Origin: a virus
IMG/VR virus record: IMGVR_UViG_3300046744_000160
Coordinates: 1-59,466 of that record
Strand: one strand, 5' to 3'
Length of the DNA: 59,466 nt
This document shows positions 1 to 59,466 of the stretch, piece by piece. A program made the translations under genes and the position numbers. Every line of letters begins with the position of its first letter. Position 1 is the stretch's first letter. The notes under the pieces were generated by a model. The model had not been told where the DNA came from, ran no database searches, and saw only the letters and a list, made by a program, of their open reading frames with translations.

Positions 1-169
1 TGGTAAAGTCTGCTTCAGTAACGGAGCCTGTTTCAATACTACTAACTGCGGTAGCTAGACCGATATAGATACTGTTACCGGGAGTCGCAAAACTCTCCGC
101 GTTATTCTTAAACAGAAACTGCAAGATCGCGTGTTCTGTATAATTGGTTGCTGCATTTGACGTTGCCAT
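1..169 (-). CDS. Small phage structural protein, N-terminal part, cut by the left edge
   Basis: The start codon lies at 169-167, six bases after an AGGAG ribosome site. The 56 residues visible begin MATSNAATNYTEHAIL and include a 'GNSIYIGLATAV' stretch. From memory, this opening is common in small tail-region or head-completion proteins of marine phages, but I assign no function. It is the last gene of the leftward head operon in this window and would continue past base 1. The right edge holds the end of another leftward gene, so the two could belong together if the genome is circular. Direct joining is out of frame, so they cannot be the same intact gene without missing bases. Confidence 0.75.
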   Translation of the reverse strand, partial: MATSNAATNYTEHAILQFLFKNNAESFATPGNSIYIGLATAVSSIETGSVTEADFT

Positions 170-179
170 TTTTTACTCC

Positions 180-827
180 TCAAGTACGGGGCCGTTCCGG
201 CAAACCCCTGCGATACGCATCGCTGTTTTCTCTGGCCTCTGCCAGATCCTTAATCCTACTCAAAGCTTCTTGAAACTGCTTTTCGTAGACAACCATTAAG
301 TCCTGCTCACCCTTCATGTAAGTATATGCCTCGACCAATGAGCCGTAAAGCATGGCATTAGGGGCGTTTTCGCTCAACCATGTTGTACCAGAATCAGACC
401 CGGCTGTTAGTGATGCGGGCCTGTAATAATAATGAAGCTCTACTGCGTAATTGGAATCGGGAGTAGGCGCTACTATGAAGTTATCAATATCAAAAAAAGC
501 ATAATATTTTGGCAACCCAGTGGTTGCAGGATTGGGGGTATACTCTTGTAAGTAATTTACGTCTTTTTGTAACAAAAAAGTTTTCACGCTACTGCTTGTA
601 ACGGAAAAAGAAAAAGATGCTAGATAGTCAGTGGGAACAGAAAGATACGGATCATTCTGACTTAACGTGCTTGTAGCGTTCTTGCGAAAAACCTCTAAAT
701 CAACAAGTTTAAATATGCGTTGCTCTGCGTTTTTAATAAACGTAGGCAAATTTGTAACAAACGAAGTTTCAGTGTTCTCCGTGTAATCCTGTATCGCTGT
801 TTTTAGTTCTGCAAAAGTGTAGCTCAT
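180..827 (-). CDS. Phage adaptor-like protein (P22 gp4-like head-tail connector)
   Basis: This 215-residue protein starts MSYTFAELKTAIQDYTENTE and has the pattern of podoviral adaptor proteins: an alpha-helical N-terminus with 'NAEQRIFKLVDLE', a central beta region with 'VPTDYLASFSF', and a helical C-terminus with 'YGSLVEAYTYMKGEQDL'. Adaptors of this kind bind below the portal and join it to the tail. The gene starts four bases before the 167-residue gene's stop region and follows a second adaptor-like gene at 1331-1999. Two adaptor-like proteins near each other suggest a layered connector. The family call rests on pattern recognition only. Confidence 0.65.
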   Translation of the reverse strand: MSYTFAELKTAIQDYTENTETSFVTNLPTFIKNAEQRIFKLVDLEVFRKNATSTLSQNDPYLSVPTDYLASFSFSVTSSSVKTFLLQKDVNYLQEYTPNPATTGLPKYYAFFDIDNFIVAPTPDSNYAVELHYYYRPASLTAGSDSGTTWLSENAPNAMLYGSLVEAYTYMKGEQDLMVVYEKQFQEALSRIKDLAEARENSDAYRRGLPERPRT

Positions 828-1331
828 TTAAGCCTCCACTGTGACGGGCCCGACAGTCGCATTTTTACCCCCGCCTCGTGTATTACCTGCTGTTGCCGTT
901 CCTGAGGCGGCTGAGAAAGTATATGTGTTCTCGTCAACCACGGTGATAGAATACCCCGAAGCCTGTTCCAAAGTTGATTTAGTAAAACCATCAAAACCGT
1001 TTGCATTACGAAATCTAACCGTATCGCCTGTTGCTCTTCCATGTGCCGTTTCTGTGACCGTAATAGTCGCAGAACTTTGGGCCCCAGATTTAAAACTATC
1101 AATGCCCAATAATTGTATCACCGCAGGTTCTTCTCTAGCGGGTCTCGCGTCTTTTAAAGCCTCAGGGTCGTTTGCTTTCCGAAAAGGCCCTAATTGTGGG
1201 TGTTTCGGGTCAAACTCATCTGGTCCTACTATAGCGCCCGTCCATTCTTTACGCATGTCACGATATCTATACCTCTGCCCGGACCTGTCTGAGATAAAAT
1301 AAGCGTTTTTTCCAGAGGCAAATCGAGACAT
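828..1331 (-). CDS. Structural protein with a beta-rich 'ITVT..HG..TGD.V.F' domain
   Basis: The 167-residue product has an N-terminal basic part, with 'RSGQRYRYRDMRKEWTG' and then 'VGPDEFDPKHPQLGP', followed from about residue 85 by a beta-rich domain 'ATITVTETAHGRATGDTVRF'. A similar domain occurs in the 625-residue tail protein at 46671-48548 ('AVITVTDASHGAVENDFVTF'). This type of N-terminal half is familiar from phage head-tail joining proteins. The start codon overlaps the stop of the upstream adaptor-like gene (TAATG type), so the two are probably translated together. Function in the virion is inferred. Confidence 0.6.
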   Translation of the reverse strand: MSRFASGKNAYFISDRSGQRYRYRDMRKEWTGAIVGPDEFDPKHPQLGPFRKANDPEALKDARPAREEPAVIQLLGIDSFKSGAQSSATITVTETAHGRATGDTVRFRNANGFDGFTKSTLEQASGYSITVVDENTYTFSAASGTATAGNTRGGGKNATVGPVTVEA

Positions 1332-1999
1332 TAGTTTACCCTTAGATATTGATATTGAGGAGTTACGTTGAAAGAAGACCTGTCTCTGTCTTCCGTCCGC
1401 GCTCTCTCAAATTCCTCTTCATACACTGCTTTAAGAAGTTGAATACGATCAGGAGCCCGTTTCATTGAAATGTAATAGGCTAAACCAGCAGCTAAACAAG
1501 GGTAAAACCTGAAAGGCATGTCCACTGTGTTAACAAGTGTGTCTGCATCATCCATGCGAACAAGAGCATCATAAATGATCGTGTCTGTAGCATTTTCGGG
1601 AGTTGTGTATAGTTTTAAGGACGGCGTTACTTGTCTATCTAAAAAGTATTGGCTGGGGCGTCCTTGAGTGGTTTTTGTTGGTATGGTGATATACCCGTCT
1701 CTGCTCAACCTAGTCATGGTAAGGTCAGAACCACTTCTCCTGCAAACAACGGAGAGAACATCAATTATATCCGCACCTAAATCATAGGCGTTTGTGCCTT
1801 GTGTCAAAGACAAAGTTCTTTGTTTTATAGTCCACTGGTTTAAACCACGATTGGCCCAATCAGCCAAAAGCAAGTTTAAAGAGCGTTTTGCGGTGCGGGC
1901 ATCGTATCCCGTCCGAAACTCTGTCCCGCACCGCTCAAAAGCTTCTTCGATGTAGTCATCGACTTGAAGCTCAAAGTTCTTTGACCCTGATACAGTCAT
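1331..1999 (-). CDS. Phage adaptor-like protein (second copy, P22 gp4-like)
   Basis: This 222-residue protein matches the gp4-like adaptor pattern better than its neighbour. It has an N-terminal helix with 'IEEAFERCGTEFRTGYDARTAKRSLNLLLADWANRGLNQWTI', then 'QGTNAYDLGADIIDVLSVV', a central 'GRPSQYFLDRQVTPSLKLYTTPE' and a helical end with 'CLAAGLAYYISMKRAPDR'. In P22 and related podoviruses such proteins fix the portal to the tail machine. Its ATG overlaps the stop of the small basic gene (TAATG). It sits two genes from the other adaptor-like gene at 180-827. Confidence 0.75.
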   Translation of the reverse strand: MTVSGSKNFELQVDDYIEEAFERCGTEFRTGYDARTAKRSLNLLLADWANRGLNQWTIKQRTLSLTQGTNAYDLGADIIDVLSVVCRRSGSDLTMTRLSRDGYITIPTKTTQGRPSQYFLDRQVTPSLKLYTTPENATDTIIYDALVRMDDADTLVNTVDMPFRFYPCLAAGLAYYISMKRAPDRIQLLKAVYEEEFERARTEDRDRSSFNVTPQYQYLRVN

Positions 2000-2196
2000 T
2001 ACTTCTTAACTTTTCCACCACGCTTCATGCGCTTCTTAGCCATTCCACCGCCACGCATCATTTTTGGAGCAGCTTTTTTAGCCATTCCACCGCCACGCAT
2101 CATTTTTGGAGAGGTTTTTTTCTTCGCAGCACCACCACGAGCCATGCGTTTTTTAGCCATTCCGCCGCCCATCATCTTCTTAGCTTTTTTCATCAT
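1999..2196 (-). CDS. Small very basic repeat protein
   Basis: I place the start at 2196 (MMKKAKKMMGGG), which follows an AGGAGG site 10 bases upstream and overlaps the previous gene by 17 bases. A longer reading from 2265 would lie inside the previous gene. The 65 residues are almost entirely Lys, Arg, Met, Gly and Ala, with the unit 'KMMRGGGMAKK' repeated. The composition suggests nucleic-acid binding, for example on packaged DNA. It is one of four small basic proteins encoded together between the capsid and adaptor genes. No enzyme motif is visible. Confidence 0.65.
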   Translation of the reverse strand: MMKKAKKMMGGGMAKKRMARGGAAKKKTSPKMMRGGGMAKKAAPKMMRGGGMAKKRMKRGGKVKK

Positions 2197-2755
2197 ATCC
2201 TTTAAGCCTCCTGTAAAGCTGTTGACGTTTTTCATAAGCCACGTCGTTACCATAATACTCTTCACAATCCTGATAGTACCCGTTTTGTCTCAAAACTTCG
2301 GAAGCTTCCTGCAATTTTGAAAGCCTTTGTAAAAAAATCATAGCATAAGAGGTATCTACAGTCGATATAAAGTCTTCGTCGTCTAAAAACTCGTTCTCGT
2401 CGTCCTCTGGATGAAACCCCATGAGAAACATATCGCGGTTAATAAAAAATCCCTCCGCAATTGCATCATTCATTTTATTTAAAAAATCGTCCAATTCGTC
2501 CAAAGGTAGGGGACGAAAATCAATTATAACCACAACGTCTTTTGTATCATCCCATTGTGATATAAGCTTGTATAAATGTTGCCAATCAGCGTCATATTTG
2601 AAAGTTATGCCTACGCGATCTTCAGACCATGCTTTTTTGGCAAAAGGACAGGCGGGCAAACCGTTATAATTAGGGTTTGCGATCTCTAAAGCTTGCGCGG
2701 ACCATTCGCGTGTCTCAGAAATTATCTGTTGTTCTAGCTGAAAATCAGGAAGCAT
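2180..2755 (-). CDS. Conserved phage protein of unknown function ('PACPFAKKAW' type)
   Basis: The 191-residue acidic protein has near its N-terminus the stretch 'NPNYNGLPACPFAKKAW', which I recognise as recurring in uncharacterised proteins of marine viruses. A central alpha/beta part includes 'VVVIIDFRPLPLDELDDFLNKMN', followed by an acidic 'HPEDDENEFLDDEDF' segment. I cannot name a reaction. It lies inside a run of structural genes, between the small basic protein genes, and its 3' end overlaps the following gene by 17 bases. Confidence 0.6.
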   Translation of the reverse strand: MLPDFQLEQQIISETREWSAQALEIANPNYNGLPACPFAKKAWSEDRVGITFKYDADWQHLYKLISQWDDTKDVVVIIDFRPLPLDELDDFLNKMNDAIAEGFFINRDMFLMGFHPEDDENEFLDDEDFISTVDTSYAMIFLQRLSKLQEASEVLRQNGYYQDCEEYYGNDVAYEKRQQLYRRLKGYDEKS

Positions 2756-2770
2756 AACTTACCTCTATGC

Positions 2771-3151
2771 CTACGAAACAGACCCTTTTGTAACCTTACG
2801 CCTGTTTGGCAATACTTTGCCGCAACCTCTGGCTACCGTCGCCCCCGTAGAAACCTTGCCTTTGTAAGGCCGTTTTGCCTTTGTTGTTGGCACTGCAACA
2901 CCGCCCTTTTCCATTTTTCGGACCTTTGCTGCTGGAGTGTTTGATACAACAGTTTTGCCCTTCGCTCCCTCTCTTTTTTTCTTACGAGCGGTAGAAGCTC
3001 TTTGGCTTTTTGAAAGGCTGTTTGCCTTACTTCGTGGTAAACAACGATCAGGGTTCTTCTTATCTTTTGAAGTGCCGCATTTACCTTTGATGTTACCTGA
3101 ACTATCAATTCGCACCCAATCTTGATTAACCCAATCCTTTAACGCCCCCAT
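2771..3151 (-). CDS. Small basic protein, DUF5872-like
   Basis: The 126-residue protein opens 'MGALKDWVNQDWVRIDSSGN', followed by 'KCGTSKDKKNPDRCLPRSKANSLSKSQR'. This W-x(4)-W-V-[DR]-I, then CG and C-L-P order fits what I know of DUF5872 proteins in marine phages. The rest is rich in Lys, Arg, Thr and Ala and looks disordered and basic, ending 'RRKVTKGSVS'. The family has no settled function. Grouping with three other basic proteins beside the capsid gene suggests a role with DNA in the head, which is inference. Confidence 0.65.
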   Translation of the reverse strand: MGALKDWVNQDWVRIDSSGNIKGKCGTSKDKKNPDRCLPRSKANSLSKSQRASTARKKKREGAKGKTVVSNTPAAKVRKMEKGGVAVPTTKAKRPYKGKVSTGATVARGCGKVLPNRRKVTKGSVS

Positions 3152-3153
3152 GA

Positions 3154-3417
3154 TCAGGCTCTTTTACTTTTCTTTTTTGATCCTTTAGCGTAATTTGGAT
3201 CTTTACAATATTTCGATGCAGCCATGTTAGCGTAAGCCGAAGGATATGTATCGAAAGTCCTTTTAGCCCATGCTTTACCTGCGGGGCATATCTTACTACC
3301 TTTACTCTTTGAACTAGCCCTGCCCCCCTTACGCATGTAAGTAACTTCTGTGTTTTTTGGTTTCGGCCCGGTTCTTACACGAGAACTGGTTGTTTTAGGT
3401 AGGTTAGATCTCATCAT
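3154..3417 (-). CDS. Small basic protein with 'CPAGKAWAKRTFDTYPSAYANM' motif
   Basis: I choose the ATG at 3417, which makes an ATGA overlap with the 52-residue membrane protein gene upstream. A longer GTG reading would start inside that gene. The 87-residue product is Lys/Ser rich and carries 'KICPAGKAWAKRTFDTYPSAYANM' (residues about 50-72), then 'ASKYCKDPNYAKG'. This C-P-x-G-K-A-x-A-K-R-x-F-x(2)-Y-P-S-A-Y-A motif recurs in short phage proteins related to DUF5872. Function is unknown. Confidence 0.65.
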   Translation of the reverse strand: MMRSNLPKTTSSRVRTGPKPKNTEVTYMRKGGRASSKSKGSKICPAGKAWAKRTFDTYPSAYANMAASKYCKDPNYAKGSKKKSKRA

Positions 3418-3572
3418 ATTAAATGCTCCAATCCCGCGGCTAAGATAATCAAAACCGCAATACCCCACAAACGGTTATCCAAAGATTTTAACTTGTCTTG
3501 GATTTCCGCATAACGCTTGTCACAAGAGGCCTCATGCTTCTCAAGCTGTCTTAAAACTTCTTCGGGCGTCAT
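3414..3572 (-). CDS. 52-residue coiled-coil protein with one C-terminal membrane segment
   Basis: Read by hand: the frame starts with an ATG at 3572, overlapping the stop of the gene before it (TAATG), and ends with a TGA that overlaps the ATG of the gene after it (ATGA). The product begins MTPEEVLRQLEKHEASCDKR, continues as a charged helix to about residue 35, and ends in a hydrophobic stretch 'LWGIAVLIILAAGLEHLI'. The arrangement resembles XhlA-type small membrane proteins that assist phage lysis, but it could equally be a membrane-anchored accessory. The tight overlaps on both sides are the main reason to call it real. Confidence 0.7.
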   Translation of the reverse strand: MTPEEVLRQLEKHEASCDKRYAEIQDKLKSLDNRLWGIAVLIILAAGLEHLI

Positions 3573-3862
3573 TAACATTTCCATCTTTTTCTAGCCTGAC
3601 GTAAACGACTATTTGGGTTTTTAGCCGCTTTAGGAAACTTCTTCATCTGACCCGCAGATCTAGCGCAAAAAGATTTACGCCGTTTTGCAGCAGCGCTACC
3701 CTTTTTTACTTTACCTGTGACTGCGGTTTTTAACTTAGAACCGGGATTTGCACGTCTATATGCCGCAACCCCAGCTTTAGTCATTCCCGCCCCAGATTTA
3801 GTGGGGCGGAAGTTCTTTTTGTTTCTGGCGGGCATTTTATCGTCACGTTTTTTAGTCGCCAT
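3572..3862 (-). CDS. Small basic protein, DUF6321-like
   Basis: The 96-residue protein contains 'SGAGMTKAGVAAYRRANPGSKL', then 'AKRRKSFCARSAGQMKKFPKA', and ends 'NSRLRQARKRWKC'. This order (G-[LM]-T-K-x-G-x-A-x-Y-R-R, K-R-R-K-S-F-C-A-R and C-terminal R-W-x-C) is the pattern I associate with DUF6321 of marine phages and large DNA viruses. About a third of the residues are Lys or Arg. Its function is not known; the charge and the position one step from the capsid gene point to DNA or virion binding. Confidence 0.7.
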   Translation of the reverse strand: MATKKRDDKMPARNKKNFRPTKSGAGMTKAGVAAYRRANPGSKLKTAVTGKVKKGSAAAKRRKSFCARSAGQMKKFPKAAKNPNSRLRQARKRWKC

Positions 3863-3872
3863 TTAAAAGCCC

Positions 3873-4145
3873 TTAGTTAAAAAACACCGTTACCGCAGTT
3901 ATGTTTGTCAATGTTCCAACAAAAATGTCGCTTACGCGAATACCCTCTGCGGGGATGTTAACAGAGTGTGTCGTTGATTCGTTGAAATCAAGGTCAAGAA
4001 CAGTAGCGCCTCCAGTACCATCTGTAATGGTAAGACGTGGTGTGCCCGACGTTGTTTTCAACTGGATCTGACGTATACGAGCAGGGCCCACACCAAGTGA
4101 GCCCGTCCCCGTAATACGTTTGGATCTTACGTCTGAATCAGCCAT
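3873..4145 (-). CDS. Small beta-rich structural protein
   Basis: The 90-residue protein is rich in Thr, Gly, Val and Ile with alternating hydrophobic residues, as in 'RIRQIQLKTTSGTPRLTITDGTGGATVLDL', and ends 'TNITAVTVFFN'. This looks like a single beta-sandwich. It follows the 153-residue gene after 12 bases and precedes the basic-protein cluster. A capsid decoration or head-surface role is possible but not shown. Confidence 0.5.
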   Translation of the reverse strand: MADSDVRSKRITGTGSLGVGPARIRQIQLKTTSGTPRLTITDGTGGATVLDLDFNESTTHSVNIPAEGIRVSDIFVGTLTNITAVTVFFN

Positions 4146-4157
4146 AAAGGCCTCCTA

Positions 4158-4619
4158 CTATGCGAGGTTGTTATTCTGCTGATACAGGATTGTTACACGA
4201 ACCTCACCCGCATTTGTTGCGGCAGAAGCTGTGACAGTCAAACGAATATCCGCTGTTCCCGTATCTTCCCAAGCCAACGCTCCACCAGATTGAGTAGTTG
4301 GATATTTGCGACCCGCAGTCGTTCCGATAGCGAAGGTGTTAACAAGCGTAGCTGCCCCACCAACCGTATCACCAACACTAAGATTGGTTGCGGTGTTAGC
4401 TGCTGTAATAACATCAATCACACAATCAATAATTTGAGAGTTTGCGGGAATAACGACATTAGTAACTTCCGCTGCAACGGCTCCGCCGGAAAGATCTACT
4501 GAAAAAGTCTGAGCCATTACAACTTGACCGACATTGGAAATGTCAGAGCCAAGAGTTGTGCCTGTCGTGTTCTTAATTGTTCCGGCCTTAATTGGACCCG
4601 AAAAAGTGGTAGTAGCCAT
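4158..4619 (-). CDS. Beta-rich structural protein after the capsid gene
   Basis: The 153-residue protein begins MATTTFSGPIKAGTIKNTTG, an opening often seen in marine-phage virion proteins. It continues with beta-rich text such as 'VVIPANSQIIDCVIDVITAANTATNLSVGD', ending 'RVTILYQQNNNLA'. It is the first gene after the terminator that follows the major capsid protein, so it may have its own promoter in the 118 bases before it. A decoration or stabilising role is possible. I cannot identify the family. Confidence 0.55.
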   Translation of the reverse strand: MATTTFSGPIKAGTIKNTTGTTLGSDISNVGQVVMAQTFSVDLSGGAVAAEVTNVVIPANSQIIDCVIDVITAANTATNLSVGDTVGGAATLVNTFAIGTTAGRKYPTTQSGGALAWEDTGTADIRLTVTASAATNAGEVRVTILYQQNNNLA

Positions 4620-4686
4620 GTACGTCTCCTGTCGTGGCTAGTGTCAAACGCCCATTGCGTTTGTCAGGGATAAAAAATCATACAAC

Positions 4687-4715
4687 AAAAAAGGGCGGCT
4701 GTGAAGCCGCCCTTT
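4687..4715 (-). terminator. Rho-independent terminator after the major capsid gene
   Basis: Read leftward, an 11-bp perfect stem (AAAGGGCGGCT type arms, 4690-4700 with 4705-4715) with a four-base loop is followed by a run of T. It lies 22 bases after the capsid stop codon. Placing a terminator here would let the capsid gene be made in excess over the genes downstream. Confidence 0.85.
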
Positions 4716-4737
4716 AACCCCTTTGGAGAAGAGGACT

Positions 4738-5643
4738 TTACGCGCCGGGTGTTCCGAACACTGAACGCCAATCTGAGACGCCGAAGCTGTAACGCTCACG
4801 GGCCTTAAACCGCATGTTTCCGGTGTCAAAGTCACCTTCCATAGCAGTTTTGATTGGTGAGCGGTTAAACATCTTGAAACCGTTAGGTGCGTCAGTCTTG
4901 ATGAAAAACGCATCTGTATCAGTCAAGAAGTGGTTAACCACCGCGCCGTCAGGGATCATACCCATTGACCGCATGGCATTCGTGTCATTGTCAGCAGTAC
5001 CGGGACGAAGGTTAGAGTTCATTACCCGCTCTGCAATAAACTGAAGTTCTTTTGGAATAATCAGTTTCATGCCGCGAATAGCAACTTTAAGCCCACGCTC
5101 ATCAGTGATGCCTGCAATGTCAATCAACATCTGCTCCAGAGAAGTCTCATTGAGATCTGCTGCTGTAGCAAGAATGTTTGTCTGATTGCCCGACAGTGAA
5201 GGGTGTGCGTTTGAACAAAGAGCCACACCATCGCCAATGGGAGAACCAGCAGCAAAGGCGTTGTTCAGAACAGCCGCAGCTTTGATTTGCTTTGTCTGTG
5301 CCATTGAACGAGCAAGGGCCTTTGTGTAACGAGACGCAAGACGGTCGTACAGGTTATCTTCAATCGCTTCTTCCGTGATTGAAAATGCCAGTGCAATCGT
5401 CTCATGTGTATAACGAGCCGTGTAGGTCTCTTGAGCATCGTCAAAGTTGATGGCAGTGCCTTCGCCTTTAACAGGTGCCGTTGAGAAGCCCCCCAGCATC
5501 ACTTCCTCTTCAAAGGCTCTGTCCGAAGACTCCTCTTCAAAGATTTCAGCGTGTTCGTTCTCGTAGCGATTGTATTCCAGACCAAACAGAGCGTTTAGGC
5601 CGGGTTCTAGCTCTTTTGCTAGTTGTGCGCGAGAAATAGCCAT
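4738..5643 (-). CDS. Major capsid protein (Mu gpT-like, HK97 fold expected)
   Basis: The 301-residue protein begins MAISRAQLAKELEPGLNALFG and contains 'YTARYTHETIALAFSITEEAIEDNLYDRL', 'LARSMAQTKQIKAAAVLNNAF', 'LCSNAHPSL' and 'GLKVAIRGMKLIIPKELQFIAERVMNS'. This is the order seen in Mu gpT-like major head subunits: a coiled N-arm, the 'T.E...DNLY' spine helix, then the P-loop and A-domain with 'LIIPKELQF'. It forms the shell. The scaffold-like, GroES-like and portal genes lie upstream in the same operon, and a strong terminator follows. Confidence 0.9.
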   Translation of the reverse strand: MAISRAQLAKELEPGLNALFGLEYNRYENEHAEIFEEESSDRAFEEEVMLGGFSTAPVKGEGTAINFDDAQETYTARYTHETIALAFSITEEAIEDNLYDRLASRYTKALARSMAQTKQIKAAAVLNNAFAAGSPIGDGVALCSNAHPSLSGNQTNILATAADLNETSLEQMLIDIAGITDERGLKVAIRGMKLIIPKELQFIAERVMNSNLRPGTADNDTNAMRSMGMIPDGAVVNHFLTDTDAFFIKTDAPNGFKMFNRSPIKTAMEGDFDTGNMRFKARERYSFGVSDWRSVFGTPGA

Positions 5644-5660
5644 TGTCTAATTCTCCCTTC

Positions 5661-6308
5661 CTATATGCCTGTTGACAACGACGTTGTCTGTGACGCAGAA
5701 GCTGCCACAGGCGCGTTGTGGTGGAAATTAAACCGAACTACAAAATTTACCCCCGCTGATGCGAAATCAAGGTTTGCTTCATCTGTACTCAGATTAACAA
5801 TACGCATGAAAAGCGTGGCTGTGGTAGCCGCGGTTGAAATATCTAGTTGGGCAGTGGAACGACCAGTAGCGGTTGACCCTGACGTAGCTGACGCAAGCGA
5901 ACAGTTAGTAAAAAGATCAGCCAATGCTGTCGCACGGTTTGTGCAAGTTGTGTCCGCAGAAACCATAAACAATTGATTAGGGTTGTCTGCCACAAAAGCT
6001 TTCACTGGAAAGTTCGTATCAACGCTGACGTTGTTTGAACCGGGCCAGTAGTTTTTGAAGACAGTCTTCTTAGAAGTGCTGTCTACATATTCAACGCCCA
6101 TAAGGACTCCAAGGGCTGGAACCGTACCACCGTTTGCATTGCCAACAATGTCAATTACGCCCGCAGCAAGCGGGATAACTGGTGAATGCTGATAAATAGC
6201 ATTCGTATTGTCATTGGCAATCTCATATTGAGTCACACCAGTAGTGTTCGCTCCAGCACCATTTAGTCCGATTGGACGCAGACCAAAAGAAGTATCTTGG
6301 TTTGCCAT
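5661..6308 (-). CDS. Capsid-associated structural protein (possible decoration protein)
   Basis: The 215-residue protein begins MANQDTSFGLRPIGLNGAGAN, contains 'QYEIANDNTNAIYQHSPVIPLAAG' and 'VLMGVEYVDSTSKKTVFKNYWPG', and ends with a loosely structured Ser/Thr tail. I know this 'FGLRPIG...Y.I....AIY.GD.V' pattern from phage proteins encoded directly before the major capsid gene. They are often annotated only as structural. It probably sits on or in the head shell. The gene ends 17 bases before the capsid start. Confidence 0.6.
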   Translation of the reverse strand: MANQDTSFGLRPIGLNGAGANTTGVTQYEIANDNTNAIYQHSPVIPLAAGVIDIVGNANGGTVPALGVLMGVEYVDSTSKKTVFKNYWPGSNNVSVDTNFPVKAFVADNPNQLFMVSADTTCTNRATALADLFTNCSLASATSGSTATGRSTAQLDISTAATTATLFMRIVNLSTDEANLDFASAGVNFVVRFNFHHNAPVAASASQTTSLSTGI

Positions 6309-6327
6309 TTTCTACTCCAATCAGGCC

Positions 6328-6813
6328 CTAGTTTTTAGGGCCACCAAAGGTTACACGCGATTGACGATCAGGTTTACTAATCGTCATGGTAGAGTGAGAA
6401 TTTTCTCTCATCATATCGTGATCCACGGCTTCCATCTGATCAGCATTCCTACCATCAAAGTAGGCTTTCCTTTCAGCAACCGTTTCCAACGGAATACGAG
6501 CGAGAACTAATCCGCCAACTCCAAACACACCAGCATATTTACCTGAATCAATGACGGGAGCCTCAAAATCCGGGTACTCATCTTGGCGAACCAGTTCGTA
6601 TCCTTCGCGTAGACGAGCAGAAATGTTTTTCTGATCATCAAATCCACGAACTTCGGATCTAATCCAACGATGCTTGTACCCGTCGGGCGCAGGTGGTGCG
6701 TCTAGCATAGACGGGGGAGCCCAAGGCTTACGCCTCGTCTCTTTCTCCCTTGTCTTACTAGCACGGGAGCTACGATCAATACCGTCAGTTTTTGTGATTT
6801 CAAACTCAGACAT
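6328..6813 (-). CDS. Conserved phage protein of unknown function in the head operon
   Basis: Start taken at the ATG 6813 (MSEFEITKTDGID), eight bases after an AAGGAG site. The 161-residue product has a basic, proline-rich N-terminus ('RRKPWAPPSMLDAPPAPDGYKHRWIR') followed by 'GFDDQKNISARLREGYELVRQDEYP' and 'VFGVGGLVLARIPLETVAERKAYFDGR'. The 'G[YF].HRWIR' and 'R.GYE.V' pattern is common in marine phages between scaffold and capsid genes. Its job in assembly is not known to me. Confidence 0.6.
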   Translation of the reverse strand: MSEFEITKTDGIDRSSRASKTREKETRRKPWAPPSMLDAPPAPDGYKHRWIRSEVRGFDDQKNISARLREGYELVRQDEYPDFEAPVIDSGKYAGVFGVGGLVLARIPLETVAERKAYFDGRNADQMEAVDHDMMRENSHSTMTISKPDRQSRVTFGGPKN

Positions 6814-6818
6814 CAATC

Positions 6819-7697
6819 TTACTCCTTAACGTACTTAGCATATTCCTCAAGAGGCACACCAAGTTTCTTGGCAATTGCAACTTGAGAAGCGGTCAATTTG
6901 ACCTTGCGAGGTCCAGATGCTTTAGCGGTTCTAGATGCGGAAGCTACCGTCTGAACTGGTCGGGAGCTTCTCTGACCGGGCTTTTCAAGCTTATGTGCAA
7001 ATTCCTCTGCAATACGCCTGTCAAGCTCATTATAGTAGTCATCCGACGCCGGGTCAAACCCTTCGTCTTCAATTAGTTGTTTATGTATCCCAAAAGCCGC
7101 ATAAGTCATGGTTTGATCCTTGCCAAACCACTCATTACGGTCTGCCCAATCTTCGGCTTTGGGGTCAGGCCTTTGTGGGGGAGCTTCCGGCGCAGCCTGT
7201 TGCGCTGGAACCTCTGCATCGGTCTCTTCTTTGACCCTAGATTGCGCTTGAAGGGCTCTTTCCCTTGCTAAAGTTAAAGACGCAAGTTGTTGTTGAGCCT
7301 CAACCGCAGCATCCGTGTCTCCAATTGACATGGCTTGCCGAAGACTGTTTTTAGCAGCCTCTAGTTCACTCTCAACCCTGCCTGAATATTCCTGAACATA
7401 ACCTTGGTCAAGTTTACTCAGCCTAGCTTTTAACTCTTCAGATTCTCTTTTGACCGATTCCGCATATTTCAATGCGTCCTGCTCTCGACGCTCTGCCTCC
7501 CGGCGAAGCTTTGTCAAACGGTCTATTCGATCCTTAGACGTGGGTTTACGCTCTTTTTGAGGTTCTTCTGGTTCAGCTTCAGCTATCGCCTCAACACCCT
7601 CTGACTCTACCTCAATCTCAACGCTTTCTACCCTATCTTCTTCAGTTAAGTCTTCGGTCTCTTGGACCTCTTCTTTTTCTTTTACTGCGTTTTCCAT
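6819..7697 (-). CDS. Scaffolding-like protein
   Basis: Start taken at the ATG 7697, six bases after a GAGGG site. The 292-residue protein is highly acidic for about 40 residues ('TEDLTEEDRVESVEIEVES'). It then forms a long coiled coil ('RIDRLTKLRREAERREQDALKYAESVKRESEELKARL') and ends with a Lys/Ser-rich helix. Acidic, coiled-coil proteins encoded between the portal and capsid genes are typical head scaffolds, which guide shell assembly and then leave. There is no protease gene nearby that I can recognise. Confidence 0.7.
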   Translation of the reverse strand: MENAVKEKEEVQETEDLTEEDRVESVEIEVESEGVEAIAEAEPEEPQKERKPTSKDRIDRLTKLRREAERREQDALKYAESVKRESEELKARLSKLDQGYVQEYSGRVESELEAAKNSLRQAMSIGDTDAAVEAQQQLASLTLARERALQAQSRVKEETDAEVPAQQAAPEAPPQRPDPKAEDWADRNEWFGKDQTMTYAAFGIHKQLIEDEGFDPASDDYYNELDRRIAEEFAHKLEKPGQRSSRPVQTVASASRTAKASGPRKVKLTASQVAIAKKLGVPLEEYAKYVKE

Positions 7698-7705
7698 AAT
7701 TGCCC

Positions 7706-8143
7706 TCAATTGTGAAGAATATCTTCTGGGTCTAGAATGGTGGCGAGTATTTCATCATCATTCAAAACCCGGACTTCGCCGCCTTCAATCTTAAAACGAG
7801 AACCAGCGTATCGCGCAAAGATCACCCAATCTCCTTCTTGGCACCACGGCCCATCAGGAAACTTTTGTCCATCTGCATATGCTAAAGGCCCGGTTTTAAG
7901 AACGTAACCAACTTGAGTTGATATCTCGTTCTGAGTAACGGCTTGGTCGGGAAGCCATACACCGCCGCTGGTTTTAGCTTTGCCTTTATATGGCAAAACA
8001 AGAATACGCCACCCAGTGGGTGTAGGCATTCTATCTAGAAGGGGTTTGTCTATGAGAGTGGGATCAAGCACTCTCTCTGAGGGATCAACCCAAGGGGTTG
8101 ACGGCACTTCTGCCGTATTTTCTGCTTTCGCAGCTTCAGTCAT
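7706..8143 (-). CDS. GroES-like co-chaperonin
   Basis: The 145-residue protein has a 45-residue leader and then the GroES pattern: 'TGWRILVLPYKGKAKTSGGVWLPDQA' (beta strand, mobile-loop region), 'VGYVLKTGPLAYADGQ', 'CQEGDWVIFARYAGSRFKIEGGEVRVLNDDEILATI'. GroES caps the host GroEL cage, and phage versions such as T4 gp31 adapt it for capsid-protein folding. The gene lies directly before the scaffold and capsid genes, which fits that role. The mobile loop here is not the canonical one, so binding to host GroEL is inferred. Confidence 0.8.
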   Translation of the reverse strand: MTEAAKAENTAEVPSTPWVDPSERVLDPTLIDKPLLDRMPTPTGWRILVLPYKGKAKTSGGVWLPDQAVTQNEISTQVGYVLKTGPLAYADGQKFPDGPWCQEGDWVIFARYAGSRFKIEGGEVRVLNDDEILATILDPEDILHN

Positions 8144-8333
8144 CTAATCGCTCCTGTTTATCTAGCAGGCTCTTGAGTTCCTGTTGAATATATTCCAAGC
8201 CTTCGATGTTTCCGATCAATTGCTTGTAATGTAGCATGTCCTTTACGCCGTTTGAGATAACAAGTTCAGAGATCTGTTCTTTCTTATCGCCAATCAGCTT
8301 CAGGATATGGTTCGTAATGATTATTCCATCCAT
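8136..8333 (-). CDS. Small helical protein of unknown function
   Basis: The 65-residue protein (MDGIIITNHILKLIGDKKEQ...) is predicted helical and charged, with 'NGVKDMLHYKQLIGNIEGLEYIQQELKSLLDKQERLDD'. Its last eight bases overlap the start of the GroES-like gene. Short helical proteins of this kind are common between holin and head genes in marine phages. I assign no function. Confidence 0.5.
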   Translation of the reverse strand: MDGIIITNHILKLIGDKKEQISELVISNGVKDMLHYKQLIGNIEGLEYIQQELKSLLDKQERLDD

Positions 8334-8370
8334 ATAAGAATATATACGTCGTTATGCGGAGATATGCAAC

Positions 8371-8757
8371 TTACTTCTTGCCGAAAAATTTAGTCGCAGC
8401 CCGCGTTCCAAATGAAGCGGATACGATTATTCCTAACGTGTATTTATAATATTCCGGCATAGCGTTCAAAGCGGTAAACCCGTCAGTGACTATCTGCCTG
8501 CCCCAGTCGCCACAGAAAGCTAATACAAGCGGTACTGAAAATAAAATAGTAAGCCATTCGTCTTTCCAAGAGTTTTGGCTACCTTTAGCCATCTCTAGAT
8601 CCCAGTCGATCTCACCCGTGGCCTTTTTTTCCATAATAACCGCTTCAGCCTTGGCCTTTGCGACTTTCGTTGCGCTTTCTGCCTTAGTTTTTTCCACTTT
8701 ACCATCTAGCCACGTCCCTGCTAACGAAGCGATTGGTCCTATGAGGGCCTGTAACAT
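8371..8757 (-). CDS. Holin-like membrane protein
   Basis: The 128-residue protein starts MLQALIGPIASLAGTWLDGK, continues with an alpha-helical 'KTKAESATKVAKAKAEAV', then 'GSQNSWKDEWLTILFSVPLVLAFC' (membrane segment) and 'YYKYTLGIIVSASFGTRAATKFF' (second membrane segment). The order matches the 3-TM holin family found in gene transfer agents and marine phages (PF11351-like): 'SWKDE...' before a membrane helix and 'SFG...' near the end. Holins open the inner membrane at lysis. The endolysin is encoded elsewhere, at 36935-37453. Confidence 0.7.
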   Translation of the reverse strand: MLQALIGPIASLAGTWLDGKVEKTKAESATKVAKAKAEAVIMEKKATGEIDWDLEMAKGSQNSWKDEWLTILFSVPLVLAFCGDWGRQIVTDGFTALNAMPEYYKYTLGIIVSASFGTRAATKFFGKK

Positions 8758-8758
8758 T

Positions 8759-9001
8759 TTAGTATACCTTTACTATTTCGGGATCTACACGGCGCGGCAC
8801 ACAGTATGCCGTCACCCGGTCCTTTTGGTCAATGTACTGCGATAACCCGTAGTTGCCATACCTTTTGGACACTTCTGAGGCAAAATAATTACATTCTGTA
8901 ACCGAATAAAAATACATGTCCGCACTGTCTAATTTGCGAAACTCCCCCGTACCAAGATACACCAACAATAAAAAGGCATCTATCACTTCCGGCTCATCCA
9001 T
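8759..9001 (-). CDS. Small Cys-containing protein, possibly exported
   Basis: The 80-residue protein has a hydrophobic start 'VIDAFLLLVYLGTGEF', then 'YFYSVTECNYFASEV' and 'TAYCVPRRVDP', with one Cys in each. The start is uncertain. An ATG at 9001 gives a 19-base overlap with the gene before it and no good ribosome site, while a GTG at 8986 makes a GTGA overlap. The hydrophobic N-terminus suggests export or membrane attachment. It is part of a membrane/lysis cluster and shares its general build with the 58-residue protein at 24192-24368. Confidence 0.5.
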   Translation of the reverse strand: MDEPEVIDAFLLLVYLGTGEFRKLDSADMYFYSVTECNYFASEVSKRYGNYGLSQYIDQKDRVTAYCVPRRVDPEIVKVY

Positions 9002-9300
9002 GCGGTTGTGCCCATATATGCCCCAACGATGCCCGCTCCACTAATATAGAATAAGTTGCTTATATCAGACAGAGCTTCAATCCGCTCAAGCGGTATCCAC
9101 GGCGTAAATAAAGCGGCTGTAAATAAACCCATACCCATCAAGGTGTATCTCGCCATACGCAATTGAGCCAAACTTTTACGCAAATCGCGCTCTGTCTCTC
9201 TGATTTCCTTGGCATGTTCTAACTCTGCGTCGGTAACGACACCATCTCCATCCATATCATATTTGTCGTAATCGCTCTCTGGCTGTAGCTTTTTACTCAT
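8983..9300 (-). CDS. Membrane protein with an EF-hand calcium-binding loop
   Basis: The ATG at 9300 gives an ATGA overlap with the upstream gene and a 105-residue product. Residues 15-26 form a canonical EF-hand loop, DMDGDGVVTDAE, with Asp at loop positions 1, 3 and 5, Gly at 6 and Glu at 12. A charged helix follows, then two membrane segments ('MARYTLMGMGLFTAALFTPW' and 'ISNLFYISGAGIVGAYMG'). Together these suggest a membrane protein that binds Ca2+. It lies between a larger membrane protein gene and the holin-like gene, so a role at lysis is plausible but unproven. Confidence 0.7.
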   Translation of the reverse strand: MSKKLQPESDYDKYDMDGDGVVTDAELEHAKEIRETERDLRKSLAQLRMARYTLMGMGLFTAALFTPWIPLERIEALSDISNLFYISGAGIVGAYMGTTAWMSRK

Positions 9301-9992
9301 TTCTGGCTCTCCCGTATCTCTTTCAGGCTTTCCTGAACCGTCATTTCTCTTTTGGCATTGGGGTCGTACTTGCATTGATATTCGGACGGTATGTACTCCA
9401 TGTATGCAAAAATCTGTGACTCAATAGTGTTGTTTGCCCCCTTAAACACGCAAACCGTTTGCTTATTGTCCAGCTTCTCGCATTTTACCTTTCGGCAAGT
9501 CACCATCAAATCTTCTGCGTTAGCTATTGTCCCCTTCAAGAAGAAGACAAACCCAATTAACAGCCCTGCCCCAAAGACAAGCATTACTATCCACGCTACA
9601 ATTTCTACAAACTTGCGTCGTCGTTGCCTTTGAAGATACAAAGTTTCTTGTCGCTGCTTTCTAATCTTTCCCTCCATAGCAATAAGCTCGTCCCACTTGG
9701 ACTTGCCGTACATCATGCCTATAAAGTTTTTAAGATCAGTTCTCTGCTGTTCAGCATTTCTTTTTGCGGCAAACGTCTCCATTGCCTCTTGCTCAACAGA
9801 CTTGCCCGCAAACAGCTTCTTGAAAATTGGGGGGTTTTTGGCTTCTTTTTCAAGCATATCCAAATCAGATAGAGCGCCCATCCAGCGCCCTAAATCACTT
9901 GCCATACTTTCTATGTCACGGCCTATCTGTACGCCCTTCTTCACAGCGTTAAACGCTGCGGTGGCAGTAGCCATGACGGTAATGGGGTCCAT
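9297..9992 (-). CDS. Membrane protein with a helical N-domain and Cys-rich C-domain
   Basis: The 231-residue protein begins MDPITVMATATAAFNAVKKG. It has a helical, charged region to about residue 125 ('IRKQRQETLYLQRQRRRKFVE'), one strong membrane segment 'IVAWIVMLVFGAGLLIGFVFF', and an outer part with four Cys ('VTCRKVKCEKLDNKQTVCVF' and 'YQCKYDP'). The topology suggests an inner-membrane protein with a disulfide-bonded periplasmic domain. The position beside holin-like and EF-hand genes suggests a spanin-like or lysis accessory role. That is inference from position only. Confidence 0.6.
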   Translation of the reverse strand: MDPITVMATATAAFNAVKKGVQIGRDIESMASDLGRWMGALSDLDMLEKEAKNPPIFKKLFAGKSVEQEAMETFAAKRNAEQQRTDLKNFIGMMYGKSKWDELIAMEGKIRKQRQETLYLQRQRRRKFVEIVAWIVMLVFGAGLLIGFVFFLKGTIANAEDLMVTCRKVKCEKLDNKQTVCVFKGANNTIESQIFAYMEYIPSEYQCKYDPNAKREMTVQESLKEIRESQK

Positions 9993-10055
9993 CGTTACCT
10001 AGCCTGTCGTTATGAATACAAGCTTCGGGGTGCCCCATCCCCTAAATTGTATTAT

Positions 10056-10250
10056 TTATTTACAGCTAATGTAGCTTCCGCCCTTTACGGCAGCGCCCAT
10101 GCCACGAGCAGTGCTTCTACCCATGCCTGTAGGCACTTTGACATCCGCTGTTTTACCGTAAGGAATACGGCCCTGACCTTGAATGTCCGCATACTCCACC
10201 GCCTTTGGCGCTGGACCGGGGGTGTTTGTTACAATCTTTACTACACTCAT
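10056..10250 (-). CDS. Small glycine-rich protein after the portal gene
   Basis: The 64-residue protein MSVVKIVTNTPGPAPKAVEY... contains 'GQGRIPYGKTADVKVPTGMGRSTARGMGAAVKGG' and a single Cys near its end. The ATG overlaps the portal stop codon (ATGA). Similar short Gly/Lys-rich proteins follow portal genes in marine phages, with no known function. It could be an internal head peptide. Confidence 0.5.
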   Translation of the reverse strand: MSVVKIVTNTPGPAPKAVEYADIQGQGRIPYGKTADVKVPTGMGRSTARGMGAAVKGGSYISCK

Positions 10251-12649
10251 TCTACGCTCCTCATTTTCATGCGTTCTCGTTCTAACGCTGCTTGAATACG
10301 GGCAGCGGTCTGTTCTTCTTGGCTCTGAATACGCTCGTCAAATTGACGTGACTTATCCATCATCTGAGCCTGCTTCAGGTTAAGCTCACGCTCTTCCATC
10401 TCTCTATCATTCTGTTCTGCTTGTGCGTCAAGCTGAAGTTCCTGTTGTTTGAGCGCAATCACTGGGTCAGGCTCTCCTCCACCAGAAAGCTGCCGTCCAA
10501 GATCCTGAACCATCTTCATACCCTGCGCCATAATCTGTGCAGCCAAAGCGTCTACTTGCATCTGCGCTTCTGGCGGAACCTGTTGCTGCTGTGTCAGGCC
10601 AAGCTGCGCCATCGCTTTCTCTACAGAGTCAATCTGCACATGCTGCATGACGTGCTTCTGTAAAGCTACCGCTACGTCGGGAGTGCCGCCAACAAGTGGT
10701 GAGCCCCCAAATACAAGATGAGCCATGATATGCGCTTCATGGTTCTGCCCCGGAAATGCCTGCAACCTGCCACGGTCAAGAGCGTCCATGTTTTCTTGTG
10801 CCGGGTCCTTTGGCACAGGTTGAACGGACTGCTCGTTCTTCAAATACTTGTCAATGTCCCTAACGCCAAGGGCCTCGTACATGTCACGATATACCTCGTA
10901 CATGTTGTGCATCTGCGGGGCCTGCGCCGCCAACTGCATCTTGGTTTGTGCCAGAGCGATCCTCTGCGCTTGCGAGAAAACATTTGGATTAGAGACAGGG
11001 ATAACGTCCACAGTGTCGTCAAAATCTTTTGCCTTAACCGCAGAATCCACGCCCTCTATTGCATATGGGTAGATAGGCGGCAAACTCTCCTTCATTACAC
11101 GCGCAAGAAGCTTAAATTCTATCTTCATCGCATAATGCAGGCGCTTATGCACCGCGCTCATCACGCGAGAGCCTTGCTCCATAAGGGCGATTGTAGTGCC
11201 CACTGCGGCCTGCTGGTTGCCGTCACCTACCTTCATGTCTGTTATAGTCGCAAAGCGTCTCCCTGCGTCCACAACGAAGCCTAAAAGCTGAAATAGGGTG
11301 CCATCCGGCCCCTTAAATGGCAGCGGCATAAGGCTGTCACGAATAGCCCCTCCGGGTGCGTCCACATCTCTGAACTCACCGGGCTGCAACGGGTCATCGT
11401 CGTCCCTGATCCGTAGTCCGCGGGCTTTGAAACCCGCTGGAAGGTTGGACAACGTGCCAGCGTCGATCAACTGTCGCAGTGCCGCCGTGGCGGTGCGTGA
11501 CAACCCGCCAATTGTGTGAATTAGCCCCAATCCGTAAAAACCAAAGCCCGGAAGGAACTTGTAGTGAACAAAATACTGGATTTTTTGCTTCGCAGGGTCG
11601 TTTTCGCTGTAATTTCTGCGAATAGATAGGACTTGTCCGTTATCTTGGCTTATGGTTACGATATACGGCAGCTTGATTCCAGTAGGTTCACCGTCTTCAC
11701 CCATGTCTTCGTACCCCTCAAGGTCCAAATCGACATGACATTCCAGCAAAGTACAGTCGTAGTCCACGGTTGACGGCTCCATGCCCGTGATTCGGTCCAA
11801 TTCACCCGTCAAATCGTCTTCATTTCCCTGTTGTGGCAGGACAGGGATGTCCCGATAGAAGCCCGCGATCTGGTTTTTACGCAAATCGTTCAAACTCATA
11901 CGCACAACATGAGTAATATTGGGACAACTTTGCAAATCCGCAGTCTCGTAGGGGACCACGAGGTTCTCTGCCGGGATAAATTTGCTCACGGCACGGTCTA
12001 AGTTGTCGTCATAGTACACTTTTTTGAACGTGCTACCCGCTAACGGCAGATAAAAGAGCATCTGATCCATGTCAGGCGTGTACTCTTCCATCTCATTAGT
12101 GATGTAATAGTTCATAAAGTCTTTGATACGCTGGGCTTGGTCGGATTTTGCCGCGTCTTCAGAGCCAACTATGGCAGTACGCACGGGCCCTCCCGCTGGC
12201 AACAACTCGTTGAACGCTTGGGCCTGAAATTGCACAGCAGCTTCCGCCAGAAGGGGATGCGTGACGCCAGATGCACCTCTGAAGGGCTCAGTCCTTTCTG
12301 AGTAGTTGAAGCCAAGAAGTTCAAGACCGTTGGCATAGGCATCTTCCCACTCCTGTCTACTTGCCTTATTCGCGTCAAAATCACTCGTAAGCTCACTGGC
12401 AATGCTGCCTAGCTCACGATCATCCATGTCCTCTGCCAAATTAGCAAAGAAATCAGTGCTGACCTCGCGCATAGACGGGTCAAAGTCAATAACCGCGCCA
12501 CCCTCTTCATCAATCTCTATGTCGATGTCGCTAGGAGCCCCGGACATGTCTAATGTGCCGGGTGCTTCAATCTCAACTTCCGCCATCAACTCTTCCTGAT
12601 CGACCTGCGGATTCTGATTGTCAACCAAGGATACGGGTGGTCTAGCCAT
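10247..12649 (-). CDS. Portal protein
   Basis: The 800-residue protein has an acidic N-terminus ('IDIEIDEEGGAVIDFD') and then portal-type text: 'RQEWEDAYANGLELLGFNYSERTEPFRGASGVTHPLLAEAAVQFQAQAF', 'FYLPLAGSTFKKVYYDD', 'FIPAENLVVPYETADLQSCPNITHVV', and a long helical C-terminus ending in a Gln/Glu/Arg-rich coiled coil. The portal is the dodecameric ring at one head vertex through which DNA enters and leaves. It lies two genes after the large terminase in the same operon. At 800 residues it is large, near the size of the P22 portal, which has a C-terminal helical barrel. Confidence 0.9.
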   Translation of the reverse strand: MARPPVSLVDNQNPQVDQEELMAEVEIEAPGTLDMSGAPSDIDIEIDEEGGAVIDFDPSMREVSTDFFANLAEDMDDRELGSIASELTSDFDANKASRQEWEDAYANGLELLGFNYSERTEPFRGASGVTHPLLAEAAVQFQAQAFNELLPAGGPVRTAIVGSEDAAKSDQAQRIKDFMNYYITNEMEEYTPDMDQMLFYLPLAGSTFKKVYYDDNLDRAVSKFIPAENLVVPYETADLQSCPNITHVVRMSLNDLRKNQIAGFYRDIPVLPQQGNEDDLTGELDRITGMEPSTVDYDCTLLECHVDLDLEGYEDMGEDGEPTGIKLPYIVTISQDNGQVLSIRRNYSENDPAKQKIQYFVHYKFLPGFGFYGLGLIHTIGGLSRTATAALRQLIDAGTLSNLPAGFKARGLRIRDDDDPLQPGEFRDVDAPGGAIRDSLMPLPFKGPDGTLFQLLGFVVDAGRRFATITDMKVGDGNQQAAVGTTIALMEQGSRVMSAVHKRLHYAMKIEFKLLARVMKESLPPIYPYAIEGVDSAVKAKDFDDTVDVIPVSNPNVFSQAQRIALAQTKMQLAAQAPQMHNMYEVYRDMYEALGVRDIDKYLKNEQSVQPVPKDPAQENMDALDRGRLQAFPGQNHEAHIMAHLVFGGSPLVGGTPDVAVALQKHVMQHVQIDSVEKAMAQLGLTQQQQVPPEAQMQVDALAAQIMAQGMKMVQDLGRQLSGGGEPDPVIALKQQELQLDAQAEQNDREMEERELNLKQAQMMDKSRQFDERIQSQEEQTAARIQAALERERMKMRSVE

Positions 12650-12670
12650 GTTTTTCCCTCAAAATGTTGT

Positions 12671-15600
12671 TTACCTTACCATATAAGGTACAAATTCAGC
12701 AATCCCGCTGTTTACCGCGCCGCCTTCCTCGTACAGTTGGGCACCGGGCCGTGGTCCGACAGTAGCTTTTTTAACAGCCTCTCGCGCTTCTTCAAGAAGC
12801 TGGGCTGCACCTTTATTTTCACCACCAAATAAGCCTGTTTTTCTGGCCTCAACTATTTTTTTACCCGCTGTCATTAAATCAGATGAGGCTTCAATTCTTG
12901 CGGGCAGATACCCCGTACCCCTGATTGGGTCTATAGCCGCAACTCTTCTAAGTGCGTCTTCAACGTCCCTACGGGCAGATTTCAAGAGACTAAAGCTCTC
13001 GTTAAACTTTTGAGCCTCTGGGCCTTTATTGATTGAATTAGCAAAAGCAACCTTACGAGCATGGCGTGTGTCAAACAACTGCATTACTAGATCCGCATAC
13101 CCCGCAGGAACTGTAGCATTTACGTCTTTAAGAAAATCCTCCCTTGAAACACGTCCTATGTCTGTATTCGTTAAACGCCTGATTTGGTTTTTAACCTCAA
13201 AGGGAACATCAAAAACGTCCGCCCTTAATGGACTGAGATTGTTCTCCACCTTTTTTACAGGGCTCCCCGGCATACCTTTAAAAGACAAAAAGCCATCATC
13301 TGCAATAAACGAAATGGCCTCCCAAGCCGGGTATTCTCCAGAAGTGATTTCATCAGTAAGACGTTTTAGTTCTTGAGGGTCATTTGCTCTTCTGGCATTC
13401 ATCAAAGATAAAAACTTATACTCGTATTTAGTAGGAAGACCTATCTCCAAACCATTTCTTTGATCCACCGATAAAAGATCTAGGAACTTTCTTGAATCTC
13501 CTTTCACAGAATCGTCAATTAAGGTCCTCTGAAGTTCTAAGGCTTCTGCCCTTACTGCGTCTTTAACTTTATCTGACTTGGTCGAGTTTGTTCGCAAACG
13601 GAAATTTTCTAAAGAATCTAATAAATTCTGTCCTGCGTCCCCGTAGTTGTTGATGATACGGTCCCTCTCCACAGTGGTTTTCATCCCCATAGGGAGCGAA
13701 AGCTCCGTTGCAGTGTTGTAAATCCCGTTGTCAATAATGCTGCGTGTTTTTGGGCCAAGAGGCGTAGGCGCATTTACCGCAAGGTCAAACTGCTTGAGAG
13801 CCTGATCCAAAGGAATATTTTGTCTATTCGGGTCCCCAACGGTACTCCCAAAAGTGGTGCCAAAACTTTTTCGGGCACTGTCTAACGCAGTCAAAGCTTT
13901 AAGTTCGTATTCTGCGGTTGCTAAAACATCTTGGCTCTCCCGTTGCGTAAGCTGACGGGGCTTCATGCCATGTGAAAGGTCTTCGTGAATGTGAATTTCA
14001 CTCTCTATATATTCACTATTAGGCTTCTTAGAGAAAGGTTTTTCAGGATTGTACGCAGTAACCAAATACGCCGCAGGACTTAGATCCTCAACGTCCTGCA
14101 TTGTAATGTCTTTGTACTCGTAAATAGGCTCCCCGGTTTGATCGTCAAATTTACCTGTAGCCTTGTACCCCTTCTTCTGCGGTTCTACCGCAAGCATTCT
14201 TTCAATTCTTGGAACATAATTATCACTACCGCGACCTGTGAAATCCCGATAAGACACAGAAGCGTCCGTCCCTAATGAAAATCCGGGGCGTCCCTTCTCC
14301 GCACTCGCCGCAGCCCCCTGACCAAAAGCATCTCTAATCCGATTGCTAAAACCAAAATTCTCTAAAAGTTCCGTAACATCAACCTTCTCTCTAGAAGCAA
14401 GATCGGCAATCCTAGAAGGATCTATAGTGTATTTATCCACAGGCGCTGCAAGTGGGGGCATGTTCCTCCCAAAAGAATCTGGGCCTCTCTTAGAACCTCC
14501 AAAAATAAGATCTTCCAAATTATCTGGGACTTTAACGTCCATACCCATATACTTTGAACCATGCGCTAACCCGCGTATGCCGCCGCTTCCCCCGCCCAAG
14601 CTGCGAATTGTGACAGGGTCCGGTTTCCGCGCTTCTTGACCCCCTCCTAAAAGAGGACCAAAAGGGCCTATACCGTATTCAAGGTAAGGTTCCAGAGCCT
14701 CGTCTATGTCTTCTACCCTATCAACAACATCTAGTTCGTTCATAGAAGTTTCACGTTCACTTATTTCTTTACGGAGGCTGTCTACAGGATTCAGTAAAGC
14801 TTCTTCAGGATTTTCAAGCCTTCTTTGTACAGCGCGGGCTTCACCCTCTCCATACACTGTTTCATACGCCTGTATTGCGTAACGTCTTAAAGCTTGTGGG
14901 TTTTTAGCGGCTGCTTCTGGGAATCGCTCTTCAAGCATTTCATATATTTGTGCGGCAGACGCACCCCGGGGGAAACCTTCTATATCCTGAACGGCGTGTT
15001 GAACTTCGTGAAACACCACCGATTGAAATTCTTTTGCATCATCAAGATCCTTTACAGCGATCATTGGTTTACCAGAGGGGCTCTCTGCCGCATCAATATA
15101 TGCCGCCGAAGGGATATCAAAGGGTGACTCTCCTTCATTCGCAGTAAGTCGGATAACTTCTATATCTCTTAATTGAGGGTACTCGTCAAAAAGTTCTGGG
15201 AAATCAACAACCTCATCTAATGTCAAAGCTCTTCCGCCAAGGGTTACCAGAGCGCCGTTTTCTATAAAAACGCCTTTTCGATAACTGTCGTCTAAACCAA
15301 ACGCCTCCCCCGTTCCGTATTCTACGTTTTTCTTGCCTACCGCTTCAGAGCGAAGAGACGAGTTTCCCGTTGGAATTTCAAACCTAAATCCTTCTTGCCC
15401 CGGAGACATGGAGGAGGTGGGCGCTCCAAATATGGCATCATCAAAGTAGCCCTTTACCGATCTAAAAATGTCGTCCGCAGATTTACCCATAGCCCGCAAA
15501 GACAAAGCTGTCTTTTCTCTTGCTGCCCCAGTTTTAGAACGACGACCACCCATAATTCCAAGAACAGTGCCCCCGTCTCCTGCTGTTCTCGCAATGCTCT

Positions 15601-16051
15601 TTGCTGTGCCAAGGGCCAAGGCCCCGGAACCTGTTACCAAAAACGGATCAATAGTAGATATTTGTCCCGTGTCCGCGTCCTTTACACCTTCAAAACCCTG
15701 CGTTGCAGCAATGCCCGCAGCAAGCTGCTGCGAAGGTATCTGCTTAACCGCTTCTACAAACGCCTCTGCGGTATCTCCGGGGTCCTCCATAAACTGCCTG
15801 TAAAAGTCAATGCCACCTTGAACAATAGGAGGTAATGCCGCTTCGGCCTCCCCGTATGTTCCCTCAATAATTTCTCCCGGATAAACAACACCCATGTCTT
15901 CATAGGTGCTTTGGCTCCTTGGGGTTATTACAGGAAAACGAGTGGGGGACAGATATTCCGCGTAAATAGATTCAAGACCACCCAAAATGGGTACGTCTCT
16001 AAACTGTCTCAATTCTGGTGGGATGCCCTGATAGAAATCGTCTTCATCCAT
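12671..16051 (-). CDS. Large polyvalent-type virion protein with an HEXXH zincin site
   Basis: The 1126-residue protein lies between the large terminase and portal genes. Residues 348-352 read HEVQH in the context 'SVVFHEVQHAVQDIEGFPRGAS', the signature of a zinc metallopeptidase-like domain found in phage polyvalent proteins (LPD23-type associated domain, by memory). Ahead of it is 'GKPMIAVKDLDDAKEFQ'; after it come long, mostly helical segments with no further motif I can name, ending 'PYMVR'. Polyvalent proteins are thought to be packaged and injected with the DNA to act early in the cell. Its start overlaps the end of terL by eight bases. Confidence 0.65.
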   Translation of the reverse strand: MDEDDFYQGIPPELRQFRDVPILGGLESIYAEYLSPTRFPVITPRSQSTYEDMGVVYPGEIIEGTYGEAEAALPPIVQGGIDFYRQFMEDPGDTAEAFVEAVKQIPSQQLAAGIAATQGFEGVKDADTGQISTIDPFLVTGSGALALGTAKSIARTAGDGGTVLGIMGGRRSKTGAAREKTALSLRAMGKSADDIFRSVKGYFDDAIFGAPTSSMSPGQEGFRFEIPTGNSSLRSEAVGKKNVEYGTGEAFGLDDSYRKGVFIENGALVTLGGRALTLDEVVDFPELFDEYPQLRDIEVIRLTANEGESPFDIPSAAYIDAAESPSGKPMIAVKDLDDAKEFQSVVFHEVQHAVQDIEGFPRGASAAQIYEMLEERFPEAAAKNPQALRRYAIQAYETVYGEGEARAVQRRLENPEEALLNPVDSLRKEISERETSMNELDVVDRVEDIDEALEPYLEYGIGPFGPLLGGGQEARKPDPVTIRSLGGGSGGIRGLAHGSKYMGMDVKVPDNLEDLIFGGSKRGPDSFGRNMPPLAAPVDKYTIDPSRIADLASREKVDVTELLENFGFSNRIRDAFGQGAAASAEKGRPGFSLGTDASVSYRDFTGRGSDNYVPRIERMLAVEPQKKGYKATGKFDDQTGEPIYEYKDITMQDVEDLSPAAYLVTAYNPEKPFSKKPNSEYIESEIHIHEDLSHGMKPRQLTQRESQDVLATAEYELKALTALDSARKSFGTTFGSTVGDPNRQNIPLDQALKQFDLAVNAPTPLGPKTRSIIDNGIYNTATELSLPMGMKTTVERDRIINNYGDAGQNLLDSLENFRLRTNSTKSDKVKDAVRAEALELQRTLIDDSVKGDSRKFLDLLSVDQRNGLEIGLPTKYEYKFLSLMNARRANDPQELKRLTDEITSGEYPAWEAISFIADDGFLSFKGMPGSPVKKVENNLSPLRADVFDVPFEVKNQIRRLTNTDIGRVSREDFLKDVNATVPAGYADLVMQLFDTRHARKVAFANSINKGPEAQKFNESFSLLKSARRDVEDALRRVAAIDPIRGTGYLPARIEASSDLMTAGKKIVEARKTGLFGGENKGAAQLLEEAREAVKKATVGPRPGAQLYEEGGAVNSGIAEFVPYMVR

Positions 16052-17501
16052 AATATGCGCGGACCCTTGTGTACTTTTCTTCGTCTATGTCCCAATCATC
16101 AGACGGCAAAGACACAAAGTTGCCCTGTCGGTAACGCATAAGAGCCTGTGTCATGCTATCCACAAGGTCATCATACTCGCCATTTGGAAAAGCCGCAACT
16201 TCCTCTATCATCTCGTCAGCAAACGGGTCGTCCGTGGCATACACCATCCCCGCTTCAAACATAGGTGAAACAGAATGTACGCGAGACACCTTGTCCGTTC
16301 CGCGAGACGGGGTAAAGTTCACAACAGGAATACCCATATTGCGTAATTCTTGGGTCAAAGGGGTCCCTGAAGCCTTCGCTTCAATGATTACCGTGTCAGG
16401 TTCCCAAAAGTTATAGTTCTCAAAAGCTACCTGCTTCAATTCAGGAAAATCCCACCGCCCCTTCTTGCTGTCCAACAAAATAAGCGCAGGGGGACCCCCC
16501 GCTTCTTCCGGCCTGAACACGCCCCACGTCGTTATCGCAGAATAATCCGCCGTCTCCTTCTTGGAAAACGCCGTGTCGTAACTCTGAATTACATACTCAA
16601 GACTAGGTACCTCACGCTTCTCCCACTTCTTCCACCACTCACGAGGAATAATCGCATTCTCATCACCCGTTGGGCGCTGCTGATACTGCGCGTTCCATTT
16701 GGAGGGCGGGATCGACGCCTTCACCCGTTCAAGATCGTCCTTTGACCAAAACTCCGGCCAACAAGGTTCCTCATCGTCCATGATGGCAGGCAGTTCTACA
16801 ATCTCCCACTGATCTGCCTTCGGGTCCTGACCCATCTTCTTGATCAATTGACCCGTCAAATCCTTCTGCGACCACCGGGTCATAACCAAAATAATCGCAC
16901 CACCCGGCTGCAAACGCTGACGAGGGCCACCAGTGTACCAATCCCAGTCATTATCAAAACCAGACGCACTCATCGCCGTCTGCTCAGAATGGGGATCGTC
17001 AATAATAATTAAATCACCACCACGGCCCGCGAGGTTTGAGCCAACACCAACAGCATAATACATGCCACCGCGAGACGTATCCCAACGACCCGAAGCTTTA
17101 CTGTCCGCCGACAACGTGGCTTCAGGAAAAATCTCTGTATAATCCTCGCGTTCAAGAAGGTTCTTGACCTTACGACCAAAAGATACCGCAAGTTCCGTAG
17201 TGTGCGTTGCCTGAATAATTTTCATACCGGGGTTTTGACCAATAAACCACGCAGGCAAAAGGTATGACGCGAACTCAGATTTAGTGTGACGAGGAGCCAT
17301 GTTGATAATCAATCTTTTCAGGGACCCGTCAGCCACCCTTTGGAACTTCTCCGCTATTATTTGATGGTGGGGCCCCGCAATAAACTCCGGCCAGATAGCT
17401 TTTACAAATGATAAAAAATCGTTTTGACAAGCTTCAATGCGATTTAGCTGCGCTAATCGTAATTGTAACTTAACGGCTTGTTCTTGGACATCTGAACTCA
17501 T
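16044..17501 (-). CDS. terL: Terminase large subunit
   Basis: The 485-residue protein has the packaging-motor ATPase and nuclease motifs. These are a Walker A-like 'APRHTKSE' (residues 69-76), 'QATHTTELAVSFGRKV' (motif II region), Walker B 'DLIIIDDP' (163-170), a coupling motif 'ILVMTRW', and an RNase H-like nuclease with 'QSYDTAFSKKETADYSA', 'VIIEAKASG' and 'YDDLVDSMTQAL'. It pumps DNA into the head and cuts it. The gene is first in the leftward head operon. Its ATG is preceded by a G-rich AGGGTCCCCC and a CTTATACT box 31 bases upstream. The small subunit gene is about 4 kb upstream on the same strand rather than adjacent. Confidence 0.92.
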   Translation of the reverse strand: MSSDVQEQAVKLQLRLAQLNRIEACQNDFLSFVKAIWPEFIAGPHHQIIAEKFQRVADGSLKRLIINMAPRHTKSEFASYLLPAWFIGQNPGMKIIQATHTTELAVSFGRKVKNLLEREDYTEIFPEATLSADSKASGRWDTSRGGMYYAVGVGSNLAGRGGDLIIIDDPHSEQTAMSASGFDNDWDWYTGGPRQRLQPGGAIILVMTRWSQKDLTGQLIKKMGQDPKADQWEIVELPAIMDDEEPCWPEFWSKDDLERVKASIPPSKWNAQYQQRPTGDENAIIPREWWKKWEKREVPSLEYVIQSYDTAFSKKETADYSAITTWGVFRPEEAGGPPALILLDSKKGRWDFPELKQVAFENYNFWEPDTVIIEAKASGTPLTQELRNMGIPVVNFTPSRGTDKVSRVHSVSPMFEAGMVYATDDPFADEMIEEVAAFPNGEYDDLVDSMTQALMRYRQGNFVSLPSDDWDIDEEKYTRVRAYYG

Positions 17502-18158
17502 GGGGGACCCTATATGTGAGAGTATAAGATAACACTTTTATTATCGTGGTAAACCATCTTTCTGCTAATTACTCATTTTGGGCGTGTCCCAAATAGTTCA
17601 ATACCAAAAATTTATATTAGCCATCAAAACCTGTTTGTTTTTTTATTGTACTGTTCGCGAAAAACTTGGACTTTGACGTCGTCTCCCCGTGCAGCCGGGC
17701 CAAAAAAATTTGGCCGCGGGCCTGTAATCGTTGTCCACCCTCGAAAATTAAGTTTACCGGGGCCCCGGACCTTTTCAGATTTTTCGATCCAGTAAGATTC
17801 GCGGTCCAGTGATCCCGGCGCTGAAATCACGCGATCTGGCGCTGGAATCGCGTCGGCTGCCGGGCGGTTTTTCGCGCCGGGATCGGTGACACCCGCGCCC
17901 GGTCCCCGGCTCCCGGTACGATCTGGGGGAATAAAAGGCCGGGGGCCTTTGTAAGTTATTTAAGGATTCAATCCCATAAAACCGCGGTTTTCAGCCATTT
18001 TAACGGGGGATTGCCCGTGTAATTATGTTTTGGGGCCTGAAAATCGACGTTTTGAGCCGTTAAAATAACTATTTGAGCAAATATCTAGATATTGACGACT
18101 AGGGGCTGCCGTGCGGCTCGGCCACCGCAATATGTGGTAGGCGCTCGGCTGCAGGCAT
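17502..18158 (-). other. Non-coding block rich in inverted repeats (origin or packaging-site candidate)
   Basis: About 650 bases without a convincing gene. Inverted repeats seen by eye are TTTGGG/CCCAAA at 17577-17593; GGCCAAA/TTTGGCC with a four-A centre at 17698-17715; the perfect palindrome CCGGGGCCCCGG at 17757-17768; and AAAGGCC/GGCCTTT at 17934-17950. The block from about 17660 to 17960 is visibly G+C richer than the flanking genes. A 68-codon open frame with a GTG start (17624-17830, leftward, ending 'REQYNKKTNRF') crosses three of these repeats. It lacks a good ribosome site, so I do not call it a gene. Dense palindromes next to terL suit a replication origin or packaging site. Confidence 0.5.
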
Positions 18159-18192
18159 AAAAAAACCCCGTCCGGGGATATCCCGGGCGGGG
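18159..18192 (-). terminator. Rho-independent terminator after the DUF932-like gene
   Basis: Eleven-base arms CCCCGTCCGGG (18166-18176) and CCCGGGCGGGG (18182-18192) enclose five bases, with one G-T pair. Read leftward, the stem is followed by a T run. It lies nine bases after the stop of the gene at 18201-19355. Confidence 0.85.
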
Positions 18193-18200
18193 TTGTTTGA

Positions 18201-19355
18201 TTATGCGGCTTCTAAAACTGAGGCCTTACTAACGGCTGCCCAATTGGCTCGGCTCATGTTTAAAACATCACCGCCCAGTCGCTGCCATTGGTCGACGTCG
18301 TCCGCTGGTGCCTTGTGAGCTGCTGCGGTCACTGCGTTCAACAATGTTGCCCGTGATACGGGCTGACCCGCATATCCGGCTTGTCCTACTGTCTGGATCA
18401 ATCCGTCCATTATTGAACTGGTCTGTTTCTTTGGCAGTTTAAGAACGGTTCCGAGCTGCTGCACGGCCTTTTCGGTCGCTGTCCCTTCGATAACATCCCC
18501 CGCTGCCTCTTTCATCTGATCTAAAACACGATCAAAAGAATCACGGCTTGCATAATTTCGGACAAGGTCCCGCAATTTGAGCGATAGGCTGACATTGTCC
18601 GCGTCTTTTGCTTCGTCGGAAAGAATTGACCAAACATCCGAATCCCCGCGCGACGTTGTAACGTGGTTTTTGCGGTGTCGGTTTTCGGTCTGCATTCCAT
18701 TGAGACAGGCCAGTGTCCAATTAATTTGAAACAATTGAATTGAACCGTTGCCCGTTTCGGAATTACTGATGCCGATTCCAAGTGCCATCAGGTCCCCGAC
18801 GTTGGCCCCCTCGCCAACAATAGTTTCGGATTTAAACCGGGCATAAAGCCGTTTTTCGGTTATATCCGCGTTCACTATTTTCCAAGCTGCGTCTGAGTCC
18901 ATCAATTCCGGCAACACCGATTCCATTAGGTGGACATTGTCGAAGGTTTTGAACTTATCAGAAACAAAAGCACGGGCGATTCCAGTGTTCCCGGATTGTG
19001 AATCCATGTGGGCCCGGATCATCCGCTGCTGGGGTTCTTTCTCCCAAATTGCGTTTACTAAGCCGTCCCAATTGTCGGGATAATTTGCCCGCAACCTGCG
19101 AGCGGTCCTGACGTCAATTTCGGCCCGTTGCGCTATTTGATCAAAAGCAACATCGTTGACTCGTAACTGGCGGGTGGGTTCCCCGCCCTGCCCCTCTAGA
19201 ATTATCTCGCTTTCAGGTTTATCGTCCCAATTGCGAGTCCTGTAAAACAGGTGATCTGTTGGGGCCAGAAAATCCTCCGACCGGGCTGCCTGATCCTGTA
19301 CTTTAATCAGTAAGTTTTGCAGGGTGCGGCCTTCGTTTTCAATTACGTTTTGCAT
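18201..19355 (-). CDS. DUF932-like phage/plasmid protein
   Basis: The 384-residue protein (start at the ATG 19355, six bases after GGAG; another ATG lies at 19367) has 'APTDHLFYRTRNW' near the N-terminus, 'VSDKFKTFDNVHLMESVLPEL', 'ADITEKRLYARFKSE' and 'LFQINWTLACLNGMQ'. This order of 'SD.Y...DN..L...L..L', '....D...LYAR....' and 'NSETGNGS....' followed by 'C.NG' is the one I know from DUF932 proteins of phages and plasmids. Their biochemical role is unsettled. The gene stands alone between two terminators, with a CTTATATT box 32 to 39 bases before its start. Confidence 0.75.
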   Translation of the reverse strand: MQNVIENEGRTLQNLLIKVQDQAARSEDFLAPTDHLFYRTRNWDDKPESEIILEGQGGEPTRQLRVNDVAFDQIAQRAEIDVRTARRLRANYPDNWDGLVNAIWEKEPQQRMIRAHMDSQSGNTGIARAFVSDKFKTFDNVHLMESVLPELMDSDAAWKIVNADITEKRLYARFKSETIVGEGANVGDLMALGIGISNSETGNGSIQLFQINWTLACLNGMQTENRHRKNHVTTSRGDSDVWSILSDEAKDADNVSLSLKLRDLVRNYASRDSFDRVLDQMKEAAGDVIEGTATEKAVQQLGTVLKLPKKQTSSIMDGLIQTVGQAGYAGQPVSRATLLNAVTAAAHKAPADDVDQWQRLGGDVLNMSRANWAAVSKASVLEAA

Positions 19356-19587
19356 AGTTGACTCCATTAAGTTTGATTGGGTTTCGCAAAATATAAGGCC
19401 GCTATATCAATCCCTGCGGCAACCCGGACTAGCACGGGGCGGGCGGTGTGAACTTCAACCGCTAATGGGGCAAAGGCCGGGGACGTGTCCCCCGGGCGGT
19501 TTATCCGCCCGTCTCGGCCTGACCATTAATGATCTCACCTAGTCAATGATCAATATGGGGGCAATCTCACAACAACACAAGGTTTTT

Positions 19588-19622
19588 TTAAAAAGAAAGC
19601 CCGCCCGGATTAGGGGCGGGCT
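19588..19622 (-). terminator. Rho-independent terminator after the 'KTGPI' gene
   Basis: Arms AGCCCGCCC (19598-19606) and GGGCGGGCT (19614-19622) pair perfectly around a seven-base loop. Read leftward they are followed by TTTCTTTTT. The hairpin lies 30 bases after the stop of the gene at 19652-20386. Confidence 0.85.
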
Positions 19623-19651
19623 CGGCTGCCGGGGCGATTCCTGCTGCGGGT

Positions 19652-20386
19652 TTATTCTTTGCCAATATCCCCGGCGACGTGATGGCGGATTGTGGCGTTG
19701 TGCGGCAAGGTTTCGGACCATGCCCGCAATGCGTCCGCATCGCTTAATTTTTGATCCTGATTGGCTGTGTTATTCCATTGCAGCCTAGCAGGCCCGCCAG
19801 CAGCATAGCAGCCGCCCGATGTTGATTCATCTTCCGCCTTTTTCTTGCCGTTTCCATGTGCTGTGAATCCGACTACATAATCACGATCTAAACGGGCGCA
19901 AAGTGGGCCATCTTTCCCGCCACAATTGCCACAATTTACATGCGGCATATACTCAGCAAAGCATCTGACAATTTGAATTGGCCCGCCCGGTATATCATCG
20001 CGGCTCACTTTTAAGCTTTTGCCATTCTTCCAAATTGAATCTTTAACAACGGTAACCGCGGGCGCAATTTTATTTGCCGCAATTGCAACGGCCTCCGCGA
20101 TATTACGGGCACTATAATTGATAGTGGTTTTTGTTTCGTTTAATTTGTGCGCCCAGTTCAACGGATTAAAATGGGAATAGGTCCAACTAAAACCCCGGCG
20201 GCGCTTTGAATCTAGCAATGCGTCCAGATAATCAAAATCAATCTGTCCCGGCCCGCACCCGGTCCCGCTGGCGTTAAGCTCACAATTGGCCGGGCAAGTT
20301 CCAAAGGCGTTTTTATTGCCCGCGCGATAAGTAACGGAAATTGGCCCGGTTTTTACATTCCGGCTAATGTCTACAGTTTTTAACAT
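19652..20386 (-). CDS. Cys-rich conserved phage protein ('SRNVKTGPISVTYR', DUF7227-like)
   Basis: The 244-residue protein begins MLKTVDISRNVKTGPISVTYR and then has 'TCPANCEL'. Further Cys pairs appear as 'VNCGNCGGKDGPLCAR' and 'GGCYAAGG', nine Cys overall, and the C-terminus ends 'IRHHVAGDIGKE'. The opening and the C-P-x(2)-C motif are shared with a phage family I know as DUF7227. The Cys pattern could bind zinc or an iron-sulfur cluster; the function is unknown. The gene is preceded by a TAGTAT box and a TATGGGATCAATC element and is followed by its own terminator. Confidence 0.65.
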   Translation of the reverse strand: MLKTVDISRNVKTGPISVTYRAGNKNAFGTCPANCELNASGTGCGPGQIDFDYLDALLDSKRRRGFSWTYSHFNPLNWAHKLNETKTTINYSARNIAEAVAIAANKIAPAVTVVKDSIWKNGKSLKVSRDDIPGGPIQIVRCFAEYMPHVNCGNCGGKDGPLCARLDRDYVVGFTAHGNGKKKAEDESTSGGCYAAGGPARLQWNNTANQDQKLSDADALRAWSETLPHNATIRHHVAGDIGKE

Positions 20387-20429
20387 GATGAACCCTCTTT
20401 ATATGTGATTGATCCCATACTATAGCAAA

Positions 20430-20465
20430 CAAAAAAGCCCGTCAATAAACGGGCTCTTTTTTTTA
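20430..20465. terminator. Bidirectional terminator
   Basis: Perfect seven-base arms AGCCCGT (20436-20442) and ACGGGCT (20449-20455) around a six-base loop are flanked by six A on the left and nine T on the right, so the hairpin can stop transcription both ways. Leftward it would end the transcript of the gene at 20570-20974. The leftward gene at 20386 starts just beyond it. Confidence 0.8.
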
Positions 20466-20569
20466 TTTTTTTGTTCGTTTCACTGGTTTTATTTCATACC
20501 GGGACCGGGCCTTTTCAAGGCTCGTTGTTCCGTACAAAAAGAAATAATAAATTTTTGCCAGAAAAAACA

Positions 20570-20974
20570 TCAAGCGCAGTCCCGCTGGTCGTGCTGGTGA
20601 TCTTCCCATTGTTGAAACAATCTAGCAATGGCATCTCCGCGCCCGTGTTTTATTTCGATTGTTATATACTGACAAAAAGCTTCGGCGTCGCTCAACGCTT
20701 CCGCGAGACGATAAACGGTGTCTGGATCGTGTGATCCTCCGCCTTTCCAACAGACATAGGGTTCTTTTTCCCGGTGCGGTTCCCACGCAACATTCAATGG
20801 ATATTCTATAAGACCCTCAATTTCATACCACCACCGAAACTCACTAATATGGTCTAAGGTGAGTTCATGCAAAGCTGGGATTTTATAATTTCCATTTTGG
20901 CCTTTTGGTTTACATTTATTGCGATCATATTTTATGCAATAAAGGCGCTTAATTTTGCTGTTTCTTGGCTGCAT
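20570..20974 (-). CDS. Protein of unknown function
   Basis: I do not recognise this 134-residue protein (start at ATG 20974, seven bases after GGAG; an earlier ATG lies at 20986). It opens MQPRNSKIKRLYCIKYDRNKCKPKG and has 'HISEFRWWYEIEGLIEYPLNVAWEPH' and a helical C-terminus ending 'FQQWEDHQHDQRDCA'. No membrane segment or enzyme motif is evident. A CTTATACC box lies upstream near 21000-21010, overlapping the end of the nuclease gene, and the bidirectional hairpin follows about 105 bases after the stop. Confidence 0.5.
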   Translation of the reverse strand: MQPRNSKIKRLYCIKYDRNKCKPKGQNGNYKIPALHELTLDHISEFRWWYEIEGLIEYPLNVAWEPHREKEPYVCWKGGGSHDPDTVYRLAEALSDAEAFCQYITIEIKHGRGDAIARLFQQWEDHQHDQRDCA

Positions 20975-21015
20975 TCTTATCTCCATCGTTAGGTTTGATG
21001 GGTATAAGATAGGTC

Positions 21016-21450
21016 CTATAAAGGAAATGTCAAACGGAAAAAGTCAGACCATTGTGCGGGGTTTTTAAACTTATGCACGGGCTCGGTCAAAAGCCCGCTG
21101 CGGGCTACCATAATTGCTTGATCCCCGCCAAATACAAAAACATCTGCATTTTTATCGCGCACAAAAATATAGGTCGGAGCGTGTTGGTGTTGTGTCATCC
21201 ATGAGATTTGGTGAGGGGACAAACGGACAGATGCCGTTTTGGTGGTTTTAAGTTCTACAAAGTAAAATTTCCCCCGCTCGTCACATACGACAAGGTCGGG
21301 GACGCCTTGGGATGCCCAACTTTCCAAGCGGGTGAAAACAAGATCAGGTCGGAACTTTTTCTGATTTCTCTTTATTGCTTGGTAAAAGTCCGACTCCAGA
21401 TTTTTCTTCGGTCTTTTCTGTGGGCGTAATATTGATGACGGAAGCTCCAT
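21016..21450 (-). CDS. VRR-NUC-type nuclease (PD-(D/E)XK)
   Basis: The 144-residue protein carries the PD-(D/E)XK core as 'SQGVPDLVVCDERGKFYFVELKTTK': P51-D52, then E66-x-K68. An upstream helix has 'ESDFYQAIKRNQ'; 'SPHQISWM' and 'APTYIFVRDK' follow. Stand-alone VRR-NUC proteins of about 100-150 residues in phages cut branched DNA, acting as Holliday-junction resolvases or repair nucleases, and may clear replicated DNA for packaging. The start overlaps the small terminase gene by 107 bases, more than any other overlap between called genes here. Its ribosome site is weak. Confidence 0.8.
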   Translation of the reverse strand: MELPSSILRPQKRPKKNLESDFYQAIKRNQKKFRPDLVFTRLESWASQGVPDLVVCDERGKFYFVELKTTKTASVRLSPHQISWMTQHQHAPTYIFVRDKNADVFVFGGDQAIMVARSGLLTEPVHKFKNPAQWSDFFRLTFPL

Positions 21451-21925
21451 ATTGATCCGCTAAGTCCTTTAACGCTTTTTCTACTTCTTCCCGGCTCATA
21501 CTGTCGATAGAGCCATGCCGCACTTCGGATTTACTTATGTATATATCGCCTTGAGCTTGCCCACGGGCTTTCTCCGCCTGAACGGCTGCGGAGTATGCTC
21601 CGTCCTGCAAAGCTCTATCCCTGATCTTCTGAAGGTCGCGGATGTGCCGTCCATACGTCACCCGGTACTGTTCATCTAATTCTTTACGATAGCGCTTTAT
21701 TGCAGCTACAACATGAGGGTTCAGATTTGGGTTTGTTAATTCAGAAGCTTTAACAGAGGCGCTTTTTTCAGGATATCCTGCATTTAACGCGGCCTGCTTC
21801 TTTGTGATCATGCCATCGTGCGAAACAAATTCTTTTACAAAAGCGATTTGTCTTTCTGTCAGGGGTGTTTCTTCTGTCTTTCGCGGCCTTCCAAGCGGCT
21901 TTCGTTCTTTTTTAACAATCCTCAT
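21344..21925 (-). CDS. terS: Terminase small subunit
   Basis: The 193-residue protein (ATG 21925, five bases after AGGG; an earlier ATG lies at 21937) has the helix-turn-helix of the Terminase_2 family: 'LTERQIAFVKEFVSHDGMITKKQAALNAGYPEKSASVKASELTNP'. A basic 'KRYRKELDEQYRVTYGRHIRDLQKIRDRAL' and a long helix follow. Small terminases bind the packaging site and regulate the large subunit. The gene lies directly beside the TGTAAC palindrome block at 21938-22242. It is separated from terL by four genes on the same strand. Confidence 0.8.
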   Translation of the reverse strand: MRIVKKERKPLGRPRKTEETPLTERQIAFVKEFVSHDGMITKKQAALNAGYPEKSASVKASELTNPNLNPHVVAAIKRYRKELDEQYRVTYGRHIRDLQKIRDRALQDGAYSAAVQAEKARGQAQGDIYISKSEVRHGSIDSMSREEVEKALKDLADQYGASVINITPTEKTEEKSGVGLLPSNKEKSEKVPT

Positions 21926-21937
21926 GCCTGCCCTCAT

Positions 21938-22341
21938 TTAGATGAATTACCCCCAAAATCTATGATAACAGGGCCTACAAGGCAAGGTATTCAACAAATC
22001 AACCATATTTTGGTTAACCCAAATATGTTACATGTAACACAATATGCTACAGATTCTTCCTCTTTTATTATGCCAAAACAACAATGTAGCATTTGTTACA
22101 TTTTTCACACCGTGTTTTGCAGAAAAAAAAATAAAACTATTTTTCTGGCCTATATAAGAATTACGAAAGCCGGAAACCCTTGCTCACCAAGGGCTAGACC
22201 TGTAACTTTTTTGCTTTTTAATGGTGTAACAAAAGTTACACCCCGCTCTGTTTCCAGAACGAGGTGTTAAAACGTAACCAAACCTAACGGAGGAGATCCG
22301 TTGTCCGTGTACGTTACGCCCCTATATTTTGCCCGTCAAGC
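21938..22341. other. Non-coding block with TGTAAC palindromes
   Basis: No gene is supported over about 400 bases. The block holds six TGTAAC or GTTACA words between 22027 and 22240. Two palindromes stand back to back: a 22-base one centred on GGTTAACC (22005-22026, one mismatch) and the perfect GTTACATGTAAC (22027-22038). ATGCTACA at 22044-22051 pairs with TGTAGCAT at 22085-22092. Another perfect repeat, GGTGTAAC/GTTACACC around AAAA, is at 22223-22242, and a CCCTTG/CAAGGG hairpin is at 22177-22193. It lies upstream of terS and could be an operator cluster, a pac site or an origin. Confidence 0.6.
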
Positions 22342-22374
22342 AAAAAAAGTGGGCCAGTCCCGCAGAACTGGCCC
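22342..22374 (-). terminator. Rho-independent terminator
   Basis: Arms GGGCCAGT (22351-22358) and ACTGGCCC (22367-22374) pair perfectly around eight bases. Read leftward, they are followed by a seven-T run. It lies 30 bases after the stop of the gene at 22405-22788. Confidence 0.85.
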
Positions 22375-22404
22375 TGCCATCCCTACACAACTAAGGGTTG
22401 GCAA

Positions 22405-22788
22405 TTAAGCGGCGTCCTCTTCCATGTGCGCCTCATGCGATATCCGAAGCTGATTACACCAGTCTTTTTGAAACGCCTCATGCGTGAGTCGTTCATCTTT
22501 AGACGGTGTCATAGAGCTACGGGTCAACTTAAAGAAACCGACAGGAACAATTTTGTCGGCGTCTTCTGAGTGCCACGACAGGCAGCCCATGTCCGTGATA
22601 TTTATTCGATCAGTCGGACAGTACCAGACTTGAACGAACTGTGGGTAGTATGATGAGCCAAAAGCTTTTGCTGCATTGCGGGCAGCGGTCACCGGGTCGG
22701 TGGCCTTGGCCCATGTGCCGTGAATACCTGCGGTTGAAGCGAGGAAGGTCCCACCATTAGGCAAGACGTGGTCAAATGAATCAGTCAT
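22405..22788 (-). CDS. Protein of unknown function behind the inverted-repeat promoter
   Basis: The 127-residue protein begins MTDSFDHVLPNGGTFLASTAG and contains 'DPVTAARNAAKAFG', 'QFVQVWYCPTDRINITDMGCLSWHSED' and ends in an acidic tail. I do not recognise the family. An AAGGAG site precedes the ATG by seven bases. The 5' leader has two hairpins (22830-22848 and 22852-22867). It is the leftward partner of the divergent pair whose promoters lie in the inverted repeat at 22871-22999, so it is probably an early, regulated gene. A good terminator follows. Confidence 0.55.
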   Translation of the reverse strand: MTDSFDHVLPNGGTFLASTAGIHGTWAKATDPVTAARNAAKAFGSSYYPQFVQVWYCPTDRINITDMGCLSWHSEDADKIVPVGFFKLTRSSMTPSKDERLTHEAFQKDWCNQLRISHEAHMEEDAA

Positions 22789-22870
22789 AACTGACTCCTT
22801 TCGGAAGGTTGATTTACGTTTTAAACAGCGGCGGGTTGGTTAGACCCGCAGACGATCTTTTGATCGTTCT

Positions 22871-22999
22871 AAGAGTCTAACATATGGGATTAGTCCTGTA
22901 CATGTGACAAAATGTCGCAGGCTAAGTAGTTGATTTCATTGAATAATGGGTGCGACACTATGTCACATGGTCTTATATAGTCCCGTATGGTAGACTCTT
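22871..22999. promoter_or_regulatory. Divergent promoter region built as a 49-bp inverted repeat with paired operators
   Basis: Bases 22871-22919 and the reverse complement of 22951-22999 match at 37 of 49 positions. The best-kept parts are AAGAGTCTA, CATAtGGGAt and CATGTGACAnnnTGTCGCA (22901-22919 and, inverted, 22951-22969). The last is itself a near-palindrome, as expected of a dimeric repressor site. The right arm has a CTTATATAG box that could be a -10. The region separates the leftward gene at 22788 from the rightward one at 23087, so one regulator could control both. Confidence 0.65.
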
Positions 23000-23027
23000 A
23001 TTAGCTTCGGAATCTAACCGGAGCTTG

Positions 23028-23047
23028 AATGTTTCACGTGAAACATT
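23028..23047. promoter_or_regulatory. parS: parS-like ParB-binding site
   Basis: AATGTTTCACGTGAAACATT is a perfect 20-base palindrome. Its inner 16 bases, TGTTTCACGTGAAACA (23030-23045), equal the standard bacterial chromosomal parS sequence recognised by ParB (Spo0J). ParB loads there as a CTP-driven clamp and spreads along DNA. No ParA or ParB gene is visible in the window, so the likely binder is the host protein. The site lies in the leader of the rightward gene at 23087, 39 bases before its ATG and close to the paired operators. Confidence 0.85.
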
Positions 23048-23086
23048 CCGCTATTTGAAAACGTGAACCAAACAAAGGAGAAGGAT

Positions 23087-23341
23087 ATGCCTTCAATTGC
23101 AAATAACTTTGCGCGTGTCGAAGTTCCTGAAGAGCAGGCTAAAGTTGGAATAATTTGGGTCTGTCTTAATTCGGTGGATTTCACCGGGAACGACAAGGCG
23201 GTAAAAGAGCATCGCCGTTTGCTTCTGTCATATCGCCGGAAGATTTCGAAGCTCAACGACATTGAGCCCGCGCAGGTCGAAAGCGAAATGCTGGATCATT
23301 ACGAAGAGCTTAAAAAGCTTCGTAAGAAGTGGGCGGTGTAA
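23087..23341 (+). CDS. Small protein of unknown function downstream of the parS-like site
   Basis: I place the start at the ATG 23087, after AAAGGAG with seven bases between; a GTG at 23063 would put the ribosome site inside the gene. The 84-residue product begins MPSIANNFARVEVPEEQAKV, has 'VGIIWVCLNSVDF' and a basic, helical C-terminus 'HRRLLLSYRRKISKLNDIE' to 'YEELKKLRKKWAV'. The family is unknown to me. It is first in a two-gene rightward unit that ends at a strong terminator. Confidence 0.6.
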   Translation: MPSIANNFARVEVPEEQAKVGIIWVCLNSVDFTGNDKAVKEHRRLLLSYRRKISKLNDIEPAQVESEMLDHYEELKKLRKKWAV

Positions 23342-23342
23342 G

Positions 23343-23633
23343 ATGGCTCTTGATTTAACGATCCAGATTGACGGTTACTTTAGTGCCGACTTTAAATGCA
23401 ACGAAACCGGGAGGTCGTTTATTCTGGGAGAAGGGCCTTTTAACAGTGGCCTAATCTTTTATGAAGTAGGCGGTGGGGACGCAGAGAAAATGCTTTCCGA
23501 CTATGACGTCCCGCTGCTGACTTTTGGTCGAAACTTTAAGACCAAACAAAGCACGGTCCTCGCTAAGTGTATTCAGTGGTTCGATGACCGCGAAGAATTT
23601 CACGGCGGCATTGTTGCGAGAATAAAAGAATAA
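23343..23633 (+). CDS. Small protein of unknown function, second gene of the parS unit
   Basis: The ATG is one base after the previous stop, so the two are probably translated together. The 96-residue product begins MALDLTIQIDGYFSADFKCN and has an alternating beta pattern ('SGLIFYEVGGGDAEKML') and a final helix-strand with 'CIQWFDDREEFHGGIVARIKE'. It looks like a small alpha/beta protein. No motif I can name is present. A bidirectional terminator follows at once. Confidence 0.6.
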   Translation: MALDLTIQIDGYFSADFKCNETGRSFILGEGPFNSGLIFYEVGGGDAEKMLSDYDVPLLTFGRNFKTKQSTVLAKCIQWFDDREEFHGGIVARIKE

Positions 23634-23667
23634 AAGAAAAACCCCCGCCACTGAGCGGGGGTTTTTC
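23634..23667. terminator. Bidirectional terminator between convergent units
   Basis: Perfect eight-base arms ACCCCCGC (23641-23648) and GCGGGGGT (23655-23662) are flanked by A-rich and T-rich runs. It serves the rightward unit ending at 23633. The same hairpin serves the leftward unit, whose last gene stops at 23666. Confidence 0.9.
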
Positions 23668-23953
23668 AGTGGTACTCTCCGCCGTGGTTCGCGATCCCGG
23701 CTTGGTTTTGCGCGAGGTCTCTTGCGATGCTGATCATTTCTTCTGCATCTTCTACTGTTTTGCAGGCTAGATAAGCGCACTCCATTAGGTGGGTCATCAT
23801 GCCTATCAGGATCAGGGGTTCGTGTTCCGCGGCCATTGCTTGAACATGCTTGCTCATAAGTTCGACGCTATCGGAGCCCATTTCGTAACCTAGAGCGAAG
23901 TCTCTATGTTCCGGGTTTACTTCCACCTCTTGTGGTTCGTTGTCGTTGGTCAT
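23666..23953 (-). CDS. Small helical protein of unknown function
   Basis: The ATG at 23953 makes an ATGA overlap with the gene before it. The 95-residue protein begins MTNDNEPQEVEVNPEHRDFALGYEMG and is mainly helical: 'SKHVQAMAAEHEPLILIGMMTHLMECAYLACKTVEDAEEMISIARDLAQ'. The Met-rich helices could pack as a small bundle. No family is recognised. It is last in a four-gene leftward unit that begins with the HNH gene. Confidence 0.55.
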   Translation of the reverse strand: MTNDNEPQEVEVNPEHRDFALGYEMGSDSVELMSKHVQAMAAEHEPLILIGMMTHLMECAYLACKTVEDAEEMISIARDLAQNQAGIANHGGEYH

Positions 23954-24195
23954 CCTTGTAGGATCCTTTCCCAATGTTTTTTTATTTCGGCGGCTTCCTC
24001 GTGAGCCTTACGGGTAAAGCCCTTCTTGCGAAGTAGATCATCACAATGCAGCTTAACGATTCCATTGATCTTATCAACGGAATCAGCCCACGTTGGTTTA
24101 TCGTCATTGGTCCGCAGCATGAGGGTTGCCCCTACATCCCCGGCGTTATTGATCATTGCTTCCACGATCTCGCTCTCCTCTTTGTGTTTTTTCAC
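23950..24195 (-). CDS. Small charged helical protein of unknown function
   Basis: It starts with GTG at 24195 in a GTGA overlap with the 58-residue gene, and ends in an ATGA overlap with the next gene. The 81 residues (MKKHKEESEIVEAMINNAGDV...) include 'LMLRTNDDKPTWADSVDKINGIVKLH' and a basic helical end 'RKAHEEAAEIKKHWERILQG'. I do not recognise the family. Overlaps on both sides support it as a real gene. Confidence 0.6.
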   Translation of the reverse strand: MKKHKEESEIVEAMINNAGDVGATLMLRTNDDKPTWADSVDKINGIVKLHCDDLLRKKGFTRKAHEEAAEIKKHWERILQG

Positions 24196-24368
24196 AATTT
24201 TTTCTCCGTTTTAATACAGAACAATTCTTGGTTATTTGGAACTTCCCGCACAAAGCGTTCTTCGGTCAACGCAACATGGCAAGCTGACATCTTATCGTGA
24301 AAGCTGAGGATTTCAACGGACGCCCCCTGTAGCGACGTGATCGTCACAAGTATTAAAAGATGATTCAT
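24192..24368 (-). CDS. 58-residue protein with a hydrophobic N-terminus
   Basis: Read by hand: an ATG at 24368 follows an AGGA site by about eight bases, and the frame ends at a TGA inside the GTGA overlap with the next gene. The product begins MNHLLILVTITSLQGASVEI, a likely signal or membrane segment. It has one Cys in 'KMSACHVAL' and one in 'ELFCIKTEKKL'. The general build resembles the 80-residue protein of the lysis cluster at 8759-9001. It may be exported. It fills the space between the HNH gene and the 81-residue gene. Confidence 0.65.
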   Translation of the reverse strand: MNHLLILVTITSLQGASVEILSFHDKMSACHVALTEERFVREVPNNQELFCIKTEKKL

Positions 24369-24378
24369 TGAACAATTC

Positions 24379-25230
24379 CTACATAAAATTCTTCGGTAAT
24401 GTGTGGTTTAGGCCGTAGAACTCTTCAGGCATCTTGTTGCCTTTGGACAGGTTTTCGCTGGCCGGGATGACTTGCAAATTCCACGGAACGTGCAGTCCGC
24501 ACACTCTGTCGTGAGTTAACGGATAATAATGATCAACGTGATGTTCAACGCCAGTCTCTTTCGTTAGGCGCTTCCGCTCTTCGTAAATCGGCACAAAGGA
24601 ATCCCAGTTTACCCATTTGACCTTTGCTTTTTTTCGTTTGTAGTGGCTTAATCGCCCCATAGCAGACACGCGCTCTTTGTTTTGGCTGGCCCACCTTCTA
24701 GCGTTGCGCCTAACTCTCTCCCGATCTTTTTCTGTGAAATTGGCACGGTATTTCGCGTCTTTACGCTTATAGTATTCAATGTTGTTTCGGTAATGCTGCG
24801 CCTTGCGCCGGAGATGTTCTTCCCGGTGCGGGGACTTTGGGTCCAAATATCTATCCCTCGCCCATTTCTTGCTATGCTCTACGTTTTCTTTCCTCCATTT
24901 TTCGCGGTAGGCTTTCGCCTCTGAGGTGCGTTGGCGCTCTGCCGCGCACTCGCAGCATTGTGCGCTTATGGTGAAACGCTCTGAGATATGCCCTTTCTTT
25001 TTGCAGGGCTTACCGTCGCTGTATCGCTTGAGACCTTTGGCCTTTGCAACGCCTCTTGGGCTTTTCGGATCTACTCTCTCATATCTATTTTCACGGACAC
25101 ACTCTATGCAGCCAAACGGCACTCCGACATATCTGTCACAGGTGTGGCCTCTATTGCAGGGTTTGCCTGTGTTAAATTTTTTCAACCCTTTCTCCACGGC
25201 TGCGTCTGACATTTCCCGAAGTGTAGGCAT
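24379..25230 (-). CDS. HNH endonuclease with two zinc-knuckle repeats
   Basis: The 283-residue protein has a duplicated N-terminal zinc module. The first is 'GKPCNRGHTCDRYVGVPFGC' to C44 (C25, H29, C41, C44). The second is 'GKPCKKKGHISERFTISAQC' to C95 (C76, H81, C92 or C93, C95). A highly basic helical linker follows, then an HNH core near residues 229-266, 'EHHVDHYYPLTHDRVCGLHVP' followed by 'WNLQVIPASENLSKGNK'. Such proteins cut DNA as free-standing homing-type or packaging nucleases. It leads a four-gene leftward unit with a good promoter at 25259-25287. Confidence 0.85.
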   Translation of the reverse strand: MPTLREMSDAAVEKGLKKFNTGKPCNRGHTCDRYVGVPFGCIECVRENRYERVDPKSPRGVAKAKGLKRYSDGKPCKKKGHISERFTISAQCCECAAERQRTSEAKAYREKWRKENVEHSKKWARDRYLDPKSPHREEHLRRKAQHYRNNIEYYKRKDAKYRANFTEKDRERVRRNARRWASQNKERVSAMGRLSHYKRKKAKVKWVNWDSFVPIYEERKRLTKETGVEHHVDHYYPLTHDRVCGLHVPWNLQVIPASENLSKGNKMPEEFYGLNHTLPKNFM

Positions 25231-25258
25231 TTACGTTCTCCCTAGTTGTTGTAACCTG

Positions 25259-25287
25259 TATATAAGATTTATCGTATAGATAGTCAA
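25259..25287 (-). promoter_or_regulatory. Sigma-70-type promoter for the HNH unit
   Basis: Read leftward, TTGACT (25287-25282) and TATATA (25264-25259) are separated by 17 bases. The -10 box forms part of CTTATATAC, close to the CTTATAC boxes before terL and the gene at 20974. Transcription would start near 25252, about 20 bases before the HNH ATG. Confidence 0.75.
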
Positions 25288-25294
25288 CAGGGTA

Positions 25295-25322
25295 TTGACA
25301 CTTTATGGGATTAGTCTTACCT
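25295..25322 (+). promoter_or_regulatory. Rightward promoter candidate with the TATGGGATTAGTC element
   Basis: TTGACA at 25295-25300 is a perfect -35 box, but the -10 at 16-17 bases (TTACCT) is poor. The spacer carries TATGGGATTAGTC (25304-25316), identical over 13 bases to 22883-22895 in the other divergent region. This suggests control by a phage regulator that helps at a weak promoter. The rightward gene begins at 25357. Confidence 0.45.
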
Positions 25323-25356
25323 TCATCTAATAGCCAACCAAACAAAGGAGATTGTT

Positions 25357-25980
25357 ATGGCGAGAAAACCTTGGTCTGAAAAAGCTAAGAAGGCCCAATC
25401 GAAGCGTATCAAGAAGATGTGGGCGGATAAAAAGAAATCCAAAATAAAAGAGGCTTCGGCAACTTTGAAGCCAGTCAAAGAGGCTTACATTATGCCTCCT
25501 CCCGTTATCGTCGAGGAAAAGGTTGAAGAGCGTGATCTGAACACGGTCAGCGCGACGTGGGTGAAGTACCATCTCAAAGAGTGCATAAAGGAATGCACTA
25601 CAAAGGCGGAGATGACAAAGTATCTTGAGGACTCTATCGAAACGGTTGATCGGATTATGTCTGACGATAGAAAAGAGTCTCGTCGTCGTCACAAAGAGGA
25701 CGCTATCCACGACAATGTGACGGACGCTGAAATCTTGATCATCGGTGATGGTTACAACATCAACGGCATCCAAGAGCCACAACGCATAATGGGTTCAATA
25801 CCATTCTGGGTTCCTTACAACGTGTCGATGTTTGATCACTTGAGGGAAGATCCAGAAGCCCGTGAATGGTTCTTTGATGTTATGGGTTCTGCCCGTCAGG
25901 TCGCGGTAACAAACCACGGCTGGCCTGACCAGAACATTAGTGTGCAGGTCCGGTTTACGTTTACTCATGTGAACGGTTGA
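25357..25980 (+). CDS. Protein of unknown function with a lysine-rich N-terminus
   Basis: The 207-residue protein begins MARKPWSEKAKKAQSKRIKK and is strongly basic for about 35 residues. It then has 'LNTVSATWVKYHLKECIKECTTKAEMTKYLEDSIETVDRI' (helical, two Cys) and a compact end with 'DGYNINGIQEPQRIMGSIPFWVPYNVSMFDHLREDPEAREWFF'. The N-terminus could bind DNA. I know no family. It is first of a rightward three-gene unit with the methyltransferase-like gene; an AAAGGAG site lies seven bases before its ATG. Confidence 0.55.
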   Translation: MARKPWSEKAKKAQSKRIKKMWADKKKSKIKEASATLKPVKEAYIMPPPVIVEEKVEERDLNTVSATWVKYHLKECIKECTTKAEMTKYLEDSIETVDRIMSDDRKESRRRHKEDAIHDNVTDAEILIIGDGYNINGIQEPQRIMGSIPFWVPYNVSMFDHLREDPEAREWFFDVMGSARQVAVTNHGWPDQNISVQVRFTFTHVNG

Positions 25981-25984
25981 TCCA

Positions 25985-26569
25985 ATGGGACGCGAGAAGG
26001 ACGATTTTTACCCCACCCCGCCGGAAGCTGTCCGGGTTCTGATGAAGTTGATTGCTGAAGGAATAACCCTTCATTGTTACGACAAGGAAATCTGGGAGCC
26101 TGCCTGCGGGGATGGGGCTATATCTAAGATACTCGACATGGAATATGATCTCCGTGTCGAGTCCACCGATTTGGTGGACCGGGGTTACGGGACCGCAGGC
26201 GTTGATTTTCTGATGGAAACAAAGATGCCTGCCCCGTGGATTGTTACAAACCCGCCATATAGGTTGGCAAATGATTTTGTTAAGCACGGGCTCAACCTGC
26301 TTGCAAATGACGTCCACTCCCACGGCATGTGCATGTTTTTGCGTTTGTCCTTCTTGGAAGGTCAGAAGCGTTATGCTGAGATTTTTAAAGATCACCCGCC
26401 ATCTGATGTAATTGCTTTTAGCAAAAGGCTGACGCTATGGCGCGGGGACCAAGAACGGGCGGGCAATGGCACTACGGCTTATGCTTGGTTTGTGTGGATG
26501 CGGGATGGTAATTATGGAAGACGCCCGGAGTTGCATTGGGATGCAGACTTTGAAAGACTAGAAGAATAA
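25985..26569 (+). CDS. Adenine-specific DNA methyltransferase-like protein
   Basis: The 194-residue protein has the two hallmarks of N6-adenine methyltransferases: an AdoMet-binding motif 'WEPACGDGAISKIL' (about residues 37-50) and the catalytic 'NPPY' (89-92). It opens 'DDFYPTPPEAVRVLMKL', typical of phage Dam-like enzymes, and has 'VIAFSKRLTLWRGDQE' later. It would methylate adenine in phage DNA, probably to avoid host restriction. No recognition domain is visible at this size, so specificity is unknown. It follows the previous stop after four bases. Confidence 0.85.
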   Translation: MGREKDDFYPTPPEAVRVLMKLIAEGITLHCYDKEIWEPACGDGAISKILDMEYDLRVESTDLVDRGYGTAGVDFLMETKMPAPWIVTNPPYRLANDFVKHGLNLLANDVHSHGMCMFLRLSFLEGQKRYAEIFKDHPPSDVIAFSKRLTLWRGDQERAGNGTTAYAWFVWMRDGNYGRRPELHWDADFERLEE

Positions 26570-26584
26570 ACACGGAGTTACGTT

Positions 26585-26770
26585 ATGAATATAATTCATG
26601 GGCTTTCAAAATGTGATAAGTGTGATAACAAGGCCGACGCAAAGGAGGGTAATGCCCTCCTTTGCACGAAATGTTGGTTTAAGATGTACGCGAAGCATGA
26701 GACGCCTGCGGCTCTTCAGAGTCGCGTTGAGCGTATGGCGAATCTTCCTGCATCAACAAAGACGCTTTAA
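26585..26770 (+). CDS. Small zinc-ribbon protein
   Basis: The 61-residue protein begins MNIIHGLSKCDKCDNKADAK and has two Cys pairs, 'CDKC' (residues 10-13) and 'CTKC' (27-30), spaced as in a zinc ribbon, followed by a basic helix 'RVERMANLPASTKTL'. The gene contains a perfect 11-base-pair hairpin (26639-26665) whose left arm holds AAAGGAGG. Its last 92 bases overlap the leftward TSCPD-like gene, tail to tail. A GGAG precedes the start. A role in DNA binding is possible. Confidence 0.6.
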   Translation: MNIIHGLSKCDKCDNKADAKEGNALLCTKCWFKMYAKHETPAALQSRVERMANLPASTKTL

Positions 26771-26939
26771 CACCTAAATTATAAAGAGCCTCCTGCATAG
26801 GATTGTCGGAGGCTTTACCTCTTCCTGACATAAATACTTCTGCTGGACACCCTGTTTCGGGGTGATAGCTGACAGTTACAGAAAGACCCATTCCAACGTC
26901 TTCTGTTATACACGGCCTGCGATTAGGTAACTCAGACAT
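26679..26939 (-). CDS. Stand-alone TSCPD-like protein
   Basis: The 86-residue protein has 'LPNRRPCITEDVGMGLSVTVSYHP' and then 'GCPAEVFMSGRGKASDNPMQEALYNLGVKASLLMQE'. This resembles the TSCPD domain found at the end of class II ribonucleotide reductases and also as a free protein in phages ('V...GRP.EVF....K.GS.........LG...S..L'). The domain's role is poorly defined. No reductase gene is visible in the window. Its ATG follows GAGGAGG by four bases, and its 3' end overlaps the zinc-ribbon gene by 92 bases. Confidence 0.65.
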   Translation of the reverse strand: MSELPNRRPCITEDVGMGLSVTVSYHPETGCPAEVFMSGRGKASDNPMQEALYNLGVKASLLMQEDSPYAQRDSEEPQASHASRTS

Positions 26940-27005
26940 TTTGTCCTCCTCTTTTATAAGTTATCCATCGTAAGGAGAACATTTAAGAAAAAACAGTCTT
27001 GACCT

Positions 27006-27164
27006 TTATCGTTTTTTTACTTCATAGCCTTCAGCTTTACAGAAGACATCAAAGATCACTTTAAGCTGCCCGGAAATACTTCTGTTTTCCATGTCAGCAA
27101 TCATCTTGATGCCCTTGTATATATCAATCGGAACTACGATTGATTTCCATTTAGAAACATTCAT
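27006..27164 (-). CDS. Small ribbon-helix-helix-like DNA-binding protein
   Basis: Read by hand: ATG at 27164 after a GAGGG site, TAA at 27008-27006, 52 residues. The start MNVSKWKSIVVPIDIYKGIK has the short beta strand and first helix of Arc/MetJ-type repressors, and 'MENRSISGQLKVIFDVFC' gives the N-cap serine and second helix. These proteins bind operator DNA as dimers by a two-strand beta sheet. It stands alone between the TSCPD-like gene and the polymerase terminator, and is the only plausible transcriptional regulator I found. It could act on the paired operators at 22871-22999 or on the TATGGGATTAGTC elements. Confidence 0.65.
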   Translation of the reverse strand: MNVSKWKSIVVPIDIYKGIKMIADMENRSISGQLKVIFDVFCKAEGYEVKKR

Positions 27165-27229
27165 AACACCCTCGTTAGTGACTGTGTATTACAAGAGAAT
27201 ATAGGACTTTATGCACCTAAATACAAGGC

Positions 27230-27256
27230 AAAAAAAGGCCCCGCACAAGGCGGGGC
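27230..27256 (-). terminator. Rho-independent terminator after the DNA polymerase gene
   Basis: Arms GCCCCGC (27238-27244) and GCGGGGC (27250-27256) pair perfectly around a five-base loop. Read leftward, a run of seven T follows. The hairpin ends the transcript of the replication block, 36 bases after the polymerase stop codon. Confidence 0.88.
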
Positions 27257-27291
27257 AGGAGACGATAACCGTCTGGGAGGAAGCACTATGA

Positions 27292-29193
27292 TCACATTGA
27301 ACCGCCCCAAGAGGGGCCCATCTCAATATCCGTCTTCATAGGCACTTTTAGTTGTATCGCATTGCACATTGTTTCAGCAAGTTTTTTCGCTTCTTCTTCA
27401 CTTTTTACGCTAAAGGCCAACTCGTCATGCACTTGCAGTAAAGGCAGTGTCCCTTCCTTGTACAGGTCAACCATAGCTTTCTTGGTCATGTCTGCTGCTG
27501 ACGCCTGTATGAGACGATTAAGAGCTTTGTAGGCGTATGCTCGTTGCAGGCTGACGTTAGGCCCGTAGTGCGCTATTGCCTCGTCGTAGGTCATGGTCTT
27601 GTGCATACCAAAAGCCTTTGGTTCAAAATGTGGGAAACGGCACTTGCGCCCAAGAAGAGAGCGAATCGAACCTTCAGAGTTACCGTTCTGCACCCGGTCC
27701 TGCACCGCCCGCATTAACTTTTTAACGAAAGGAACCCGGTGGTCATATTGTTCCATAAGCTCTTTGGCTTCTTCCTTTGACAGATCTAGCTGATCAGAAA
27801 GCTTGCCTACGCCCATGCCATACATCATACCCAGATTGATTGTTTTAGCCTGTTTACGAGGGATGTCTGCCATACCTGCGACCATGTCGTGAAAGTCCAT
27901 GTCTGGGTCATTAGTGTACCCGTCAACAAATTTATCGACCTTTGGCATATCCAAGCCTGTGCCGTCCTGATAAGCAGCGGCAAAGTGAACCAAGATCCGT
28001 GGTTCCTGTTGCGAGTAGTCGATAGACGCCCACTGTTCACCTTCTTCTGGCATAAAGACTGACCGGATCATCGGTCCAAGGTCCGGGTGCCGTGCAGGAA
28101 TTTGCTGTAAGTTCGGGTTGGACATAGAGATCCGCCCACTGACGGTGCCCCCGTCATCGGATCTGATCTGGTTTATATGCCCGTGAATGCGGTTGTCTTT
28201 ACCGACATGCTTCATCAAGCCGTCCATGAAGGTATTCTTGCTTTTGTTATACTCACGGGCCTGCAAGATGCTCTTGGCAAGCTCATGGTTATGCGTAGCC
28301 AAAAAGCCTTTGGTAAAAGACGGAGCGCCCTTGTCTGTCTTTGGGTAAGGTATACTCAAGCTGTCAAAAGCATCGGCTATGGATTTAGCTGCCCATATCT
28401 CCACGTTGAACCCTGTCAGGTCCTTGATCCGCGATAAGGCTTTCTTTTCTTCTTTGAGCATAAACTGTGATGCGCGTTCTATGGCGTCGATGTCTACGCG
28501 AATACCCCGCAGTGTCATGTCCACCAAGCACGGTAGAAGATCACGCTCTAGTTCAAAGACGGTTGAGAGCCCTTGATTATTGACCTGCACCTTAAAATAT
28601 TTCCAAAGCTCCAACGTAAGGTCTGCGTCTGCGGTTGCGTATTCGCCCACAAACATTGCGGGCATCTTCCACATTTCGGCCTTGGGGTCTAAGCCAAAGC
28701 TTTTTGCAGCTTCGACTAATCCCTTCTCTGATTTGGTTTTGTTGATATGATCATAGCACACAGAGTTAAGGCTGAAGCTAAATCTGTTTTCATCCAAAAG
28801 AGCCGCAACTACCATCGTATCGACGATATTGCCGTTTACCTCAAACCCCTCTGCCTTGAGCCAGCCAAGATCATACTGTGCATTGTGCATGATCTTATCG
28901 CCCGGAGAGGCCAACACCTTCTTCATCCAGTTGTTTACTATTCGCTTGTCTAGGTTACCCCCACCAAGATGCCCGATAGGAAGATAGCCGCTCCATCCAT
29001 CAACGGCCACAGCGTAGCCCACTATTTCCCCATCCCCGCGGGGCCAGCCGGGGCCCAGTGTTTTGATATTTGGGTCTCTGGTCTCAAGATCAATTGCGAT
29101 CTCTGCGCGATCTGTGATGTCAGGTAACTCAGATGGTGGAACCCAGTCGGTTTCTTTATTGAACATGACAAGCTGTAGCCCTTGCGGTTTCAT
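27292..29193 (-). CDS. DNA polymerase, family A, with 3'-5' exonuclease domain
   Basis: The 633-residue protein has an N-terminal exonuclease domain with 'AEIAIDLETRDPN' (Exo I), 'MHNAQYDLGWL' (Exo II region) and 'ATADADLTLELW' (Exo III region). The polymerase motifs follow: A 'SIDYSQQEPRILVHFA' (about residue 390), B 'AKTINLGMMYGMG' (about 450) and C 'QVHDELAF' (about 588). It copies the phage genome. The size is usual for phage polymerases lacking the 5'-3' exonuclease domain. Motif A has Gln-Glu-Pro where many enzymes have Ile-Glu-Leu. The ATG overlaps the stop of the 63-residue gene, and a terminator follows the gene. Confidence 0.92.
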   Translation of the reverse strand: MKPQGLQLVMFNKETDWVPPSELPDITDRAEIAIDLETRDPNIKTLGPGWPRGDGEIVGYAVAVDGWSGYLPIGHLGGGNLDKRIVNNWMKKVLASPGDKIMHNAQYDLGWLKAEGFEVNGNIVDTMVVAALLDENRFSFSLNSVCYDHINKTKSEKGLVEAAKSFGLDPKAEMWKMPAMFVGEYATADADLTLELWKYFKVQVNNQGLSTVFELERDLLPCLVDMTLRGIRVDIDAIERASQFMLKEEKKALSRIKDLTGFNVEIWAAKSIADAFDSLSIPYPKTDKGAPSFTKGFLATHNHELAKSILQAREYNKSKNTFMDGLMKHVGKDNRIHGHINQIRSDDGGTVSGRISMSNPNLQQIPARHPDLGPMIRSVFMPEEGEQWASIDYSQQEPRILVHFAAAYQDGTGLDMPKVDKFVDGYTNDPDMDFHDMVAGMADIPRKQAKTINLGMMYGMGVGKLSDQLDLSKEEAKELMEQYDHRVPFVKKLMRAVQDRVQNGNSEGSIRSLLGRKCRFPHFEPKAFGMHKTMTYDEAIAHYGPNVSLQRAYAYKALNRLIQASAADMTKKAMVDLYKEGTLPLLQVHDELAFSVKSEEEAKKLAETMCNAIQLKVPMKTDIEMGPSWGGSM

Positions 29194-29381
29194 TTGTTAT
29201 CCATTCTAACTGTAGCCCGTTGAAGGAGGAGGGATGCAAGATGCACCATTTGTTTTGGGGTCAGATCCTTTTGAGCTTGGCGCGTACCAATTACTAAAAG
29301 GCAGCCCGCATCGTTTGGAACGATCAGGACGGGATGATCCTCTTCTTCTGCTCGTTTGAGCATATATTCTTCATGCCTCAT
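29190..29381 (-). CDS. Small helical protein between helicase and polymerase
   Basis: I take the ATG at 29381, which has an AAGGAG site eight bases before it and an ATGA overlap with the helicase stop. A longer reading (from 29438) would lie inside the helicase gene. The 63 residues begin MRHEEYMLKRAEEEDHPVLI and include 'CLLVIGTRQAQKDLTPKQMVHLASLLLQRA'. It may be a small partner of the helicase or polymerase, judged only from position. Confidence 0.6.
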   Translation of the reverse strand: MRHEEYMLKRAEEEDHPVLIVPNDAGCLLVIGTRQAQKDLTPKQMVHLASLLLQRATVRMDNK

Positions 29382-30910
29382 ATTGTGTAGCTCCTTAGAC
29401 CATCGACAGGGGAGACGATATACAAATTCTGTGAACATCGGGTGACGCCGACATAGAACAGTCGGTGTAAGTCGTCCATCATCTTAGACCCCTCAAGAGT
29501 ATTGGATGAAACGGCTTGGTCCGAAGCATATGAAATATCAGTGAAAAGCACAACATTGGTAGCCTCGCCACCCTTTGAGCCATGAATGGTAGACACCTTG
29601 ATCCGGGGTTCGCGAGTTAGGTCTTCCCCTCTACGCAAAATTGCTGCCACATATGTTTTCAAGTCTTCTGGTATTCGGTCCATCGCTACGTCCCACGTCA
29701 TATCCGCCGTGGCAAGAAGGCCGCAGTTTTCTTGTAATGCAGTAAGATTGAAAGTGTCCTTTACATCGACGCCGGATAAATTCTTAAATCCTCGTTTTAT
29801 CCGGGTGCCCGACTTCATGTAATAGTATAGGTTGCGGGCAGAGTGTACGTCGATCTCTGCGCCGTCTAACAAAGCCCGCCAAGACACCAAAGCTGACGAC
29901 AGCTTTTCACTAATGCTTTTGTTGCCCCTATTTTCAAAGTAATACCCATACTGCCGCATCAATTCACATGTCTCATTCAACATGTAATTACACTGGGCCA
30001 TGATCAACCAATCGTTTTCCATCAGCAAAGCCATTGGCGGACCAAACACGTTATCCACCTTTCCCTCCTCCGGCTTTGGGGCATACTCTTTAGGGCGGCG
30101 TGTTTTGATACGGTGCGCTATTCGGTTTGCTACGTTAAAAACCGCCTTTGGCACCCGGTATGATTGAGATAGGACTTCAGAGCCCTCTTCTACAGAAAGA
30201 AAGTGTTCAACGTCTGCGCCTGCCCAACGGTAAATGGCCTGATCGTCGTCCCCGGCAGCGTACATCCGGTTAGAGTTGTCGTCCAAAACGTGAGCTATCT
30301 CCCACTGTAATGGCGATAGATCCTGCGCCTCATCTAAGAAAACCAAATCAAAGCTTGGGCAGACCCGCCCACCATTCTCTGAGAACCATTCAAGTATGTC
30401 AGTGTAGTCATACAGGCGATTCGCGGTCTTGTATGAGCGGTACGCTTTATCCACAAACAGGACCGTGGTCAGCGGTTCGTCTATTGTGCTTTGTGAATAT
30501 GTGGTTTCAATGGGCTCTTTCTTCAGCCGGGATAGCTGGATGACCTGCATGATAGGGTTGTCCTTTGACTTAGTCCCAATGTCATCATCTTCATCCGTCA
30601 TCTTACCCGTTAGATTAAAACCAATTTCCAAACTGAACTCCGCCATGTGATCCGGGGTCATCAGTTGCTCTTGGTTTATGTCAGACAGATGATAGCAGAA
30701 GCTGTGCAGCGTTTTAAAGGAACTGAGATCGTTGTCGATGTCCAGTTTAAACCTCCGCGCAGCCCTCTCTCGCGCCTCTCTAGCGGCCTTACGAGTAAAA
30801 GCTAGGAAGGCGATGCGGCTAGGCGCGATGCCCTCCTCTAGGGCCTTCTCGACCATATTCAAAAGGGTGGTGGTTTTACCTGTGCCGGGTGGTCCGTAGA
30901 TTGTGAACAT
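29378..30910 (-). CDS. UvrD/Rep-family (SF1) DNA helicase
   Basis: The 510-residue protein shows SF1 motifs in order: Walker A 'GPPGTGKTTT' (residues 6-15), 'FLAFTRKAAREARERA' (Ia), 'VFLDEAQDLSPLQ' (II), 'AAGDDDQAIYRWAGAD' (III), 'LSQSYRVPKAVFNVA' (IV), 'VSTIHGSKGGEATNVVLF' (V) and 'LHRLFYVGVTRCSQNLYIV' (VI). It unwinds duplex DNA at the fork. It is shorter than bacterial UvrD (about 720 residues), as usual in phages. The start overlaps the primase stop (TAATG). Confidence 0.9.
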   Translation of the reverse strand: MFTIYGPPGTGKTTTLLNMVEKALEEGIAPSRIAFLAFTRKAAREARERAARRFKLDIDNDLSSFKTLHSFCYHLSDINQEQLMTPDHMAEFSLEIGFNLTGKMTDEDDDIGTKSKDNPIMQVIQLSRLKKEPIETTYSQSTIDEPLTTVLFVDKAYRSYKTANRLYDYTDILEWFSENGGRVCPSFDLVFLDEAQDLSPLQWEIAHVLDDNSNRMYAAGDDDQAIYRWAGADVEHFLSVEEGSEVLSQSYRVPKAVFNVANRIAHRIKTRRPKEYAPKPEEGKVDNVFGPPMALLMENDWLIMAQCNYMLNETCELMRQYGYYFENRGNKSISEKLSSALVSWRALLDGAEIDVHSARNLYYYMKSGTRIKRGFKNLSGVDVKDTFNLTALQENCGLLATADMTWDVAMDRIPEDLKTYVAAILRRGEDLTREPRIKVSTIHGSKGGEATNVVLFTDISYASDQAVSSNTLEGSKMMDDLHRLFYVGVTRCSQNLYIVSPVDGLRSYTI

Positions 30911-32454
30911 TAGAACGGAATGTCCTGTTCATTCACCCCCTCAAACTTGCGAGGTTTGATGTCGGTATCTGCCATTTCGTAAGCAGGAATTGACCACACC
31001 CTCACGACACGATTTTTGATCCTTAATGACACGGACTCGCCACCTATATCTCGCAGAAGTTGAGCGATCTTATGTGTCTTAAATTCAAAGAAGCGTTGCC
31101 GTTTAAGATAGCTTTCAAAGTCCTTGAGGCGAAAGTAGGTGAGATTTTCCTCTTCATCGGTCCAAGGACGACGAAGCAGTATCTCCTCTTTGTCCGCCGC
31201 GGTTTGCATATTGCGGCAAAAGTCCTCAAGGAACTCGTAAAAAGCGCCGTCCACAGATGAGTCTTCACTAGCCTGCATGACACCCCCTTCCGTCTCTGTC
31301 ATGTCACGCAGTAGTGCGGCGACCCGGTTTTCCCAAATCACTTTACTCACTGTGGGCGGCATTACGTTCAACTGCTCTATACAAGCGCGTTGAAATGTTG
31401 GTTGGTTCTGTAAGCCCTCTGTGTCTAGCTGCAACGGTTCCCCGTTAACATCCATGAACCATATGGGGGGCTTTGAATTATACTTCCTAAGATTTGCAAC
31501 AGATGCGGCCTGACCTACGTTACCTACGCCAAACTTACGGGTAAGGCACTTCTCTTTGTCGCAATGATCATTGATTGGCGCGTCACCGCACTTAAAAGCG
31601 TAATCCTTGCGATTAAGCTGTTTGGCAAGGATATTGACCTCTGCCAAAGGTAACGGAGGCTCAAAGTGGTTCATGTTATACTTCATAAGCTCATCTTCCC
31701 ATGTGTCTGGGAACGCTTTACGAAGGTACACACCTATGTTGAACAGCCCGTTATTGCGAGTACCCTCCGGGAATCCTTGAGTACAAAGATACTGTAAGCA
31801 CGGGGGCCCGTCCTTTATGGGAGTCGATTCATTCTTTTCAATCGTAAGGGCCTGAACCTGCTCTGGGGTCTGCTTATTTGATTCATACAGATCAATGAAC
31901 TCTGAAAGGGTAGCTGCGCTGCCATCAGGGTTGAAAGCGTAGCGGAGGCTCTCTTCATGGTTATAATAGGGAAGATTGAGGAAGTTACCCACGTCACCCC
32001 TGTCGAGGTGGAGACGAATTTGCTTGGGAAAAATCTCACTTCCAGAATAACCCAACGCTGCTGAAATAGACGACAGTGTATCCTGAAGATCTTTTGCCGA
32101 TATCCAATCTGAAACAAACATAAAAACATGAGCGCCCCCAGATTTTGACCTGCACACAACGAGCGGCAGTTTCATTTCTGCAATCTTGTCTATCAATTCC
32201 TTGTGGTTGAAACCGCTATACTGGTCAACGTCGATGCAGCCCCACTTGCACATGTTGTTTTCGTTAATGGGGATGATGCCAATAGCAGGACCCTTACCAG
32301 AGAGGTGGCCCTCCCAAGTTTCTTTTGTGCGCGGCGATTTGATGACACTGGCTTGACCTGCCTGTTTGCCATTAGATTGCTGCCTCTGGATCTCGTAGGT
32401 GCCGTAAGCAACCTCCAGTCCAGAAAATATTTGTGAAAACTTTTCTGCCGACAT
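30910..32454 (-). CDS. Archaeo-eukaryotic-type primase (AEP superfamily, TOTE-like)
   Basis: The 514-residue protein has AEP motifs: 'KWGCIDVDQYSGF' (D75 and D77, metal binding), 'PLVVCRSKSGGAHVFMFVSDWI' (S105 and H109) and 'LDRGDVGNFLNLPYYN' (about 150-165). This set matches the primase domain seen in TOTE-type conflict systems and phages. It would make primers; no helicase domain is fused to it. The C-terminal third, with 'WENRVAALLRDMTETEGG', may be a helical accessory part. The last residues are 'NEQDIPF', an SSB-type C-terminal peptide. It sits between the SSB-like and helicase genes. Confidence 0.8.
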   Translation of the reverse strand: MSAEKFSQIFSGLEVAYGTYEIQRQQSNGKQAGQASVIKSPRTKETWEGHLSGKGPAIGIIPINENNMCKWGCIDVDQYSGFNHKELIDKIAEMKLPLVVCRSKSGGAHVFMFVSDWISAKDLQDTLSSISAALGYSGSEIFPKQIRLHLDRGDVGNFLNLPYYNHEESLRYAFNPDGSAATLSEFIDLYESNKQTPEQVQALTIEKNESTPIKDGPPCLQYLCTQGFPEGTRNNGLFNIGVYLRKAFPDTWEDELMKYNMNHFEPPLPLAEVNILAKQLNRKDYAFKCGDAPINDHCDKEKCLTRKFGVGNVGQAASVANLRKYNSKPPIWFMDVNGEPLQLDTEGLQNQPTFQRACIEQLNVMPPTVSKVIWENRVAALLRDMTETEGGVMQASEDSSVDGAFYEFLEDFCRNMQTAADKEEILLRRPWTDEEENLTYFRLKDFESYLKRQRFFEFKTHKIAQLLRDIGGESVSLRIKNRVVRVWSIPAYEMADTDIKPRKFEGVNEQDIPF

Positions 32455-32462
32455 AACGACCT

Positions 32463-32494
32463 CAAAAAAGAAGGGTGCAGCTTACACTGCACCC
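32463..32494 (-). terminator. Hairpin with T run between the SSB-like and primase genes
   Basis: Perfect eight-base arms GGGTGCAG (32473-32480) and CTGCACCC (32487-32494) are followed, read leftward, by CTTCTTTTTTG. It looks like a terminator inside the replication block. If so, it would make the SSB-like protein more abundant than the enzymes after it. Confidence 0.7.
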
Positions 32495-32500
32495 AAAAGC

Positions 32501-33328
32501 CTAAAAGGGGATATCATCATCCAACTTGTCATTCTTCTTTGCTGGTGCAGGAGTCTTCCCGCCTGACCCAGCATCTTCAGACTGATGCTTGACGTTGACT
32601 TCACCTTTTTCTATCGACTGATTGAAAAGCTTCGCGGCGTTGTACAGCGCGGCATTTTCAACGGGGCCTTCTACGCTCATCTCCCAACCATGCCAGCTTC
32701 CCTTGCTGTTCTCTTCCCCTACTGTTTTCAAACGGTAGACGTGACTGAACATCGGTGGCACAAACGGACCATTTTGACCTTGCATCTGCCGGGACAAAAT
32801 CATGCTCATCCACTTCTTGGATTTCTTTAACTGAGACATTTTCATCGCAATCAAAGCATCGGAAGAGGTGCCATCCGGCTGAACGACTTTTACATACCAC
32901 TGAGCGGTCTGTTCAATATACTCCCCGTTTCCGTCTACGACATATTCGCGGTTGTCGTTTTCATCACGCTTCGTTTCCGGCATTGTGTCGTTAGGATCGT
33001 AGATTGCGGACGGGGCACCACTGCCCTCTCCACGAGGGGCCCATTGAATGTACTTACGCTGGTAAGCACAAGGCACGACAAGAACCCCGTCTTTTCCTTT
33101 GATAACCTCCCCGGTGACACTGTTGAGGATATCGCCCTTGCGGACATCCTCCCGCTCATCAAGAATTTTGTCCAAACCAGACACAATCTTGAGAAACGGC
33201 AACGCCATGTCGTCGGATTGAATGTTTTTCAGACCCGCTTGTGCGTCTGCTTCAAACATTGAAGGAATCATTACTGCCACACCTTTTTCTTCGGTTGGTG
33301 CTACCGCATTTTTATTTCCAGCCATCAT
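32501..33328 (-). CDS. Single-stranded DNA-binding-like protein
   Basis: The 275-residue protein ends in 'KNDKLDDDIPF'. The last six residues equal the C-terminal tip of E. coli SSB, which binds replication and repair proteins. The body has 'DDMALPFLKIVSGLDKILDE', 'GVLVVPCAYQRKYIQWAPR' and 'SDALIAMKMSQLKKSKKWMSMI', a beta-rich pattern seen in phage proteins often annotated as ssDNA-binding. The start is either 33328 (ATGA overlap) or 33325 (better spacing from AAAGGAG). It would coat DNA at the fork. It is first of three genes after the recombination-type gene at 33325-33903. Confidence 0.7.
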   Translation of the reverse strand: MMAGNKNAVAPTEEKGVAVMIPSMFEADAQAGLKNIQSDDMALPFLKIVSGLDKILDEREDVRKGDILNSVTGEVIKGKDGVLVVPCAYQRKYIQWAPRGEGSGAPSAIYDPNDTMPETKRDENDNREYVVDGNGEYIEQTAQWYVKVVQPDGTSSDALIAMKMSQLKKSKKWMSMILSRQMQGQNGPFVPPMFSHVYRLKTVGEENSKGSWHGWEMSVEGPVENAALYNAAKLFNQSIEKGEVNVKHQSEDAGSGGKTPAPAKKNDKLDDDIPF

Positions 33329-33903
33329 TTTGCTCCTTTGATAATAGCTCTTTGGGCTATATACGCCCCAAACAATTCCATTGGGAACGGTTTGCCATCT
33401 TCCGTTTGCTCTTTTACCCAAGCCCTTAAAGTTGAAGAGTGGACGCTTTCGGACTGCTCCGGGCTTAACCCGGATTGCTCTAATTGACTTTTTATTACTT
33501 GAGCCTTGTCGTCCTCGCCCATGCCGAAATTCACCGACACGATGTTTTTGACCATGTCCCCAAAGCCGTTGTCTCGCAGCCATTGGTGTGCCTCCTCCCT
33601 TTGATCTACGGGAATGCTTGCCCCGTAAATTTTCTTTATGGTGACCTCAGAACCGTCGTCCAGTTTGAACGCACTCAGTCCCATTTCCGCCAAAAAGGTA
33701 GGAAGCTCATCGTCGGTTAAACGAAGCAGTTCTTTCTTTGCCTTGGTGAGATTTTCTTGCAACGAGGCCACTGTTTGTTCTTGGACCGCTATCTGTTTTG
33801 CAAGTTTAGCAATGCCTTTAAGATTGCTATCATCAAAGTTGCCTAATGGATTTGCCACTCTTTCTTGAGTGTCAGATTCCATCAGAGAGGATAAATCCTT
33901 CAT
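33325..33903 (-). CDS. Helical protein of unknown function heading the replication block
   Basis: The 192-residue protein starts MKDLSSLMESDTQERVANPL. It has a coiled coil 'LAKQIAVQEQTVASLQENLTKAKKELLRL', then 'ELPTFLAEMGLSAFKLDDGSEVTIKKIYGASIP', and ends 'YIAQRAIIKGAK'. The middle part 'G...F.L.DG..V.I' followed by a helix is familiar from phage genes beside ssDNA-binding genes, but I cannot name the family. A GGAG lies six bases before the ATG. As first gene of the unit it might help load the SSB-like protein or act in recombination. Confidence 0.55.
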   Translation of the reverse strand: MKDLSSLMESDTQERVANPLGNFDDSNLKGIAKLAKQIAVQEQTVASLQENLTKAKKELLRLTDDELPTFLAEMGLSAFKLDDGSEVTIKKIYGASIPVDQREEAHQWLRDNGFGDMVKNIVSVNFGMGEDDKAQVIKSQLEQSGLSPEQSESVHSSTLRAWVKEQTEDGKPFPMELFGAYIAQRAIIKGAK

Positions 33904-33949
33904 ACTATTCTCCGTCGTTCACTGTTCATCGTTAATGTTTTAGTGTTTT

Positions 33950-33976
33950 TTGGACACTTGATTAATCCTATATAAT
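33950..33976 (+). promoter_or_regulatory. Promoter for the SNF2-like helicase unit
   Basis: A perfect -10 box TATAAT is at 33971-33976 in the context CCTATATAATG. The -35 is TTGGAC (33950-33955, spacing 15) or TTTGGA (33949-33954, spacing 16). The complementary strand of the same stretch reads ATAGGATTAATC, one of the repeated GGGATTAGTC-type elements, facing the leftward replication block. AAGGAG stands before the ATG at 34012. Confidence 0.65.
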
Positions 33977-34011
33977 GACATATGTTCGTATAGTCAAGGA
34001 GATTTAAAAAA

Positions 34012-35466
34012 ATGTCTGATCCAAAAGAATACAAATTTAAAACAAAGCCTTACGATCATCAGAGGTCCGTGTTCCGTGATTCTCGTGACAGGTTTTCTTA
34101 TGCGTTATTCATGGAAATGGGAACGGGCAAATCGAAGGTTGTCGTTGATACGGTTGGATATCTTAGGGAAAAGGGCGAGATTGATTCGGTATTAATCGTA
34201 GCACCTAAAGGTGTGTTTCATAACTGGGTTCGTAAAGAAATTCCATCGCATCTGCCCGACAGAATTGAAACCACCGTGTTGGCGTGGCAGCCGACTGTCA
34301 CCAAAAAGTTCCGGGATGAATTTATGGAGTTGGCTCAGTCGAAGGCTCTACGGGTCTTTGTGATGAATGTTGAAGCGTTCTCAACACCGAAAGGCGCGGA
34401 TACTGCGTTGTGGTTTGCTCAGAAGTTTGGTGCAAGGGGCATGATGGTGGTTGACGAATCAACGTCAATCAAGAACCGCAAGGCCAACAGAACGAAAGCG
34501 GTTAACGCCGCCGGGGAATATTTCAAATACAAACGGCTGCTCACGGGGTCTCCTGTAACCAAGTCACCTATGGATCTATATTCACAGTGTGAGTTCCTTG
34601 GTAGGGAATTGCTGGGCTTTACCAGTTACTACCCGTTTCAAGGACGTTATGCTGTCGTGCAAAAGCGCACGATGGGTCACAGGTCTTTTCAACAAATCGT
34701 TGGTTTTCGTCGTTTGGATGAGCTTAACGAAAAGCTAGACGCTTTTAGTAACAGGGTACTCAAGAAGGATTGTCTTGATTTGCCAGACAAGGTTTACATC
34801 CGTCGGGAAGTTGAACTGACAAAGGAACAGCACACGCTGTACCAACAGATGAGCAAGCTGGCTTTAGCTCAACTTGATGACGGTACTTTAGCCACCACTA
34901 ACAACGTCCTGACACAGATCATGCGGCTACAACAGATATGCTGCGGGTTTATCAAGAACGACGAAGATGAAGTTTCTGAAGTAAAATCCACAAGACTTCA
35001 AGAGCTTTTGAATGTTTGTGAAGAAGTTAGCGGTAAAGTCATCATATGGGCCACATACGTTCACGACATTGAAAAAATATGTGAAGCCTTGACGAAGGAA
35101 TATGGTCTGCAAAGCTTTGGCGCTTTTTATGGAGCCACCAAACAAGAAGAAAGACAGCGTATCATTGAGGAGTTCCAAGACCCGGAATCGGAGATGCAGT
35201 TTTTTGTGGGCAACTCACGCACGGGCGGCATGGGTATCACCCTGACAGAAGCTAACACTGTCATATACTATTCAAACAATTACGACTTAGAGGTGCGGCT
35301 ACAGTCTGAAGACCGGGCCCACCGCATTGGGCAAAAGAACAACGTCACATACATCGACCTTGTGTCGCCAAAGACAATTGACGAGAAGATTCTTAAAGCA
35401 CTTACTAATAAACAAAACATAGCAAGCACGGTTTTAGGAGAGGAACTGAGAGAATGGCTATCTTAG
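34012..35466 (+). CDS. SNF2-like (SF2) helicase
   Basis: The 484-residue protein has the Swi2/Snf2 order: 'YDHQRSVFRDSRDRFSYALFMEMGTGKSK' (Q-box region and Walker A, residues 14-42), 'LIVAPKGVFHNWVRKEI' (Ia), 'MMVVDESTSIKNRKANRTKA' (DESx box, II), 'RLLTGSPVTKSPMDLYSQC' (III), then 'NSRTGGMGITLTEANTVIYY' (V) and 'QSEDRAHRIGQKNNVTYIDLV' (VI). Such phage proteins translocate on duplex DNA and may strip proteins or aid branch migration. It runs rightward, opposite to the replication block, from a good promoter. Confidence 0.9.
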   Translation: MSDPKEYKFKTKPYDHQRSVFRDSRDRFSYALFMEMGTGKSKVVVDTVGYLREKGEIDSVLIVAPKGVFHNWVRKEIPSHLPDRIETTVLAWQPTVTKKFRDEFMELAQSKALRVFVMNVEAFSTPKGADTALWFAQKFGARGMMVVDESTSIKNRKANRTKAVNAAGEYFKYKRLLTGSPVTKSPMDLYSQCEFLGRELLGFTSYYPFQGRYAVVQKRTMGHRSFQQIVGFRRLDELNEKLDAFSNRVLKKDCLDLPDKVYIRREVELTKEQHTLYQQMSKLALAQLDDGTLATTNNVLTQIMRLQQICCGFIKNDEDEVSEVKSTRLQELLNVCEEVSGKVIIWATYVHDIEKICEALTKEYGLQSFGAFYGATKQEERQRIIEEFQDPESEMQFFVGNSRTGGMGITLTEANTVIYYSNNYDLEVRLQSEDRAHRIGQKNNVTYIDLVSPKTIDEKILKALTNKQNIASTVLGEELREWLS

Positions 35467-35618
35467 AGGCTGGGGACGGAACCCTACAAAAAAGGTTAGA
35501 TGCGGGCCGTTGTCCGAAGTGTGACATCACACTACCACCCATTAACGACAAAGGTTGTGTTCAATGTTGGGTGTGCAAACTGCAAATCGCTGGTGTAAAG
35601 GAAAAATTAAATGGCTGA
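35454..35618 (+). CDS. 54-residue zinc-ribbon protein
   Basis: Read by hand: ATG at 35454, inside the last codons of the helicase gene, and TGA at 35616-35618, inside the first codons of the next gene. The product begins MAILEAGDGTLQKRLDAGRC and has the Cys pairs 'CPKC' (residues 20-23) and 'CWVC' (39-42), the spacing of a zinc ribbon. GAGAGGAACTGAGAG precedes the ATG. A DNA- or protein-binding role beside the helicase is likely but unproven. Confidence 0.65.
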   Translation: MAILEAGDGTLQKRLDAGRCPKCDITLPPINDKGCVQCWVCKLQIAGVKEKLNG

Positions 35619-35859
35619 AAAACACCCACCGGGATATCAATATTATCAGACATTTGATGTAACGGTTCACGTTACCTATGCAAAAAGCTACAAGATCCGG
35701 GCCATGAACGATGATCATGCGGTAGCCTTGGCAAGGAACAGGTTAAGAAAACGTCACAAGTCTACCGATGCAAAAGGCTTGGGTTTCGTAGATGCTGTTG
35801 GTGTGAAGGCCAAGCGCATTCGTGAGGATGGCGTGTCTGTGGATCTTGAAGAGGATTAG
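35611..35859 (+). CDS. Small protein of unknown function
   Basis: The 82-residue protein MAEKHPPGYQYYQTFDVTVH... has an alternating strand 'TFDVTVHVTYAKSYKIRAMNDDHAVALARNRLRKRHK' and a charged end 'IREDGVSVDLEED'. The strand-then-basic-helix build resembles small beta-alpha proteins; no family is recognised. An AAGGA site lies eight bases before the ATG. Its stop codon overlaps the stop of the leftward gene (35856), so two operons meet tail to tail with no spacer and no terminator that I see. Confidence 0.6.
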   Translation: MAEKHPPGYQYYQTFDVTVHVTYAKSYKIRAMNDDHAVALARNRLRKRHKSTDAKGLGFVDAVGVKAKRIREDGVSVDLEED

Positions 35860-36935
35860 AACCTTTTGTTAATAAAGATGCTTCCTTCAGGTTCGCCGCC
35901 AAGCATACGACCTTCTATTGTTAAGAACGTGTCGTCTCCTAACGGAGCGTCAATCAAAGGTTTAAGTCCGTATAATCGTGCGGCAACGTCTGCAATCCCC
36001 GATAAATTTTGTTTAGTGTTTTTGTTGATGGGGATATATCCCCCTTGCCCATCACTTGCATAATTTTTAAAGAATTGCTGGTCAAAATCATTTTCAGCTT
36101 GAAGGCCAAGACCCGGAGCGCCTCGTAGCAAATCTATAATGCTAAGAGGGCCCTCCCGATCACTTAAATTAAAGGCTACTTGATTGTCTGGATTAATTTG
36201 TGGAGCTTCACTGAATCGATACTGGTTTCGGAAAAAATCTCCAGCATCTTTCTCAAAGTTCTCTGGAGCGGCTTTTTGTATTACACTTTCCTCAATGTTT
36301 CCCGAAGCGGAGGGTGCTTTACCTGTAGCAAATATTCCTTTTTGTAAATTGGGATTGCCCTCTTCTATGACACCGGGGATCATTACATTTTCAGTTCCTG
36401 AAAGAAAATTTAAAAAACCACCAAGAGGTAGAAAGTTTGGTGCCTTATCAATTAAACCCGCTATACCTTGCCGTGGAGGAGCAGGCACAGTCCTACCCAA
36501 TCGTGTCAGTTGGTCTGAGCGAAAGGGTCTAAGTTTGCCGTCATCACCAAAAGGATTTAGATACTTGTCGTAAGCCCTAAGTTTACGAGCGTTGATCTGT
36601 GCCGGGGTCATGTTGTCACGGTAATCTAAAGCGCCAAAGGGGTTATTAAACAACCGCCCTTCGTTCCCAAAAGGATCTTGGTCTGTTCGTTGCGTTACCT
36701 CTAAATATTCGTCAAAAGACAGCGTTTGACCATCATCTTTTGGATCGTAACTGCTACCAAACCTGCCGCGAACACGGCCTGCTTTAGCCGCCATGCGATC
36801 AAGTTGATTAACTATGTCTTGTTGTTGACTTTTTGTTTCGGCAAATTCTCCTTTAAAGGACTCTGCGTTAAAGGCATCACGCCTGTCGCGCCTTGACCGT
36901 TCAGCTTCTCTTTCTATTTTATCTCTGGGTGACAT
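35856..36935 (-). CDS. Virion-type protein of unknown function at the end of the late operon
   Basis: The 359-residue protein begins MSPRDKIEREAERSRRDRRD, a charged helix, followed by 'NQLDRMAAKAGRVRGRFGSSYD' and an extended Asn/Pro/Gly-rich middle. It ends 'SIFINKRF'. There is no membrane segment and no enzyme motif. It is the last gene of the leftward late region and its start overlaps the end of the endolysin gene by one base. I expect a minor virion protein, by position only. Confidence 0.5.
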   Translation of the reverse strand: MSPRDKIEREAERSRRDRRDAFNAESFKGEFAETKSQQQDIVNQLDRMAAKAGRVRGRFGSSYDPKDDGQTLSFDEYLEVTQRTDQDPFGNEGRLFNNPFGALDYRDNMTPAQINARKLRAYDKYLNPFGDDGKLRPFRSDQLTRLGRTVPAPPRQGIAGLIDKAPNFLPLGGFLNFLSGTENVMIPGVIEEGNPNLQKGIFATGKAPSASGNIEESVIQKAAPENFEKDAGDFFRNQYRFSEAPQINPDNQVAFNLSDREGPLSIIDLLRGAPGLGLQAENDFDQQFFKNYASDGQGGYIPINKNTKQNLSGIADVAARLYGLKPLIDAPLGDDTFLTIEGRMLGGEPEGSIFINKRF

Positions 36936-37453
36936 TAGAGGGCCCTCATTTCATGTGCGGCTTCTCTGGTTTCGTTATTGCGGCGAAGCCAGCCCTTACC
37001 GAAAGTTTCAAAAGTCTTCAGGCTCTTATAGTAATCTTCTCGTAAACGGTGCATCTCGTCAATAACATGCACAACGTCCCGCGCCCCTACTTGCAGCAAG
37101 GTCTGTGGTCCGATGGCCCCGTCTTCGGTTGCGCCCACAACTCGCTGCAAGTATTTGGCGGCTCTCCCCGGCCCGCTATTAACGGCCCAGTCGAATGTGC
37201 AAAAGTCAACGCCCGCAGGTAATTTATCGGCTTTTACACGGTCCCAATACCCACTCTTGTAGATAAGCTCCACATGCTCATCAGGTATATTCTTTAACTC
37301 GTCTACGTCCTCCAAAGGCCGCTCAAGAAACTCAGCGTAAGTTCTGTGCGTGATACCCTTGTTGGTAGCCCCACCGGGGTCATCCGGGTGATCTACAAAA
37401 CCACCTTCGTGTTTTAGTACCATCTCAAGGCTTTTGAAGAAGTTTGATTCCAT
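36935..37453 (-). CDS. Endolysin, GH108-type muramidase
   Basis: The 172-residue protein (ATG 37453) has the GH108 opening 'VLKHEGGFVDHPDDPGGATNKGIT', in which the Glu of 'HEGG' (E16) is the catalytic acid. It continues with 'YWDRVKADKLPAGVDFCTFDWAVNSGPGRAAKYLQ' and 'GAIGPQTL', the PG_binding_3 part. It cleaves the glycan strands of peptidoglycan at lysis. No signal sequence is seen, so it needs a holin; the holin-like gene is at 8371-8757, at the far end of the linear map but in the same late operon if the molecule is circular. Confidence 0.9.
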   Translation of the reverse strand: MESNFFKSLEMVLKHEGGFVDHPDDPGGATNKGITHRTYAEFLERPLEDVDELKNIPDEHVELIYKSGYWDRVKADKLPAGVDFCTFDWAVNSGPGRAAKYLQRVVGATEDGAIGPQTLLQVGARDVVHVIDEMHRLREDYYKSLKTFETFGKGWLRRNNETREAAHEMRAL

Positions 37454-37454
37454 T

Positions 37455-37946
37455 TTAATAAGCAACCGATCCTGTCTTAGGATTCATGTAAGTCAAAGAA
37501 CCCGGTCTAACATTGTTGTTAAATTCAGTAGCGTAATCAAATAATTCTTGTGAACCCGGAGCATACTTATCTGTAATCATCTCATATTCTGGTCTAGGAC
37601 CAGCTAAAAGTTGGTTATGCTTTAGCGACATCTGTACCAAATCTTGCGTAATAGGTCGTTGAAAATCAAGAGGGGATACTGGTTCAAACGCAGGCCGCGA
37701 AAGATCAAGAGGAGAACTAACGGCGTCAGAAATATATTTATCATTATTAATCAAAGGTAGCGTTCCTATGCCTGTCGTGGGAGAAGAAATAGGACCTGCG
37801 CTGGTGTAGTTAAATGGATTACTGGAACCCATAAACGGCTGCAATATTTGTTGAATTTGACCCATCACTGGTTCTATTTTCGTTGAGGCGTAATTACTCA
37901 TCAACGAGTTACGAATCATAGGAATTAAACTTTCTAAACCCTGCAT
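37455..37946 (-). CDS. Virion-type protein of unknown function before the endolysin
   Basis: The 163-residue protein begins MQGLESLIPMIRNSLMSNYA and is rich in Pro, Ser and Asn, with a repeated 'SSPLDLSRPAFEPVSPLDFQRP' (SPLD[LF]-x-RP twice). It looks mostly disordered and may be a linker or internal head protein. Its stop lies one base before the endolysin ATG. I do not recognise the family. Confidence 0.45.
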   Translation of the reverse strand: MQGLESLIPMIRNSLMSNYASTKIEPVMGQIQQILQPFMGSSNPFNYTSAGPISSPTTGIGTLPLINNDKYISDAVSSPLDLSRPAFEPVSPLDFQRPITQDLVQMSLKHNQLLAGPRPEYEMITDKYAPGSQELFDYATEFNNNVRPGSLTYMNPKTGSVAY

Positions 37947-37947
37947 T

Positions 37948-40900
37948 TTACGTCCTCGTGGCTAATAAGCCCATTATGCCATCGTTAGGAAAGGCTGCCG
38001 CCATTCTTGCTGCATTTTGTGGTGAAGAAGGTGCCTGCGCCAAGGCTGACGCCGTAGAAGGGGCAGTGGCTTCAACCAGCGCAGGCTGCGTCCCACTAGG
38101 GGGCGCTTGCGAAATCAACTGCTGTATTCTTTGATTTAAAGGGGGCTGGCTGTCAAGTTTATAAGGTTCAAGCCCCATCCCTTCGCGTTCCTGCAAGGGC
38201 GTTTCTATTTTAACGTCTGGACCCGGAGAGATGTCGTCATCATCACCTAAAGAAAGCCCCGCACTAACAAGATATGCGTTTAAGAATTTAGCAGCTTTCT
38301 GCTGTTCTGCGGCACTGTCGCCCTTCTTCAAAAGTTTAACTAAGAAAGCCGGGTCCATAACCGCTTGCTCTAACATGTTTAACTGAAGACCCGCCGGAGC
38401 ATCCCCAAACTGGTTTTTAACAAATCTGACGCCAGCACTCCCCGTGATCAAGCTGTTAGACTGTAACCCAGATACGTTAGCGACATCTGTACCAAATCGG
38501 GCACCTGCAAGGCGCATCAAAAGATCTGCTGCGAAACCAAGGTCATCGACCATGTCCTCTGAAAGTCTGCCCCCGGCTTGTGCGGCTTGTATTTTTTGAC
38601 CGTTTTCTAACATAAAATCCAAACGATCTAGTTCAGCTTGAGTAAAAACTCCCTGTTCTTTTAAAATGTCCGCAACAGAGGCCCTCCTACCCAACTTTGA
38701 GGCATCTACCGCGCCACCGGGCACGGTGCCGACATTTGCACGGGCACGGGTCATTGGTTTAAACATCGCCTCACGAGCAGCGGCAAAATTAAATTTATCC
38801 GCAGATCCTCCAGCCTTTGTCCACATCCATTCGACCATAGCCGACTTCAAGCCGCCCATAGCGTCTTCTGCATCAAAACCCTCTTCACGCATTTTAGCCG
38901 CAAACGCTTCATCAGACATGCCGCGCTTCACGGTTTTAATAACGGTTTCCAAAGATTGCACAGGCTTGGTGCTACCAAGAGCCTCACCTATGGCAACTGG
39001 AGGACTTTCGTAACGTAGTATTCTAGCTAAAACATGATTGCTTTTTATGGCTTTATCTAATTTACCACGACGTTTATCCAAAATCTTAACCATGTCTTCA
39101 AACTGTTTACCATCCTCCAACATCGTGCGGACTTGAGGAAAGTTGCGAAGAAGAACATTGTATTCTTGTAAGAACGCTGCGGATTTACGAGGATCTATTC
39201 TCCCAGTGGTAGGGTCTAACACTTTCGCAGCAGTAAGTTGAACGGCTTGCGCTAAAGAAGTTTCTAAACTTTGTTGATCTACCGGGCCAAAGTCCACGTC
39301 GTCCAAGGGAACTCGCAAAGATTCTGGGACGTCTAGCTCATCTAATTGATTTTTAACAAATTCTGAACCATCCTGTATCTCTCTAAAACGTATAGCAGTG
39401 GCATCTGCGCCACCTTCAAATAGAGAGGAGACAAGAAGAGTCGGTTCTATTCTGGGGGCTCCGTCTGCATCACGAGCCATTACATCCCCAAGGAATGTAC
39501 GCCGAAGAGCATCATTTTTACCACGAGAAAATGCCCGCGCTACGTCATACGCTGCGCTTGCTCCCTCTGGGCTGCGGTTCAGTTCATCAAGAATTGAGTT
39601 AGCCAAGGCACCCATCGCGGCAGCAGTGCCCCTATCACCATTTTTCATAGCCTCTCTTGCAGCATCCAATGCGCGGCTACGAAGCTTTGTTAAATCACTA
39701 ACCTGTATGGATGCGGGTTGCATATCGCTTAAATCAGGAAGATCAAGACCCGCTTGTTTATTAGCCTGAAGAAGAGAAAGCTCCGCATTAGCTACCTTTT
39801 CAGCAGCAGCGAGACGTGTTTTTTCCCCCGCAGATAAACTAGAACCAAAAGTTTTACGACGGGATCTGATAGCATCTAAAACCCTAACGGGTTCAGATAA
39901 GACAAAATCAGGAGCAACTGAGTCTTCCTGCGCTACTTCTGCACCTTGCGTGAATAGTCTACGACTTTCTGGGTTCTTTACGGTGGTTAAAATGTCTTCG
40001 TAATCTTTGCGCTGGGGCGCAGTTAAATTATTAACACGGTTCTGAGCCCTAACTACACCTTTGTTAAGAGTTGGGGCAGTATCGGTTAAACCCAAACGTC
40101 CTTTAAACAGTTCAATCTGGGCCGAAATTTCTTTTGGAAAATCCTCTGTTTCCAAGAAATATTTTTCTTTAATCTCGTCCACACGCCGAAAAAGATTGGT
40201 GACAGGAACCTCAAAATCGTTAGGGACTTGATCCCAAAGCTTTTCTTCTTGCCCGTTAGCGTTCTTAATGATTTGGTCAAGATTGTTTCTTATGGTCAAA
40301 CCAATAATATCAAAGTCTTGATTTTTCCCTAATTTTGTAGCCGCCCCTACGGCGCTTTCATTTGCACCAATAAAGGCTTGTTGGAGCAGATCAGAAATAG
40401 CGCCTGCCCTTAATTCGGTAGCAATGCGAACAGAGTCAGGGTCCCCTTGTGCAATAAGCTGCAACGCGATTGATTCAATAAACTCATACCCTTTGTTTGC
40501 TCTAGCTAGGATTTCCTGATCAAGAACAGTTGTCCCTGATTTTTTTGCTACCGTATTTTGTAACAAAGCCAAAACAGGAGACCCTGTTATTTGAGCCGGG
40601 GTCAGCGGAGGGAGATCCACGCTTACTTGAAGATCGTTCATAAACTGAGTCATAAGCTCTGGATTTTCTTCAAGCTGTTCGATTACAAGCTTTGGATCTT
40701 CACCATACTTTTGTAAGGTATCGTATATTTTTTTACCAATTTGAGTTTCTCTGGCTTCTGTGCCAAAAGATCCAGTGAAGCTGCCTATAAGTTTTGGAAT
40801 TTGACGGGCAAGAATAAGTCGAGGCTCAAACATGCCGCCTATGACTTCACCTACAAACTGCCCGCCTTCTCCACCATTTAACACTTCACGAGCGGTGGCC

Positions 40901-41637
40901 CCACCTAATGCGGAGGTAGCGGCGGCGGTTGTCTCTACGCCAAAAAAGCCTCTTTTGGCAAGCTTGCCTCTTTCCCCTCGTGCGGTTTGTCCAACAGCCC
41001 TAAGAAAATCTTCCGCCGCGCTATAAGCTTTACCGGGCGCACGAACAATTTTGCCTTTTACGCCCCCGATTTTATCCAAATTTGCAGATACAAGAGCCCC
41101 CGCAGTAGACTGACTATTGCTCATTAAATAGGGAGAGCCAAAAACCATTGGCACACTTTCACCCAATATGTCCCCAGCTACCGCAGCAAACCTATCCCTA
41201 CGAAGAGGAGGATTTGTTTCAAAAAAACCCAGACCCTCTCCAAGCTCAACGGCGCTTTCTCCACCTTTTGCAGCAAGAAGACCAGAGGCGGCGGCTGTGG
41301 CTATGGTAGGCAAAGGTTGAGCAAAAGGTACTTTTTTACCTAATTTAGCTCCGCCGATTACCGCAGCGGTTGTAGGGGCAGAAACGGTTAACGCTCGCAG
41401 AAGACGGTCAGTAAAAGCAGAAATAGATCCGGGTTCCGCAGCATTTGAATAAACGTACAGAAAATCCTCTACGCTACCGCCCATATCTAGATAGCCGTCT
41501 ACGTCCTTGCCATACTCTGTCCCTAGAGCTTTGGCTATGTCGTAGTCGCTATACCCCGCATTATACAACTCGTCATAATTAAGAGCCGTTGGGTTTTCTA
41601 TTTTTTCAAATGGACCCGAAGGTTCTGGAGCCGCCAT
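37948..41637 (-). CDS. Large internal virion protein (1229 residues)
   Basis: The longest protein of the window. It starts 'LNYDELYNAGYSDYDIAKALG' and has a hydrophobic region from about residue 85 to 135 ('APTTAAVIGGAKLG', 'LPTIATAAASGLLAAKGGES'). Helical text follows to the end, including 'LTPAQITGSPVLALLQNTVAKKSGTT' and many charged coiled-coil segments, and it closes with a Pro/Ser/Ala-rich tail. Such long helical proteins with a membrane-active part near the N-terminus, encoded beside tail and lysin genes, are typical podoviral ejection proteins. No enzyme motif was found. Confidence 0.6.
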   Translation of the reverse strand: MAAPEPSGPFEKIENPTALNYDELYNAGYSDYDIAKALGTEYGKDVDGYLDMGGSVEDFLYVYSNAAEPGSISAFTDRLLRALTVSAPTTAAVIGGAKLGKKVPFAQPLPTIATAAASGLLAAKGGESAVELGEGLGFFETNPPLRRDRFAAVAGDILGESVPMVFGSPYLMSNSQSTAGALVSANLDKIGGVKGKIVRAPGKAYSAAEDFLRAVGQTARGERGKLAKRGFFGVETTAAATSALGGATAREVLNGGEGGQFVGEVIGGMFEPRLILARQIPKLIGSFTGSFGTEARETQIGKKIYDTLQKYGEDPKLVIEQLEENPELMTQFMNDLQVSVDLPPLTPAQITGSPVLALLQNTVAKKSGTTVLDQEILARANKGYEFIESIALQLIAQGDPDSVRIATELRAGAISDLLQQAFIGANESAVGAATKLGKNQDFDIIGLTIRNNLDQIIKNANGQEEKLWDQVPNDFEVPVTNLFRRVDEIKEKYFLETEDFPKEISAQIELFKGRLGLTDTAPTLNKGVVRAQNRVNNLTAPQRKDYEDILTTVKNPESRRLFTQGAEVAQEDSVAPDFVLSEPVRVLDAIRSRRKTFGSSLSAGEKTRLAAAEKVANAELSLLQANKQAGLDLPDLSDMQPASIQVSDLTKLRSRALDAAREAMKNGDRGTAAAMGALANSILDELNRSPEGASAAYDVARAFSRGKNDALRRTFLGDVMARDADGAPRIEPTLLVSSLFEGGADATAIRFREIQDGSEFVKNQLDELDVPESLRVPLDDVDFGPVDQQSLETSLAQAVQLTAAKVLDPTTGRIDPRKSAAFLQEYNVLLRNFPQVRTMLEDGKQFEDMVKILDKRRGKLDKAIKSNHVLARILRYESPPVAIGEALGSTKPVQSLETVIKTVKRGMSDEAFAAKMREEGFDAEDAMGGLKSAMVEWMWTKAGGSADKFNFAAAREAMFKPMTRARANVGTVPGGAVDASKLGRRASVADILKEQGVFTQAELDRLDFMLENGQKIQAAQAGGRLSEDMVDDLGFAADLLMRLAGARFGTDVANVSGLQSNSLITGSAGVRFVKNQFGDAPAGLQLNMLEQAVMDPAFLVKLLKKGDSAAEQQKAAKFLNAYLVSAGLSLGDDDDISPGPDVKIETPLQEREGMGLEPYKLDSQPPLNQRIQQLISQAPPSGTQPALVEATAPSTASALAQAPSSPQNAARMAAAFPNDGIMGLLATRT

Positions 41638-41649
41638 TGTTCATTCCTA

Positions 41650-44409
41650 TTACAAAGGGGGAGCGTTTCTTGGGTCAAGAGAGCGCCTTGATTGTAAGTT
41701 TCTATTTAAAATTTCATACTGACTAATCAGATAGTCCATCTCGTCAATATCCGCCCTTTTCTTAGCTTTTATTTGAGGAGTTGGGGCGTCATCTCTCTGC
41801 CCCTCTAGTTTAAGTTTTGAGTCCCTCACGAAAGCAAGCATGTTTTCAACAGAAGATCTAAGTTTCGTCTCAGTCAAACCTGCGGAGTAAGGATCAACTT
41901 GCAAAGCTTCAATTCGTTTACGAAGACCCTCTGCATCTTTTCCACCAACTGCATTTAAAGCACGAGTGACTGTAATTGTATTCAAGTATTGTAAATCTCT
42001 AGCGCCCTGAAAACTTTCCTCATTTACAGGGTCGTAACCGGGCCCGACAACAAGAGCCTTAAAGAAGTCGCTAACATTGCCCACCCCACGACCAAATTTA
42101 GCTCTAGGACCTATGTTTGCGGCATAATCATATGTCGGGTCAATGATGCCCTCATAGTCGTATACTACGGCTTGCCCTGCATCTTCTTCTTCAAGCAGCC
42201 CCATATCATTGAAGTCCGCGCCATACCCGTCAATGTTCGTAAGATTTTTAGCCAACCGAATGGCCTCAACAACAAATGGCGGAACCTCTCCACCTTGCGT
42301 GACAAGACCTTCCCCACCGGGAGCGGTAGTGACGCGAGATTGACCTTTAACAATGTTAACCGCAGTTTGAAACTCCCTAATTTGTTTTGCATCAGCGGTT
42401 CCGTTTGAAATTTTAGGTGCAAGCTCCAACAGCATCGTATTCGCGCGAGCAGAGGTAATACCTTTGACCTCCGGTTTATCGGTGAAGTGAAAGCCGTCAT
42501 TACGAGCAGCCAAGGCTTCGTCGTTATTTTTAACAACTCTTGACTGACCCTGTGCGTTAAACAGCGTAGCTGGGTCCGTATCCGTGAGAACCACTTGCGT
42601 ACCCGCGGGCGTAAGTTTAAGAAGCTTGTTTCCAAAGGTTTTGTATTCTTCGGAGTATGTCCTGAACTCTTGGCTTAAAAGCTGATTAAGTTCCTCAAAG
42701 CTCCTAGCCACCTTGGTTACAGGATTGCCGCGTTCATCAATCCTGATCATCTTAACAAACTCAAACTTCTCTGGTGTTTGCGGGGTAAATCCTTCACCAA
42801 TGGCTATACTGAAGTCAGACGGAGTAGTCACCGTCTTAGCTTCCAACCCGCCAAACTCGTTTCTCTTGTACAGAACTTTAACGTCAGACATTTTTATTGG
42901 ATCGGTCATCTGAGACCTAGCCTCTGGGCTAAGTTCCTCAATTTCTGACTCAAACATTTTAAATGGAGTACCCGCAGGGCGAACTACACCCGCTATAACT
43001 TGAGGTGTGCGGAAGGTAACCGTTTGTAACTTGCCCCGCCCTTCTTGTTTGTCCACTCGTGTAAAGTTTTTACGATCAGCTTCCGTCATACTAGAAAGCT
43101 GCATATCTCCTAATAGGACCTCCTGCCCGGTGGTCCTATCAAGATAGAAATTGAAATCGTCTGCTTTTTTACCCGGTGGTCGGCTGTCTTCAGTAAAGCC
43201 GTCACTACGAGCTTTTTCTAATTGGTCTTGGTTTGTGACTAAAGTAGAAGTGTAAGAGCCATCATCCCCTAACTTGTAAAGACTTTTTGGAGTGAATTTG
43301 TCGGGGTCTTTGTATGTCTCTAAAAGACCACGAACACTTGCAGGCATTTTTGCAAGCTCGTTAGCGCCGATGGAAATCTTTTTGTTTGGAGTAAGTTCAA
43401 AACCTTGAATTGTAACCTTGTTTGGCCCCGTAAAGACATATTCGTCCATAGTTCCGGGGCCTTTATCGTCAGTCTTTAATTTAAACTGAGACCGAATATC
43501 AGGGCTCATGCCGCCAAGTTCGTTGGCCCCCAAAGCAATTTCTTGATTTGGTTGCAAAACTCCAAATTTTGTTTGGAGCGGTTCATTGCCTGTGTATATA
43601 TAAGGCTCTACTTTTCCTGTGGCTCTGAATTTTTTAGGGCCAGCGGCAATTGTTTTCCCTGTATAATCAGTGAGGATTTCACCCTCACCAAGCTTGGTTG
43701 TTTGAGCCCGTCTAGTTCTTTCAGCAGCCAGTTCATCCGATGCCAGTTTGAAGCGACCTTCTCTAATAGCCTGCTCACGAGCCTGCTTGCCTTGTTGTGC
43801 TTGCAAACCAGCCTGTGCAAAGGCCGCAGGCAGCGGTTCAATGGCTTCAGTCAAAGGTGTGCCCGACGCATACCTAAGTGCGGCTGGAGCTACTGCCCCC
43901 AAGAGAAGACTTCCAAGCGCACTCTTACGAGCCGTTTCAGAAGTGTCTGGATAAATCTGTTCAAGAAGCTGACGGTTGTTGTCCCTGTTGTACAAATCCA
44001 TAAGCGTAGGCATTTTTGCTACACCGCCAGCTTGCATTTTGACAGGTGCTTGCGGCATAGAACCAATGCCTTGCATGACTTTCATTTGAATTGCAGGTTG
44101 AGCCAAGGCAACTACCGAATCGGGGGTTTTCTTAGCATCTTTGGGACCTACGATGCTGCCAAGCTCGTCCTTACGAGCCTTCATGGGCTTCTCGTCACCC
44201 CGAAACGCATTGATAGCCTGCTCATAGTTTTTAGCCTGCTTAATGCCCCTTTGCATGTCCTGCGCTATGCCTGCCATTCCCTGTTGGATCATGGGAGCAG
44301 CTACCTGCTCAACCATTTGTGCAGACTTTTGCATGTCCTGTGGAGAGAGCCGGGGTCCGCGAGACATAGACGGCCCGCGACGGAACATGGAGCGATCATA
44401 TACAGACAT
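41650..44409 (-). CDS. Large virion protein with two kinds of repeated module
   Basis: The 919-residue protein has an N-terminal helix rich in Met and Gln, then a long middle made of short modules. One type reads like 'VQPNQEIALGANELGGMSPDIRSQF', 'TPNKKISIGANELAKMPASVRGL' and 'EIEELSPEARSQM'. A second type, with 'LYK..DDGSY...LVTN...LEKARSDGFT', recurs as 'SRVVKNNDEALAARNDGFHF'. After residue 650 it becomes helical and charged. The repeats look like a string of small beta domains. It is probably an internal or ejected virion protein, by size and position between the 1229- and 286-residue genes. Confidence 0.6.
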   Translation of the reverse strand: MSVYDRSMFRRGPSMSRGPRLSPQDMQKSAQMVEQVAAPMIQQGMAGIAQDMQRGIKQAKNYEQAINAFRGDEKPMKARKDELGSIVGPKDAKKTPDSVVALAQPAIQMKVMQGIGSMPQAPVKMQAGGVAKMPTLMDLYNRDNNRQLLEQIYPDTSETARKSALGSLLLGAVAPAALRYASGTPLTEAIEPLPAAFAQAGLQAQQGKQAREQAIREGRFKLASDELAAERTRRAQTTKLGEGEILTDYTGKTIAAGPKKFRATGKVEPYIYTGNEPLQTKFGVLQPNQEIALGANELGGMSPDIRSQFKLKTDDKGPGTMDEYVFTGPNKVTIQGFELTPNKKISIGANELAKMPASVRGLLETYKDPDKFTPKSLYKLGDDGSYTSTLVTNQDQLEKARSDGFTEDSRPPGKKADDFNFYLDRTTGQEVLLGDMQLSSMTEADRKNFTRVDKQEGRGKLQTVTFRTPQVIAGVVRPAGTPFKMFESEIEELSPEARSQMTDPIKMSDVKVLYKRNEFGGLEAKTVTTPSDFSIAIGEGFTPQTPEKFEFVKMIRIDERGNPVTKVARSFEELNQLLSQEFRTYSEEYKTFGNKLLKLTPAGTQVVLTDTDPATLFNAQGQSRVVKNNDEALAARNDGFHFTDKPEVKGITSARANTMLLELAPKISNGTADAKQIREFQTAVNIVKGQSRVTTAPGGEGLVTQGGEVPPFVVEAIRLAKNLTNIDGYGADFNDMGLLEEEDAGQAVVYDYEGIIDPTYDYAANIGPRAKFGRGVGNVSDFFKALVVGPGYDPVNEESFQGARDLQYLNTITVTRALNAVGGKDAEGLRKRIEALQVDPYSAGLTETKLRSSVENMLAFVRDSKLKLEGQRDDAPTPQIKAKKRADIDEMDYLISQYEILNRNLQSRRSLDPRNAPPL

Positions 44410-45269
44410 TAACCAAACAACCCTAAGTTTTTAGCGCCTGCCGCAGCAGACAATCCAGCTATACCGTACCCAAACAATTGTTGGAAGGGTGACGGAGCCG
44501 CTGGCGAAGTGCCTGAAATTGTAGTCATAGAGGACGATGGAGCGCCTTGATATATATCCGACAAGAAGCCCAGACGCTGCTCTGGCTCAAACAGTTGAGC
44601 TAGTTCCGTTTGGCGTGTAGCATCAAGCACTGCCTGATTTTGCGCCTGTTCTAGCCCACCTACATCATACTGGAAGCCAAGCTGCTGCTGCATCAATTGT
44701 GGCAAAAGCCCACCAAGAGATTGAATGCCAGATGCTGATTCGCCCATGCGCCGTTGTTGGTTTTCAAAGTCAGTTGCAGCTTGCGACAAGGCATTTTGAA
44801 ACCCTGCTGACCTAAGTCTTGCAGATGTATCGGCTATTTGCTGCATGGCGGCTTCGTCCGCTAAACCAGCTTGTACGCCTGCACGAGAACCACCAAAAGC
44901 GCCCGCGCTAATTGCATTGGCGTCCAAGGTAGGGTCAAGCATTTGACGCTGTTCAAGAATATCCCTCTGAGTGGCGTCTATTACACTATCTGTGTAAGGG
45001 TCCATATACTGTGTTACAGACCTTGGGTCAAAAGAGCCTGTAGAGCCCCTGAAGCGGCCCGCAGCCTCATCTAGAAGGCTTGTAAAGTCTCCTAATCCGC
45101 CGTCTGTTAAACTATCAAGAGCTTTTCTTTGCAGATCAGTAAGACCTGCAATTTGGTAACCGGGCAAAGTCTTTGGTGTATCAGCAGCTTTCTTTGCAGA
45201 TTCCATCAACCCTAGTTTTAGGGCCTCAATCTCCGGTGCTTCTCTGACTATTTGAGTTTGTTCAGCCAT
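44409..45269 (-). CDS. Conserved virion protein with 'SAGAFGGSRAG' motif
   Basis: The 286-residue protein has 'LTDLQRKALDSLTDGGLGDFTSLLDEA', 'VTQYMDPYTDSVIDATQRDILEQRQM' and then 'ANAISAGAFGGSRAGVQAGLADEA' at about 115-138. Gln-rich helices follow, and a Gly/Ala-rich hydrophobic end 'LFGYGIAGLSAAAGAKNLGLFG'. I know the 'AFGGSR...' pattern from marine-phage internal proteins that lie beside the ejection proteins. The alternation of amphipathic helices and a membrane-active end fits a role in DNA delivery. The start overlaps the end of the 381-residue gene. Confidence 0.6.
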   Translation of the reverse strand: MAEQTQIVREAPEIEALKLGLMESAKKAADTPKTLPGYQIAGLTDLQRKALDSLTDGGLGDFTSLLDEAAGRFRGSTGSFDPRSVTQYMDPYTDSVIDATQRDILEQRQMLDPTLDANAISAGAFGGSRAGVQAGLADEAAMQQIADTSARLRSAGFQNALSQAATDFENQQRRMGESASGIQSLGGLLPQLMQQQLGFQYDVGGLEQAQNQAVLDATRQTELAQLFEPEQRLGFLSDIYQGAPSSSMTTISGTSPAAPSPFQQLFGYGIAGLSAAAGAKNLGLFG

Positions 45270-46414
45270 TACGCCCTCGCTCTATTTTCTAGGTCACCCA
45301 TGACATCGTACATCTTGGCTATACCTTTTTTAAGACTTCCGTTACCTGCCCCTTTTACAGCGTCTCGTGTCATAACAAACTCACCGTCCATCAACAGCGC
45401 GGGGACATCATCCTTTGTGCCAGAGCCTTCACCCGGTCCTATACCGCCTGTGCGGCGTGGGAAAGCTTTGCCGCCTTCTTTATATTTAGCAGCTAAGTCC
45501 TCATCAATCTTCATCTGTACGGCTTCAGGAAGTGATGCGAAGCCCTTGTATTTACTAGGAACTACGCCGCCATCCTTTGCTGTAAACATGGGGCGTCTTT
45601 CATATGGGACAAGTACGTTAGCTATATCGGGGGGTAATTGAGACACGTCTGTCGCATATTCAGGGCGAAGATTACCGTCTTCGTCATAAGCAAGGTCTGC
45701 CCCTGTAAGAGGGCTTTCAAAAACTTCTTCTTCTTCAGGATCTTGACTTAAAGCTAAAGCAGTTATACCCGCTGCGGGCAACCCAAACCTTGACAGGAAG
45801 CTTGGATTATATTCGCCCTGCATACGGGTAAGAGCTTCTTGTCCAGTAAAACCCTTATCTAAATATGATCTAAACTCTGGCGAAGCCATAAGTTCAGTAT
45901 CTGTATAACCTTGAGCAAATGGGCTGCTGATCATTCCGGGTTTTTCAAGTGGAACAGAGCGTGTTATCTCATCTGTGTTAAGCGACTGAGCCAACTCATT
46001 TTGCTGTTGTCTTGCTGCATCTTGTGCATAAATGCTATCGGTATCAGGGTCAAAAGACCCGCCAATAGATGCGCGGTAGCTTGAGGGGTCCGTAATTCCA
46101 CCTTGAGTTAAGAAATTACGAGTTTGACCTAAATCTGCTTTAATTGCGTCTGTGAATCCCATGTTGTTCTGCAATCCACCAATGCCCTTGGCTACTGCGC
46201 CAGTGGCTCCTGCCAAGGCTGCATTACGCAAGGCGTCTTTTGTGCTTCCGCCAGAAATAAGTGTGCCGATGCCCGAACCAAGCGCAGAAGATGCAATCGT
46301 GCCCATGCCCGGTGCAAAGTAATTCAGAGCAATAGGCAAAATAACGGGCGCAGCCTCTACAAGGGAGTCCGTTACATCCTCAAATACATCACCGATTTTA
46401 TCAAAGAGACCCAT
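45269..46414 (-). CDS. Virion protein with 'GTKDDVPALLMDGEFVMT' motif
   Basis: The 381-residue protein begins MGLFDKIGDVFEDVTDSLVE. It has two Gly/Ala-rich hydrophobic stretches ('APVILPIALNYFAPGMGTIASSALGSG' and 'LAGATGAVAKGIGG'), a variable middle, and a C-terminal 'GPGEGSGTKDDVPALLMDGEFVMTRDAVKGAGNGS'. This last motif occurs in many phage structural proteins as 'G.G.GTSD.IPA.LS.GEFV', where it probably forms a small folded end piece. It is likely another ejected or tail-tip protein. It follows the 76-residue gene after a 26-base gap. Confidence 0.6.
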   Translation of the reverse strand: MGLFDKIGDVFEDVTDSLVEAAPVILPIALNYFAPGMGTIASSALGSGIGTLISGGSTKDALRNAALAGATGAVAKGIGGLQNNMGFTDAIKADLGQTRNFLTQGGITDPSSYRASIGGSFDPDTDSIYAQDAARQQQNELAQSLNTDEITRSVPLEKPGMISSPFAQGYTDTELMASPEFRSYLDKGFTGQEALTRMQGEYNPSFLSRFGLPAAGITALALSQDPEEEEVFESPLTGADLAYDEDGNLRPEYATDVSQLPPDIANVLVPYERRPMFTAKDGGVVPSKYKGFASLPEAVQMKIDEDLAAKYKEGGKAFPRRTGGIGPGEGSGTKDDVPALLMDGEFVMTRDAVKGAGNGSLKKGIAKMYDVMGDLENRARA

Positions 46415-46440
46415 AGCTACATACTTTACCTTATTTTTTA

Positions 46441-46671
46441 TTAAGTAACAATCTTCACTGTGCCGCTGTCATTAAACAGAGCGCCTGTTTCTAAACCAGT
46501 GGCGCTTGTAGGTAAGTCAGTTAAAGTAATCTTTGTGCCCCGTAGCTCTCCGGGGTTACGTTCCTGTGCAATAAACAACTCCAGAGCCCGCAACAAATCA
46601 GCCATATATTGAACCGAATACTCTGTTGGTGCTTCGGGCAGCCTTGGTGGTGCAATCTGATTAGAGGACAT
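46441..46671 (-). CDS. Small protein next to the gp10-like gene
   Basis: The 76-residue protein MSSNQIAPPRLPEAPTEYSV... has a helix 'YMADLLRALELFIAQERNPGELRGTKITL' and an end 'TDLPTSATGLETGALFNDSGTVKIV'. The 'SATGL..G.L[FY].DSGT.KI' ending is one I have seen in marine-phage fibre or connector proteins. Its ATG overlaps the stop of the 625-residue gene by one base. I assign no function. Confidence 0.55.
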   Translation of the reverse strand: MSSNQIAPPRLPEAPTEYSVQYMADLLRALELFIAQERNPGELRGTKITLTDLPTSATGLETGALFNDSGTVKIVT

Positions 46672-48548
46672 TAGCGCCTACCGTCCTGTCTTACGTCGAT
46701 TCGCGGGCTACCAAGCTTCCACCGGGCACCTAATGCTGACGATTCGATCCGCAGTGCAAAAGATCTACCACGAGACCGCAAAAACAATTGGTTTGTAAAC
46801 GTCTCAACAGGTGACGTAGCTGTTCGTATCGTGTCCCCTGATGCGGTGTTATCGAACCCGGCCCCCGGAAAGTTTCTGGACTTTACGGTAAAGGTAGCTT
46901 GTGGGCTACTAAGATTTGTTGATCCGTCAAAGGTAATGTCGGGGATTACACGGTTTATATATGTAAACTTGTCGCCATCACCGATGTCGATAGGCGACGA
47001 TTCGATAAACGAGTTCATCGCTGATCCGTCATCATCGTACCCAAGCTCATGGTTGTATAAGTATTGATTGCCTGCCGCCAATGGGAAGGATCTTACACCA
47101 CGGTCAAGCCACGCGGTGCGGGCAAGATTACCGAAGTACCAGACCTTTTCGGCGTAATTGTATATGACATATCTGTCATTCTCAGAGCTACTAGCACTAG
47201 GATAGTACCATACAACCTCTGAAAATTCAGAGTTGACTCCAGCTACAACCTTGTCTCGCTGACTTTGATTAAAATCAAGGAACACCTTGTCTTTTACAGA
47301 GCAGGGTAGCTGCTGTGTCTGACCAGCATAGATGTAGAAGTTGTCGATACCCATCCAGTAGACAACGTCTTCTGTACCAACAGCAGCGTTTGGCCCAGCT
47401 ATCGTGATGTTAGAAGCAAGCTGCTGGATGCCAAAGGTAAACGGAGGACCGATAAACCGCATAGAACTGAGGGCAGTGTCAGTCCATACCAGTATCTCAC
47501 GCTTTGTTTCAACAGCCTGCACAAAGGTAGATCCAGAGCCAAGTCTGAGATCTCCTGCTGTATTTGTTGCTGCCGGATACCAGATCAGCGGGTTCTCTTG
47601 GTCAGAGAAGCGTATGAGCAGCGGGTCTTGTACACCGTTACCTTGGTTAGCTGTGTTGCTTGCATTCAGAGCATCACAACCAAAAGCAATAACATGCCTA
47701 TCTTGATCAGATACAAGCACCTGCTTTGCGATCTGTGGGACGCTGGTCTTTGTGCCGCTGAGTGTGGACAGTTCAACCGCTCTCGTGGATAGGTTATTAC
47801 TTCTGTCCCAATAGTAAATGTTACTGTCACGAGGGTTGATGAGTAGATCTTCTCCGAAATTATCGTGTGACCACAGTCTGATCTGCGTGGTTGTAACAAG
47901 TCCACTAGAGGCCGCGTCACCCCATCCATCTCTTCCCCATGTTCCTGCACCCCAGCCAGTACCGCCAACCGTGGTATCAAGGCCCACGTTTATTTGATAC
48001 ACGCCAACAGTGTTAGACCCACCGTTACCTGTGTCAGATCCATTGGCTGTAGCAGACGCCGTAATCTTGTAGCTGTTGCCGTTTACAATTTCTGTGATCT
48101 GATGTTCTGTGTTCAGCACAGCCGCAGTGATATTGCCCCCAAGGCTTGCCGCACCAGAGAAAGTAACAAAGTCGTTCTCGACTGCACCGTGACTAGCATC
48201 TGTAACCGTGATCACCGCACTGCCGTTTGTTGCGGCAAAGGTGCAATCACCTGCACTTGTTGTTAGGCGTATAGGTGTGATGTCGTTCAGGCTCTGACCT
48301 TCTTCAATGTAGTATTTGAGGTGGGTGCCGATACCAAGGTAGTTAGAACCATCAAGCGCAATCCAATTGTGCAAAGAACGAGCAGAGCCAAGATAGGTTG
48401 ACGAGGCATACTTCTCCCAACCACCAATCTTTTCAGGATAGCCAAACCGAAAACGGATCTTGTCACAGTCGCGCCAGCCGCCCTCGTTGCTGTACGAGGT
48501 AACTTCCCTGTTTACGCCGGGTCTAAACTGAAGCTTGGTCAAAGGCAT
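46671..48548 (-). CDS. Tail-tube or DNA-stabilisation protein (P22 gp10-like)
   Basis: The 625-residue protein starts 'LQFRPGVNREVTSYSNEGGWRDCDKIRFRFGYPEKIGGW', the typical opening of podoviral gp10-like or tubular-tail proteins, which bind the adaptor ring. A mid-part carries the 'AVITVTDASHGAVENDFVTFSG' domain and then 'GGTGWGAGTWGRDGWGD', followed by a beta-propeller-like end with 'LSSMRFIGPPFTFGIQQL' and 'VYWMGIDNFYIYAGQ'. It would form the tube just below the adaptors encoded at the left edge of the window. The two blocks belong together only if the molecule is circular. Confidence 0.7.
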   Translation of the reverse strand: MPLTKLQFRPGVNREVTSYSNEGGWRDCDKIRFRFGYPEKIGGWEKYASSTYLGSARSLHNWIALDGSNYLGIGTHLKYYIEEGQSLNDITPIRLTTSAGDCTFAATNGSAVITVTDASHGAVENDFVTFSGAASLGGNITAAVLNTEHQITEIVNGNSYKITASATANGSDTGNGGSNTVGVYQINVGLDTTVGGTGWGAGTWGRDGWGDAASSGLVTTTQIRLWSHDNFGEDLLINPRDSNIYYWDRSNNLSTRAVELSTLSGTKTSVPQIAKQVLVSDQDRHVIAFGCDALNASNTANQGNGVQDPLLIRFSDQENPLIWYPAATNTAGDLRLGSGSTFVQAVETKREILVWTDTALSSMRFIGPPFTFGIQQLASNITIAGPNAAVGTEDVVYWMGIDNFYIYAGQTQQLPCSVKDKVFLDFNQSQRDKVVAGVNSEFSEVVWYYPSASSSENDRYVIYNYAEKVWYFGNLARTAWLDRGVRSFPLAAGNQYLYNHELGYDDDGSAMNSFIESSPIDIGDGDKFTYINRVIPDITFDGSTNLSSPQATFTVKSRNFPGAGFDNTASGDTIRTATSPVETFTNQLFLRSRGRSFALRIESSALGARWKLGSPRIDVRQDGRR

Positions 48549-49414
48549 TAATTGTCCTCCGCCCCATAAAAATTACCAATATTTATTTCGCCACTAGTTG
48601 GTACATTTTGATTTATATTAGATGTCACCTGTTGAGTGCCAGTAATATTGCCTAAGTTTGTTGGACCCCACCCCCACCATCCGGGGTCGTTAAGCCTGTA
48701 CGCAAACAACAGTCTAATAGTACAGCCATTTGATCCAGAAGTCCCTGCAAACTTAAAAGACCCACTGGCAGAGGCGTCTGAAACACTAACTGAAGCGCCC
48801 GAATAACTTGTTGGGGCGGCTGTCGGAGTCATTTGAAATGTTCCATTTTGAAAAGTTGTCACAGGTAGAGAATCACCGCGAGATGTCCAGTTACCAAAGT
48901 TAACATTTTGACCTGTGTAATTTGTTATGGCTATGCCACTGCCACTAGATACATACCAAGTTAATGTATGAGGCTGATATTGTAGCGCGGGGTTGCTTGG
49001 CAACTGATCTTGCCCCCCACTTGCGGTATGAGTTGTGCTTCCAACTGTCAAAGAATAGCTTCCACTAAAACTTCTATAGCCATTGGGGTCTTCGGGTTGA
49101 CTTCCTAATTTACCCCAATTTGACCACACTGAATTAGTAATTGCCCAAGACCAGTTAATAGTTTGATCTACCGTTGCATTTGCAGGAAAAACTATTTGAT
49201 TATAAATACCGCTGCCCCCAGCGGGGCCGCCGTTGCCATCGCCTGTACCGTTTCCTCCACCAGACTGAGATGCCGTAAAAGATTGGGTAACGGTTTTGCT
49301 TGAGGGAACCAAGCTACCATCACGATAAAACTCAGACATGGAGTTAGGCTGTGAGTCACTAAACTCTGTAGCTATTTCACCTAAAGATATGGTCCCAGAG
49401 GATGGCAGTGTCAT
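48548..49414 (-). CDS. Tail-fibre-type protein
   Basis: The 288-residue protein begins MTLPSSGTISLGEIATEFSD, a common opening of marine-phage fibre or baseplate proteins ('G.ISL..I..EF......S.SE.Y'). The rest is Gly/Ser/Thr/Asn-rich beta text with 'YRSFSGSYSLTVGSTTHTASGGQ' and a Trp-rich end 'LAYRLNDPGWWGWGPTNLG'. It looks like a stack of small beta-sandwich domains. It is probably a minor adhesin. Start and stop overlap the neighbours by one base. Confidence 0.65.
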   Translation of the reverse strand: MTLPSSGTISLGEIATEFSDSQPNSMSEFYRDGSLVPSSKTVTQSFTASQSGGGNGTGDGNGGPAGGSGIYNQIVFPANATVDQTINWSWAITNSVWSNWGKLGSQPEDPNGYRSFSGSYSLTVGSTTHTASGGQDQLPSNPALQYQPHTLTWYVSSGSGIAITNYTGQNVNFGNWTSRGDSLPVTTFQNGTFQMTPTAAPTSYSGASVSVSDASASGSFKFAGTSGSNGCTIRLLFAYRLNDPGWWGWGPTNLGNITGTQQVTSNINQNVPTSGEINIGNFYGAEDN

Positions 49415-50319
49415 TAGATTGATCCATATGCAGTGACGTTTCCAACAACGGTTAAGTTACCGCTGGTGTCTAGTTTTGCCTTTGCTGTTCCAGCGTAAGA
49501 TATAATTAAATTGTTAGAGGAAACCGTGAATGTCCAATCATTTGAAGAGTTATCCAAAGTAAAACTATCACCTTGCACGGTGCCTGTTACATCAACACCT
49601 GCTGATGTAGTTTCAATTTTAACTCCATTATCGTGGTATAAACTAACTGCGCCATCATCAGCAAAATGTGCAAGTGTTTCTCCCGTTCCTTCGATATAAA
49701 CATTAGAACCAGTTATCCTTAAAGCACCAGTTCCCGATTCTGTTATACGCGAGTCAGAGCCATCATGGTATATGGACATATCTGTCCCTGCGCCAAAATT
49801 TAATCGGTCATCAGAAGCGCCGCTGCTGTCGTTAAAATTAATATTTTTGCCGTTAACATCAAGATTGCCACCTAACTGCGGAGAGGTATCTGAAACAAGA
49901 TCGGGAATAAAGCTGGCTTTTTGCACTTGAGCGCCACTACCCGCGCCGTTTGCAAAAATCCATGCTGTCTCACCATTGATAATAGTGACATTACCGCCGC
50001 TGCCTTGTGTAAATATTGCCGACTGACCTGAGTCATTCTTAACAAGATACATCTTGTCCTGATCATTAGGACTAATCGTTACAGTATTTGTCCCGGATGG
50101 AGAGCCTCCCAAGAGCAAAACTTTATAATGCCCATCTGAAAGTGACCCATCGGAGGTTGTTAACGTATGCGTTGTTCCAGATAGAGTTATAGAGCCAACG
50201 CCACTTAACACACGATCAATAATGTCAAAGTTTGTATTAGTGGTATCGCCCCATGTACCCGACTGTTCACCGGAGCCGGGTTTTTCTATGCCACTGTTTG
50301 CTGTATATGTACTAGCCAT
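49414..50319 (-). CDS. Tail-fibre protein with 'GDTTNTNFDIIDRV' N-domain
   Basis: The 301-residue protein starts 'MASTYTANSGIEKPGSGEQSGTWGDTTNTNFDIIDRVLSG', the N-terminal attachment domain of many marine-phage fibres. It continues with 'YKVLLLGGSPSGTNTVTISPND' and 'GETAWIFANGAGSGAQVQK'. The second half has beta repeats with 'LGGNLDVNGKNINFND' and 'GTDMSIYHDGSDSRI', text also present in the 655-residue fibre at 57449-59416. It ends 'GNLTVVGNVTAYGSI' with no chaperone domain. It probably forms a short trimeric fibre. Confidence 0.75.
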   Translation of the reverse strand: MASTYTANSGIEKPGSGEQSGTWGDTTNTNFDIIDRVLSGVGSITLSGTTHTLTTSDGSLSDGHYKVLLLGGSPSGTNTVTISPNDQDKMYLVKNDSGQSAIFTQGSGGNVTIINGETAWIFANGAGSGAQVQKASFIPDLVSDTSPQLGGNLDVNGKNINFNDSSGASDDRLNFGAGTDMSIYHDGSDSRITESGTGALRITGSNVYIEGTGETLAHFADDGAVSLYHDNGVKIETTSAGVDVTGTVQGDSFTLDNSSNDWTFTVSSNNLIISYAGTAKAKLDTSGNLTVVGNVTAYGSI

Positions 50320-51093
50320 TTAGACCACCTCTTCCGTCCACTGGTTGATTGTACCACCAGCATTGATTTCTGTCCATGAATCGCCCGTGTGAGTTATAGC
50401 AGACCAGTTAGGTGTGCCGCCAGGATCAATCGGCACCCACAACAAGCCCCCGTCTACTGTCATTACAAACAAGAACGTCATGCTGCTTTCGCCGGAAGCG
50501 ATTAAGTTAGGTATAGTGGTTTGCGTAAATGACGTAACAAGCTCTGCCACAGACGTTTTTATTAATGTGGGAGTAATGTCTTGTGAGAATACAAACTCTA
50601 TACCAGACGAACCAGATGCCACAAGATTGCCATCACTGGTTTGCGTAAAGCTAAATATAATGTCTGAAGTTGCTACTTTAACAGTGTTGGCGGAGGCAGA
50701 CTGAACAAACAAGAAGTCGGCTTCAGCAACAGCACTAGCTATCCGGGTAGCTGTAGAAGTCTGCGTGAAGTTAGCGTCCATAGACGCATCAGCTTCTTTG
50801 ACTCTGTTGGCTGTAGTGGTTTGCGTAAAATTGAAATCAACCTCTGCTACACCACTAGCAACAAGTGATGCAGTTGAGGTTTGAGTAAAGTTAGCATCTA
50901 TCGTTAGCTCACCACTTAGAATGCCAACACCAACATGTACTTTACTAAAGGTGCCTATCATGTGATCCACACCTGAAAGCACACCTATGCCTACAGAGGT
51001 TTGAGTAAAGTTGGCGTCCATAGTCTGAACGCCCTCTCTAATAATCCCCTGCCCAGCAAAAGGTATCTCAGCAAATGTAGCTTCGGCAAACAT
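50320..51093 (-). CDS. Repeat protein with 20-residue 'DANFTQTS' units
   Basis: Most of the 257 residues are about ten tandem units near 20 residues long: 'MDANFTQTSVGIGVLSGVDH', 'IDANFTQTSTASLVASGVAE', 'VDFNFTQTTTANRVKEADAS', 'MDANFTQTSTATRIASAVAE' and more diverged copies. The alternating pattern suggests a beta-helix or beta-solenoid, with one coil per unit. The C-terminus is a separate Trp-rich domain with 'WVPIDPGGTPNWSAI' and 'DSWTEINAGGTINQW'. It is most likely a fibre or fibre-linking protein. A small number of Cys-free residues and the position among fibre genes support this. Confidence 0.7.
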   Translation of the reverse strand: MFAEATFAEIPFAGQGIIREGVQTMDANFTQTSVGIGVLSGVDHMIGTFSKVHVGVGILSGELTIDANFTQTSTASLVASGVAEVDFNFTQTTTANRVKEADASMDANFTQTSTATRIASAVAEADFLFVQSASANTVKVATSDIIFSFTQTSDGNLVASGSSGIEFVFSQDITPTLIKTSVAELVTSFTQTTIPNLIASGESSMTFLFVMTVDGGLLWVPIDPGGTPNWSAITHTGDSWTEINAGGTINQWTEEVV

Positions 51094-51338
51094 TAGCTTG
51101 CTGTGTACCCTTTGCCAGCCGTGATAGCAGCATTAACCGCTGTCATATTCTCATCTGTCCAGTAGTCTTTAGCTACCATCAGTTCCAGATGCTCAACATT
51201 GCGGTCTACACAACCCTGACGCTCTTCTGCTTCTTCATCTGCCATTGCATCACCTGCAATCACGTCTGTGATGAGTTGCACGGAATGACCCATAGCGGTG
51301 TAGTTCTGTGCAATTTGTTCTGTTGTAATTTCGTCCAT
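51093..51338 (-). CDS. Small acidic protein among the fibre genes
   Basis: I take the ATG at 51338, which follows AAAGGAG by six bases; a longer reading from 51371 lies inside the fibre gene before it. The 81-residue product begins MDEITTEQIAQNYTAMGHSV and has 'ITDVIAGDAMADEEAEERQGCVDRNVEHLELMVAKDYWTDENM' and 'AINAGK'-like end text. It is helical and may be a fibre chaperone or assembly factor. I recall similar short proteins beside fibres in marine phages, with no known role. Confidence 0.6.
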   Translation of the reverse strand: MDEITTEQIAQNYTAMGHSVQLITDVIAGDAMADEEAEERQGCVDRNVEHLELMVAKDYWTDENMTAVNAAITAGKGYTAS

Positions 51339-51349
51339 TTTATTCTCCT

Positions 51350-53623
51350 TTAACAAGCCATCAACACACAAGGCACACAGTATGACCCATCGTCATAGGT
51401 GTGCGATACATTGGTTGATGTTACTTTTGCGATTGTTTTGCTGCGAACAATGTCGTCACCTTGCGGCTTTGCCGTGCCATCGCCAGCACTCATTAGCAAG
51501 TCACCCCGTGCGACAGTTGTGCCTTGTGCAATGCGGATAATCATGTCGCCTGTCATTGCGACATTCATGTCGGCGGTGTAGTCCTCGTCATCATTATCCC
51601 AGTTGACGAACACGCCAGCAACATTTGGGTCACCTTCAACTGAAGACACAGCCATACAGTTAAGCTGTTCGTTATCTTCTGTCACGCCATCCTTAGTCCA
51701 CTCAGCCATCTGGTCTAAGTTAGTCATCACGGTGCCTTTGAGCAGGCCGTTAATACGGTTGCCGTCTGTAGCTTGTGACCAGCGAGATAGGTGTCCACCG
51801 TTGTATGACACGGTAGTGCCAGATACTGAAATGCTACCTTCAGCAGCGCCAGCCTGATAAAAAGTTATTAAATCACCGTCAGAGGCGTTTCTATCTAAAT
51901 ATAATAAATTTGCACCGCCTGTAATGCCAATATATCCAGCGCCACTGCCAGTATGTCCGTCAAGTACAATACCATTTCTTCCACTTACAGAACCCGTATT
52001 TGGGAAAAAAGTATTTTGACCACTATGTGAAATTCTCCAGCGTTCACTATCAGACCACATACGAATATTGCCAGCGCCATCTGACAGCACGACTCTGTTG
52101 CTGGCTGTGCGGATGTCTAGACCATCCTGATTGCCGTTATAGCGGCCAAGAATTGTGTTATTAGAGCCTGTGGTGATATTGTCGCCAGAGCCTTGCCCAA
52201 AGAAACTATTTAATGCCCCAGTAGTTATGGATGCACCAGCAGCATGACCAAAAAATGCGTTTTGATACCCTGTAGTATTGGCAGTTCCAGCCTGATACCC
52301 AAACGCGGAATTGGTTGTACCAGTAGTGTTCGCGTCTAGTGCCGCATAACCAACAGCAGTATTTGAATGACCACTGGTATTTGCATCCATCGCTGCATAA
52401 CCAACAGCCGTGTTGGCGTTTGCTGTCGTATTGTTCTGCAAACTAGCCCTGCCTACAGCAACATTCTCTTCTCCTGTAGTATTCGCGGTCATAGAGTTTT
52501 GACCGATTGCGGTGTTAAGAGCGCCAGTGGTGTTTGCGTTCAAAGCAGACGTGCCGACAGCAGTGTTGTTACTTGCGGTAGTATTGTTTCGTAACGCTCC
52601 TGCACCCACAGCAACACTGTTGCTTCCCGTGGTGTTCGCTTTCAAGGCATTTTTACCTAAAGCGGCGTGTTGCTCACCAGTGGTGTTTACGTTCAAAGCC
52701 TCACCACCAACCGCAGTATTAGATGCGCCAGTAGTGTTTGCAATAAGTGCAGATGCTCCAACAGCAGTGTTGTTACTTGCGGTTGTATTTGCAGCGAGTG
52801 AGTCTTTGCCGACAGATGTATTATTTAACCCAGTGGTATTTGCGTAAAGTGCGCTTTTACCTAACGCCGTTAAATTTGCACCAGTAGTGTTTGTTGCTGA
52901 TGAATTATGTCCGACAGATACGTTGCTTGCGCCAGTGGTGTTTGCGACTAGAGAGGCATAGCCTACTGCCGTATTGTTTGATGCGGTAGTATTAGATGTT
53001 AAAGCATCACTGCCGATAGCAACATTATAGTTGCCAGTAGTCGTCTGTCCAAGTGCATGTGAGCCGACAGCAACATTGATGCCGCCTGTGGTTATTGCGT
53101 CTGCTGCGTTTTGTCCTACAGCCGTATTCTGTTGGCCTGTGGTGTTTGCGGCAAGTGTCTGATAACCTATAGCAACACAATTTGATGCTGTGGTATTTGC
53201 AAACAATGCGCTATCACCTACCGCCGTATTGTTCGCGCCCGTGGTGTTAGTATACAAAGCAACCGTTCCAATCGCCGTGTTGTTTGCACCTGATGAAGTG
53301 TTGTATCCTGCACTAGAACCTACTGCTACGTTGCGTGTACCAGAAGTGTTAGTCTCTAGTGTTTGGTTGCCGACAGCGGTGTTACTTGCGCCAGTGTTAT
53401 TGGTTAGTGAGTTTGTACCGATAGCTGTGTTGTAGTTGCCAGTAGAGGCATCCAATGCAGTGTTACCCAGCGCTACGTTGTTTGTGCCTGTCGGGTAGTT
53501 ACCGTCCAGCTTAATCGTGCCGCTATCCTGCGAGATGTTACCGCCAATAGTTATATTGTCTACAGTAACGGTGCCACTGAAGTCCTTATCGGCTGCATCT
53601 GCTAAGTCTCTTGCTCTAGTCAT
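51350..53623 (-). CDS. Large tail fibre with 27 YadA-like 17-residue repeats
   Basis: The 757-residue protein has a short N-terminus 'MTRARDLADAADKDFSG', then 27 head-like repeats (residues about 42-495) of the form N-T-T-G-x(2)-N-T-A-V-G-x(2)-A-L-x-A. These resemble the left-handed parallel beta-roll of YadA-type trimeric adhesins. A smaller central part and a C-terminal domain follow, with 'NVAGVFVNWDNDDEDYTADMNVAMTGDMIIRIAQG' and 'TIAKVTS', similar to the Peptidase_G2-like end of other fibres. It forms a long trimeric fibre that binds the host surface. Its start overlaps the end of the 721-residue fibre. Confidence 0.85.
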   Translation of the reverse strand: MTRARDLADAADKDFSGTVTVDNITIGGNISQDSGTIKLDGNYPTGTNNVALGNTALDASTGNYNTAIGTNSLTNNTGASNTAVGNQTLETNTSGTRNVAVGSSAGYNTSSGANNTAIGTVALYTNTTGANNTAVGDSALFANTTASNCVAIGYQTLAANTTGQQNTAVGQNAADAITTGGINVAVGSHALGQTTTGNYNVAIGSDALTSNTTASNNTAVGYASLVANTTGASNVSVGHNSSATNTTGANLTALGKSALYANTTGLNNTSVGKDSLAANTTASNNTAVGASALIANTTGASNTAVGGEALNVNTTGEQHAALGKNALKANTTGSNSVAVGAGALRNNTTASNNTAVGTSALNANTTGALNTAIGQNSMTANTTGEENVAVGRASLQNNTTANANTAVGYAAMDANTSGHSNTAVGYAALDANTTGTTNSAFGYQAGTANTTGYQNAFFGHAAGASITTGALNSFFGQGSGDNITTGSNNTILGRYNGNQDGLDIRTASNRVVLSDGAGNIRMWSDSERWRISHSGQNTFFPNTGSVSGRNGIVLDGHTGSGAGYIGITGGANLLYLDRNASDGDLITFYQAGAAEGSISVSGTTVSYNGGHLSRWSQATDGNRINGLLKGTVMTNLDQMAEWTKDGVTEDNEQLNCMAVSSVEGDPNVAGVFVNWDNDDEDYTADMNVAMTGDMIIRIAQGTTVARGDLLMSAGDGTAKPQGDDIVRSKTIAKVTSTNVSHTYDDGSYCVPCVLMAC
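52130..53500 (-). repeat. 51-bp coding tandem repeat, 27 units
   Basis: The units encode the 17-residue adhesin repeats. On the plus strand they are visible as recurring phrases such as 'ccagtagtgtttgc' and 'gcagtgttgttacttgc', spaced about 51 bases apart. The array is diverged, with some units one residue longer or shorter near both ends. Unit number could change by recombination between copies. Confidence 0.85.
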
Positions 53624-55785
53624 TCTCCGGCCTCCAATGCCGCAAGGCGTGTCTCAATATCTGTCAGACGTTGCTCTGTGGCTGCTCCGATAAACGCCAA
53701 CAATTCAGGATAACGGATGCCCATACGGGTGCGCTGCGTTGCGCCATCTGGTGCTTCATCTGCTGTATGGTATGTGTCGATGCGGGTGTAAGCATCTTTG
53801 GCCTCGACAGCTTCAGTGATTACGTTACCGTCCTCGTCAAGCACCTCGTCAACAGCCTCGACAGCAGGAACATCTGTGCTGGTTTCCCACCAAGTATCAG
53901 AACACCAGAACGCATAGTTTGCTGCGTCAAGGCCAGCGTCAGACATAGCAGCTTGCACTTCCTGTGCAATTACACCTGTATGGATACGGGCTGTGTCACC
54001 TTTAGATGCGGCAGCATCCTTCCATTTGTATGTCTTAAATAGTGCGCTGATGGCTTTTGCGGCATTTATCTCTGTGCTTGTCAGGCTGGCAATATTCTGC
54101 TTTTCGTTTTCGTCAGATGTTTGAATTGTGCCATTTGAGGCAAAAATGTCTTGGAATCGGCGGCTACCTATCCCTAAATCAATGTGATTGTCGATAGTGT
54201 CAAAAGTATCAAAAGAGAATGGGGTTATTGTGTTATTTGTAGCGTCAAAAAACAAACCTACATCACTTTGACCGACACACAGCCTATCGCTAAGTACACC
54301 TATGGAACCACCAGTGCTGCCATCAGTGGCAAAAGACATAATCGTACCGTCACTGGTTTTACGATTAAGAGTGACACATGAATTACCGTCATTCGTTACA
54401 CTTAAATGTCCACCGCCTGTTGCTGAACCTGCGGCTGATATGCCGTTGTTTGCGATACTGTCGGCAGTCTTGCCAATCAGCAGGTTGTTGCTGTTGTTAA
54501 CGTGCATTGCAACAGCGTCATCTGTCACGTTATAAATACTCAGGCCTGAGTTAGCCACGCCCGGATTTGCAGGGGTGATTTCCCAAACTTTACTGTTTGC
54601 TGTATTTTCCAAACGCAGCGTGGCCGCATCGCTTGCAGCATACAGGTGCATTAATTTGCCCGGCGATGAAGTGCCAATGCCGACATTGCCGCCCGATGCA
54701 ATGTGCAAACGGGTCGCAAAGCCGCTGCCAGAAACAAAATTCACACCGCCGTTTCCACCATACAGCGCAGTTCCGCCCGACTGAACCTTACAAAAGGCTT
54801 GAGTGTCATCGTTCTGGACTTGTAGTCCGATGTCTGCGTCCGCTGTGGTTTTTATATGGAGTGCATCGCTTGGTGCCGTAGTGCCGATGCCGACATCGCC
54901 ATCTTGGGTTATTCTGACCCTCTCTACTGCACCATCTGAGCCGTCTGTATTGGTTTCAAACACCAGCGCGGTGTCGTTGCCACCAACACGGTCAGCAACA
55001 ATCGCAGCCACCTCACGATCTGAACCAGCATCAGTTGTGCGCTTGAACTGAATACGACTTTCATCGCCACTAGTGTTTGAGGCGTGACTAATTGTAAGGG
55101 CGTTAAAACCACCAGATGATGAGGAAGAACTTTTTAAGTTGGAACTTGTTGAAAGCACACCATCAACTTGTAGTGTAGATGACATGTCCACAGGCCCATT
55201 TATATCTACAAATCCGTCATCTCTAACCGAAAATTTACTGGCTAGGCTTGAATTATAAAGCTGTAGGATTGTACTGCTAGAACCGTCTGTTGCGCCAGCC
55301 ACCGTCAACGCACGAGTTGATGCGACAGCATTTACACCTATAGAAGCGTGTCCTACAATAGAGGCTGTACTAGAGGCAGATACTGTAGTGAACGCACCTG
55401 TACTCGCGCTAGACGCACCAATGGCAGTCCCATCTATAGCACCACCGTCAATGTCTACAGTGCCAGTAACGCTTAGATTACCGCCTATGCTGAAGTCGCT
55501 GTTCACATTACCGCTGAACACACTAAAGACATCGTAGACCACGATCTCGACAACATCATTTGCAGTCAATGCCGACAAGCCAGCAATGGTGTTCGCTGTG
55601 CTTGTGTTGTAGTCGGTGCCAGCTACTAGGGTTACACCATTCAGGTTTACATCAACATAGTTGCCGTCAGTGAATGTCAGGGTGCCACCTGTCAGCGCAC
55701 CACTAACGGATGTCTCGCCCCCGGATGCAGTGAAGTAGTAACGATTTCTAACACCCTGTGATGGTGATCTGCCCAAGTACGCCAT
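53620..55785 (-). CDS. Tail fibre with C-terminal S74 intramolecular chaperone
   Basis: The 721-residue protein begins MAYLGRSPSQGVRNRYYFTA, a standard marine-phage fibre N-domain. It carries many beta repeats, such as 'ISQDGDVGIGTTAPSDALHIKTT' and 'SGGNVGIGTSSPGKLMHLY', and ends in a Peptidase_S74 domain. That domain has 'TSDENEKQNIASL' (the Ser-Asp at the self-cleavage site), 'ARIHTGVIAQEVQAAM', 'MGIRYPELLAFIGAA' and a terminal coiled coil 'EQRLTDIETRLAALEAG'. S74 domains fold the trimer and then cut themselves off. This fibre is followed by the 757-residue fibre. The two may be alternative or nested fibres. Confidence 0.85.
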   Translation of the reverse strand: MAYLGRSPSQGVRNRYYFTASGGETSVSGALTGGTLTFTDGNYVDVNLNGVTLVAGTDYNTSTANTIAGLSALTANDVVEIVVYDVFSVFSGNVNSDFSIGGNLSVTGTVDIDGGAIDGTAIGASSASTGAFTTVSASSTASIVGHASIGVNAVASTRALTVAGATDGSSSTILQLYNSSLASKFSVRDDGFVDINGPVDMSSTLQVDGVLSTSSNLKSSSSSSGGFNALTISHASNTSGDESRIQFKRTTDAGSDREVAAIVADRVGGNDTALVFETNTDGSDGAVERVRITQDGDVGIGTTAPSDALHIKTTADADIGLQVQNDDTQAFCKVQSGGTALYGGNGGVNFVSGSGFATRLHIASGGNVGIGTSSPGKLMHLYAASDAATLRLENTANSKVWEITPANPGVANSGLSIYNVTDDAVAMHVNNSNNLLIGKTADSIANNGISAAGSATGGGHLSVTNDGNSCVTLNRKTSDGTIMSFATDGSTGGSIGVLSDRLCVGQSDVGLFFDATNNTITPFSFDTFDTIDNHIDLGIGSRRFQDIFASNGTIQTSDENEKQNIASLTSTEINAAKAISALFKTYKWKDAAASKGDTARIHTGVIAQEVQAAMSDAGLDAANYAFWCSDTWWETSTDVPAVEAVDEVLDEDGNVITEAVEAKDAYTRIDTYHTADEAPDGATQRTRMGIRYPELLAFIGAATEQRLTDIETRLAALEAGE

Positions 55786-55786
55786 A

Positions 55787-55999
55787 CTAGGCTACCTCTT
55801 CTTCGTCCTTGCTCTGAACTGATTCAATCAGCTTGTCAGTAAAAACATTCTGTGCAGCCTGAACCTGATCCAAATCAAATCGAATGTTCGCCGCTTTGTT
55901 TTGGCAAGACCGGATTTGCATAATGAGGTAGTTCTGCTCCTCATTAAGATCCTCTGTCTTGTATTCCTTGCCGTTGATCGTAACTACGTTATCGCTCAT
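55787..55999 (-). CDS. Small helical protein, DUF6447-like
   Basis: The 70-residue protein 'VVTINGKEYKTEDLNEEQNYLIMQIRSCQNKAANIRF' continues 'DLDQVQAAQNVFTDKLIESVQ'. The short 'I.INGK.Y...DL..E.......I' strand-helix start followed by one long helix fits the DUF6447 family, as far as I remember it, which is common beside fibre genes of cyanophages and other marine phages. Its function is unknown; fibre assembly is a reasonable guess. It ends two bases before the fibre ATG at 55785. Confidence 0.6.
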   Translation of the reverse strand: MSDNVVTINGKEYKTEDLNEEQNYLIMQIRSCQNKAANIRFDLDQVQAAQNVFTDKLIESVQSKDEEEVA

Positions 56000-56000
56000 C

Positions 56001-56348
56001 TTACCACCCTGATGGAGTTCCAGTTAAAATCGAAGGACTGGCTTTCTCTGCAATGTCGGCATCTAATGCTGCCTTGACTTCATCTTCAGTCTGGCCCATG
56101 TCAGCCAAAACTTTGGCTTTGCACCAGTCCTTGGTTAAATCATTATATGCCACAAACTCTGCGCCGTCTTCCATCTCTACGCCAGTTGTGCCGTATTTAG
56201 TTGCGGAAAGGGCGTTGCCGTCAGCGTCTGTTTCGCTGTCGGAGGTCGCTGTTACACGCCAGTGAATTGTTTTTACAACGTCAGAGTTGTCCCCTTCAGT
56301 TGCTACGCGGTCAAGTTGTGGGTATGTCCACTCGTATGAATTAGCCAT
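56001..56348 (-). CDS. Small protein beside the fibre genes
   Basis: The 115-residue protein starts 'SYEWTYPQLDRVATEGDNSDVVKTIHWRVTATSDSETD' and ends with a short helical 'DEVKAALDADIAEKASP'. The opening '.Y.W.....V......L.NVV..I.W.V.......' is familiar from proteins beside fibres of marine phages. No function is established. It is followed at once by the DUF6447-like gene. Confidence 0.6.
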   Translation of the reverse strand: MANSYEWTYPQLDRVATEGDNSDVVKTIHWRVTATSDSETDADGNALSATKYGTTGVEMEDGAEFVAYNDLTKDWCKAKVLADMGQTEDEVKAALDADIAEKASPSILTGTPSGW

Positions 56349-56357
56349 TGTCTACTC

Positions 56358-56708
56358 CTAGTAAGGGCTATCGCCGCAGCATGAAGGCCAAGCTGCTTTG
56401 AGTTCAGTGATTGTGGTTGCGCTATTGCCAGCCGTAGGCGCATCACGCAGCGCCTGTTTGTCAGCAACGATTGCAGCGGTATCTGTGCTTGCTTCCAGTG
56501 CCTTCATGTAGTCAGTATCCAAAGCCTCAAGCAGCGGCTTACGGGCTTCGCGTATCTTGTCGGCAAAGATTGCTTTGGCTGTTGCCAAGTCCTCTGTGAT
56601 GACCGTGCCGTCCAATGCCCAAGCATTACGGAAATGTCTGTCGCTTGGTACTGTGGCTGATGTGGCAGCAATCTCATTGCCGTCTTTGTCTGCTATGATT
56701 GTTGTCAT
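56358..56708 (-). CDS. 'FRNAW' protein, possible fibre-assembly factor
   Basis: The ATG at 56708 makes an ATGA overlap with the gene before it. The 116-residue protein reads MTTIIADKDGNEIAATSATV, then 'PSDRHFRNAWALDGTVITEDLATAKAIFADKIREARKPLLEALDTDYMKALE'. The motif D-R-x-F-R-N-A-W recurs at the very end of the upstream protein. In marine phages this domain is often placed beside fibre genes and annotated as a tail-assembly chaperone. That role is inference. The C-terminus has a Cys-Cys pair, 'WPSCCGDSPY'. Confidence 0.65.
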   Translation of the reverse strand: MTTIIADKDGNEIAATSATVPSDRHFRNAWALDGTVITEDLATAKAIFADKIREARKPLLEALDTDYMKALEASTDTAAIVADKQALRDAPTAGNSATTITELKAAWPSCCGDSPY

Positions 56709-57133
56709 GCCGCTATTCTCCACGCATTTCTAAACTCTCTGTCTGGCTGCTGTTCACGCCTAATGATTTTAAGATGAACACTGTTGCTGGTTTCGTAGTT
56801 GCGCCAGATGTGTTGTGGCACGTCCTTCATAATGAGATACAACAAGGCTTCTTCTTCTGTTTTCGGACCTTCTCTTGGTGTGTCGTGCAGCAAGTAGCCT
56901 CTGCCTTCACTGTGCCGTGTAAAGTCTGGCTTTGCTTCGTCTTTTTTCAGTTCCCAATAAACCCACACGGGCGGGAAAACATCACCGTGCATCAGTGCAG
57001 TCATTGCTTCTGGACTGGGGTGGTAAACAGCACAACAGTCCATATCTATATCTTCATACACCACACAATACTCAGTCTTGAAAAAAGGCCGTAATTCTTT
57101 TCTGACTTTTCTCAGTCTATCAAGCATTTGCAT
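56705..57133 (-). CDS. Protein of unknown function ending in a 'FRNAW' motif
   Basis: The 142-residue protein begins MQMLDRLRKVRKELRPFFKTEYC and has an alpha/beta body 'VVYEDIDMDCCAVYHPSPEAMTALMHGDVFPPVWVYWELKK'. After 'EEEALLYLIMKDVPQHIWRNYETSNSVHLKIIRREQQ' it ends 'DREFRNAWRIAA'. The last segment is a short form of the motif that opens the next protein's domain, so the pair may have split from one gene or share a binding site. No known family covers the body. Confidence 0.55.
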   Translation of the reverse strand: MQMLDRLRKVRKELRPFFKTEYCVVYEDIDMDCCAVYHPSPEAMTALMHGDVFPPVWVYWELKKDEAKPDFTRHSEGRGYLLHDTPREGPKTEEEALLYLIMKDVPQHIWRNYETSNSVHLKIIRREQQPDREFRNAWRIAA

Positions 57134-57456
57134 TAGGTATCACCAATCGTGCCTACAGAGTGATAACCCGTATCAAACCTTCCATTAGCGTTTTTTGTGT
57201 CATCAAAGACTACCATTCGCATATTACTTGTGCTTCTGCTGCGACAAGATGATATTGCAGCTTGGTCACTCCCCGGTCCTATTGAATTTCCATAAATTGC
57301 GTAGTCGTCATTATCCATACTTGTTGAAAAATCAAAGGTTGTGTCACCTCCCTGATTGTCAGTTGTGCCACTGCAATTAAAGCTATCCTGCAAGCTGGCT
57401 TGATTTGCTGACGCAAACATAGTTGCGCCAATATGGTCAGGTCCAAAGCTACTCAT
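57133..57456 (-). CDS. Small protein of unknown function among the fibre genes
   Basis: The 107-residue protein 'FGPDHIGATMFASANQASLQDSFNCSGTTDNQGG' continues 'DTTFDFSTSMDNDDYAIYGNSIGPGSDQAAISSCRSRSTSNMRMVVFDDTKN'. It is Ser/Asn/Asp-rich and probably beta. It overlaps the end of the large fibre gene by eight bases. It could be a fibre-tip or fibre-attached peptide, but I know no family. Confidence 0.5.
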   Translation of the reverse strand: MSSFGPDHIGATMFASANQASLQDSFNCSGTTDNQGGDTTFDFSTSMDNDDYAIYGNSIGPGSDQAAISSCRSRSTSNMRMVVFDDTKNANGRFDTGYHSVGTIGDT

Positions 57457-59416
57457 TTGCGGTCTCCATTGCCGCCAGACGGCTTTCTAATTGTTCAATT
57501 TTTTTGTGAGCATCTTGGAGTGCCGACACCAAGATTGGTGTGATGCGTCCGTAATCCATAGACATCATCGCATCCTCGTCATCGCCAGTGCTTACTGCCT
57601 CTGGCATCACCTCTTCCATCTCTTGGGCAATGAAGCCCATAGACCGTGGGCCATCAGGGTCAACCTTCCAGCTATATGACACAGGGTTCATAGCCATCAG
57701 CTTGTCTGTGGCCTGCAGTGGTTCGATGTCTTGCTTTAGTCTGATGTCAGAAGTGGTGTTGTATGTGACGCCAGATGTTGTGGTTGACACCGTACCGATA
57801 GCAGACTGACCTTGGCGAAACTGCAAAGCAGTTCCGTTTGAGTTTCTGTCAATCCGAACCATCGTTGCACTGCCCGACCCAGTTGGAAAAACAGTGAAGC
57901 CATTTGTGTCATTAAGAGAGGTTGCCCCCACCAGAAAATTAGCTGAGTCGTCAAACCTAGCCCGCTCACTTACATCACTCGCAGAACCTGCAGTATAAAA
58001 ACGTATCTCTCCACCGTCACTGTTGTTCTGAATGTTAATCTGTGCAAATCGTTCCGTACCAGAACGTCCAGTGCGGCGTCCTTCGATAATTCCATTTCTG
58101 CCTGTGTTGGCAGTGTTAAAAACTAAGTTGGTGTGTTCATCAGCAGTAGTTTCAACAGCTAATACTTTGCCACCACTTGCTGATGTAGGTGAAGCAGTGC
58201 CGATGCCGACATTGCCGTCCGATGAAATGTGCATCCTAGTTGCATAGCTACCCGCACTATTAGTCACATTAAAGTTCATAGAGCCGTAACTGTATGTACC
58301 GCCCTGCGCCTCGTGTTTAACGTGGATACCCGCCGTGGCGGTCTCTGCTACACCGTTGGTTCCACGGTTAGTAAACTGGATACTAGAAAGATTGTTCGCA
58401 GTTTGATTGCTATTGTGGATTGCAATGTTAGGACCACTTTGTGATGACGGCTCTTTGTCTATCGTTGTGCCGCTGTCTGATTTTTCGATTTGCAAAAGAG
58501 CGTCAGGTGACGCAGTGCCGATGCCGACATTTCCGCTCGCATCTATTACTAACGAGTTCGCAGGTGCTTGTTGGATATAAATCGGTGTAACAAAACCAGA
58601 GGCTCTATCATCGTTTGCCCTCACAATGTTTAAGTCACCACCGCTTACTTGAAAGCCCCAGTTTTTTTGATTTGATGCAGCATCCGTATCTCTCAACCAA
58701 AGCTGGGTAGTGCCTGTGCTATCGAAAATCGAACCGTTGTTGTGGGCTGTAGAAACCACGTTTAATTTGCCATCTGGAGCGGTAACTCCCAGACCCAGCA
58801 AACCCGCCGATGTCAGGCGCATCCGTTCAGCCGACCCCGTGGCAAACACCATATCGTCTGCACCACTTGTTCTAAAGATGTACGGATTAGACGTATCGCT
58901 TGCTGCGCCACTGGACGCAAACCTCAAACCGCCATTTACTCTTGCGCCGTGAGACTGCGTGTCTAATTTAAGTGAGTTGTCGTAGTACAGTTCAACTGAC
59001 CCGTCAGTTTTAGCAACCAACATCTGTTCAGCTTGGTTTTTCATAAGCTGGATGTTGTTGCCGTTAGTGGTAATAAGGAAGTTGCCTGTGCCTACATCTT
59101 CGATAAATGAGTTGTTGTTGGAGTGATGTATCTTCAGGCCATCATTGCTTGTTCCAACGTAAATATTATCAGTATCAGCTATTACAATATCGTTGCCGTT
59201 GCTTTGTAAGTCACCGCCAAGCTGGGGACTGGTGTCGTTCACCAAGTCGGTGCTTACAGTGCCAAACGACAGAGTGCCGGAGCCGTTGGTCTTTAGCACC
59301 TGACCATTGCTCCCATCTGCTGTTGGATAGGTTAAGCTGTTTATTTCTGCGGAGCCTGTAACAGTCAGACCATCAGCAGTATTAAATCGTTGTACACCAG
59401 AGCCGATATAACCCAT
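57449..59416 (-). CDS. Tail fibre with C-terminal S74 intramolecular chaperone
   Basis: The 655-residue protein starts 'IGSGVQRFNTADGLTVTGSAEINSLTYPTADGSNGQVLKTNGSGTLSFG', a fibre N-domain of the marine type. It carries beta repeats such as 'GNVGIGTASPDALLQIEKSD' and 'DGNVGIGTASPTSASGGK', and ends in a Peptidase_S74 domain: 'TTSDIRLKQDIEPLQATDKLMAMNPVSYSW', 'PRSMGFIAQEMEEVMPEAV', 'MDYGRITPILVSALQDAHKKIEQLESRLAAM'. The Ser before Asp in 'TSDIRLKQDI' is the expected self-cleavage site. Its start overlaps the partial gene at the right edge (TGATG). Confidence 0.85.
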   Translation of the reverse strand: MGYIGSGVQRFNTADGLTVTGSAEINSLTYPTADGSNGQVLKTNGSGTLSFGTVSTDLVNDTSPQLGGDLQSNGNDIVIADTDNIYVGTSNDGLKIHHSNNNSFIEDVGTGNFLITTNGNNIQLMKNQAEQMLVAKTDGSVELYYDNSLKLDTQSHGARVNGGLRFASSGAASDTSNPYIFRTSGADDMVFATGSAERMRLTSAGLLGLGVTAPDGKLNVVSTAHNNGSIFDSTGTTQLWLRDTDAASNQKNWGFQVSGGDLNIVRANDDRASGFVTPIYIQQAPANSLVIDASGNVGIGTASPDALLQIEKSDSGTTIDKEPSSQSGPNIAIHNSNQTANNLSSIQFTNRGTNGVAETATAGIHVKHEAQGGTYSYGSMNFNVTNSAGSYATRMHISSDGNVGIGTASPTSASGGKVLAVETTADEHTNLVFNTANTGRNGIIEGRRTGRSGTERFAQINIQNNSDGGEIRFYTAGSASDVSERARFDDSANFLVGATSLNDTNGFTVFPTGSGSATMVRIDRNSNGTALQFRQGQSAIGTVSTTTSGVTYNTTSDIRLKQDIEPLQATDKLMAMNPVSYSWKVDPDGPRSMGFIAQEMEEVMPEAVSTGDDEDAMMSMDYGRITPILVSALQDAHKKIEQLESRLAAMETANE

Positions 59417-59466
59417 CAGGTAATCTCCAATATAGAAAGTGTAACATCAGCAGAAGTTGAAGCACT
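59416..59466 (-). CDS. C-terminal end of a leftward gene cut by the right edge
   Basis: The visible 16 residues read SASTSADVTLSILEIT and end with a TGA that shares its last base with the ATG of the fibre gene (TGATG). The text looks like the end of a small structural protein. If the molecule is circular, it may lie next to the gene cut at the left edge (1-169). The two fragments are in different frames when joined directly. Confidence 0.6.
   Translation of the reverse strand, partial: SASTSADVTLSILEIT

What the first reader, a model, noticed from the sequence alone, without database searches (positions are those of the whole stretch)
23028..23047. A perfect chromosomal-type parS site in a phage with no visible partition genes
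AATGTTTCACGTGAAACATT is a 20-base perfect palindrome whose inner 16 bases equal the consensus ParB (Spo0J) site of bacterial chromosomes. No ParA or ParB is encoded in the window. The phage may therefore use host ParB: to silence or activate the nearby early gene by ParB spreading, to keep its DNA near the origin or pole, or to compete with host parS sites. A 16-base match by chance in 60 kb is very unlikely. The site lies between a paired-operator promoter and a small rightward gene.
Basis: partly seen in the sequence, partly recalled or inferred. Interest (0 to 1): 0.88.

Follow-up and report, generated by a model that had tools for sequence, protein, structure and literature searches.

The report
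Marine phages carrying host centromere site
A family of apparently lytic marine phages repeatedly keeps an exact copy of the DNA site (parS) that bacteria use to pull their own chromosomes apart, at changing places in the genome and without the proteins that read it, so these viruses very probably borrow the host's chromosome-segregation machinery, as so far known only for the Bacillus phage phi29.

Summary
Confirmed, and stronger than claimed. TGTTTCACGTGAAACA lies at 23030-23045, inside a 22-bp perfect palindrome. The window (59.5 kb) is a near-complete podovirus; its nearest isolates are pelagiphages HTVC027P and HTVC023P. Neither it nor any parS-bearing relative tested has ParB; no ParA or integrase was found in the 16 records tested for those. 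In 1.12 Mb fetched by TerL similarity alone, exact parS occurs 32 times; 209 same-composition control palindromes occur 0 times. About 45 of 120 IMG/VR contigs with exact parS belong to this family. The site moves: terL leader, terS region, terL-portal gaps, between a stop and the next start codon, and inside genes, always read VSRET. Flanks are 32-55% identical, parS 100%. This pattern fits selection for parS itself, not for a neighbour's operator. SAR11 genomes, hosts of the isolates, carry at most one parS per assembly at mnmG-rsmG-parA-parB. Best reading: host ParB loads on phage DNA, which is then positioned or partitioned with the nucleoid. Binding is very likely (about 0.9, inferred); the benefit (partition, titration, or promoter silencing) is open. 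The precedent is phi29, which carries four parS-like sites and exploits Spo0J. I classify this as a new variant: apparently lytic, non-sporulating marine hosts, family-wide.

The parts
23027..23048 (.). 22-bp perfect palindrome containing the parS consensus TGTTTCACGTGAAACA (23030-23045)
   Evidence: conserved in relatives
23049..23086 (+). leader between parS and the start codon: CGCTATTTGAAA..CGT..AACCAAACAA then GGAG, conserved in group A relatives although the downstream genes differ
   Evidence: alignment
22903..22919 (.). operator-like inverted repeat TGTGACAAAATGTCGCA (left member of the pair)
   Evidence: present next to parS in several relatives
22951..22967 (.). operator-like inverted repeat TGCGACACTATGTCACA (right member)
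22870..23000 (.). divergent symmetric promoter region: 50-nt arms 22870-22919 and 22951-23000, 76% complementary; inferred rightward start near 23001, which would put parS in the 5' leader
   Evidence: arms; one weak sigma-70 match, no more than expected by chance; start site inferred
23087..23341 (+). small rightward gene, 84 aa, no PHROG or Pfam match; replaced by unrelated genes in relatives
22405..22788 (-). leftward gene, 127 aa, unknown function
   Evidence: 31% relative in G013
21344..21937 (-). terminase small subunit
   Evidence: PHROG 51, Pfam Terminase_2
16044..17501 (-). terminase large subunit, used to find relatives; in sister groups parS sits in its leader
   Evidence: PHROG 38

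Best explanation
The sequence is a functional chromosomal-type parS site that docks host ParB on the phage genome. Shown: an exact consensus site, no phage ParB or ParA found, retention of the 16-mer across the phage family at shifting places, and the same site beside parAB in chromosomes of the hosts of related isolates. Inferred: after injection, host ParB (a CTP-dependent clamp) loads at the phage parS, slides over neighbouring phage DNA and brings ParA, and possibly SMC, to it. The cell then handles the phage genome like an origin region: held on the nucleoid, placed at a set position, and shared between daughters if lysis is delayed in a slow-growing host. This would be the phi29-Spo0J strategy transferred to non-sporulating marine bacteria.
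For: Exact site, expected 1.6e-5. TerL-selected relatives: 32 exact parS in 1.12 Mb against 0 for 209 same-composition palindromes with the same central CG, and parS is the commonest 16-bp palindrome by tenfold. parS is 100% identical while 60-bp flanks are 32-55% identical; note that only loci with an exact site entered this comparison. Location class changes many times on the TerL tree (32 changes over 8 classes). Sites inside genes are all read VSRET, 9 of 9, in different proteins, the same peptide as at the SAR11 chromosomal site in rsmG. IMG/VR: at least 120 parS contigs against 5 and 5 for two control palindromes; about 45 of the 120 belong to this family. One to two sites per genome in close relatives, like a centromere. 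No ParB, ParA or integrase found. 14 of 20 SAR11 genomes have one parS each, and in the cases that can be compared it lies about 1.5 kb from parB. Precedent phi29: four 1-mismatch parS in its genome and Spo0J-dependent spore entrapment (Meijer 2005, as cited in PMC9437464).
Against: No binding or infection data. The host of this phage is unknown. parS is not universal in the family: isolates HTVC023P, 023Pt_psg01 and DSL-LC04 and several long relatives have none within 2 mismatches, and HTVC027P has only a 1-mismatch copy inside a nuclease gene. A lytic phage that lyses in hours has little obvious need of partition, and no latency genes were recognised.
Confidence: 0.5

Rival explanations
1. 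ParB as a transcriptional roadblock or copy-number switch: ParB loaded at parS silences the promoter or gene beside it while phage copies are few, and releases it when replicated phage genomes dilute ParB.
For: In groups A and B parS lies between promoter-like sequence and a start codon; in G003 and L039 two parS flank the operator-promoter. Native ParB represses genes next to intergenic parS3/parS4 in P. aeruginosa (PMC5521831).
Against: The neighbouring gene differs between close relatives and between groups: small unknown genes, terL, a structural gene. Some sites lie deep inside genes. Many chromosomal parS have little effect on transcription.
Confidence: 0.2
2. Titration or sabotage: replicated phage genomes outnumber the host's own site, strip ParB from the host origin, and stall host segregation or free resources.
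For: At most one parS was found per SAR11 genome assembly, so even a few phage copies would exceed it. SGI1 carries stolen parS sites that destabilise its helper plasmid dose-dependently (PMC10954446). Some distant relatives carry arrays of 3-5 sites.
Against: Most genomes here keep only one site, whereas a decoy would be expected to favour arrays. Killing follows by lysis anyway.
Confidence: 0.2
3. The palindrome is an operator for a phage or host regulator other than ParB, or an RNA hairpin in a leader, that happens to equal parS.
For: It sits in a promoter-leader region in the window and is a perfect inverted repeat.
Against: The identity is to the exact 16-bp ParB consensus. The same 16-mer occurs in genes, in terL leaders and in intercistronic gaps of relatives. 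No Rfam match. The CGTTTCACGTGAAACA variant seen in a relative (HTVC027P) also occurs as the sole parS-like site of a SAR11 genome.
Confidence: 0.05
4. Chance, or host DNA assembled into a viral contig.
For: Exact 16-mers occur somewhere in very large collections.
Against: Phage genes on both sides, conservation in tens of relatives, control palindromes absent.
Confidence: 0.01

Closest known systems
Bacillus phage phi29 (Salasvirus) exploiting host Spo0J/ParB (Meijer et al. 2005; cited in PMC9437464)
   Same: Virulent phage without its own partition genes, with parS sites in its genome: phi29 has four TGTTTCACGTGGAACA and Goe23 has one exact site plus three 1-mismatch sites. Host ParB acts on phage DNA.
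   Different: phi29 uses it to enter the spore of a Gram-positive host, with Spo0A blocking lysis. Here the hosts, judging from the isolates, are non-sporulating marine bacteria; the phages are unrelated podoviruses; the site is usually single and moves through the family.
SGI1 hijacking the IncC plasmid parABS with its own parS copies (PMC10954446)
   Same: A mobile element carries only the centromere and borrows another replicon's ParA/ParB; dose-dependent incompatibility.
   Different: The helper is a plasmid and the parS type is plasmid-specific; SGI1 is an integrative element, not a lytic virus.
Phage-plasmids with full parABS (P1, N15 and similar)
   Same: ParB-parS on phage DNA.
   Different: They encode their own ParA/ParB and plasmid-type sites; none was found here.
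HTVC023P/HTVC027P-type pelagiphages and DSL-LC04
   Same: Nearest isolates: TerL 55-61%, PolA 48-54% identical, 58-62 kb, similar gene content.
   Different: Those four isolates lack an exact parS; the HTVC023P-type paper PMC9599517 does not contain the words parS or ParB.
CtrA-box alphaproteobacterial phages with proposed lytic deferment (PMC9437464)
   Same: Lytic phages carrying binding sites of a host cell-cycle regulator.
   Different: A transcription factor rather than the segregation protein.

Membership tests
Chromosomal parS site | 16-bp consensus TGTTTCACGTGAAACA, palindromic | tested here: met
   exact
Chromosomal parS site | the same sequence is used by chromosomes of plausible hosts, beside parAB | tested here: met
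   SAR11 (hosts of related isolates): 14/20 genomes with one site within 1 mismatch, 17/20 with ParB; in one locus read in full the site is in rsmG directly before parA. The host of this very phage is unknown.
Chromosomal parS site | bound by ParB, nucleates spreading | not testable with these tools
   needs EMSA or ChIP
Self-contained parABS partition cassette (phage-plasmid) | parB gene in cis | tested here: not met
   PF02195 absent from the window and every parS+ relative tested
Self-contained parABS partition cassette (phage-plasmid) | parA gene in cis | tested here: not met
   PF13614 and PF01656 absent in 16 records
phi29-type exploitation of host ParB | virulent phage with parS and no parB of its own | tested here: met
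   no PF00589 integrase. Virulence itself inferred from gene content.
phi29-type exploitation of host ParB | phage DNA segregation depends on host ParB | not testable with these tools
   needs infected cells with and without ParB
phi29-type exploitation of host ParB | sporulating host, Spo0A-controlled lysis | not tested
   host unknown; not expected in marine Proteobacteria
HTVC023P/HTVC027P-type podoviruses | shared TerL, PolA, primase, helicase, portal, MCP | tested here: met

The most novel reading that the evidence does not exclude
A large family of marine lytic podoviruses has independently and repeatedly placed a host centromere in its genome so that host ParB/ParA/SMC partition or position infecting DNA. 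That would give a non-lysogenic phage a way to ride through division of slow-growing, non-sporulating cells. Scattered exact parS in unrelated phages (Lactobacillus phage Iacchus, Arthrobacter VroomVroom, Butyrivibrio Arian) would make this a general but overlooked phage strategy.
Probability: 0.35. Interest if true: 0.87.

Novelty: new variant of a known kind. Interest (0 to 1): 0.76.

Why it matters
Chromosome segregation by ParABS is almost universal in bacteria but is hardly considered in lytic infection outside phi29. A conserved host centromere in abundant marine phages makes testable how these viruses persist in, and spread through, slow-growing hosts such as SAR11, and offers a natural, non-engineered handle for watching phage DNA in infected cells through host ParB. 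It also gives an easy genome-wide marker (parS without parB) for finding other phages that use the host machinery.

Tried and rejected
Chance: rejected by control palindromes. Host contamination: rejected by synteny. Phage-encoded ParB/ParA: none found. Operator of the adjacent gene only: that gene is not conserved. RNA element: no Rfam match. HTVC027P's 1-mismatch site: inside a VRR-NUC-like reading frame, so possibly chance; counted as weak. Post-capsid 2-mismatch site in G008 (and similar 1-2-mismatch matches at a like distance from terL in G009, G011): not counted. Host identification: TerL finds no relative in genome contigs and the window has no tRNA; host left open. TGTTTCATGTGAAACA is also frequent in IMG/VR, so 1-mismatch variants were not used as evidence. 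Location bias towards the terminase region (TerL in about 35 of 47 parS loci) is suggestive only, because short IMG/VR contigs are enriched in terminase genes. parS with or without parB in 50 other IMG/VR contigs: 46 lack PF02195, but many are fragments. Papers: 10 searches; no report of host-type parS in marine phages found; the 2005 phi29 paper itself is not in the library.

Full report
WHAT IS THERE. The 16-bp ParB consensus TGTTTCACGTGAAACA is at 23030-23045, centred in a 22-bp perfect palindrome, 23027-23048, the longest perfect palindrome of the window (the next are 14 bp); the expected number of exact occurrences is 1.6e-5. It lies in the non-coding gap between a leftward 127-aa gene (22405-22788) and a rightward 84-aa gene (23087-23341), both of unknown function. 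The gap also holds two operator-like inverted repeats, TGTGACAAAATGTCGCA (22903-22919) and TGCGACACTATGTCACA (22951-22967), inside 50-nt arms that are 76% complementary. I read this as a symmetric divergent promoter whose rightward transcript would start near 23001, with parS in the leader; the start site is inferred, and the one sigma-70 match is no more than chance.

WHAT CARRIES IT. The window is an IMG/VR virus record of 59,466 bases with terminase, portal, major head protein, DNA polymerase A, primase, helicases, endolysin and tail fibres. The nearest isolates are Pelagibacter phages HTVC027P and HTVC023P, phage 023Pt_psg01 and DSL-LC04 (TerL 55-61%, PolA 48-54% identical). ParB_N was not found in the window or in any parS-bearing relative tested. 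Integrase and ParA-type ATPases were not found in 16 records. The record G004 spans about a full genome: its two ends are diverged copies of one region. It has one parS and none of those genes.

CONSERVATION. Relatives were fetched by TerL alone, so they were not selected for parS. Close relatives (TerL 82-98%) have the exact site 5.2-6.8 kb upstream of terL, one or two copies; one (L175) has a 1-mismatch form, and two long ones (G008, G010) lack an exact site. In the alignment the 20-mer AATGTTTCACGTGAAACATT and a short leader (GCTATTTGAAA..AACCAAACAA) are kept while the genes that follow are unrelated. A sister group (TerL 77-80%) has the exact site 48-154 bp before the terL reading frame, in its leader; two more distant records have it exactly between a stop codon and the next start codon, 7.6-8.3 kb downstream of terL. 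In the whole TerL-selected set (1.12 Mb, 84 records, isolates included) exact parS occurs 32 times in 27 records. None of 209 palindromes made by shuffling the same half-site, keeping the central CG, occurs at all, and the next commonest 16-bp palindrome occurs three times. Sixty-base flanks are 32-55% identical between loci that have the site.

FAMILY-WIDE TRAIT. About 45 of the 120 show homology and gene content of this phage family, down to TerL identities near 30%. There the site occurs in the terL leader, near terS and the VRR-NUC gene, between terL and portal, beyond portal, in arrays of 3-5, and inside genes. In nine loci checked, the in-gene site is read VSRET every time, in different proteins. 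On a TerL tree of 80 records the eight location classes need 32 changes (shuffled mean 48). The sample is partly selected for parS, so the tree speaks to movement of the site, not to its frequency. In a crude ORF survey 61 of 131 parS sites in the 120 contigs were intergenic, against 9% non-coding DNA. A site that keeps its 16 bases while changing neighbours, strand context and even reading context is what a DNA-binding target for one fixed protein looks like.

THE HOST SIDE. The isolates' hosts are SAR11. In 20 SAR11 genomes fetched by a 16S probe, 14 have one parS within one mismatch, none has two, and 17 have one ParB. In those where both lie on the same contig with coordinates given, the two are about 1.5 kb apart. 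In the locus read in full, the site is in the 5' end of rsmG (NVSRETF), with mnmG upstream and parA directly downstream. One SAR11 genome has CGTTTCACGTGAAACA, the variant also present in HTVC027P, although in that phage the copy lies in a nuclease gene and may be chance. The host of the window phage itself was not found; at 44-52% G+C it is unlikely to be SAR11.

HOW IT PROBABLY WORKS. Shown: site, absence of recognised cognate genes, conservation with relocation, presence of the same site beside parAB in hosts of relatives. Inferred: host ParB loads at the phage parS, slides onto phage DNA and links it to ParA and the nucleoid. The benefit is undecided. (a) Positioning or partition, so that phage DNA stays with the nucleoid and is shared at division if lysis is deferred; this is the phi29 precedent. 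(b) Titration of ParB from what seems to be a single host site. (c) Silencing or copy-number gating of a neighbouring gene. I favour (a) because the site is usually single, its position is not tied to one gene, and a direct precedent exists. The weights I give are about 0.5, 0.2 and 0.2.

COMPARISON WITH KNOWN SYSTEMS. phi29 carries four TGTTTCACGTGGAACA, and its relative Goe23 one exact and three 1-mismatch sites; phi29 uses Spo0J for spore entrapment (Meijer et al. 2005, as cited in PMC9437464; the 2005 paper itself could not be read). SGI1 carries stolen parS sites and uses its helper plasmid's ParA/ParB (PMC10954446). The present phages work like these but belong to neither: they are unrelated podoviruses, probably of non-sporulating marine hosts. 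No report of host-type parS in such phages was found in ten library searches; the HTVC023P-type paper PMC9599517 does not contain the words parS or ParB.

LIMITS. No binding data; host unknown; parS is not universal in the family; the library lacks many subscription papers, so earlier notice cannot be excluded.

Noticed in passing
window 22870-23000: Symmetric divergent promoter with two TGYGACANNATGTCRCA operators; the same operator sits next to parS in G003, G004 and L039. Regulator unknown.
   Followed up: partly
window 21938-22404: Non-coding stretch upstream of terS, rich in TGTTAC/GTAACA repeats, with a block (GTAACAAAAGTTACACCCCGCTCTG..CAGAACGAGGTG) conserved in G003, G004, G008 and G010, including relatives without parS; no Rfam match. 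Possibly a packaging or replication site or an RNA element.
   Followed up: partly
G003 (L127 region), 24899-24913: TTAGAATGATTCTAA beside parS resembles, from memory, the alphaproteobacterial Irr (iron) box; similar motifs in L014 and L105 near parS. Literature check found nothing usable.
   Followed up: partly
L017, L044, L053: Distant family members carry arrays of 3-5 exact parS within about 1 kb upstream of terL (further upstream in L053).
   Followed up: partly
L084 7121 and L055 4730: Second parS inside a coding region downstream of terL, read as VSRET in a linker-like stretch.
   Followed up: yes
L489, L490, L491: Exact parS in Butyrivibrio virus Arian, Arthrobacter phage VroomVroom and (two copies) Lactobacillus phage Iacchus, all in gaps or near gene starts; parB not checked there.
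   Followed up: partly
phages collection, bajarodino viruses: Microviridae-like records show 10-12 partial matches each to the parS 36-mer; not verified as parS.
   Followed up: no
L190 record (G022) 25528-28855: A parS-less relative encodes two small ParB_N-like stretches (134 and 117 aa frames).
   Followed up: no
L202 (HTVC027P) about 16300-16500: Apparently unannotated VRR-NUC-like reading frame in the HTVC027P record, containing the 1-mismatch parS.
   Followed up: partly
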